Positions 1 to 64,000 of a DNA stretch of 64,000 bases are shown in pieces. The DNA is from Branchiostoma floridae (Eukaryota; Chordata; Leptocardii; Amphioxiformes; Branchiostomatidae). Below the pieces are notes generated by a model. That model was not told the origin of the DNA and made no database searches. It saw nothing but the letters and a program-made list of their open reading frames with translations. The stretch's first letter is position 1; each line of letters opens with the position of its first letter. Position numbers and translations under genes: made by a program. Location: contig NC_049988.1 in assembly GCF_000003815.2 (NCBI RefSeq), positions 14,705,734 through 14,769,733 on the forward strand, written 5' to 3'.

Positions 1-262
1 ATCTTGAGTCAGAGTAGTTACTCCTCCTCCCCAATGTATCTATCGAAGACAACAGCTGGGCTTCATCGATACCGTCGACCAAACAACTACAGACTCAGGC
101 TTTAGTTGAAGGTTAACCACGAAAACAAGAAGAAAACCAAATATAGATTTACTTCTTATCCTCTTCAGAGTCTCAAAATGTGGATATTTCATCTGTCATG
201 TTCATGGAACTTCAGAAGCTTTGAAGGAGGTTACATCCATGTTTCGATCCGCAAACCCTAAT

Positions 263-462
263 CCTTAAGCCCCCTTTACAAATCAAGAATTTAGCTCGGC
301 CGAATTGTCAGCGAGCTCTCTATTACTAGGAGGTATGACACTGATGCCGTCGAAGAAACTCTGTCGTTTGTTCGTAGGCATCAGGGTCATGCCTCCTCGT
401 AATTTAGAGCTCGCTGACAACTCGGCCGAGCTAAATTCTTGATTTGTAAAGGGGGCTTTAGG
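263..462. repeat. Foldback (MITE-like) inverted repeat
   Basis: Two arms of about 86 bp (263-348 and 377-462) are near-perfect reverse complements around a 28 bp loop. The arms contain the shared string AAATCAAGAATTTAGCTCGG and differ at only a few positions. It sits directly beside the first copy of the receptor-tail repeat, as if inserted there. The apparent small open frame across it on the minus strand is a by-product of the symmetry. Confidence 0.85.
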
Positions 463-960
463 ACTCCATGCGTTCACGGCTCCGACGGAGAGACGCTTCA
501 CACTGTGGCCAGTCGAGTGTGGAACAGACCTCTAACTGTAAGACAAAAGTTCTAATTGTCACGTAATACTAATACTGGCTGTTACACATGCACCTGTTAT
601 GTCCTAGATTTAAACAGACAGTTTTCTAAGGGGTCCATGCGTTCACGGCGTGGCCGACGAGACAAAGTTCCATTGGTCACGTACGTAATGCTACATGTAG
701 AGCTGGTTGTGACACGTGTTCCTTTTATGTCCGAGATATGAACAGACAGTTTTTAAGAGCTCCATGCGTTCATGGCTCCGCCGACGGAGAGACGTTTCAT
801 ACTGTGGCCTGTAGACAGACATCTTACTGTAAGACGAAAGTTCCAATCGTCACGTAAAACATGTACTAGTGCTGGTTGTTACACTGTTTTCTAATGGCTC
901 CATGCGTTCGCGTCACGGCCGACGAACAGGCGTTTGACATTGCGGCGAACTTCCTCCAGC
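463..960. repeat. Degenerate tandem copies of the receptor 3' end
   Basis: The string CTCCATGCGTTC(A/G)CGG recurs near 464, 630, 761 and 898, each time followed by a diverged version of the same 130-165 bp (GACGGAGAGACG..., ...CTGTAAGACRAAAGTTC..., AACAGACAGTTTTCTAAGG). The fourth copy is the end of the receptor coding region on the minus strand. The first three therefore look like duplicated receptor tails plus 3' flank. On the minus strand the first copy still encodes KRLSVGAVNAWS, against KRLFVGRDANAWSH in the gene. Confidence 0.75.
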
Positions 961-2086
961 CGGAAGCCGTAGATGATGGGGTTAACCGCGGAGTTCAGGA
1001 GAATAAATCCTAGCGTCGCTGGAATCTTGGTACTACAATCTTCTCTGCAGGTCACCTCGTTGGCCACTACCGCGCACCAAGGCAACCACCCCACTAGAAA
1101 CACGACGGTGATGATGAGCACGGTGATGGCTGATTTTCTGCTGGTGGTAGGCTGGACCTGCACCGCGGCTTCCCGCCGCCTGATGTCGCTAACCTGTCGC
1201 CACAGGCAGCGGAACACGCCCAGGTGAAGAACATGATCGCCGCCATCGGGATGAAGACGAGAATCAGGATGAGGATCATGTAGCTTTGTGGGGTGCCTCC
1301 GCCAGCCTGGGAACACCCTACCTGGGACGGGAACGCACAGCTCCAGCCAAACACCGGCAGTAGTGCCAGGATACTACTCCACATCCAGACCACGATGATG
1401 ACGACCTTACATCTATCGTTGGTGACCCTGTTCTCGTAAGTCATACCGTGGACGATGAACCAGTAGCGCTCGGCCGTTAGCGCCAGCAGACTATATGCCG
1501 AGGACAGCGCGGAAAGGAGGAAAGATGTGGCGAGGAAACGGTGCAAAGCCGTGGGAGGAGGGTTTCGAGATCCCGCGTAAACGTAGGCGGTGATACACGA
1601 GCAGAGGGAGCTAATCCCAGCCACGATGTCGCTTGCCGCCATGTTGGCCATCAGGATGTAGACCGGCTTGTGCAGCGCCTCGTACTTGATGATGGCCGCT
1701 AAGGGTAGGCTGTTCGCCACGACAGACCACAAAGACAATCCGCTGCAAATGTGAAACATCCAGAGGTACCGATTGTCACTCCCCAAATGGTAGAGGAATT
1801 TTTCAATCAAATGGGAAGATACTTTTTCAATCTTATCTTCAAAACATCCTAGTATGGTTGAATTGGCGTTTTCTTCTACATGAGAAATATTGTTAGCGCC
1901 AAGTGAACTGCAGTTCTTTGATATATCCTCCAAAGTTTTTACACCGTCCGTACTGTTGCTGCGTCCTGTTGTAAAGTTTAGATCGTGTTGAGGTGCTGAA
2001 ATCGTACTAAAGCCGTAGCTAGCTAAAATGACAAGCGTCAGAGCCGTCTTAACGTTCAGTCGTCTCGACATCATCCAGCGATTCAC
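891..2086 (-). CDS. Rhodopsin-class GPCR with one internal frameshift
   Basis: A single-exon seven-helix receptor read in two minus-strand frames. The first frame (2086 to about 1220) has a signal-peptide-like start, an N-glycosylation-rich N terminus of about 100 residues, TM1, TM2 with MANMAASD (Asp153), TM3 with ERY at 206-208, TM4 ending in GWSC and TM5. The second frame (to the stop at 891-893) carries TM6 (VGWLPWC) and TM7 with NPIIY, then a basic tail. The switch lies around 1215-1222, where one extra base would restore the frame, so this is a 1-nt deletion, a sequencing error or an early pseudogene. The MANMAASD and GWSC features resemble the lysophospholipid/melanocortin/cannabinoid cluster. 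The ligand cannot be told. If the frame were intact the protein would be about 397 aa. Confidence 0.72.
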
Positions 2087-3875
2087 TGTTTCAATCGTAA
2101 TGAAGGCAATGACGATCTGTCACTTAACGTATCAATAAACTACACGAAATGGCTTAATCGCCGCTCAATTTGCTAAAAACCAAAATCGCATCTCACCGAA
2201 TACCGTTTGGATGTCCCCGAAGCAAAATCAAAAGACCTTGTTTACGTAGAACGACGTCACTTGTTCCCGAAAGAACAGCCTCTCCGCCCACATTGTCAAC
2301 AGCCCCTCACTGGACACATTCAAGAGAGGTTGCTGCCATCGCACACGTAGTCCAGCCAGACTTTGTGCCTCCTCCGTCTGCGTGATATTCTTACCAAGAA
2401 GGTTGCAGATTATGGACCAGATCGAACTAGAACTTATGATGCCCAAGCTAAGATATCAAGTTGTTTACGTAGACCGTCGCCTGCAATGCCCAACCCTTGA
2501 ATGATATCAAGTTTTGAATGCAGCAAATGTCTATTCAAAGTTTGCGTGTTGATTCGTTACTTGTCATAATCTCAGTTTTAGCCAGGTGCAGGAAAGACGT
2601 AATATAGCTCAACTTCCGAGCTCAAGTTGTCAATAGAAACCAAATCCCTAAAATTCCCAAGCAGATGTTTGGATTAAAAATCGCATTGTTGGTTTGTTCC
2701 GCTCCTCTGAAACGCGAACATTCCTACGTTTATAATATAATTTTCCATCCCAACATTGTCGGCGTTATTTTCAAAGGCTAAAATGTTAGTGAAAAATGTA
2801 AATTAAAGGTACTACAAAATTTGACGTTGGGGACACACATGTCTTCTCACTGTTAACTAGGCTAAACTGTAATTTGTAACAGGAATTTCATTGCTAAGGT
2901 AACCAAGACGCGGAAGCTACATGATTTTATACAAGTGACAATTGCAGTGGTATTTGCTATAGGTCGTCGTACAATTTTGATTTCGTCTACTAGGATTTTC
3001 AAGCAGACTGTGACGAAACAACCACCGACAACGATTTAAGACAGCCATTGGCCATAACAAAAAAGCTGAATCTTGCACACCATATGCGCGTCCATCCCTA
3101 GAATGCAACCAGTTTGCGATCCTATCCAACGACGGTCACACGCGGACACATGTTACTTGGCTCTTACCTAGAGAAAGAACGTGCGTTTAGTGCTGACAAA
3201 TTCATTTTACTAATGTGCTTTGATCGCACTACATTATATAAATATGTTTCAAGTTATATTTTTAACATTACTAAGAAACGAGAAGAAGTCGAACAAATGT
3301 ATCAGAGTAGTTTTAGAACCATGTGTTAGATGTTTTAATAGTCCTAGAAACCATCTCAATGTCATCATGTGTATCTTGTAGTATATGCCTGATATTGCAT
3401 TGTACGTTAAAATCCCATGTTGATCTTGTGCACTCAAAATATTTCCGCAGACACTTTTCACCTGCTCATAGTCGGACTCTAACGCTTACGTCTCTTCCGT
3501 AGGTCTATATCTCTTTGATGATAAATGCATAATTTAAGTACCATTGAGAGAGTATGGATTTCACTTGGAAACTGGCGCTACGTGAACCTTTTGATTCCCA
3601 AAGCTAGCTAGCTAAACTGGAAAGGACAGACGTTAACACAAATAACAGATGATGTGTTAATACTGATGAGATGAGATATTTAAAGGTAGTTTTAGAAATT
3701 TGAAGAATATGCATGATTCGTATCGTCTACTAGGCTCCACAAGTCACCGGAAAAACAGTAGAACTTGGCCAAAGATATCTTTATTGACACAACAAAAATA
3801 CAGCGACTTTCGCAAATGAACTACATGCCTAGTTTATGTTTAGACTACATACAGTAACAACAGCAAAACGACTAG
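2087..3875. other. Intergenic, no gene seen
   Basis: AT-rich sequence upstream of the minus-strand receptor. It should hold the receptor promoter, but I see no clear core motif. Only short open frames without domain features occur. The stretch ends at an assembly gap. Confidence 0.6.
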
Positions 3876-3975
3876 NNNNNNNNNNNNNNNNNNNNNNNNN
3901 NNNNNNNNNNNNNNNNNNNNNNNNNNNNNNNNNNNNNNNNNNNNNNNNNNNNNNNNNNNNNNNNNNNNNNNNNNN
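3876..3975. other. Assembly gap (100 N)
   Basis: Exactly 100 N, the usual placeholder for a gap of unknown length. It abuts the zinc-finger fragment at 3976, so that gene is cut by the gap. Confidence 0.98.
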
Positions 3976-4347
3976 GTCGCATTGAACTGTCTGCTGCACT
4001 CACACTTGCAGGCTGTGAGTCCGCAGGTGTTCCTTCAGCGTATCCAACCTACTGAACTGCTTGTTGCACTCCTCACACCTGTAGAGCTTCTCTCCTGTGT
4101 GTGTTCGCACGTGAGCTTTGAGGTTGCTTGAATCGCTAAACTGCTTGCTGCACTCCTGACAACTGTAAGGTTTCTCCCCTGTGTGAGTGCGCATGTGTTT
4201 CTTCAGATTACCTGGCCCAGTGAACCGCTTGTTGCACTTCTCACATCTGTAAGGTTTCTCTCCTGTGTGCGTACGCATATGGCCCTTCAATTGGCCCAAG
4301 TGTCGGAACTGCTTGCTGCACTCTCCACACATGTATGGCTTCTCCGT
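3976..4347 (-). pseudogene. C2H2 zinc-finger fragment, inverted and broken
   Basis: Read on the minus strand from about 4347, this encodes four complete C2H2 fingers (CGEC..., CEKC..., CQEC..., CEEC...) joined by TGEKPY linkers. In the next finger the linker is deleted and the frame shifts, so the main frame ends at 4000 (HSLQV then stop). CKCECSRQFNA is still readable in the neighbouring frame up to the gap. At its 5' end the reading starts inside a linker (TEKPYMC, lacking the Gly) and meets, head to head, the plus-strand finger array that starts at 4347. It is either half of one gene flipped by an inversion or misassembly, or a separate decayed gene. Confidence 0.8.
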
Positions 4348-4910
4348 TTAATCAGCTGGTTCATCTGAAGAGGCACATGGTCACTCACACTGGAGAGAAG
4401 CCCTATAAATGTGGGGAATGCAGCAAGCGGTTTGGTGATCGTAGTGATTTGAGGAAACACATGCGAATCCACGCAGGGGTGAAACCTCATAGATGTGAGG
4501 AGTGCGGCAAGCAGTTTAGTTTCCCGGGTGATCTGAAGAAACACATGCGCACCCACACCGGTGAGAAGCCTTACAGATGTGAGGAGTGCAACAAACAATT
4601 CGGTGATCTGCGTAATCTGAAGAAACATATGCGTACCCACACTGGGGAGAAACCGTACAGATGTGAGGAGTGCAGCAAGCAGTTCAGTCAGCTGGGTCAT
4701 CTTAAAAAACACATGCGCTGCCACACCGGGGAGAAACCCTATAGATGTGAGGAGTGCAGCAAACAGTTCACTACATTGAGTAGTTTGAAGAGACACATCC
4801 GGACTCATACTGGAGAAACTCCCTACATTTGTACAGATTGCAACAAGCAGTTCAGCAGACAAGATCTTCTAAAGAGTCACATGATGACACATACAGAACA
4901 AGAAGCATAA
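4335..4910 (+). CDS. C2H2 zinc-finger protein, 5'-truncated
   Basis: One open exon of 191 codons. It begins mid-finger (FNQLVHLKRHMVTH) and continues with six complete C2H2 fingers of the CxxC-x12-HxxxH type with TGEKPY(R/K)C linkers. The ATG at 4335 lies in sequence shared with the inverted neighbour and is probably not the native start; the true 5' part is missing or inverted. After the stop, 4914-4968 still spells a decayed finger-like tail (KKCEEFGNLFKSHVKTHLS) in another frame, suggesting a frameshift near the end. Such fingers bind DNA in the nucleus; no KRAB, SCAN or BTB domain is present. The family is certain; the target and the intactness of the gene are not. Confidence 0.75.
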   Translation: MASPFNQLVHLKRHMVTHTGEKPYKCGECSKRFGDRSDLRKHMRIHAGVKPHRCEECGKQFSFPGDLKKHMRTHTGEKPYRCEECNKQFGDLRNLKKHMRTHTGEKPYRCEECSKQFSQLGHLKKHMRCHTGEKPYRCEECSKQFTTLSSLKRHIRTHTGETPYICTDCNKQFSRQDLLKSHMMTHTEQEA

Positions 4911-6073
4911 GAAGTGTGAAGAGTTTGGCAACCTGTTCAAGAGCCACGTGAAAACTCACCTGTCATAGCTTGGCCAACAGAGAATGAGAAAAAAATCTAG
5001 ACCCACCTGCTAACTGATTAGTCAGATTTGAATTTAAAACACATTCTGGTCTTCAATAAGTAAATAGTTTCATTTGAATGATACACTGACTACATTAACG
5101 TCAACCTTTTAGGGTTGATTTTAAATAGTAATAAATATGTTGACTGCATATTATGCAGTCAACATATTCTTTTGACATGTTAACATTCTCTTTTATGGCT
5201 TGGTCGTAGCTTTTTGTTAGTGAAACCATTACGATGTTGTTGGTTGATTGTACCATTGTTGTTAAAGGGAATTGGAGTGTTTGACTGAAATTCCTGTTAT
5301 ATAGTAATGTCACTTGTACTTTTATGCTTGGTACTTAGATTCCTAGTCGGTTCGGTATCATACTGAAATACTGTCGAGGACCGCCCAGTGTACTGTACAG
5401 GGAGCAGGCTTAAATTAGAGCCTGTTCTCAAAGTGAGGGAAACCATTGTTGCCTCACTTACTTTAAATGTTACAGTTCAAGAAAATCATCACCAGTGTTT
5501 TTGTTTTTTTAATACATGACAGAGTTCGTAAGCACCTTCTTAGTTTAGTTCTGCTGATTATAACATGTATGTACTGGTTAGAAGCATATCATCGGAATGT
5601 TGGGAGAAGTATTTTTCAGGGCTAATTTTAAGATGTTTTACTACTGTTTATGACATTATGTAGATAGAAGTGTTTTTATACTTCATAAATGTTTGATTCT
5701 TTTGTTTCCATTGTTCAAGTCAATGTTGAAGAAATAAAACTGTTGATGAAAATCGTGTCGTTGAAGAAATGTATGAGATGTTGCTGAAACATTAACATCT
5801 TTCAACAAAAAATACCGAGATCTAGAGTCTGGTAACTACTGGCGATGGTTAGGGAGTTGTGACACGTTTTTGTGCTATACACTTGTTTATGGATTGCCAA
5901 AGAATTTCCGTGATGATCAAAGGCGGGGATAGGTATGTCTTAGGAACTGACTACGACAGTTTTCTTCAGCCCTTCAGTTAACTCAATTTGCCGTTGCAAC
6001 CTCATTTTACACCTCTAACGCTCACGATAGGTCAACATTATGATGACCAGTGAAGTTGGTTCTCTCCGTTTGT
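4911..6073. other. 3' UTR and intergenic
   Basis: The first part is the likely 3' UTR of the zinc-finger gene (decayed finger at 4914-4968, then AT-rich sequence to the AATAAA at 5733). A small perfect inverted repeat, AATATGTTGACTGCATA / TATGCAGTCAACATATT, lies at about 5134-5168. No gene is seen beyond that. Confidence 0.5.
5733..5738 (+). terminator. Poly(A) signal AATAAA
   Basis: A canonical hexamer about 820 bp downstream of the zinc-finger stop, followed by a T/G-rich stretch. It is the likely 3' end of the 4335-4910 gene. Confidence 0.45.
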
Positions 6074-6413
6074 TGTAACAGTGGGGGTTTAAGTAGCGCT
6101 AACTGACCATGCCAAACGCCTGTCAGGCTTTTGGGAAAATCGGTTACGCTGGTAGGGTCGTGATATAACGGCCAGGGTTCAATTCCCGGGAGTCAGGATA
6201 TTTGTATATATGGTTTCTTTCTGTTCTACTCGCCCCTCTTGTCGTTTCACTGGTTACCATGCCGACCCTGTGGTTAACAGGCTGGAGATGTGCCTGCCCA
6301 CAGGGATATCGGACTCGGAGATTCGAGGACGAATCTTGAAAAGAAAAGGGGGAATAGTGTAACAGTGGGGATTCAAGTGGCGCTAACTGACCATGCCAAC
6401 CCCCAGTGTTACA
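6074..6413 (+). mobile_element. TRIM-like miniature LTR element
   Basis: The element begins TGTAACAGTGGGG and ends CCCCAGTGTTACA, with TG...CA termini. It is flanked on both sides by the 4-bp duplication TTGT (6070-6073 and 6414-6417). About 45 bp at the 5' end (6074-6118) recur as a direct repeat at 6358-6404. A purine-rich tract (AAAAGAAAAGGGGGAATAG) lies immediately before the second repeat, where an LTR element has its polypurine tract. A B-box-like GGTTCAATTCC lies inside (about 6176). No coding capacity. A tRNA-derived SINE is the alternative. Confidence 0.6.
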
Positions 6414-6597
6414 TTGTTAGGAGGACTTAGGACAATGTACTATTGATATCGCACATATAAATCGCGAAGGAGAATAACAAGTTGAGAGCTGAAAACAGTC
6501 ATTGGTTCATGGTAACTGGCTAGTATGTAGTTTTATCGTGATGTAAGTTTAGATGTTTGGGGGCATATTGCTGTAATAAGGGATATACAACGGTCCA

Positions 6598-6817
6598 ATG
6601 GCGGACATCTTCAGATTCTTATGCGGTCATCAGGTACGCTCATTTGACCTTTTCAGTGCGGCAACTTCCGGGTCATCGGCGGAGACTTCCTGTTCCCGTG
6701 TTGGAGAGAGGGGAACGAGTGTCGTCTGTGATTCGGAGTCTTCTTCAACATTTCACCGTGCATCCGTTCCTGTTTTCAGCTGTTTTACACGCCGATTGTG
6801 TGTAGAAAAACCTCCAG
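6598..6817 (+). promoter_or_regulatory. Promoter and non-coding first exon of the 22-finger ZNF gene
   Basis: The region carries ATGGCGGACATC (YY1-type), TTTGACCT (6643-6650) and the ETS-like ACTTCCGGGTCATCG (6664-6678), then a GC-richer stretch ending at a strong donor, CTCCAG|GTAAGA (exon end 6817). The matching acceptor is at 8177-8178, before the zinc-finger ATG. The same TTTGACCT plus ACTTCCGGGTCATCG arrangement recurs upstream of the 18-finger gene, which supports a real promoter. The start site itself is inferred. Confidence 0.6.
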
Positions 6818-7089
6818 GTAAGATCTACTGATGAATAGTTGCTCCAAGAAGTTAAGAAATTACGAAAATCGAGGAATAGACAACAGCACGTAACGGACTG
6901 TACTACTGCCTCAGACCGAGGGGCCAATTTGCATATGCATGAGTACATGTGTCTGCTTTAATGGAGAACTGATGAATTTGAAAGGTCTCTTTTGCGTAGA
7001 ATGTCATTGGGGAGCACGTCGTGGCATAGCCAAACTATATAGTCAGTATATGACATTGTACAGAAGCAGGGATAATAAGCCCAATTTTT

Positions 7090-7440
7090 TTAATAGGGAA
7101 ACACACTCACACACAAACGATACGAGTCTACCCTGGGAAAACGCAAAGTGACTCCTAACGAGGCACGCAAAGTTTACCGATCCCTACAACACGCACGCAC
7201 GGGACACCCGCCGCCTAACACCCGCCGGCCCTCGAACCAGCTGGCCCCTACTAACATGAGCCTCTTTCGAGAAGCGAGCGATGTTGGGGACCGGCGTAAG
7301 TGGGGCCAGCTGGTAGTGGGGTGGGTGCATAGAGGCGGGAGGGCGCGCGTTAGGCAGGGGATCGGTAACTCTTATTTGCGAAGCTTCTCGAGCAGGTTTC
7401 CCAGGGTAATACGAGTCATCAGCGACAAAAATTTCCCCCG
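7090..7440. repeat. Foldback element in the ZNF intron
   Basis: The left half (ACGAGTCTACCCTGGGAAA, GTTTACCGATCCCTACAAC, ACCAGCTGGCCCC) is mirrored by the right half (GGGGCCAGCTGGTAG, GGGGATCGGTAAC, TTTCCCAGGGTAATACGAGT). This gives arms of about 150 bp that pair imperfectly around 7270. GC-rich against its AT-rich surroundings; no transposase. The two overlapping open frames here reflect the inverted symmetry. Confidence 0.7.
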
Positions 7441-8195
7441 TTGGCCCCAGAACAATGCCTGCCCACGCTAGGGTATGGCGACACTCACATCTGATTTGCA
7501 TCATAGTTCACAGCGGAATGCGACCAGGGGACGTTTCACTAATTTTGCTTTTGTTTTGGTGATATATCGAGACCACCCAAAGACGTGTTCTGATTATGTT
7601 TAAATTGTTGATATGAAAACAGATGAAAAGTATTCTCCTGGGGCCCAGGGTCCAATGTACATATTACTGTATCACTGAGAGTCTGAGACCTCTGCTCTAG
7701 AAAAAAAATCAGAGATTAGAGGAGTACATTGTATACTTACAGTAATTTGAGACATCAGATAGCCATTAAATTAATAGTACATAGTCTGGCTACTCAGAAG
7801 TAAGGCATTGTTGCAATTATACAATCAACAACAAACGTTGCGGCTATCAACAGCAAAATATTTCCCCCTTGCACCAAAATACTGCTCGCACATCTGGTTT
7901 CTATCATCTGACATCACTCAGACTAGATAAATATGATTTGGGGACAGCTTGCTAACTTTTGCACTTACACTTTCCATGTATTGAAACACTGCTAGTAATC
8001 ATACAAGGATATTGGGAGTTATTTTCATTCAACTTTCTGATTTGAAACTAAAGAGAAAAGTCCAATACAAATTGAAAGACCAATTTTCAGATTGTCTTCC
8101 CCTACCATGTGTTGTCTGCTTAGATGACCATTACTAACAACGTGGATATCATCATTACACTTTTTTGTCAATTTACAGGGCCTGATTTTTGCAGT

Positions 8196-10088
8196 ATGGC
8201 ATCGACAAGCAACAGCGATGATGACCGCAGCAAAAGTTTAAGATGGAAGTTTACCTGTACAGAGTGCAGCCAACCGTTTAGTCGACGGGATCATCTAAAA
8301 CTGCACATGCGAACTCACACAGGTGAGAAACCCTACAGGTGTGAGGAGTGCAGCAAGCAGTTTACAGCTCTGAGTAGTTTAAAGACTCACATGCGCTCTC
8401 ATACAGGGGAGAAACCCTACAAGTGTGAGGAGTGTAGCAGGCAGTTCAGTCGACTGGATCGTCTGAAGATCCACATGCGCACTCACACAGGTGAGAAACC
8501 ATACAGGTGTGAGGAGTGCAGCAAGCAGTTTACATCTCTGAGTAATTGGAAGACTCACATGCGCTCTCATACAGGGGAGAAACCCTACGCATGTGAGGAG
8601 TGTAGCAGGCAGTTCAGTGTGCTGTGTAGTCTGGAGTATCATATGCGCACTCATACAGGGGAGAAACCCTTTAGCTGTGAGGAGTGCAGCAAACAGTTTA
8701 CAACTTTGAGTAATTTGAAGACTCACATGCGCACTCACACTGGGAAGAAACCCTATTGTTGTGAGGAGTGTAGCAAGCAGTTCAGTCAGCCGGGTAGTCT
8801 AAAGATCCACATGCGTACTCACACAGGGGAGAAAGCCTATAGCTGTGAGGAGTGTAGCAGGCAGTTCAGCACGCTGGGTAACTTAGAGAGTCACATGCGG
8901 ACCCACACTGGGGAGAAACCGTACAAGTGTGAGGAATGCGGCAGGCAGTTTGGTCAACATGCTGGTCTGAAGAGGCACATTCGTACCCATACAGGGGACA
9001 AACCCTACATGTGTGAGGAGTGCAACAAGCATTTCAGCGATCAAGGTGATTTGAAGAAACACATGCGGACTCACACTGGGGAGAAACCGTACAAGTGTGA
9101 GGAGTGCAACAGGCAGTACAGTAAGCCAGGTTCTTTGAAGAATCACATGCGAACTCACACAGGGGAGAAGCCCTACGTGTGCGAGAAATGCAACAAGCAG
9201 TTTAGAGATAAAAGTTACTTGAAGAAACACATGCGCACTCACACCAGTGAGAAACTCTACAAGTGTAAGGTGTGCAGCAAGGGTTTCAATTATACTGGTG
9301 ATTTGAAGAAACACATGCGTACTCACACGGGGGAGAAACCCTACAAGTGTGAGGAGTGCAGCAAACAGTTTAGTACACTGGGTCAACTGAAGAGCCACAT
9401 GCGCACTCACACAGGAGAAAAGCCTTGCAAGTGCGAGAGGTGCGGCAAGCAGTTCAGAGATAATGGTGATTTAAAGAAACACATGCGCATTCACACCGGT
9501 GAAAAACCCTACAAGTGTGATGAGTGCGGCAAGCAGTTTAGTTGGTCGCTTTGTCTAAAGAGCCACATCCGGACTCATACGGGCGAAAAACCCTACAAGT
9601 GTACGGAGTGTAGCAGCCAGTTTATTCAGATGAGTCACTTGAAGGTACATATGCGTACTCATACAGGGGAGAAACCGTACAAGTGTGAGGAGTGCAGCGG
9701 GCAGTTTAGTAATCTGAGTAGTCTGAAAACCCACATGCATACTCACACAGGGGAGAAACCCTACAAGTGTGAGGAGTGCAGCGGGCAGTTTAGTAATCTG
9801 AGTAGTCTGAAAACCCACATGCGTACTCACACAGGGGAGAAACCCTACAAGTGTGAGGAATGCAGCAGGCAATTCAGTCAGCTGGGTCATTTAAAGATCC
9901 ACATGCGTACTCACACAGGTGAGAAACCCTACCATTGTGAGGAGTGCAGCAAGCAGTTCAGTGAGCTGGGTCATCTGAAGACTCACATGCGTACTCACAC
10001 AGGTGAGAAACCTCACAAGTGCGAAGAATGTGGCAAGTCCTTTAGACACCTTGTCAGTTTGAAGACACACAGGCAAAAGGAACATTGA
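8196..10088 (+). CDS. C2H2 zinc-finger protein with 22 fingers
   Basis: A single coding exon of 630 codons. The 3' splice site (TTTACAG, ending 8178) lies just upstream, so the ATG at 8196 ([14 protein letters not shown]) is the likely start; the in-frame ATG at 8124 would be intronic. After a short acidic/serine-rich lead come 22 C2H2 fingers with TGEKPY linkers. The last ends in HRQKEH, a spaced variant. Fingers 18 and 19 (about 9680-9848) are almost identical at the DNA level, a recent 84-bp duplication. No KRAB, SCAN or BTB domain. Poly-zinc-finger proteins of this type bind DNA and often act as repressors; the target cannot be predicted here. Its closest relative in the window is the 18-finger gene, which shares the final finger ([12 protein letters not shown]) and the promoter layout. 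Confidence 0.93.
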
Positions 10089-10539
10089 GGAATCGCTGAA
10101 CAGAAATGCCAAGATCTTCCTTCACAAATGAGTTACAATTAGAATTTGGAATGAAATGTGGTTCTTTTGTTGACCTAACTCAAAACTGATGAGAGAGCAA
10201 AGCTCTTTTGTCAAGTTTAGTCAAGTGTCTACGTTAGTGACATCTATTTCACCCTCTTCAGTAACATGTTATAATGTGGTCCATTTGTAATTTTGCTTAT
10301 ATTGTACAACAAAAAGTTGAGTGATGTATTGTTAGTTTTTTTAATGTAAACCTAGTCAGTTACAATGGACCTAAGCACTGGTACCAGTAGTTGGAGAGGA
10401 AGACATAAAATTAGAGCAGTCCTTTTGTTGTGAAACCCTTTATATGATTATCATACTGCCATAGTGTGGGCGGCACTGCGTGACCATATTCCCATTTGAG
10501 TCTACTCTTACCTTCTTATGTTTAAGTTTAAGAAAAGTA

Positions 10540-10545
10540 AATAAA
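10540..10545 (+). terminator. Poly(A) signal of the 22-finger gene
   Basis: AATAAA about 450 bp after the stop. A second AATAAA at 10963-10968 could serve as a distal site. Confidence 0.5.
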
Positions 10546-10984
10546 GTGTTAGCATGAAAGCTTATATATATGATATAGTGTTGTTGCTTCGTTTGTATTA
10601 CCTTGTTATTTACCTTTTTGGTAGCTAGTTCTGCATGTATGCTAACTGTTATAGAGTTTCAGCAGTTACGTAGTGATTAAACATCCATTAATTGTTGTAG
10701 ATAGAATCTTATTAATCATTTGTTATCTTATATGAAATTTGCCCTTTGTTTTTGTAGCTAGTTTGTGTGCATGACACCACATGTATGCTATTCGTTGTGG
10801 AGTTTCGATAGTTTGTAGTGCTAATGATAACAGTAGAAGATTATTATTCATTGTTATGTTGTAGGTATAATTTCATTCACGTTATTTTGCAGTTATATCA
10901 TTTACAGGTTGACTTACATATTTAGATATGGTTCTTACGTTTACTTCGCAGTTCTGTTGAGAAATAAAATGTTTTTCTCAAATC

Positions 10985-11370
10985 TTCATTGTGGGTGTTC
11001 TAGCGCCATCGACGATTGTGGAAAACGTATCGCAACGACTTCCTTCCTTTCAAAATGTTGAACTTCGTTTCCATATGAGTCACTAGCCTAGAAAGCTCGT
11101 TTTCTTCTCTGTGTAGCGGCCTGTGAAGAATGCCCCAAATCAGCAGTTTTTGGGTGAAAATTTTATTTAGAAAAAATAACAAACTGTCAACTGAGCCTTC
11201 CTGTCAGCGACAAGGCGCCCCTTTCCATCGGAAAAATTGAATTGTCCGGAAAACGATGTTTTTAAACATCGTTTTCCGGACAATTCAAATTTAAAATTTA
11301 AAATTTGGAAAAGCACTAGAATCTTTCTAGGAAATAGCCAGATCGGGCGTCAGTCGGAAAAGGAATTCCG
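10985..11370 (+). repeat. Dispersed repeat, copy 1
   Basis: This stretch shares order and sequence with 51826-52215: GGGTGTT(C/T)TAGCGCCATCG, a ...GCCCCAAAT(C/T)AGCA... block, ...GTCAGC(G/A)ACAAGGC(G/A)CCC..., TTGAATTGTCCG(G/A)AAAACGATG and AAAGCACTAG-like ends. Same orientation, roughly 70-75% alike by eye. Non-coding; probably an old transposon family. This copy carries an extra palindrome (11238-11287) absent from the other. Confidence 0.6.
11238..11287. repeat. Near-perfect 50-bp palindrome
   Basis: The 24-bp left stem (TGAATTGTCCGGAAAACGAT...) is followed by a 2-nt TT loop and then its exact reverse complement, ending TTGTCCGGAA read on the other strand. The related copy near 52120 has only the left stem, so the right stem was gained here by inverted duplication. 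Confidence 0.9.
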
Positions 11371-11540
11371 AACCGAGATTCGCTATTATAAATAAAGGCC
11401 GCAGGTAGCCAGTCACGAGTATGCAAATAAGTCTAGTGTCACATGTACACAAATGTCAGTCGAACCGCAGAGCTCTATGCGCATCATGTTCTGCGCAGGT
11501 TCTCTGGACAGGTCATAAGCCAGGCGCAGTTTGTCCTGGT

Positions 11541-12776
11541 TTGACCCCGCTGCATGCGTATAAACAACTGCCTGTTGTGCAACAAAAAGACCTCAGACCT
11601 ACATAATGTTTATACTTTTTCACATCTACAGGATTTGCCCAGCACAGCCATGTGGATATTTATTGCATTGCAAAAGTTCAGCCAACGTTGTGGCCCCCGA
11701 AACAAAGCAATTTTCGGTCTGTGTATTTGTGATTATCTTTTCTCCAGTTTGCCGGGGCACAGTCAGTTTTGCCCACAGTCGGACAGTCCATTTCCTCACC
11801 TTCACATTGATACCAAACTTGAAGGGTAAATTTTAGGAGAAACGGTTTTGCCCCCAAAAAAACTACAGCCATGTCAAATTCCCCGGCGTCTTTTTTCGAA
11901 TGAGAAACCGCACACACTGATCTTTCACTATGCTTTACAAAACTCAGCCATGATGTTTTGACATCATTACGCTTGCACATGAATCCTACTTATTCTGGCT
12001 TCTAGATAATGTTAGTTTTATTTTGGTGGGCTTCCCGAAATCTATTTGCGACGGCAAGACTTGAGCCGTTAGTTATATCAACTTTTCCAAATGCTGGTTG
12101 AACTTGCAACATTAGGCCTGCCCCCCGCGGCACGAACATGGAACGTACCGGCTGGGTTCCACCGTTCGAACCCAGGTTCGGACCAGGAGTTCGAAACAGA
12201 TTGACTCAAAATATGATGAATCTTAAAAACTCTTACTTTGTACTAAAACTCTGTGTCTATGTGTGTTTGATTATCATCATGCCACTTATTATATTGCATG
12301 TGACAGCCGCACCCATTCAGATTCTTGTACCAAGGAATGAGGTCTGTGACACAATGCAAAATGTATAAAAATTGGGTCCGTCCGCAGGGTAGTGTGCTTT
12401 GGTAGCTACAACCAGACTGAAACTTCACCACTGTGATTTGCGCATGTTCGCAGTTAATTTGGGGGCAAAACCGTTTCTCCTAAAATTTACCCTTCAAGTT
12501 TGGTATCAATGTAAAGGTGAGGAACTGGACTGTCCTACTGTGGACAAAACTGATTGTGTCCCGGCCAACTGGAGAAAATATAATCACAAATACACAGACC
12601 GAAAATTGCTTTTTTTTGAGGGGCCACAGCGTTGGCTGATCTTTTGCAATGCAATAAATATCCACTTGGCTGTGCTGGGCAAATCATGTAGATACGAAAA
12701 AGTATAAACATTATGTATATCTAAGGTGTCTTTGTTGCAAAATAAGCTGTTGTTTACACCCATGCAGGGGGGTCAC
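11541..12776. repeat. 1.2 kb inverted duplication with ~320-bp arms
   Basis: The left arm (about 11541-11860) and right arm (about 12457-12776) are reverse complements, roughly 85-90% alike, separated by about 600 bp. Outer ends: TTGACCCCGCTGCATG against CATGCAGGGGGGTCAC. Inner ends: GGTTTTGCCCCCAAA against TTTGGGGGCAAAACC. Both arms read outward keep one open frame (LGAKPFLLKFTLQVWYQC... then a Cys-containing stretch), conserved between arms with mostly conservative changes. I do not recognise this peptide. It may be a foldback transposon or an inverted local duplication. Confidence 0.75.
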
Positions 12777-12879
12777 TCCGTGACCCGGCGTAAGCCGTAT
12801 TTCAGAGAATAACGCGTTCTACGGTGACCTGCAGTTCGACTGAATGTCATGATGGAGGGCAAATGGGGTAATCGAGTAA

Positions 12880-13036
12880 GACCTTTGACCTGGGACAACT
12901 AGAGTACTTCCGGGTCATCGATAGCGATTTCCTGTCTAAGATAGAGACACCCATCGTCGCGAAGTCAGCTCCGCACAGACTTTCTCATTATTTCTGCCTG
13001 TTCCAGTTTACAGCTAGTTGTACACATACACTTCAG
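12880..13036 (+). promoter_or_regulatory. Promoter and non-coding first exon of the 18-finger ZNF gene
   Basis: TTTGACCT (12884-12891) and ACTTCCGGGTCATCG (12906-12920) repeat the motifs and the 21-22 bp spacing of the other ZNF promoter. TTTCCTGT follows in both. The exon ends at CTTCAG|GTAAGA (13036). The partner acceptor is TTACAG at 16484, giving a 3.4 kb intron. The start site is inferred. Confidence 0.6.
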
Positions 13037-14539
13037 GTAAGACTAGTTCGCTGTTTTCCATCTACTGACTTTTGACGCTTTAAATTTGACTCTAAATTAT
13101 GTAAAAGCGTAGCACGTCATTTAGCGTTTGGTCCACTATCGTGACTATGGTGACCATACTGTGTCAACACGAGAACGTTCTAAAATCTAAGTTAGGGGCT
13201 ATAGGCCTTTTCGAAGTAGCTTACTAGTAATGAACGGAGAATAGATATTGAATACGCAGAACTGGTGATCGAGTATTGTGTGATGAACAAGACAAAATTA
13301 TAGATTGATATGTCTGGACATTGTCTCATTTTTGTTGTAAAGTAAGTAAAGAACTGTTACTCTCGCCCTTCAACCTAAACCTCTAATAGGTCACAGGAAA
13401 ACTAGAAGAATTTGGCCAAATTTACGGATCTGTTTTATAAAAGCAGTGAAAATGCGGTAGAGAAATGCAAACCAGATTTTCAGTTCAGTGCAAGATTTTA
13501 ACAAAAGAAACAGGGTTGGAATTTGCAAATGAAAGCCTCAGTGAACAATCAAAAAGCGTACGTCCAGAACCACTGATTGACAAACACAATACAAGCTTTG
13601 TGTGGCTTCCGACTCTCTTTTGGCTTGTCTGCAAATTGACCTGGGTGCACAAAAGCTCCAATAAAGCAAATAATGGGATGCAAATATCTAGTATCTATAG
13701 CAGACTCTATGGGCCTTTTTACTACCGGCTGTACAAGCGACCCAGTACAAAAAGAAAAGGCCAGCAAAAGTGTATCATGAGCCAAAAGAAGAAGAAAAGG
13801 GTACAGAGAGCCAGCTATGGAGTACAAACGACCCAGCATAAAAAGAATACTAGTCAGGATAGCAATGAAAGTGTATGATGAGCCAAAAAAGACCAACAGA
13901 GCCTCGTCATGAAGGCTAGCATATATCGGTGAAGTCTGTCGGGTCAAACGCTACAGAAAAGACAAAGCAAGGAGTTTTTTTAACCTCCTTGGACAAAGTG
14001 ATAAGACGGAGTCATAATAATTGAGCTTGTGACGTTTCTGGTGTGATTATATTTGAAATAGACGACTAATTATATCAATCTACGAGTATGACTGTAATTT
14101 GTACGGAAACTTAGGATGATAAGAAATGATTATTACGTGGAATAGAATGTGATTGAGGATAAAAGCACAGCGGTGTTGGTAGATAAGTACTGTAAAATGT
14201 TAAAACGTTTTCTTCCTGTAATCAAGTTGGACACTGATACATATTAACTCGCATTTCTTCTATTTTGAAGGGCATTTTTCTTGCTGGTAGACCCCGCTTG
14301 GTTCAGTTAATGTCTTTAACACATGCCGATTTTTGTCCGCCGTAGGAGACGGTATGCCGTATGGGCAAAATTTCTGTTCGGCTCCAGCGTCAAAATTGCG
14401 TAAGGACGCTAGACGGATGGATAATCTATCCGACGACATTTTAGTACAGTTGCTTTAAAAAGGATCTTCTTCTCTGTCCTCTGCAGAAAACTCCAAAATA
14501 TTAATGTTTGTGCAAACTTTCTTAACCCTATCCAGACTG
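13037..14539. other. Intron sequence, no gene seen
   Basis: Part of the long 5' UTR intron of the 18-finger gene. Overlapping open frames at 13465-13947 on both strands show no domain. A short imperfect tandem repeat occurs at about 13735-13890 (GACCCAG.A..AAAAGAA ... GTGTAT.ATGAGCC). Confidence 0.5.
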
Positions 14540-15380
14540 GGGGTGGGGGAGTGGGGGCTAAAAGTGCCTGCGCCGACTTCGACCTCCTATAGCTCCCAAA
14601 CGGCTTGTGCTAGAACAACCAAACTTGGTGAGTTTTCCTAAAATATTGTTGGCAACAATTTTTAAAAAATCGGGTAAGTTTATGATTTTTCTTGTTGCCA
14701 TGGCAACGGGTTTCTGAAAAGCAAATTTTGCAAAAATCACTAATTTTGGTTTAAACAATGGGATTTTAAGATTTTTTTGCTAAACTAAACTTCTTTTCAT
14801 ATATCTTTAATATCCAACACATCTAAGTTAAACATTTATAATTAAATATTCATAAATTATGCTAATGAGATGACGTAATTGGTCAAAATCCAAGATGGCC
14901 GACAATATCATGATTTAAAGTATAACAAGCTTATTTTCACTCAAATTTCATCACTACGTGGTATTTTCTTACAGAAAACATTCATTTGAGCGTTTTTAAT
15001 CCATTTCGATGGGGTTTAAGCGTTATATGTTGAAAAAAATGTATCTTGAAAAATTTAAGGTTCATAATCCAAGATGGCGGATAGCTAAACTACAGATGAC
15101 GTCATTCTATGACGTCATTTTGATGTCGCTGCGTCGGCTTTTGACAACAGAAGTCTCATAACACTTAATTATTAATAAGAAACCTTTATTGGTAACTTTT
15201 TGAGTGAGATGTTTAGGTATTATGGGAATTCTCCGTTTTAGCCAAAAATATCAATTAATGACGTCATAACTACGTCATATTACATCATAATGATATAAAA
15301 AATTCAGGAATTATAAAGCTCGATGAGCACAACACCCCCTGCAAATTTGGTGATCGTACAGTAAGCCGTTTTGAAAATAC
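14540..15380. repeat. Probable repeat element rich in CRE and YY1-like sites
   Basis: The block opens with a GC-rich motif (CGCCGACTTCGACCTCC), is AT-rich inside and closes with a C-run. It contains several TGACGT(C/A)A palindromes (near 14872, 15098, 15110, 15259) and two CCAAGATGGC(C/G)G(A) strings (about 14891 and 15071) within one repeated phrase (ATCCAAGATGGC). No coding frame. It is inside the ZNF 5' intron. The repeat nature is inferred from the internal repetition. Confidence 0.4.
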
Positions 15381-16502
15381 GAAGGAGGGGTCGAATGACC
15401 CCCCCCCCCCCGGCCAGGGAAGGCCCCAAAAGCACATACCAATCGCTTCAATAATGACTAAACATCACCCTACCAGTCTTAAGGGACTTAGCTAATTATC
15501 ATATCCTCAGTTTATATCTTTGAATCTTTATTTGTTGTTTTTGCTTCAATGCTTTGCTTATTTGTTATTTTGTATTTACATTTGTATTTGCCCACGTACA
15601 TGTATTTGTTTGCGCTAGTGGCATGAATATGAGTCACGACTTAAGTGTGCCGTTACCATGTCTTGTAAAAATAAGTTGCAATAAAAATAAAATGACGGAT
15701 GCTGGCTAGAACCCTGTAATAAAGATCTTTAATTGCATGTTCCTGCCCACATGGGCTAAATGCAGTGATTTAATAGTATTGCATGGAATACTACAGACTA
15801 GATACTATTACAGGTAGTGCAACAATCAACAGCGTGACAGATTCATCGGCTCGTTGATGTTGGTCACCTACCGCAAAGAAGAAGAAGAAGAACAAAACAC
15901 TTGTAATATACGAGTATTGACATTCACTAAAAAAATACGTTTTTCAAATGGAAATTTGTATATTGGTAGCATCCTAATTCCTAATTATGTTTTTTCAGAA
16001 ACTAAGTGTTTTCAGGCCCACTTATCGCTTATTTTCATGTTCGTAACATTTTGCACTCCTTTAGTACGCGGTGGTAGTTTAAGCAGCATATTCTAATTTT
16101 TTTCCGCGTTAGATGTTCCCAGGTTTAGCTTTATGAGTCACCGCACATAAACGTTTGAGTTTATATAGCTTTTTAACAAAAGCATATATGATCTATCGGT
16201 GGCAAGACCGTATCCAATTGGCCAAGCACTATCGATATCCAACAGGCCTCCGGTATATTAGTGGTTGAACTTTGGCCCCTTAGATACTGCTTAACAGTGA
16301 CAGTACTATTTTCAGTTTTCCTGTTTGAATAAAAAGATGACATACCACGAGACAAGAAGAACGTGGTGTGTACAAGATAAGCAACGTCTTAAGAGGCGGT
16401 GAAATTGTTTCCCCTTATTAACAATGGCTGTACAGTATCATAGCATGAAGTGATATTTAGGTGTTATTCATATTCTACTTACAGAGGTGGCTTTTTGTAA
16501 CA

Positions 16503-18137
16503 ATGGCGTGTACAAACAGCTACTCCATTGACGTCACCAAAGGTCCTGAAGAAAACGTTCTTGCAGGTGAGAATTGCAACAGGCAGTGTGGTAAGAAGGA
16601 TGATCCGAAGACAAAGCAGCAGACTCAAAAAGGCTACAAGTGCGGCGAGTGCAGTTGGCAGTTCAACCAGAAGATAGATTTAGAAAGACACATGCGCACT
16701 CATACGGGGGAGAAACCCTACAGGTGTGAGCAGTGCGGCAAGCAGTGCAGCGTGTTGGGTAATCTGAAGATACACATGCGCACTCACACCGGTGAGAAAC
16801 CTTTCAAGTGCAAGGACTGCAGTAAGACGTTCAGTACCATGAGCTATCTTAAGATTCATGCGCGGACTCACACAGGGGAGAAGCCCTACATGTGCGAGAA
16901 GTGCAACAAACGGTTCATGAGGCAGAGTGTTCTGAAGCAACACATGCTCACTCACACCGGGGAGAAACCCTACAGTTGTAAGGAATGTAATAAAAAGTTT
17001 GGCAGGCTGCATCATCTAAATAACCACCTCCTAACTCACACCGGCAAGAAGTCCTACAAATGTGAGGAATGCGGCAAACAGTTTAGTCAGCGGGGTTATC
17101 TGAAGACCCACATGCGCACTCACACAGGGGAGAAACCCTACAGGTGTGAGTATTGCAGCAAGCTGTTCAGAAGGCTAGATGATCTGAAGAAACACGTGCG
17201 CACTCACACTGGGGAGAAGCCCTACAAGTGTGACGAGTGCAGCAGGCAGTTCAGTACACAAGGTAACTTGAAGAACCACATGCTCACTCACACAGGAGAG
17301 AGGCCTTACTCGTGTGATGAGTGTAGTAAGCAGTTCAGTACGCTAAGTAATCTAAAGAGTCACATGTACACTCACACAGGGGAGAAGCCATACAAGTGTG
17401 AGAAGTGCAGCAAGCAGTTTCGTGCACACGGTAACCTGAAGAGTCACATGCGCACGCACACGGGGGAAAAACCGTACAAGTGTGAGGAGTGCAGTAAACA
17501 ATTCGCTCACCCTTCTTATCTAAAGAAACACGCGCGGACTCATACAGGGGAGAAGCCATATAGGTGTGAGGAGTGCAGCAGGCAGTTCAGTGAGCTCGGT
17601 GACTTGAAGAAACACATGCGCAGTCACACCGGCGAGAAACCGTACAGGTGTGATGTGTGCAGCAGGGCATTCAGCAGTCTCGGCTCATTGAAGTCCCACA
17701 TGCGCACTCACACGGGTGAGAAACCGTACACGTGTGAGGAGTGCAACAGACAGTTCAGAGAATCGGGCACTCTGAAGATACATATGCGAACACACAGAGG
17801 GGAGAAACCCTTTGCGTGTGAGGGGTGCGGCCGGCACTTCGCCGGTCGAGATGATCTGAAGAAACACATGGTTGTCCACACCGGCGAGAAACCCTACCAC
17901 TGTGCGGAATGTGATACATCCTTTCGGCATCTTGCGACTTTGAAGAGGCACATTTACACTCATACCGGTGAGAAACCTTATAAATGTGAGGAGTGCGGTA
18001 AGCAGTTTAGTGATAAGTGGGATATGAAGAAACATATTCGGGTCCACACCGGAGAGAAACCCTACTCGTGCGAAGAATGCAACAAGTCCTTCAATCACCT
18101 TGTCAGTCTGAAGACACACAGGAAAACACACCAGTGA
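16503..18137 (+). CDS. C2H2 zinc-finger protein with 18 fingers
   Basis: A single coding exon of 544 aa. The acceptor TTACAG ends at 16484, so the first ATG in the exon (16503, MACTNSYSIDVTK) is chosen. A lead of about 50 residues with a few cysteines precedes 18 consecutive C2H2 fingers with TGEKPY-type linkers. Finger 2 has Cys in place of the core Phe (KQCSVL); the last finger is [21 protein letters not shown]. No effector domain is recognised. It is most similar in layout to the 22-finger gene upstream: same exon structure, same promoter motifs and related terminal finger, so the two are tandem paralogs. Expected to be a nuclear DNA-binding protein of unknown target. Confidence 0.93.
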   Translation: MACTNSYSIDVTKGPEENVLAGENCNRQCGKKDDPKTKQQTQKGYKCGECSWQFNQKIDLERHMRTHTGEKPYRCEQCGKQCSVLGNLKIHMRTHTGEKPFKCKDCSKTFSTMSYLKIHARTHTGEKPYMCEKCNKRFMRQSVLKQHMLTHTGEKPYSCKECNKKFGRLHHLNNHLLTHTGKKSYKCEECGKQFSQRGYLKTHMRTHTGEKPYRCEYCSKLFRRLDDLKKHVRTHTGEKPYKCDECSRQFSTQGNLKNHMLTHTGERPYSCDECSKQFSTLSNLKSHMYTHTGEKPYKCEKCSKQFRAHGNLKSHMRTHTGEKPYKCEECSKQFAHPSYLKKHARTHTGEKPYRCEECSRQFSELGDLKKHMRSHTGEKPYRCDVCSRAFSSLGSLKSHMRTHTGEKPYTCEECNRQFRESGTLKIHMRTHRGEKPFACEGCGRHFAGRDDLKKHMVVHTGEKPYHCAECDTSFRHLATLKRHIYTHTGEKPYKCEECGKQFSDKWDMKKHIRVHTGEKPYSCEECNKSFNHLVSLKTHRKTHQ

Positions 18138-19159
18138 GGAATATCCTAACATAACAACTGCCCAAAGGCAAAAATTCTCACACCGACATCTCTTAGAGCT
18201 TGAGACTCGTTAATGACAGTTACGCAGTGTTGTCCTTGTGAGCAAACGTCTTATGAATGTATTGAAAATTTTATCCGTGTATACTTTTGTGTTGGAAGAA
18301 ATTTGAAGTTGCCTTGTACTATGATTTACCAACACAGATGAGCTTCCATGGTCTAAAGAATGTAATTATATACATATAGCGATGGTAACATTGATGTCAT
18401 TCTAGCTTTTAATATGTTTGCATTTTCCTTTTTTTTCTTTTCTTTTTGTTTGCTCACCCATTACTGTACGACTAGGAGATTCAAGTGGATTACCTGTATG
18501 ATTTTCCATTTGGAACTGCATGTATGGGACCTGGTTTGTCAAGTAACATCAATTACTAGTAGTTTATATTATTACTTTATTTTTAGATTTTGGACCACTC
18601 AGTTTGTTTGGATCCTTATTATGGCGCGCACTGTTACTAGTAAATGATTTATTGAGCATCATTTTTGTCAGTTATAGCGTGACCAAGAAAGGGGTTTGAA
18701 CATTGCATGGAAAAATTAGGGTCGTTGAAGACCAGTGCTTTTCTTTATGAAAGTTATAAATACGTTTAGCACTAGTGATAGATACACATGCTGCCAGTTT
18801 GTACATTGTTTGTATCATATATAAGATCAGCTGACTATGTATGGGATATCTTATTCTGCTGTATAGAGTTGCATCGTTGACATTAGACTAACAACAGTTG
18901 ATATAGCAACTACTGTTTTTTTTTCACATATGCGATTAGTGAAGTCCAACTTACAGTGCTACAATAGAAGATAAAACGATAGTTACGTTTATAAACCAGG
19001 AGCATGACATGAATATACATTTGTAGACCTTTTTCAGAAACCTAGAAATTAGGTTCTAACTACTAGATATGTATGGTAGAGTGTCATTTGTATTTAATAT
19101 AACACTAGAATAGAGGCATCTTTAGATATTAGTTTAGCTTTGTTTCTTCTGCCTTTATG

Positions 19160-19165
19160 AATAAA
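19160..19165 (+). terminator. Poly(A) signal of the 18-finger gene
   Basis: AATAAA about 1 kb after the stop; a second AATAAA-type site lies near 19218. The intervening AT-rich sequence (18138-19160) is the likely 3' UTR. Confidence 0.45.
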
Positions 19166-19649
19166 ATAGTTTCCATATCATCATTAGAGAGGGATGTTGT
19201 TGAATATTCTATGACTCAAAATAAAGGACGCTCTTGCGACTTCTTGATTTCAGATGATTTAGCAGGAAATCAACGTTTATACGACTTCAATTTGTCGGTC
19301 AAGTGGTCATGATATTTCGTCCCCACGAATTGTTGGAACGCTTCGTATTACAGTGTTCTAGAACGCTGCCGTTTGTACTGTCGATATTATACATCCGGTT
19401 TGTTCTAGTAGTTCGCTCCTATGTTCACCCCTATACATGTATTCACATCTTTTGGTGGTGATGTCAGACGGTATAGCAGAGAATCGACTTTATGCAGTTC
19501 ATGGTAAACACAGATAGATAGAATACATTGCCTGCTGAACCTGAAAAACAACACACATGAACATTCATATTTTCACCTCAACTGTCCGTTGACATTGGCA
19601 TGTACTTACTTACATAACTTGACGAGGCTGTGTATACGGCACAAATGCA

Positions 19650-20320
19650 AGCTGACATGATTAAGAATGGCCGTGTGATTGCTAATGTCTGACATGGCAA
19701 CAAAACAGTGACAACACAATAATCACCTGACAAGAATAATCATCATGACGTAACAATGGACATACCTCGTGATCGAACAAAAGAACACGTGTTACTAGTA
19801 TATTGTACAGACGTCTGTGACGTAATAACAGCTTCTTTAAAGTAACTAGGTGCGGTACGCACTTGTGTTTTCCGAAACATTGCCGCAGTCACGAACGATA
19901 TCATTCACGGCTTTAGCTTTTGTAAAAAAAAAACAAGTTAAATTCTTCAGGGGCAAGATTAATCGAAGAAATTTATACATATTAGCAGTACGATAAAATG
20001 AAAAAAAGCAAGCTAGATTGAGTAAGACTGATCACGTGGTTGCTACTGACATAGCAACAAAACGGTCACGTGACAACAAAACATCGTGACGTAACGAAGG
20101 ACATCACGTGATCGAACAAAAGAACACGTGTTACCTCGTGTTACCAGTATATTGCACAGACCTCTGTGACGTAATAGAAGTGTTTAGAAGTAACCAGGAG
20201 CGGTACGCACTTGTGTTTTCCTAAACACTACCGCAGTCACTGACACCGTTACCCTGAGCTTTTTTGACAGATAACTAGTTAAAAGAGTTCAAAAAGACAA
20301 CGTACATTTCTCATCAACAA
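19650..20320 (+). promoter_or_regulatory. Tandemly duplicated CRE/E-box promoter
   Basis: Two diverged copies, offset by about 340-350 bp, keep the same order of sites: GGCAACAAAAC, TGACGTAA (19746; 20087), GATCGAACAAAAGAACACGT containing an E-box (19771; 20110), TATATTG(T/C)ACAGAC, a second TGACGTAA (19818; 20167), then GCGGTACGCACTTGTGTTTT and CCGCAGTCAC. The second copy ends about 90 bp before the ATG of the next gene. The preserved sites suggest CREB/ATF and bHLH input, which is inference. Confidence 0.6.
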
Positions 20321-20327
20321 CCATAAG

Positions 20328-22470
20328 ATGGATCCCGGACCGGCAGCAAAACGGTTTATCAGTAGTAGCAGGTAAGTCACCTGATAGGATCGGTTTGTTG
20401 ACATTCCAGAATATATAGAGATAATGAATAACTAAGTATCTGGCATATGATAAAATATGACGTACCAGATCGTACTGAAGAGAGGTTATGATACTCTAAG
20501 AAGGGTCCAGAATCTGTTGTGATGTTTGAGTTCCTTGAAGAGGAGACATTCGACAGTTTCTTAGTCAAACAAATGTAAGCTTAAGAGATCAAGGAAATTA
20601 CCGAGGACGTGGAATCGGCAGGTACAACGTACCAAATTTCAAGTAATTTGTTTTGATAAGATCATGGTGATTGTTTTCGTCGAGTGACATGTCGCCACAG
20701 TTTGCTTTTATAAAAGACGAAAATCAAATTAAGTCAGTGTGGCCTTTTGTTGTTTGTACATGTAGCTCTGACCCAAGCTTCGATCTCCACCGGTGTGAGG
20801 GTGAGCACCACCTGACGCTGAACGCCTGCGTGAACCAAGGTTCTGACGAGTCAGACAGCCTCAGCCGGCCGGGAGGAGACTATAGAAAAGTGTGAGTACA
20901 GCGAGTGATATAGATATATTTTTCTATGTTTAAATGATGTCATGATGGGACTTACAGGACCTTTGAACTCGTATGAGGTGGTATAGATGCATGTCTGCCA
21001 CAGTGCCACTGTGGCTTTGGCACAATAAGCATGCGAGATATGTGCCTACTTCTTCAGTCAAAGTTATATTTATCTTTTGCATCTTTTTATCTTCTTCAAC
21101 TTTTGTTGCTGTGGTTTTATTGCTGTTGGTGTTGTTACGACAGTTGGCCTCAATAGATAACATTCTTTATGCTTTGGTAAATAAGAAACAAAAGTAATCT
21201 AATGGTCCACATGCAAAAACACGCAAGTGGCCGCAATGACCAGGTGGTATCAATATTGAAGGTTACTGGTACAGCCTAGAGGGTCTGATTGTAGTGCTTG
21301 CTTTATGCAATTTCCAGCGCTTCATTTATTCAGAAAAAAAAAACTGCACAGGAAACATCATGATCATTAAAGGGACCACCAAAAGTGATCATAATGGGAA
21401 GATGGTACTAATGTTGAAGGTTACAACATATTAAGTTTTGTTTGTATTTCTAATGTTTTATTCCCGTAGAAAACTGCACCGTTGCCCAGGAGAGTACAAG
21501 CTGGCGGTGGAGCCGCCGAGTCGGGAGGGGATCGCAGCAGCGTCCTTCAAACAGTCTGTCCAGCCGGGTGAGCCTGGGTGTGCCAGGGCGTAAGTGTTCA
21601 CAATTATCAATTACTGTTAGAAATAACTTGTCTAAATTTAAGTTTCTGTAATCTACTTTGTATTTATTTATGTATGTATGTTTACTACTCTTGTTTTATG
21701 ATTATGTTTATGTAGAAGGCTTTAATCTATATAAGCAAATTGTTTTTTTGTTGTTGCCTGATACTCACAAAAGATATGTGAATAGAGTAAAATCAATTAT
21801 TGAAAGGCCAGAATTTTAAACAGAAAGTAGTTGGGGAGGGTGTGTGTGTAAATTATAGCTCGAATGATCGTTGTGCGATCACCGCAGGACTGTTTTGCGA
21901 TCGCAAATTGAGGGCATTCTTGGTATAGTTGTGCACGCGTCGTACAATATTGAGCTGTCTTGTTACGGAGAAGCTTACATTATATCGTTGTTGCTGGTTG
22001 GTTAATTCTGTCACAACCTGCTACACGAGTCCTACGACATTAAAATCGTACGATGAACCACGAAAAATATGACCGCACCGTAAACTAGAGACCAGTCGCT
22101 CGCCTTTTGCATTGCATTTAGTATAATTGAGTATCTGAAGATTTTTGAATGAGCTATAATCTAGTATAGATGCCAATACAGACTATGTTTCTAATGGCTA
22201 GCTCTGAATATTTCCCTTGACAGAAAATTGCGCGCTTCCAGAACCAGGCGCCACTCAGAGGGGGACAGGAATGTCACGAAACCCGAGGGGTTAGCTGAGG
22301 TCACCAGAAAAGTGATGACGCAGAGTGACGTGGAGCAGGGTGATGACGTCAGCGTTGACGTACCAACGAAGCCAAACACGAAGAAAACATCCGAGATTGA
22401 CGACTGTAAACAAATCTGTGGGGAAGCCTCCGAAGTCATGGACGAGATGAAAAACTTGGCAGTAGCATAA
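20328..22470 (+). CDS. Small four-exon gene, unknown protein of 178 aa
   Basis: I do not recognise this protein. My model joins 20328-20371 (MDPGPAAKRFISSS), 20766-20891, 21470-21589 and 22224-22470. Every junction is phase 2 with good borders (CAG|GTAAGT, GT|GTGAGT, GC|GTAAGT; acceptors TGTAG, CGTAG, ACAG), and the frame stays open to the TAA at 22468. Exons 2 and 3 each carry an LHRC.GE(H/Y)..L motif (HRCEGEHHLTL; HRCPGEYKLAV), so they look like a duplicated module. The C-terminal third is charged and serine/threonine-rich, with no membrane segment or signal peptide. An AATAAA lies 163 bp after the stop. Consistent phases across three introns make a chance model unlikely; function is open. 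Confidence 0.7.
21852..22160. mobile_element. MITE-like element with 10-bp terminal inverted repeats
   Basis: It starts ATTATAGCTC and ends GAGCTATAAT, an exact inverted pair, 309 bp in all. It lies inside the last intron of the small four-exon gene and has a CG-richer interior with GCGATCGC and CGTACGAT palindromes. No clear target duplication, so the call is tentative. Confidence 0.5.
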
Positions 22471-22632
22471 AAAAGTATCACCGTAATGTCTCTACCGGCT
22501 ACCGTACAATATGATCCGTTTAGAGACAGTGCTTGGCCCTATGTACATTTTACGTACTGAGATGTAGATGGCCATATGGAAATTTCTTGTGTTATCATCA
22601 GTCTTTTTGGAATGGTGAACAGAGGAAAAGAC

Positions 22633-22638
22633 AATAAA
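22633..22638 (+). terminator. Poly(A) signal of the four-exon gene
   Basis: AATAAA 163 bp downstream of the stop at 22470, followed by GT-rich sequence. Confidence 0.6.
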
Positions 22639-22762
22639 ATGCGTAACACGTTTTGAATGTTTGGTGGAGTATCTCTTTTAAATACAATCAGGTCATTGAC
22701 AACTAGAGAGTATTATCTTTCATATCACCTTCCGACTTAGACAGCTTGTCAGAATGGAAAGC

Positions 22763-22787
22763 AGAGAGAGAGAGAGAGAGAGAGAGG
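22763..22787 (+). repeat. (AG)n microsatellite
   Basis: About 12 AG units, followed by a G-rich stretch. Confidence 0.9.
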
Positions 22788-22910
22788 GAGCGGGGGTGGC
22801 AGGCAGGGAGGGAGAATTATCAGTTTACTAGTAATAGCTACTGGTTAGTTTTTTAAACTTGGACACATAAAGACTAATGGCACATGGAATGTGTTTGATC
22901 ACTCAGAGAA

Positions 22911-23559
22911 NNNNNNNNNNNNNNNNNNNNNNNNNNNNNNNNNNNNNNNNNNNNNNNNNNNNNNNNNNNNNNNNNNNNNNNNNNNNNNNNNNNNNNNNNN
23001 NNNNNNNNNNNNNNNNNNNNNNNNNNNNNNNNNNNNNNNNNNNNNNNNNNNNNNNNNNNNNNNNNNNNNNNNNNNNNNNNNNNNNNNNNNNNNNNNNNNN
23101 NNNNNNNNNNNNNNNNNNNNNNNNNNNNNNNNNNNNNNNNNNNNNNNNNNNNNNNNNNNNNNNNNNNNNNNNNNNNNNNNNNNNNNNNNNNNNNNNNNNN
23201 NNNNNNNNNNNNNNNNNNNNNNNNNNNNNNNNNNNNNNNNNNNNNNNNNNNNNNNNNNNNNNNNNNNNNNNNNNNNNNNNNNNNNNNNNNNNNNNNNNNN
23301 NNNNNNNNNNNNNNNNNNNNNNNNNNNNNNNNNNNNNNNNNNNNNNNNNNNNNNNNNNNNNNNNNNNNNNNNNNNNNNNNNNNNNNNNNNNNNNNNNNNN
23401 NNNNNNNNNNNNNNNNNNNNNNNNNNNNNNNNNNNNNNNNNNNNNNNNNNNNNNNNNNNNNNNNNNNNNNNNNNNNNNNNNNNNNNNNNNNNNNNNNNNN
23501 NNNNNNNNNNNNNNNNNNNNNNNNNNNNNNNNNNNNNNNNNNNNNNNNNNNNNNNNNNN
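22911..23559. other. Assembly gap (649 N)
   Basis: Unsequenced. Open frames drawn across it have no meaning. The size is probably an estimate from read pairs. Confidence 0.98.
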
Positions 23560-24129
23560 CAGTTTATTTCACTAACGTCACTCATCAGATTCCGACCATG
23601 CCACCTGTCAACAAGACTGGCAATGAGGGAATATTTCTTATGAAAAAGGGAAAAAAAAACAATTAAGAGGGCTGCAGGTTCTACACAATAGCTGTTGTGA
23701 TGGTCCACCAAATGTTATGTAGGCATGGCAACAGTAGGGACCAATCAAATCAAAGCTCCAAACTTGGCATCATAGGAAGGTTTGTCCAAATATCATTTCC
23801 TAACTTGTTTGATGTATTATTCGTATTATTTCAGTATGTGTGGATGGGTGGTTCACTGTAATTTAGCTATTTTCATTTATGAATAAAATGTTTTAAAAAG
23901 TTTGTCCAAATAAGTACAGTAGATGGGATTGAGTTTTTTTAAAGAGATCTGCAGATTGGAAAGAAAGACCATAAGGACTTTAAAAGCCACATCTTCACAA
24001 TGTATTAATATAATATTGTAGTTTAACAAATTATTTATTTCTTACTAAGCTGTACCACATTTGTGGAAGGAATAGGAGACTGTACAGCCTTTTCAAAATG
24101 TCAAGCCGGAGACTAGACAGACTGTGAGG

Positions 24130-24414
24130 TTTGAACCGGAAGGACCCCTGCTCTTTTCGATAAGTGTGACGGGTTCTTTAGCGTGCTTGAGGTGTGGCTC
24201 TCCGAAAAACGGCACCTCCAATTAACGTCCTATGTGAGGAATGGCTCTAACTGAAGCTACATTTGAGTACATTTGCAAGTACTCATTTTCACCTGAGTGA
24301 AGTGAGGAAAGTCCTGTAAAAGTGCCTTTCTCTAGGACACAACATAGGGACACATCAGCGGGTCTGAACCCGGGACCTCTGAGGTTTGGGGCAAACACTT
24401 AATTACCAAATGCC
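24130..24414 (-). mobile_element. tRNA-like SINE or related interspersed repeat, cut by a gap
   Basis: On the minus strand the end next to the gap reads GGCATTTGGTAATTAAGTG, then AGGTCCCGGGTTCAGACCC, resembling an A-box and a B-box (GGTTCRANNCC). The body contains the phrase GTGACGGGTTCTTTAGCGTGCTTGAGG with GTGTGGCTCTCCGAAAAACG, typical of interspersed repeat consensus. The 5' part is lost in the gap at 24415-24582. Confidence 0.45.
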
Positions 24415-24582
24415 NNNNNNNNNNNNNNNNNNNNNNNNNNNNNNNNNNNNNNNNNNNNNNNNNNNNNNNNNNNNNNNNNNNNNNNNNNNNNNNNNNNNNN
24501 NNNNNNNNNNNNNNNNNNNNNNNNNNNNNNNNNNNNNNNNNNNNNNNNNNNNNNNNNNNNNNNNNNNNNNNNNNNNNNNNNN
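24415..24582. other. Assembly gap (168 N)
   Basis: Unsequenced; interrupts the repeat upstream of the receptor gene. Confidence 0.98.
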
Positions 24583-25032
24583 TTTGGCAGCTTTGAAACT
24601 GTAGCAATAGATTTGAAATATTGTAAAGGTATGTCTATACATGCAAGAGATATCAATAATTCCAACTGAAGCTTAAGTGACATATAACATATATCTTTAG
24701 CTATCAAATAATTATTTTCATATTTACTACCTGCATGCCAACAAGGTCGGCAATGCAGGCATATTTCTTGCAAAGGAAAGAAAGAAAGGTTAAGGTAACT
24801 GCAAATCATTTTCAAGGCTTGCTAAGCATAACCATGGTAACAGCCCACGTAATAAGTCTCACTGAGCAAGCGCTGTCGTGCAGTTCCGCGCTCTCACGCA
24901 GAATCAAGCCCATCACCATCAGGTGCAGACGCATCGTCGACTCCGGCCACAATCTCAAGTCATCCACAAATCAGGAATATCAAAACCCGCGCGCCTCAGA
25001 TTGCAGATACCGGTAACCCGAACCAGCCCACC

Positions 25033-28000
25033 ATGTTCAACAACAGCTCCAACCCGTGGATGCTCACTGAGGGGAAATCTGCTCCTGAGTTTGCAACCTT
25101 ACTCTCCTGCTACAAGTGGCATCTAGAGAACAATACCGCATCCATCGCACAAGCCGACGAAGCCTGCTCCATGCACGAGGACCTTGTAAGACTAGGAACA
25201 GGGAGTAGCATTGTCTTTTTCCTGATAGGACTTACCACAATTATCACCAATGTTGTTGTGATCATGGGAATCATCAGTAAAAAAGAACAGCGCAAACCCA
25301 TCTACTTCTTCCTGGCGAACCTGGCAATGTCAGATGTTTTTGCAGGTATAGGACTCCTGTATCGCACAGTAGGCCACATTGGACACAATCAAATGTATGA
25401 CTTTTCAGTGACTTATACAAACTTTATCATATTCAGTCAGTTGACTTCTGCATCAGCTCTATCTCTATTGTCTGTAAATAACTATGTTGGTGTAAAGCAT
25501 CCTATATGGTTCCATGTCTATGCTGACAGTGCCAACCTGCGTGCAGGTGTAGCTATGACTGTTATGTGGATTGTTTTGCCCTTGTATGCCTTCTCCCCCA
25601 GTATGGGCTGGAACTGTCTCCATATGGAGACCCTGAACACCGGTACCTGTCCTTATTACTTTCCCCGAGCCTATAGCATCATTGGTCCATGTATACTGTT
25701 TTTGATGTGCATGGTCATGCTGTTCACAAATATAAGTGTGTATGTAGTAATCAGAGAACGAGAAAAGAGAAGGCTTGAACAGGCAGGGGTCCCCCCGGGG
25801 GCACCAGGAGAAAATGGTCCTGTACAAATTCAGCCAAACAACGCCGCACAAGAGGAGGCACAGAGGAAATATGAAGCAAGGGTGTACAAGTCCAGAACTG
25901 TCATGATTTATGTAGTTGTGGCTTTTGTCTTTTGGCTGTTACCAGTCCTGCTGATGGCAGTGTGTCTTAATCACGCAGACACGTGCGCTCGGTGGATTCG
26001 TTGGGATGTATTATCTTCATTATTACCTGCATGTATGCAGGTATGGTTTTGATGCTGGTGGAAACTTTTCGGTAGCCGGGGATGTAGGGCGCTGTATCTC
26101 GTGAACGGATGGTGCGAGCACGACGATTTTTGGTACGTGGGTTGGGGGTGGTAGCCTGACACTCAGGTGTGATTTTGGGCCCCCTGGCGCTTGACCTTGA
26201 CATTGAAGGTGGCATTTTTGGTGTTTTTGGGGCACTTTTGGCGCTGTGTGTCCGGAACGATACGCGCGATTGCGACGATTTTTGGTGCATGGGTGGGGGG
26301 TTGTTGCCTGTTGCCTAGGATTGACTTTGGGCCTTGTCGCGTTTGAACTTGACCCGGCAGGTCGAATTTTGTGTCCGGGAGGGGTGTTTCCGGAGTTATA
26401 TCTTCTGAACGGCTGGTGCTGGCGCGATGATATTTGGCACATGTGTCGGCGGTGGCTGAATAATGCTCAATTTTGATTTTGGCGCCCTTGGTGCTTGAAC
26501 TTGACATTTTAGGTTACCTTTTGTGCGGGCACGGGGCGTGCGCTGTATCTCCGGAACGCAAGGTGCCATTGTGTTGCCATTTGGTACGTGAGTTGTTTGT
26601 GGTGTCCTGGTGGTCAGGTTTGATTTTGGGCCTCCTAGTGCTTGAACTTGATACTGTATAGGTTGACCCTGTTTTAGTGTGGTTGGGGCATCCTCCCAAT
26701 ATCTGCTTGGTTTTAAAAACAGATTATGGTTGGGTGTAGAACCATCATCTGGCCTGGGCCACCTTCAATGTATCAGGTTACTTAGTGGCACTGACAGTTT
26801 GCCAGATGACGGGAGTGTGCCAGATTATATATCTGTTGGTCAGGTATAATTGGAGTTTGCTTATTACTCTTTGTGGTGTTTCTAGAGCTGTATAGTACTG
26901 AGTTTTAAGTTCCGGTACAAGTTCCTTTACCCTGTTGGCAATCATGGTTGAACTTGAACTTAAACAGAAGAAGATGCAATTTTCTAATGTGGAGAACTGT
27001 ATAGAGTGTGGGCATAAGAGAAAGGTATGTGTATGATTTGTCCTGTGTTTCTTTTTGTTTCTTTGGTAATGCCATTTCCATACTGTATACAGGTAATTTG
27101 TTGTTTTGGGCTAGTCATATTCGCTTGGTTTTTGGGCCTGCTTAATCTATGGTACAGGCAGGGTTAAGTGGTGGAGGCTTAGCTTTGTTCTGTTTTAAAT
27201 TCAGTATCGTTTGTTGCATTTTGTCGCGGCAAATATATGATGAAATTTCCCTTCTAAGCAACTGCTCATTGGTTTGTGGGGATGTTTGCTGGGTGTTTGC
27301 TTTGACTACAACAGCTTCTGAACTTTTCAAAGCTTCCATTGCCAGCAGCTTGCCATCTATAAATGGGATTGACAAGGACATTTTTCATAGTAAATTATGC
27401 TGTTAAATTTGGCTTAGATACTACAGGAGATTTAGGTTTGGGTTGGATGGATTGAATGAAAATATCATACCACCCTGGGGACTAACTGTTGCTGCTGCAT
27501 GGGGGCTACCACTATTCATGTTGTCTAATGTCTATGGAACTACAGATAAAAGTATCATTGGTCAAATTATGCGAGTAACATTCCGATGTCAAGTGAATAA
27601 CACCCCAGAAATAAATCTTTAATGAATATCATTGGAAGAACACAAACCAAGGAGACTTAGCAGCTGCATTAGGTCAGTACATTGAAATAGGAAGATATTA
27701 GTATATCATGTGACAGAGTAACTACATGTGCATGGGCCATCTGAGACAAAAAAAGGTAGCGTCTCAACAACTTCAAAGTACTGTGGTTGGTTACATACTT
27801 AAGAAATCCAAAATAAGTAATGTTCATCCCTGTCCAAACTTACAAATTCAGAAAATGGAATTTCAGAGTCAGACTTTTGCATGGTGCACAACCAACACAG
27901 TAAAAAGCTCATTTTTCCAACCACGTACCACAGACAAAAAGGCAAAAATACACAATAGGTCTACAGAAACCCAATACATTTCATGCAGGCCTGAGGTCTA

Positions 28001-28364
28001 CGAACTCTTGTTTTCTTTGAACTCGCTGGTTAACCCGATAGCAACACTCATCCGCACAGCGGAGTTAAGAGATGCAATCTGGCAAAAACTGACAGGCATC
28101 CATCAGGCACTTGTCACCGTGATACGGGGAAAACGTGTGGACCCACAGGGAGACCAAGCTGGAACTGGGGGTCCCCCAAATCTACAGCAAGGTTCTGCAC
28201 ATGCAGAGGGACAAAACACACCGGGTCTGACTCCAGATGACCAACCTCCAGTGGAACACCAATATGACATGATTTCTAACGCCTGCGCCCCCGGAACGAC
28301 GGGGCCAGAGGATTCGCGCAGAGGGCCAAGAGGCGGAGATCCTTCCATAGTGGACATAGACTGA
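25033..28364 (+). CDS. Lysophospholipid/cannabinoid-type class A receptor with altered motifs
   Basis: Two exons by my model: 25033-26040 and 27996-28364 (donor ATGCAG|GTATGG, acceptor GCCTGAG|GTCTAC, phase 0), giving 458 aa. The ATG has a good context (CCACCATG). Exon 1 holds an N-glycosylated extracellular end, TM1-TM6 and a long third cytoplasmic loop. FLANLAMSD (Asp101) and MGWNC (191-195) match the S1P/LPA/cannabinoid cluster. Exon 2 gives TM7 and a Pro-rich tail of about 100 residues. Two signature motifs deviate: the DRY site reads NNY (149-151) and NPxxY reads NPIAT (349-353). TM6 has FWLLP instead of CWxP. It may be a receptor with unusual signalling or a decoy. Ligand unknown. An alternative acceptor at 27988 would break the frame. 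Confidence 0.78.
26080..26690 (+). repeat. Four ~152-bp tandem repeats in the receptor intron
   Basis: Copies start near 26085, 26241, 26393 and 26541, each with GCTGTATCTCCGGAACG, then (A/G)CGACGATTTTTGGTACGTG, then TTTGATTTTGGG, then GTGCTTGAACTTGAC. Divergence is about 20-30%. They begin 40 bp after the exon 1 donor. Short antisense open frames here are by-products. Confidence 0.8.
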
Positions 28365-28543
28365 AATGAACTGACTTTGAAACGCTAAACAAATAAATAC
28401 TGTACATACTGCTGAATCTGGAACAGCTCTACAAAGATGGCAAGTACTGTTACATGTATGTATTACCTGGTTTATTTGTTGTGGTGTCAATGATTGAAAA
28501 TTAGTTCTACATGTATATACCATCTAACTGTTGATTATAAATG

Positions 28544-28549
28544 AATAAA
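28544..28549 (+). terminator. Poly(A) signal of the receptor gene
   Basis: AATAAA 180 bp after the stop at 28364; another AATAAA-like site near 28390. Confidence 0.5.
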
Positions 28550-29400
28550 TCATAAAACAATTTGATGTAAATTATTTTCATCAATTTAGTACAATTAATT
28601 GTAGTATTACTGTCACTTTGATAGATATGACTATGCATATAGAATTGTTGAATCTCATAAGCAACAGTTGTAATCCACCTCATACATACAAGTACATGTA
28701 TGACATTCCCATTACTAAACTATTAGACGTATGGCATTTTTAATCAATTATGCAAATGAGACCTTATTTTTATAATAAGTATCTGTTAATGTTGCACCTG
28801 CCCTTAATGTTCCGGTTCGAAACCCCCACATAACTTAACTTCCCCATATCACACAAAACGTTCCACAGCGTTCGCAACCGCACACACTCGCCCCGCTGCA
28901 GTCCCGACGGAAAGGAAAGTGCCTCGTGAAACGTTTCCGAACAAAACCCTGGTCTCTGCAACCGCTACTCAAAATTAGCATGAAATTACATGCAGAGCTG
29001 TGCTCAAGTTATATGCTACTTAGTATACTGACTGGGTCACAACACTATTTTTCGACCCAAAATATAACCTTCTTGGCGAAGGTAATAATGTTGCTACCGT
29101 TTAGATGAACTTAGGAAAGAAATTATTAATTAAAACGATCAAAAGTGCTATTGCAGTTCTTCCCATGAAATTTAGGCGGTGTAAGTTTGAACACGGAATA
29201 AACGGGTCACTCGATACGGAGCCAGACAACTATGGTTGCAACGTTATGACTAGACTATAGATGTTCAAGGGCAAAACCTTGAATAATGTCTTAGTATACT
29301 TTACGTTTTTTTAATGGTCGAGCGGCTAAAACATAAGCATGTTTTTCGTCGCTAACCCAGTGCATCTGTCTGGGACATCCCATTCGTGGATGCACCTGTT
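28550..29400. other. Intergenic, no gene seen
   Basis: AT-rich spacer between the receptor gene and the DDX42 promoter. A CG-richer patch at 28805-28960 contains no recognisable frame or RNA. Confidence 0.5.
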
Positions 29401-29524
29401 CCATTTCCGGTATTTCCCGTTGACCCGGAAGTGGAACCGTGCCCTTTGCCGCCCGACACTTTAGATGACGTAGTACGCAAGTACACAACACACGGATCCT
29501 GGTGCTATTTTGGAACAAGACAAG
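29401..29524 (+). promoter_or_regulatory. DDX42 promoter and non-coding first exon
   Basis: GATTTCCGG-type and CCGGAAGT (29425-29432) ETS sites and a TGACGTAG half-CRE (29466) precede a donor, GACAAG|GTAAAT (exon end 29524). The acceptor TTGTAG at 30654 opens the exon with the DDX42 ATG. ETS-driven, TATA-less promoters are usual for splicing-factor genes. The exact start is inferred. Confidence 0.55.
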
Positions 29525-30357
29525 GTAAATATATCACCGTTTCTTGCAAAAATTAAGACCCTTGAAACGTTGAAAACCTGTAGATGTACGCTTGATACAT
29601 AGCACTTTGTATTTGTGGCACTTTGGGTTAAGGAGAAATTCACTGGCGAGAACGAAGCGTTCATAATTTACGAGTTGTATGCGAGCTCCATAAATAAATT
29701 TATCTGTTCGCGCCAGCGTTAACTTGAGTAGAGCTCATCACCAACCTATAGGTTTAACCAAGGAGGTTGAAAATAACTTAGGATATTTGTGGCAAAAAGA
29801 AGGAGAAGTAGAAACAGCGTTTTTTTTCGACATCGTTTGCACAGGGTTTGTGCCTCATCGGACCTTGCTTGAGTGATTTTTGGGTCAGAAGATGCATCTT
29901 ACATGCATACATGTGATACTCATTTTGCGTGAAGATATCATACATACCCCCCCCCCCCAATAATTGATAAAACCTTGATGTGTATCATGTTTATACTTGA
30001 AGGTTGTGTACCCATTCCCTATGCTATCTTGTCAGTTTACTATTTTGCCAACCCCCTCCCCCTAATCAAAAAACACAATTATGTTGAATTCATCAACACA
30101 AACCTAATAATATTATATTACGAGTAATATGGCTTGAACAGTTGTCAATCTGTATCATAGAATTACTAGCCAAACAGATTATTCAGTAGTTCAATTAATT
30201 AATTATGATGTTTAATTTTTATTGATCGCTTGCCAAAATGAATGAGATTTGATCCGGATTGTTTGTCTATACAATTTGATATTGTATACATCAGAGATTG
30301 TACGTAACACAAAATTGACCAATTGTTTGTCATGCCTAAATTCAGCCTTTCTGCTTA

Positions 30358-30452
30358 GCCTAGAATCACGCCCCTAGCGGCCAGCCCCACAATTGCCTCT
30401 GCTCTCGGGGAGGGGGTCATTAACCCCAGACAGCGAGAGATTGTGTAAACAC
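30358..30452 (+). repeat. Dispersed repeat shared with 32525-32596
   Basis: AATCACGCCCCTAGCGGCC ... TTAACCCCAGACAGCGAGAG followed by ATTGTGTAAAC. The reverse complement of 32525-32596 shows the same order (AATCACGCTCCTAGTGGCC ... CTAACCCCAGCCAGTGAGAG). Two inverted copies in DDX42 introns, probably a short transposon end. Confidence 0.55.
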
Positions 30453-30659
30453 AGGCTACTAGTACCCTTCTGCTGTGGTGTGATTTTATTCATCAAATGA
30501 AACAGTCATTCAAGCAACTGAATTGGATTTTGGAATACAAAGCATGATAAAATACCTAGCAGTTACTTGAGACTTGAGTTACTGCTATTTGGCATATCTC
30601 ACTACCTGAATGTCTAACCTTCATCTATAGTCATTCTTTCATTTTATATTGTAGCCAAA

Positions 30660-47227
<16,568 letters not shown>

Positions 47228-47769
47228 ACATCCCTTCCTGTGTTTTTTTACTCTAATTGTGTCATGTATTATAAGGATATAACATGCTGTGACTGTGGAA
47301 GAGTAGCTGAGTGTTAGTATTAGATAGATTTTTCAGATATTGTGACAGTGTTTTACATTTACCAGTATATCAAATTTGTATGTGTACTTACTCAGCAAGG
47401 ACAAGTACATGTAGTGTCCTATCCTAACTACTTGATTGTGTACAAATCACTTCATACAAACAAAAACTTTAACATCTTTTGTGGCTGCTAAATATAATGA
47501 TTTGTTAGTGATGGAGTCAATGAAGATTTTGAGTTTCTTTGCACTGAGATTTTACATCATTCAGGACAATAGTGAGAAGTATATGATTGTATAGTACATC
47601 GTGATACGTTTTACAAACTACAGTTGTTGCAGCTGTCATAGTTTTTGTGTTACATTGCTGCATTTTGGTTCGTTTTGGGGGGCTTTGTATTTAATGTACA
47701 TTTATAACAACTGCATTTGGTAAGCATGTTTTCTTGAATGTAGAACAACTTATAAGTAGATGAATTTTG

Positions 47770-47775
47770 AATAAA
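47770..47775 (+). terminator. DDX42 poly(A) signal
   Basis: AATAAA about 540 bp after the DDX42 stop at 47227, with T/G-rich sequence after it. Confidence 0.55.
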
Positions 47776-49050
47776 CTTAAATGGTACATTGTACTTAGTA
47801 GGAAAATTTGAAAAGTGAAGTCCTGATATGTACTGTCATTCTCCAGAATTTTGCTAAAAATTCAAAAGATTTGCATATCAAAGTAATGTCTTCCTTTTTG
47901 CTTCCAAAAATGTTGAACTTTTCTGTCATTGATGAATTGATATCTGATCATTGATGTCTTGGACTAAAAGTCGAAGGAAAATGGAAAAAAGCCTCAGCTT
48001 CTTTGTACATTGAGACAAAACCGATTTGATATTTTGCAAGAAGATATAGATGCCATGTAGACTTATCTTTCTATACAAAGTAGCCAAAGCCCTTGCTATG
48101 ATGTGTACTGTGTTCTGAATGCAGTGAAAGATAGCTGTTAGAAATATCATAGGATGCAATTTTACTGATTTAAGTTGGTACTAATACATGTTATGTTTAC
48201 AGTGTTGTTTTTTTCAGGGAAAGCACATCTTTTCATCCCTCAATTGTAAAATGTGGACTTCTTGTACAGAATTCTTTGACAACAGAAATAGATTCTTCTA
48301 CACTGTGGCTATTTGGAAAAGATTCCTGATACACCTTTATTCATGTCGTGTAACTTGAATGAAGATTACAAACCCAATTTTCTATGTTACAAAAACGTTT
48401 CTATTACCTTGCCTTTGTTGCTGTACAGTCGTGTAAGGATGCATGTAGCTGTTATCCCTATACATTTCTTTACGATCTATAAGAGCAACATACAAACAAA
48501 CGCTGTAAGGTTACAGCACATTCATGTATCTTCTAATCGTTTGCCATAGGGTATCAAAATGTCAACAAAAACACTCAATGAGTTAAAATAGAACACCCCA
48601 ATACATTCCCTTTATAGCCAGAACATAGTTAAGTGCACGTGAGCGTACTTTACGTTCAGTTATAGATATATGACTTAGTTTATAACAAATCACAAAGAAA
48701 CCATTACACAAACTTGTACATCAATTCAGTCAAAGCCAGAATATACAATGCCATTGTCTTAGATGATGGTTTTACCCCCAACGTGCATAGTATATATAAA
48801 CTGTTACATTTATGGACATCGAACAGTCGAATCCCAATATACGTGAGGGACATGTATGTCGTTTTTTTTAATAAAGTTTTGTTAATAAGTCATGAAAAGT
48901 TACACGTATATAAAGTTTGTAACGTTTGAATCTAAACAAAACAACAAGATCGATCATCAAACTGATGTCCTAGAAAAACTTTTTAAACTCTTTTAACGGC
49001 AGTCCATATCTGCCACATTGTGGCGTGACTAGGTTTTATATATACATGCA
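47776..49050. other. Convergent intergenic region
   Basis: AT-rich sequence between the 3' ends of DDX42 (plus) and the C2-domain gene (minus). A minus-strand AATAAA at 48336-48341 could be the poly(A) signal of the latter, with an ATTAAA nearer at about 48866. No gene seen. Confidence 0.5.
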
Positions 49051-50384
49051 TTAGCCGCCTTCCAGCACTTCGGGTGCCTCCTCCATCGCCTGCCGACAAA
49101 TTTCATCGACATACCATTTCTGGATGAAATGGAGCCGCGCGTCTTCCTCTTTGTCCAACCTCTGCACAACCGTCAAAATCTTCCCAAGCCCCTCCAGACT
49201 CTCACCGGCCATGTCTGGTAGTTCATAGTGTGTGGCGTCTGCAACGTTTGCCGCCATGTTCTTAACCACCACATTGTCCAACACGTGCGGCGCCGCTACA
49301 GCCAGTTTGGCGCGGAGACCGTCGACGTACGTCAGCAAGTCCGCCGAGGATGTCTGCTTCGCTGTCAGCTGCTCATACAGGCTGGTGATGGCGGAGATCT
49401 GCTCCCTACAGTGTGGATTGATCTCGGCAGGTGGCGCCGCTGCCTGTGCGTTCGTGGACGCAGTGGAATCATCCTGCTGGGGTTCGCTCGGAACTGATGA
49501 GGAAGCAGCCTCTCCTTCTCTGGGCTTTCCAGAGATTAGAGAGTTGGTACCGGCTTTACGGCGCTTGAAAAAAGAGCGGGGCTTGCCTGTAAGAGATAGG
49601 ATTTCATTAATGTTACAGTTTTCAACAAAGTTACACAGATTTCGTTTATATTTGGCATCCATGTAAAACAGAGACGCTAATCAGTGCAGCAAATCCAAGC
49701 CTTTACTTGTAAATAAAAATGCATTCAGTCGCCAATTATTAGGAACATTTATTGAAACAAGAGTCACTTGTACGAAGGGCTTGTTGTCAAGGACTGTTTT
49801 GAAGTAATTACCTGCATAGTATATCAGCTTTTCATCTAACAGCATAAACTTAGAACACTGACTGGAACCCCGGCCCGTTCTCACCTACCTGCAGTTTCTT
49901 GCTCACTCGGCTTCTTCCCCTCATCAACTGCAACAGCCACAGAGACCTCCAGGAATACCCTGTCCTTCTGCTGCTTGTCGCTAGGTGTCACCAAATAGCG
50001 CCTCTTGACCGGCAGGTGGAGGTTGGTCTCCAGAGCTTCCTTCACGTTGATGGTGACGGTTCCAACCGTTCGCTCGGTACACTTCTTTGCCTTCCTCAGC
50101 TTCAGTGCAATATTTTGTTGATCATCAGAAGATGTGGACCAAGATGAGAACTCAGCTGACTCCTCCCATATCAGAGATGCCGTCTTCTTCAGTCCAGTTC
50201 GGAACTTCTCCTCGCCCAACTTAATTGTTGTCATGAACTTGCCGGAACCAAAACTACCCTGGCCACTTGCTGCGTGGACCGTGACTCTTAGCTTTTCCCC
50301 TGCTGACTTGGGCTTTTTCACAAGTGATAGCGCCGTCAGGACGTAAAATACGCCACTCAGGCATTTGTCTGCCACTCGACTCAT
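49051..50384 (-). CDS. C2-domain protein resembling class I Rab11-FIPs
   Basis: Two exons, 50384-49889 and 49586-49051 (donor CTGCAG|GTAGGT split as phase 1, acceptor CTCTTACAG), give 343 aa. Residues about 30-150 resemble the C2 domain of Rab11-FIP1/2/5: TTIKLGEEKFRTGLKKTASL with IWEESAEF, against a family pattern (T)IIQLGKEKY.TS....PVWKEE.SF. A basic, Ser/Ala/Pro-rich linker follows. The C-terminal part is helical and contains two stretches (YVDGL...P.VL at 252-268 and YVDEI...MEEAPEVL at 324-340) resembling the Rab11-binding helix (YIDNLL..VMEETP.IL). If so, it would act on recycling endosomes. The C2 call is fairly firm; the FIP assignment is tentative. Confidence 0.7.
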
Positions 50385-53300
50385 CGTGGCGGGAAAATCT
50401 CACTGGTAGAAAACTGCGAAGTACGGAGACGCTGACGAGCGTGTAGTCCGTACGGAGTTCAGTGTCGCACTGTTGTTCCGTTACCAGGACGCTAGATGGC
50501 GCTTTGTGACGCAATAATGTTCTGGAACGCCTTTTATGACCGTCCCTTATTTGTACATTCGAGGAACAACAAAGGGATTTTTTCTTTCTTTTTGTGGTCA
50601 TTTTGACGTGATTTTGATTGTAATCCATCTTTACTTTATAACATGCATTGGCATAATACCGGTAGTAAGACTTATACCGGTAGATTAAAAATACTGGAAC
50701 TTAAAGAGATCTACACATGCAACAATGGTTATTTCTGAGCTGTGCACACTTCAGACATCTAGGTGTCCAATACATCATTTACAAAGCATCGATAACAATG
50801 CATTCGAAGACAACAAGGCCAAAAGTTTTCAGTATCTTTTTCGAGGTAGGCAGCTCGTCGTGGGACGAACACACCGTCACATTCATTGCCAAATTTATAG
50901 ATCATAATTACACATGCTCACGGCACAAGACGAACATGATTAAACAACAATCTTGAATTTCTGTTGGTGACCTACAACTCGTGTAAAAGTGTGAAGAACC
51001 GTTGCATAATAGCCCGGATCTATGACTGAATGGGCAAAATTGAACGTACGCATGCCATTTTCCCGCCATTTTTATGTCTACGCTAGCAGTGAAGTGTTAC
51101 TTCATAGCGGTTGTGACGGACAGGAGTTAAATGAAAATTCTTGACAGTATACGTCCGTTTTCTCATGACATTTTGTATGCTCATGCAGGTTTATGTTTTA
51201 TGCATTTACGAACAGAAAAGGAAGGAACATCAGGGGATGTATAAAGGTACATAACGTCAGTTAATTGTGCCGTGTTTCTTCCTACCGGTATTTTTACCCC
51301 CTCCCAACCACGCGCGCCCGTTCGCCGTGTAATTCCGCGGCGTGTTACAATTACAATATTACGCTTTTAGCAGGACAAGAGTGGCAGAAAAGTTACATAG
51401 AAGAAGTGGCAAGGGTAACCTATAACAGCAACATGTAACTGGAGAAAATGATGCGTTGACAATTTGTCAAATCAGTATGGCTAGAGAAATCGTCGTAAAC
51501 GTACCGGTATTATGATAATAGATGTTACGTCACAACTACATGTTTATACAACACCACAGTTGTCCTAAAAAGTCCTTGGTGCTGAAGTCGTCATCAGCCA
51601 AATAGTCCCTAAGAATAAGACGCAAATCAGAGGTTGTCTCTATAGTTTAGGCTCTAGATTTTCTGGCTATCGCTTTAGCAACGTATAATCTTTTATAATT
51701 CTCCAAATGCTTGTTGTTCGTAGCGTTTTATGGTGTCGGAGATTTGATCGTGCGGCGAACACTTCCTGGTATTAGTGCGCGCGATAGCGGTAAAGCGTTT
51801 CGTCGCCTGATTACCCAGATCGTGCGTTCTGGGTGTTTTAGCGCCATCGGAGCCCGCAGAAAACGCATCTGATATTTTTTCTTCCTTTTCACTCAGTATA
51901 CAGAAGAAGTCTTGACCTTTATTGCCATATTAGTCATTATCCCAGGAAAACTCATTTTTACCGTTTAGCAGCCTGTAAAAAATGGCCCCAAATTAGCAAT
52001 TTTGGGGTAAAAAGCTTATATTTTTTATGGTTTTTACCAAAAATAACATTTCTACAGAAAATGTCAAATGAGTCTGTCGGTCAGCAACAAGGCACCCTTT
52101 CCTATCGGAAACATTGAATTGTCCGAAAAACGATGTTTTGAGAAGCGCTAGTGCTTTTCTCAGAGACAGTCAAATTGGCCCCGAATCGTAAAAAAAATCT
52201 CCGAACCAAGACATTTAACAACTTACTCAATTATCATTTTCTCTCAAACCGTCAAAAGTATCAAAATCTTTTTAGTAATGTGACATTAAATGAGGCCAAA
52301 TTTCGAATACTTGTTAGTAGAATTTTATGAGAGACTAAGAATACATACGTTTTGTTGCATAGCGCTTAAGTTAAACGCTAGTCAAACCTATATTCAACGA
52401 GGTTTTTACCTTTGAGAGCACAACGAACAAAGGAGACAACAAAAAGACAAGCTAACAAGTTCTCTCTGTTATACATAAGTGCACTTTGCCGTCTGTGCTT
52501 TATTAACTTGAGTATTACAGTTAAAAGGTGCATTCATAACTTTAAATTTGAACAAATATCTGACTTACAAGCAACCAATCATTTCAATATTACACATATC
52601 ATCTAATGATTGCATCAATGACAATGGCAAAGTATATGATTTACAAGTATGATAATAATAAGATAACATTGGAGGAAATTTCTGTAATATTTCTGAATTG
52701 TCTCTTAACACAATCTATAGTGCAAACGTGTACATGAATTTGAGAAAAAATGCAGTTTTATATCCAAACGAAAATGCTGATCAGTTCTAATCTTCTCCAT
52801 CAAAATCTACAAGTATTATCATATTTCAAAAGGCAAAGCATACAAGATACAATGCGGATATACATGTATGATACAGATTCTGTAATATACAAATGACATG
52901 GAAGATCCAGAACCTACATAAAATGTGGACTTATTTTAGGTTACAAATTCGTGGCACGTCGTACTATGAGGACAAACTGAACTGAACTGAACAAGTGCAT
53001 AAAAAGCTTTCTATACTTCAGCCAGATAGAAGGCTTAAACGTTATGTCATCTAAAGCTAAGTAACAGATCACGATTTCCAAACATCCAATAAATTCCATA
53101 TAATAATCATGTGCAATTGCTGACTTCTGCACTAGACCAAAATGAGGTTCTCCCTGACTAGACCATTTTGAAAGTAATTAAGATGGGGGTGGTCAGGACA
53201 TTTTTCTCCTTCACTCATACTGCATTGTACTGAACAATTTTGACTATGCCTTAGATTCATAATGAATATTTTTCTCTGAATGCCACCTTCAACCTTTAAA

Positions 53301-53818
53301 GAAAATATCAATTTTTCTTGTGCAATTTAGAATGAAAACCTTACAACCTCAGCTAACACTCCCTTTTGGAGTAGAATTCCCCTTAAAATAGCATGAAAAT
53401 GTAATTCTTGTATCTTAACAGTGCCTGGTGAGGGCCTTGTCACATTTGTACAGAGCTATCACCAGCTTTAAATTCTTATGTCCCACTCATTGTTGGGGAG
53501 CCCACTTCATTTATTTTTCTGTCATTTTTAGCTCACAAAAATACATTTTCATCAATTCTATGTCATGAAGTTAAAATATTTGGGACGGACAAATTGCAAT
53601 TTCATTCATGCAAAGAAGCAAATTTCTGTCCAGAGGAACAAGCCCTGGAGACAGCTCTACAACAATAGGTTTATGACAACTAAAATTTTGGATGTTTTGC
53701 AACAGAAAAGGTTGCCATAGTTCCTTTCTGGCATTCAACTCTGTCATAGCCTTTTTGGAGAGCCTAGGATTTAACAGCTGTTTGAAGAATAAGATTTAGA
53801 CCTGAAGGAATGACGGTG
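50385..53818. other. Intergenic with promoter of the FIP-like gene and a dispersed repeat
   Basis: 50385-50650 should hold the minus-strand promoter (GGCGCCATCTAGCG-type and TGACGCAA strings). 51826-52215 is a dispersed repeat. The rest is AT-rich with no convincing frame. A minus-strand AATAAA at 53510-53515 is a candidate end for the long SWEET transcript. Confidence 0.5.
51826..52215 (+). repeat. Dispersed repeat, copy 2
   Basis: Counterpart of 10985-11370: GGGTGTTTTAGCGCCATCGG, TGGCCCCAAATTAGCA, GGTCAGCAACAAGGCACCC and TTGAATTGTCCGAAAAACGA in the same order and orientation. It lacks the 24-bp inverted stem found in copy 1. Confidence 0.6.
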
Positions 53819-53917
53819 CTACGCGTGATTTGCGTTGGCAGCTTTTGGTGTCCGTGGGTAACACACAAGTAGAGCGAGCTGTATCAGTCCCAGTAGAGCA
53901 CCGAGTAGGTTAGGAAC
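53819..53917 (-). other. SWEET alternative last exon, distal
   Basis: Acceptor TTTCTCCAG then VPNLLGALLGLIQLALLVCY, a tail with PRTPKAANANHA and a stop. Starts in phase 0, interchangeable with the proximal exon. Encodes most of TM7 and the cytosolic tail. Confidence 0.85.
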
Positions 53918-56900
53918 CTGGAGAAACAACAACAACATGCAGAGGAGGTAACAGTCACAGGACAAGCTTTTGTTTACTGTAAATGCAGAAATGTTCACGG
54001 TGGATTAATGTTCGCGGTTTTTGCGGCGGCCGCTTCACCGCGAATTTATAGCCACCGCAAACATTTTTCCCTGACAGTAAGAGACTACAGTGCATGGTGC
54101 TACCGCGAAATTAAAACCACAGCGAAAAGTCCATTTTCCTGCTACCGCGAACTTAAATGCATTTACAGTACATAGGAACATGGTGGCATATACAATTCTA
54201 ATTACTACTTCATGCTTAGGAAGCAGAGAGATTTAATATAGATGTTCCACTTGCACATGAAAACTTGAAACGAAATACTAGTAGTACATTATTCTATCTA
54301 AAGATATCTAATAGTATCAACAAGGTCATTATGTGATATTTACGTGATGAGAGGCTTTCTACAGACATTTGTATCTGAGTATGTAGACTATACCAAAAAT
54401 ATATGCTTCATTCTGTTTTACACAAGCACTTGAGAAAAATAGTGCAAGTTTCATATCATATATTCTAAGTTTGAGTTGAAATGGACTTGCCCCTGAATAT
54501 TGATGTCTCTAAATTATCAAATAACTCTACATGACATTAAACTACACTCTCTAGATTTTTGATAAAAATAGAAAGATTTCCTTAACTAGACATACATTTG
54601 GTACAAAATAAAAGTACATTTGTTGACAATGACTGAAGAAAAATCACATGGACTATTGCAAAGATATGACCTTATATTCATACTACAATGAATCTACGAA
54701 TTATTCTATAATTGCACATGGCATTCTTGTGTTCATGTGGAATGTATGAAAGAAGATATTGATATATTAAATGATGTAGACATTCTGTTTTACGTATACA
54801 AAAATAGATCTGTTTTCTGGGTAAGGCACAATTCAGTCAAGTTTGACAATTTTTCTATCTTTGAAACATTTTTTAGGAGAATCATTAAAAGTACATGGCT
54901 CTTAAGACAGTTTGCAAGGTAATATGGTTCCTTATAGTTATACAAACAAAAATCTACAACACTCCAGAAATTTAGCAAAGTCCAAAGAAGGAAAGATATA
55001 GCGTGGAAATATTATTTTGGAATTGTTTTAAAAAACTTTTCTTATTGATATGGATGGAAGAAGCCTTCTAGAGAAGTATACATATGTGGGATGTTGAGAT
55101 GATATGCTGAATAAAAGAAAGGACATCAAAAATTGGGAAGGGCAGATTCTAGAAGGGCAGATTCTACTGTACTTACAGAACAAAAATGTGATCCCTGTAC
55201 ATTTAGCATGCAACATTTCTCATTACATGGCTTACAACAATACAAAGTTTGACACCAAAAAATTGTTTTGACTTTAAGTTTAACATAGTACACCACAATG
55301 CAACAACTGTTAGCAGAAACAAAAAAAAAATAAAGCAACACAAGAAAAATAACAGCTTATTTTGTTTTAGAGAAATAGATGCGGTCGTGGCTGGTCGTGC
55401 TTTTCATAGTTGAGCGATACGCGGCGGTGTCCGTGGGTACAGGAGGTACAGGGGGAGTTGGGAGAAACTCAGTAATGCGCCCAGAAGGCTGGGGATCTGG
55501 AAAGAAGACGGGGCACCCTCACTTGTCAACTCTACTTCTTCCCATGGTTTGGTTATAAGACTTTCAAAAAAATACAAACCTCTTACAAGTTACCATAATA
55601 ACTCAAAGAAAAGGGGAAAGGGTTAAAGTGGACTTTCAACAGGGCAAATGTGAAAAAATTATGTGGAAAGGTAGTTGTTTGTATGACTACCATGATTGTG
55701 CAGTTTTACATATCCAACTGTTTTAACTGCATTTTACAGTTAACATATTCACAGATCCATGTATTAGTATTGCTGCTTCATTGAGATTCAACCATGCTGT
55801 TGTGTGCTGTCCATGTTTGCATGTTGCTGTCAATATGTAGTACTACATGTATATTGCTGCCAAACCAAAGCCACTATTGTATTTTCCTAAGGACAGTTGC
55901 TTGGAGATAATTATGCTGTTGTGTTGTGCTGCTGTCCTATATGACAGTAGCTGTACACGAGTGATGTTGTATTGCTGTCTGATACAGTTGTGTAGAAACA
56001 GACAGCTGTTCTGTTAATGTTCAGTCCAGTGACAGATGTGTACAGGCACCACTTTGTGTTACTACCTAAGCTAATAACAGTTGTATGGTGACTGAGTGTT
56101 CCTGTACATTGGTTAATGACAGCACTTTGTGTTGCTGTCAAAGCTGATGACAGTTGGGTGGTGACTGCGTGTTGCTGTCCATTTTCATGACTGCTGTGTA
56201 ATTTTTGCTGTCTAAAGGATGATTTTGCTCTTTCTAACCCCACTACTCTCAGAACGCTTGTCTATCATCAATTGGGATGAACAGATAGGTACATAAAAAC
56301 ATGATAACATGCATGATGGTCTCAAAACCAGGATAGTAAAACACATACCTGTATGAACAAGTCATTGACCAGTCTGCCATAGATGTACCACTCTGAAGAC
56401 ACCACAAAGTTGGCCACAGATAAGGCAGGAGTCATGGTCTCTGTGCATCTGGTCTTCAGGACTTCAGCCTACAACAATAAAGATAGATATACAGGAATAG
56501 AACTACACATAATTTTGTTGCTAAGCAGGGTTCTTTAAGTATACAAAATTAAGCATCAGTAGTTAACTACAGGGACCGCAAGGACCACTCCAGTGTGGAG
56601 ATGAACGCAACTCGGTTTAATGTACTTCTAACTGGCTTAACAACAAGATGGCGGAGAACATCTGGGACACTTCCCTCATTACCATATTGGTGATACAGTA
56701 GTGGTTCATTAGCATACCGCTGACGTCATAACATTACATAATATATCTGGCGAAGAGGGACTGGTATTGAAACTTTGAACCTTTCAGAATGAAGCTTTTA
56801 TCAACTACTTTTCTGAAAACCTATATAATAGTAGAAGTAGCAAAGACTTAATCCTTTTTGTCAGTAATTGTAAGTATTGCCTGATTCACACTCACTCACT

Positions 56901-58891
56901 CACTCACTCACTCACTCACTCACTCACTCACTCACTCACTCACTCACTCACTCACTCTAGCTCACTCATTCAGGAAGGGCATCTGGCCGTGATACCCCTG
57001 CTTCAAACCCTTTAAGTCAAGATGTTGTTTTTTGCCTGATCTATCTTTTGCAGGTCAGCAATCAGACCCGAACAACATCCTGGAACCTTCGCAAGATGGG
57101 GAACAATGGACATTAAACCGGAGAGTGATTCATTCATTCACACACTCTTTATAAACTGTACAGCTGTAGCCCACTCCTCACCATGGTAGCCAGCGGTGAC
57201 CCGTACATGAGAACAGCACAGCCCGAGGCCATGAGACCCAGGTGGAAGGCTGCCACGGAGTCGTCTGGTGAGAAGAACTTCACATAGATCAGGACGGGAA
57301 ACAACACCGCTCCTCCCGCTAACAGCTGGTTATGGAGGGTGTTCTGGAAACAAGGGAAAATCTTGTTAATCTTTTTCTGACTTTTTACAAGAAAATCTTC
57401 ATCATCAACAATGACTGAACAAGGAAACTATTGAACTCTTTCCTTGGTTTCAAGTAGCAGTTGAATTTTCTCAAAATCACACAAGATACAGCTGATTATA
57501 GAGGGTGTTCTGGAAACAATTTAGCAAAATCCTGTAACTTCTCTGGCATAAAAATCAGGGATTTTGTAACAGCATCATAAACAATGACTTGACAAGGAAA
57601 CTATAGAAATCTTATTTCTTTCTTGGCCTCTAGTAGCACTTGAATTGTCTCAAAATCGCATAAGTTACAAGAGAAAGTAAATTGTGGACAGCAAATAAAG
57701 AAAATTGGTTACTCTATGGTTAATGAATGTCAGACTTTATAATAGTTTGTCCTACCTTTTGTTTAGTGTAGACATAGTAAACCACCAAGTAGCTAGTCTG
57801 TAGGAGAGCTCCTATAGAGTTGACCACCACAAGTGTTTTGTCTTGAACCAAGACTCCATACTTCAGCCAGAATGTGCAGCTGTACAAAAAAAATAGAGGA
57901 AACAAAAGAAAAAAGTACACTTAATTTGGATTTCATATCATTGTCACAGTTGAATATTTACGAGGCAAACTTAATGTGCGTTTTTTTGTTTATCTATCTA
58001 ATTCTTTATCTATTGAGATTCGCGACATAAGTGAAATGACTGGCATATTAAAGCTGACTGCCACCACCCGGAGACTATCATAGAAGCTCATTAGTGTTGG
58101 TAGTACAATGCTAAACTTTCTTCTAACACAAAGGTATATACAGATCAAAGACAGGACGGAAAAGAGTGTAACTGTTAAATTTGATCCACTCACACAGGGA
58201 AGGTCAGTGTAACATTGGGGTTTGCTAAGGATTCAAATCCTGGATCCAGAAGTCAAAGTTATACAACAACGCTTTAAGTACAATACCATAGTAACACCTG
58301 CCACCTTTGTTTGTATACCTTAAGTCACCATCTAACGATCTAGACAGACACTGATGAGGTGCATGTTTGTTCTTAGATCTGGATGTGTTTCCTTTGGTAC
58401 TTACTTGATCAGTGTAGTGAGGAATGGGTAGACTGTGACTCCTGCAGTCGATCCCTGTTGGGTGATCTTTGAAGCAATAACCCTGTAAAAATAATCAACA
58501 AACCACAGGTAAACTCACTTCACAGGTCCTGTGAGAATTTAGTCATGTGCCACTGTAATCTATGTTGCTGTAAATTGCATAAGACTAAGTAAGAGCAAAT
58601 TCTCACTGGAGTCCACCCATGCAAACATGGTTGCTTTTTCTCTTAATCTCTTTAATGCTAACTGTAACGTCATATTCTGTATACAAATAAACTAGAATCC
58701 TACAGCATTGGGCTTTATCAATAATTTGTGGTGCTATTTCTAACGTTTAATATATGAAAATTATGCACAGGTCAGAAAACCTAAAAAATAATTCAGGTTG
58801 AAAATACTTACGATCCTGTGAGAAACTGCCCAACTGTACAGACAGTCGCCAGAAGGGACATCACAGAGACGAGAGAGAGGTCCTCGAACAT
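53819..58891 (-). CDS. SWEET sugar transporter (SLC50A1-like) with alternative last exons
   Basis: A seven-helix facilitative sugar carrier (two MtN3/saliva repeats). Minus-strand exons: 58891-58812, 58482-58405, 57879-57756, 57343-57182, 56468-56349, then either 55496-55404 (218 aa in all) or 53917-53819 (220 aa). Phases are 2, 2, 0, 0, 0, and every border is GT..AG. Diagnostic stretches: VTVYPFLTTLI, WLKYGVLVQDKTLVVVN, NSIGALLQTSYLVVYY, MYGSPLATM, MTPALSVANFVVSSEWYIYG and (I/V)P(S/N)LLGALL. Length fits animal SWEET1 (about 221 aa). Members export or exchange glucose at plasma or Golgi membranes. Family certain; orthology to SLC50A1 likely. Confidence 0.93.
53975..54170. mobile_element. MITE with TACTGTAAATGC termini
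   Basis: TACTGTAAATGC...GCATTTACAGTA are exact inverted ends over 196 bp. The interior repeats TTCGCGGT and ACCGCGAA(T/A)TT. It lies between the two alternative SWEET last exons. Confidence 0.85.
55404..55496 (-). other. SWEET alternative last exon, proximal
   Basis: Acceptor TTCTTTCCAG then IPSLLGALLSFSQLPLYLLY, a tail with PRTPPRIAQL and a stop. Paralogous to 53917-53819: shared (I/V)P(S/N)LLGALL, YPRTP, and similar DNA around CCCACGGACACC. Confidence 0.87.
55800..56215. repeat. Degenerate ~60-bp tandem repeats in a SWEET intron
   Basis: TGCTGTC, GATGACAGTTG and GTGGTGACTG-type phrases recur about seven times at roughly 50-65 bp spacing. Strongly diverged. Confidence 0.55.
56887..56957 (+). 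repeat. (CACT)n microsatellite
   Basis: About 17 perfect ACTC units in a SWEET intron. Confidence 0.95.
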
Positions 58892-59165
58892 TGTTGTTCA
58901 CGGAAACGCAAGTTCAACTAAAAGTAAAACTCCAAAATAATTTATGGCTGAGGGAGGGGGGCGGTCCCTCAAATTTGGCAGCTACGAAAATCCAAGAAAT
59001 AAACGAATCTGCATTCACAAAGTATTCTCACGCCCAGTTCTACCTAATCAGAAGCATCACTGGAATGCAAATATGGTGAAAATTTGGTTCAAATCCCTCG
59101 CATATGGGAGAAATTTGCAAAGTTTTATCCGGAAAAGTTCCACGTCGGCTTTGTTTTGGTCCTTA

Positions 59166-59200
59166 CCGCCATCTTGGGCTCCAAATCTCGCGGGAAATCC
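59166..59200 (-). promoter_or_regulatory. Candidate SWEET promoter/first exon with YY1-type site
   Basis: On the minus strand CCAAGATGGCGG overlaps a donor-like GGCG|GTAAGG. A 3' splice site (CTTTTAG) lies just upstream of the coding ATG at 58891. This fits a short 5' UTR exon, as in many YY1-started genes. A CCGGGATTTCCCGCGAGA stretch lies just upstream of it. Confidence 0.4.
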
Positions 59201-59279
59201 CGGGGATTTAAATTTGGCCTTTAAATTTTATCAAGGTAAATCTTCACACAATCATAACAAAAATATAGACAAGGTTTAG

Positions 59280-60900
59280 GAGAAGAAACTGCCATGAATA
59301 AGAGCATTGTTATACAAAATGTATGTTGGAGATTTTTTTTTAAAATCGTGGTTTCGTCCATTTAACCTTTGACATCCAAAATGGCCGCCTCCAGTAAATA
59401 CGAAATCGGACATACTTCGTAACTAGAGTGTAATATTAGCTGTTCCAGCAAATACGAGAACAGGTTTGCGCGTGAGTAACTCATGTTAGGGAATTAACAT
59501 AAAAATTAAAATCGACGTTCAAAAACACTTCTAAAGACCTGCCAAAGAAAAGACTCTTGCACTATCATGTTAGGTTGTTAGGGTTTGACGTTTGGCAAAA
59601 TTATTCCATCATTGTTCTTATATATCTACCTATGGTAAACAGTGAGATCCAAAACTACACCTTCTTGTAACCTCACCATTGCATTTTTATTTCCTATTGT
59701 TACACCTGCACCTGGCACATATCCCCAATGTGTATACTAGTGTATTGGTTCATTCCATACAGAGGTGACAGGGATGGTCACAGTTCCTCTTTCTCCTAGT
59801 TGTGGATCTGTGCAGCCACTGGCTTCATATCCCTAATGTGTACATAGTGATTCACCCCTGCACACAGTGGTGCCTAATTGACCAGCTTGACAGGGGTATT
59901 TATTGCCCAGCTGGTTTGCTCTAGAATTACCAGATAAACTAGGACCACTCTACTCCTGTCAAAAAGGGGTGTAAATATTTTTTAAAAACAAACCACAAAA
60001 CTGCTGCAAACTTCTAATGCGCGCTGTAGCACAATGACTCACAATATCTATCCCCATAGCAAACGTGATCGCAAACGGTCCGGAATCACAAACATCCCTA
60101 CCAGAATCAAGACCTGCTTTTTCAAACAGGTAATAAGAATGAAAGGAAATACAATAATACATGTTTTTTTAAGTTATCAAATTGGAATTATATCTGTTTT
60201 AAAATAGGATATACCCGTACCTTTTAATGTTACCCACAAAGTCCTAAATCTGGGGCGCAATCCTCTGGAGACAACCCAAATACTTTTTCCAGACACTGCA
60301 TACGACAAGATATATTCCATTTTCAAAGTATCTGTACGATCGTTGTGACAGTGTTTCTGCTTCGTACAGAAATAATTCTTTGGTAGCGCAAACTTTGACA
60401 TTTGATTCAACTAGAAGCGTCCGTGATGATGAAATTGTTTTTTTTACTGCAAGCCTTAGTTGCAATAATTTTTTTGAATATCATTATGATAAGACCCTTT
60501 AACAACCCGGCCAAAAAGGACAGGTAAAGAGCATTTACCTATCGCTTCATCTCATATATCCACTCCTCTTCGTCCCTTCTTCATGATCATCCTGCTCCTG
60601 ACAGCGTCCTACTGCCCTGACCTCGTTTCTGCCAAGTTGACAAAAAAATGTAAAAAAAAAAAAATTACACCAACCTCGAAAGCTTGGACATATTCTACAA
60701 ACATTCCGTAGGCTGTGGTGGGGACTGGCGCATGCTATACTAAATCTATCAGCCACAACTACATAACATGTATAAAACATACGTGGAAAACACGTATTGC
60801 ATGACAAGTCCGTTTTTGTAAATATCTCGACAAACTTAGAAAATGTTGAATCAGGGTTTAGTCAGTTGATTTTGTAGTCGCTTTTTTTCACAATTGAAAC
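59280..60900. other. Intergenic, no gene seen
   Basis: Another YY1-like AAAATGGCCGCC is at about 59380. Two loose copies of a 100-bp phrase (CATATCCC.AATGTGTA) lie at 59715-59870. No open frame shows a domain. Confidence 0.45.
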
Positions 60901-60916
60901 AAGGAGGCAGAGGAAA

Positions 60917-61130
60917 GAAAGTTCCACGTCACAAACACGGACAACTTTAGTGAGGGTTGACAAATGTCACTTTGTCAGAAAAACCATGTCAGAAACAGAC
61001 AAGTTCAGCGAGGTTTCACAAATGTAGAATATCCATGTTACAAAGTTTGTATACAAACAGACTATATCTGTGAAGGTTGACAAATATAGAAAGTCCATGT
61101 GACAAACGGACAATTTCCATGCGGTTAAGA
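60917..61130. repeat. Short tandem repeat, ~4 units
   Basis: Units of about 50-65 bp with (T/G)CCA(C/T)GT.(A/G)CAAAC.(G/C)GAC and GTGA(G/A)GGTTGACAAAT. The last unit is partial. Confidence 0.6.
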
Positions 61131-61506
61131 TCACATCTTATATATGTATTAGCTTATTGATTATTTGACATTTCCTGTGATGTTGTGATATGAGCTGTTT
61201 CAAAAGTCCTAAGTATACCAGCAAGCCCAAAGACAACGAAAAGCCAACGAAAGTCTTCTTACCTTCCTTTGTTTCGAATGACATCTTTCCATTTATATAC
61301 ATCATGCAATTTCAAAACGTTTTTCTAAAGGGCAAGTAACTGTTGGTGATGGCCGTAATTTCATTCAAACCTTTGACTAGATCTATTTCCTTAAATATAA
61401 CTTGATGGCTGTTATGTACATATACTTCTGTAAGTTGTGTCCAAGTTTCGTTGTAGTAGGATGAAAAATGCCTACGTTACAGGGTTGAAAAGATAGTAAC
61501 CCCTAC

Positions 61507-61543
61507 GTGCCCCCAGACCCGCGCCGGGTCTCTCTGGGGGCAC
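61507..61543. other. GC-rich hairpin
   Basis: GTGCCCCCAG (61507-61516) pairs with CTGGGGGCAC (61534-61543). Inside, ACCCG pairs with CGGGT around a 3-nt loop. It stands out in AT-rich surroundings. Nearby, GGGCAAGTAACTGTT(G/A)GTGA occurs twice (about 61331 and 61651). Confidence 0.7.
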
Positions 61544-61814
61544 CTTAAGCTTAATCCGGGCAATATCGAATAAGTCACGACCTGTCATTCAAATGTCAAT
61601 CAACTGTTTCTTCGGATTGCACCTGGTGGCTTTCTCACGGTGTGGATTAGGGCAAGTAACTGTTAGTGATCGAGATCGAGAAAAAATCATCTCCTCCCAC
61701 TTGTCAGCAGAAGTCAGCTTGATTTAAAATTTGTATACATATACATGTATCTGTGTTATCCAAAACAGGGGAACAAGATTAGGGGATGCTGTTTTATATC
61801 AAAGTTACTCATGC

Positions 61815-63636
61815 AGGATGTTTTCTACTTATTTTTTAAAAATCTTTTTACTTGGTTTCGACTTACTTTTTAAAATCTTTTTACTATAAAAACACTTTCG
61901 ACTTATTTTCTAAAATCTTTTTACTATAAAAAAATTCGACTTATTTTTAAAAATGTTTTTACTTGGTTTCGACTTATTTTTAAAAATGTTTTTGCTTGGT
62001 TTCGACTAATTTTCTAAAATGTTTTTACTTACTAATTGGTTTCGACTTATTTTTAAAAATCTTTTTACTATAAAAAAACTTTCGACTTATTTTTTAAAAT
62101 CTTTTACTATAAAAACTTTTGACTTATTTTTAAAAATCTTTTTACTTGGTTTCGACTCATTATCTAAAATCTTTTTACTAACTTTCGACTTATTTTTCAA
62201 AATCTTTTTACTTGGTTTCGACTCATTATCTAAAATCTTTTTACTAACTTTCGACTTATTTTTCAAAATCTTTTTACTTGGTTTCGACTAATTTTTAAAA
62301 ATCTTTTTACTTGGTTTCGACTTATTTTTGAAAAAAATCTTTTAACTTGGTTTCGACTTATTTTTAAAAATCGTTTTACTTGGTTTCGACTTATTTTTTA
62401 AAATCTTTTCACTATAAAAAAAACTTTCGACTTATTTTTAAAAATCTTTTTACTTGGTTTCGACTAATTTTCTAAAATATTTTTAATTGGTTTCGACATA
62501 TTTTTTAAAATTTTTTACTTGGTTTCGACTTATTTTTAAAAATCTTTTTACTTGGTTTCGACTTATTTTCTAAAATCTTTTTACTAACTTTCGACTTATT
62601 TTTTAAAATCTTTTTATTATAAAAAAAACTTTCGACTTATTTCTTAAAATCTTTTTACTTGGTTTCGACTAATTTTCTAAAATATTTTTAATTGGTTTCG
62701 ACTTATTTTTTAAAATCTTTTTACTTGGTTTCGACTTATTTTTTAAAATCTTTTTACTTGGTTTCGACTAATTTTCTAAAATATTTTTAATTGGTTTCGA
62801 CTTATTTTTTAAAATCTTTTTACTTGGTTTCGACTTATTTTTTAAAATCTTTTTACAAAAAAAACTTTCGACTTATTTTTAAAAATCTTTTTGCTTGGTT
62901 TCGACTTATTTTTAAAAATCTGTTTACTATAAAAAACTTTTGACTTATTTTTTAAGATCTTTTTACCATAAAAAAAAACTTTCGACTTATTTTTAAAAAT
63001 CTTTTTACTTGGTTCCGATTTATTTTAAAAATGTTTTTACTTGGTTTCGACTCATTTTTTAAAATCTTTTTACTTGGTTTCGACTTATTTTCTAAAATCT
63101 TTTTACTATAAAAAAAATTCGACTTATTTTTAAAAATGTTTTTACTTGATTTCGACTTATTTTTAAAAATGTTTTTACTTGGTTTCGACTTATTTTTTAA
63201 AACATTTTTACTTGGTTTCCACTTATTTTTAAAAAATCTTTTTACTATAAAAAAACTTTCGACTTATTTTTTTAAATCTTTTTACTATAAAAACTTTTGA
63301 CTTATTTTTAGAAATCTTTTTACTTGGTTTTGACTTATTTGCTAAAATCTTTTTACTAACTTTCGACTTATTTTTTAAAAACTTTTTACTTGGTTTCGAC
63401 TAATTTTCTAAAATATTTTTAATTGGTTTCGACTTATATTTAAAAATCTTTTTACTATAAAAAATCTTTCGACTTATTTTTTAAAATCTTTTTACTTGGT
63501 TTCAACTTATTTTTTAAAATTCTTTTTACTTGGTTTCGACTTATTTTTTAAAATCTTTTTACTTGGTTTCGACTTATTCTTTAAAATCATTTTACTATAA
63601 AAAACTTTCGACTTATTTTTAAAAATCTTTTTATTG
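61815..63636. repeat. ~1.8 kb AT-rich minisatellite
   Basis: About 50 units of 31-40 bp built on TTTCGACTTATTTTTAAAAA followed by TCTTTTTAC. Units are joined by one of three linkers: TTGG, TATAAAAAAAC or TAAC. The single open frame in it is repetitive and not a gene. Confidence 0.95.
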
Positions 63637-64000
63637 TTGTTTTCAATCGTACCTTTTGATAAAGGGTGATTGGTCTATTCAACATATGAGAAAGAGATAT
63701 GCTATCGAGTATGCCTCTTTTCCTAGTGTGTCATAGGCTACACCTGCCTTGGGGTGCTTGATTGACGGGACATGTGCGTGACCGGTGCATGAACCCCAGA
63801 GTTGACCCCGGGGTCGTCACGCTGAGGACTGCGTTCAGGCGAAGTAATCTTGCAATAACATCTTAGGCACGTAATGTGTCATTCAACCGGTCACTGTAGT
63901 TTTCCGCCTTGACAAATAAAATTTTGCATAGTCATTAATATTAATTGTATTTACATCGTTTTTACCGAATCATGGCTGAGAAATTTGCATATACTAGCCA
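63637..64000. other. Unique flank, no gene seen
   Basis: Sequence after the minisatellite with a CG-containing patch (63775-63840). No recognisable frame. Confidence 0.5.

Follow-up and report, generated by a model that had tools for sequence, protein, structure and literature searches.

Animals have few SWEET transporters, and the cargo of these proteins in the body is poorly understood. The window analysed here, a 64-kb stretch (64,000 nucleotides) of Branchiostoma floridae DNA, carries on its minus strand a six-exon SLC50/SWEET gene in which five coding exons are common to two forms and the last coding exon appears twice, as 6a and 6b. The locus thereby raises the question of whether a single SWEET gene, the product of which is predicted to mediate facilitated sugar transport, can use exon choice to encode two transporters that differ in the sugar pocket.

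All features of the gene are on the minus strand. Exon 1 (58812..58891) provides the start codon and TM1 and is followed by a GTAAGT donor; exon 2 (58405..58482), exon 3 (57756..57879), exon 4 (57182..57343) and exon 5 (56349..56468, which encodes TM6) complete the common part. Exon 3 contains Asn73 of TM3 and exon 5 contains Trp175, which align to Asn76 and Trp180 of AtSWEET13, respectively. Exon 5 ends in phase 0 at 56349, and the GTATGT donor that follows serves both last exons, each of which can be joined in frame. The last exon 6a (55404..55496) encodes IPSLLGALLSFSQLPLYLLYPRTPPRIAQL and a stop, has Ser191 at the pocket position and is taken as the diverged copy. The last exon 6b (53819..53917) encodes VPNLLGALLGLIQLALLVCYPRTPKAANANHA and a stop, with Asn191 at that position. 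Each exon has a CAG acceptor, a phase 0 start, a TM7 stretch and its own stop, and the spliced products of 218 (6a) and 220 (6b) amino acids are free of internal stops. TM7 begins with IPS in the 6a form and VPN in the 6b form, and the TM7 core and a YPRTP motif are kept in both. Retranslation and splicing thus reproduce the coordinates, phase, stops and motifs given in a preliminary description of the locus. With a common upstream donor, equal phase and separate stops, 6a and 6b have the anatomy of homologous alternative last exons; they are not internal mutually exclusive exons, as each ends in a stop rather than rejoining a common downstream exon. The separate stops make a common downstream coding exon unnecessary, and a non-coding end common to 6a and 6b is possible.

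Either exon improves the match of the protein to its family. The PF03083 score rises from 123.8 bits for the 188-amino-acid product that lacks a last exon to 146.5 bits with 6a and 150.6 bits with 6b (gains of 22.7 and 26.8 bits), and both whole proteins include two MtN3_slv stretches above the Pfam cut-off of 23.7. The Pfam and PDB alignments predict a seven-helix fold for the spliced proteins. The starts of 6a and 6b are the only places on the minus strand of the window where an AG precedes, in frame, the pattern [VIL]P[NSTAGDH][LMIVF]xG. A crude pyrimidine/CAG score was used to rank the 192 AGs from 56318 to 53000: the 6a acceptor shares first place with one other AG (score 14), the 6b acceptor shares third place with two others (score 13; fifth as listed), and the four constitutive acceptors score 12-14 on the same scale. 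Both exons are presumably spliced in vivo. Given the anatomy and the constraint, the locus is best read as having two alternative last exons that are both used, and this reading is highly probable.

The difference between the two forms that may matter most is at residue 191, which corresponds in phmmer and HMMER alignments to AtSWEET13 Asn196 and OsSWEET2b Asn197. The HMMER alignment likewise equates residue 73, an Asn in both forms, with Asn76 of AtSWEET13. According to a review, AtSWEET13 has ten substrate residues, Asn76 of TM3 and Asn196 of TM7 among them, and in OsSWEET2b the TM3 and TM7 asparagines are named as key (PMC8961523, in part). The pair formed by TM3 and TM7 is thus Asn73/Asn191 in the 6b form and Asn73/Ser191 in the 6a form. 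Of the ten AtSWEET13 pocket positions mapped, the exchange of 6a for 6b alters this one only (Asn196 to Ser); the counterparts of Asn54, Trp58, Asn76, Met145 and Trp180 are identical to AtSWEET13 in both forms, four more are unlike AtSWEET13 whichever exon is used, and the tally of positions identical to AtSWEET13 is six of ten for the 6b form and five of ten for the 6a form. The exchange is therefore predicted to replace a residue of the sugar pocket, a placement of residue 191 that derives solely from alignment to solved SWEETs. The earlier proposal that the two exons swap the face of TM7 is in this way narrowed to one pocket position in ten. No convincing sorting motif is seen by eye in the tail of 6a or 6b, and the Asn196 to Ser replacement is more promising as a functional lead than are the short tails.

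Mutants of other SWEETs indicate what this position may do. Growth on glucose is reduced in AcSWEET10 N196A and AtSWEET8 N199A (PMC10660354, in part), and NcSWEET1 N201A is listed in a review as having lost function (PMC11466781, in part). These asparagines are matched to Asn196 of AtSWEET13 by spacing: Tyr183-Asn196 of AcSWEET10 resembles Tyr184-Asn197 of OsSWEET2b, and Trp185-Asn201 of NcSWEET1 resembles Trp180-Asn196 of AtSWEET13. The AtSWEET8 pair (Tyr185-Asn199) is one residue longer than those of AcSWEET10 and OsSWEET2b, and the Discussion of the pineapple paper (PMC10660354, in part) names an OsSWEET2b 'N190'. The correspondence of the three mutants to Asn196 is likely, not certain. As alanine is not serine, and serine is still able to bond sugar, our guess is that the function of the 6a form would be altered rather than absent.

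An asparagine is the rule at this site in the sequences compared, namely solved structures, bacterial matches and, as the animal sample, the two SWEET genes of this genome. It is present in all seven distinct SWEET/SemiSWEET sequences found in the PDB, and the equivalent site in the other half of the amphioxus protein is also Asn. Among 65 bacterial matches (62 retrieved by a family search of 299 genomes in a single phylum, 58 of which gave matches, and three from the starting genomes), Asn is found in 60 and Ser in five; two of those counted as Asn (L142 and L150) have stops inside the match, read as X, and without them Asn accounts for 58 of 63. One set of 33 matches, 30 of them from the best-scoring end of the list, has Asn throughout, and the 32 weaker ones divide into 27 with Asn and five with Ser. 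Close SemiSWEET loci, nearly all from Bradyrhizobium and not independent of one another, have Asn in 80 of 80 cases. Plasmids searched at the protein level with the TM6-TM7 part give no match.

The five Ser matches (L138, L144, L145, L149 and L152) form one divergent SemiSWEET-like subgroup in which Phe replaces the pocket Trp. Four of the five score under the PF03083 cut-off and one reaches it; L138 and L144 come from one genome, and L144 and L145 do not differ over the part shown. The subgroup perhaps takes another substrate. In these bacteria a second pocket residue is thus changed along with the Asn, whereas the exon swap changes pocket residue 191 alone. Since Ser occurs naturally in five of the 65 matches, it need not mean loss. 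Neither is Asn universal, as the dinoflagellate BmSWEET1 is described as lacking an evident Asn pair (PMC9884229, in part).

These comparisons bear on the strongest of the other explanations, that both exons are used and the proteins are functionally equal, the choice between them being important for the 3' UTR (stability, localisation or timing) rather than for transport. The presence of the TM7 core and of YPRTP in both forms, the tolerance of Ser in one natural bacterial subgroup, and 3' regions that are unlike apart from a 14-base direct repeat between the two exons are all consistent with equal function. Against it, the sole pocket position that changes is the one at which, by the spacing match, alanine mutants of three other SWEETs are reported to be weak or dead. 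Equal function is accordingly viewed as rather unlikely, and a functional exchange in the pocket, as predicted from the alignments, is the best functional reading.

The order of events is suggested by a second SWEET gene of this genome, on contig C2 (L085:8150-9478, minus strand). The one last exon found in this paralog encodes VPNLPGIISSIVRLYLFWRYPGEKLA and a stop, ends in LFWRYPGEKLA, follows a 190-base phase-0 intron in the same phase as 6a and 6b, and has Asn at the pocket site, as does 6b. The last-exon motif (AG followed by [VIL]P[NSTAGDH][LMIVF]xG) has one site on the minus strand of the 9.9-kb L085 sequence, and no second last exon is found there by this motif or among the tblastn matches listed (E up to 100). 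The preliminary description held a single TM7/tail exon to be the usual state in animals, and the paralog agrees with it. Over 21 TM7 positions, 6a and 6b are identical at 12, and the paralog is identical to 6a at eight and to 6b at nine; on these few residues, the greater likeness of 6a to 6b is a hint that the exon was duplicated after the gene had split from its paralog. The same comparison suggests that Ser is the derived state and that the direction of change was Asn to Ser.

The 3' ends of the two forms are relevant to whether 6a acts as a coding exon at all. No AATAAA is present between 6a and 6b, and the only AATAAA/ATTAAA hexamer in this interval is an ATTAAA at 54232..54237, about 1.17 kb after the 6a stop, which is a possible poly(A) signal for 6a. 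Weaker hexamers in the same interval are AGTAAA (53978), TATAAA (54050) and three AATATA. Past 6b, an AATAAA is found at 53510..53515, about 300 bases beyond the stop, and the hexamer scan returns a second at 52499..52504. The alternative polyadenylation put forward in the preliminary description is thus hinted at by the ATTAAA at 54237 and weakened by the lack of AATAAA before 6b. In addition, a donor-like GTAAGT (55171..55176) lies 227 bases past the 6a stop and could join 6a to 6b, making 6b a 3' UTR. A transcript with 6a may end near 54237, may continue across 6b as far as the later sites, or may be spliced from the GTAAGT at 55176 to 6b, with a risk of decay.

The last of these routes underlies a second alternative, in which 6a is a regulatory or 'poison' exon: joined to 6b via the GTAAGT at 55176, its stop would be 227 bases before the junction and would make the mRNA liable to nonsense-mediated decay. 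This donor-like site and the want of an AATAAA for 6a before 6b both fit such a role, but a poison exon requires no conserved TM7, and for 6a the constraint appears at the protein level and the Pfam match improves with the exon. A poison exon is therefore quite improbable.

The constraint is evident from the divergence of the two exons. Their 24-codon cores are identical at 15 of 24 residues and 43 of 72 bases, a likeness reached by none of 20000 residue shuffles, which identifies the exons as homologous. The differences by codon position 1/2/3 are 9/4/16. For these codons the NG86 estimates are dN 0.31 and dS 2.93 (saturated) and the maximum likelihood (ML) estimates dN 0.77 and dS 7.8, and YN00 yields no value; with the YPRTP part removed (19 codons), NG86 gives dN 0.42 with no dS and ML gives dN 1.52 and dS 6.28. 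The comparison uses few residues (21-24), and dS is saturated. Neutral drift was simulated in 20000 runs per distance, and a run qualified when it retained 15 or more residues, had no stop and showed 16 or more third-position differences. With all change placed on one copy, a design that is too strict, no run of 20000 qualifies at any of five distances. In a second design that adds synonymous change on the other copy, 15, 29, 7, 1, 0 and 0 of 20000 runs qualify at 0.3, 0.5, 0.65, 0.8, 1.0 and 1.5 changes per site, respectively. Moderate drift (0.3 per site) retains at least 15 residues and no stop in 0.25 of runs; neutrality is thus unlikely because third-position divergence is high, and not because 15 residues are kept. 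As neutral drift matches the exons in at most 29 of 20000 runs, 6a has probably not been neutral since its birth and, through most of its history, was probably maintained as coding sequence. A recent loss of its use is possible.

Such a loss defines a third alternative, that 6a is a relic, a once-used duplicate that has recently gone out of use and is still open by chance. The loss of the pocket Asn in 6a and the lack of a canonical poly(A) hexamer closely after it accord with a relic; set against these are an intact frame and stop, an acceptor tied as the best of 192 AGs and the low frequency (at most 29 of 20000 runs) with which a copy neutral since duplication arrives at this state. A relic is, like a poison exon, held to be very unlikely. 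An assembly artefact is also unlikely, with no N near the gene (the N runs of the window are at 3876-3975, 22911-23559 and 24415-24582) and 6a and 6b 1.5 kb apart on a single contig, C10, and the stop in each exon rules out a single long coding exon that would run from 6a into 6b. The 241-base stretch that contains 6a matches only itself in the 513-Mb assembly and, therefore, provides no second allele for a haplotig comparison.

The duplication itself looks old. Within the surrounding 2.7 kb, 6a and 6b are alike, at the settings of the repeat finder, only over one exact 14-base direct repeat in the YPRTP part. This identity (53847-53860 and 55426-55439) stands amid heavily changed third positions and may reflect constraint or a small conversion tract.

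Overall, the best explanation, and probably the correct one, is a tandem duplication of the last coding exon with both copies in use and one isoform having an altered pocket. The last coding exon would have been duplicated in tandem, probably after the gene and its paralog split, and both copies retained as alternative last exons that are mutually exclusive. The exon 5 donor would then be joined either to 6a, giving the 218-residue form with the IPS-type TM7, or past 6a to 6b, giving the 220-residue form with the VPN-type TM7, and either choice would complete the second MtN3 repeat. In the 6b form the sugar pocket would have its usual two asparagines, Asn73 and Asn191. As the pocket of the 6a form would combine Asn73 with Ser191, this form is expected to transport with a different affinity or a different substrate preference or, should the protein oligomerise, to serve as a modified subunit. 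Every functional effect of the swap is here a prediction. A bolder version, in which splicing controls a selectivity switch and one SWEET gene yields two transporters through Asn or Ser, the Ser form carrying a different sugar or solute or modulating Asn-form partners within mixed oligomers, is put forward tentatively and is doubtful. The two homologous, interchangeable-looking last exons of the preliminary description are borne out by the sequence and have, in addition, the mark of protein-level constraint.

Among known systems, the protein resembles the SWEET/SLC50 family (PF03083; AtSWEET13, 5xpd; OsSWEET2b, 5ctg) in its two MtN3 repeats, TM3 Asn and, in the 6b form, TM7 Asn, and it shares with AtSWEET13 a Trp at the positions of Trp58 and Trp180. 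Unlike known SWEETs, the gene has a second version of the TM7 exon, in which Ser replaces the TM7 Asn. In SUR2A/SUR2B the choice of last exon presumably changes the C-terminal tail, whereas here the helix that changes is the one aligned to a pocket-lining helix. The same kind of alternative last-exon arrangement is known from SUR2 (ABCC9; PMC6773855, in part). In SLC25A3, the mutually exclusive exons 3A and 3B are chosen in a tissue-specific manner and lie inside the folded domain of a carrier (PMC9727669 and PMC5740500, both in part). The SWEET alternatives are likewise in the folded domain of a transporter but, unlike the internal exons of SLC25A3, are terminal, each with its own stop. While alternative last exons are thus known from SUR2 and internal exclusive exons from SLC25A3, a swap of a SWEET substrate residue by exon choice was not found in the open-licence literature, in which SWEET and splicing terms were paired only narrowly. 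Open-licence papers on amphioxus/Branchiostoma SWEETs and on SLC50A1 splice variants or last exons, taken mostly by title (PMC3281891 in part), describe no alternative TM7 exon with Ser, and none on amphioxus exon duplication concerns SWEETs by title. A survey of human mutually exclusive exons handled terminal-exon candidates apart (PMC5740500, in part); if the present reading is true, terminal exons can carry binding-site variants. A natural Asn to Ser exchange in the pocket, brought about by exon choice in a protein otherwise nearly identical, would be a ready-made test of the role of this position.

The surroundings of the two exons include other repeats. A short inverted-repeat (MITE-like) element (53975..54170, minus strand), with 27-base inverted ends that are 81% complementary, is located 57 bases upstream of 6b. 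Its end pattern has no further copy in the window at three or fewer mismatches, and an effect of the element on exon choice is speculation. Intron 5 contains, at 56047-56183, two 64-base direct repeats that are 81% alike and start 73 bases apart. The next gene seen downstream, on the minus strand from 50384 downwards, has a C2 domain at its start (PF00168, 23.3 bits against a cut-off of 22) and resembles a Rab11-family interacting protein.
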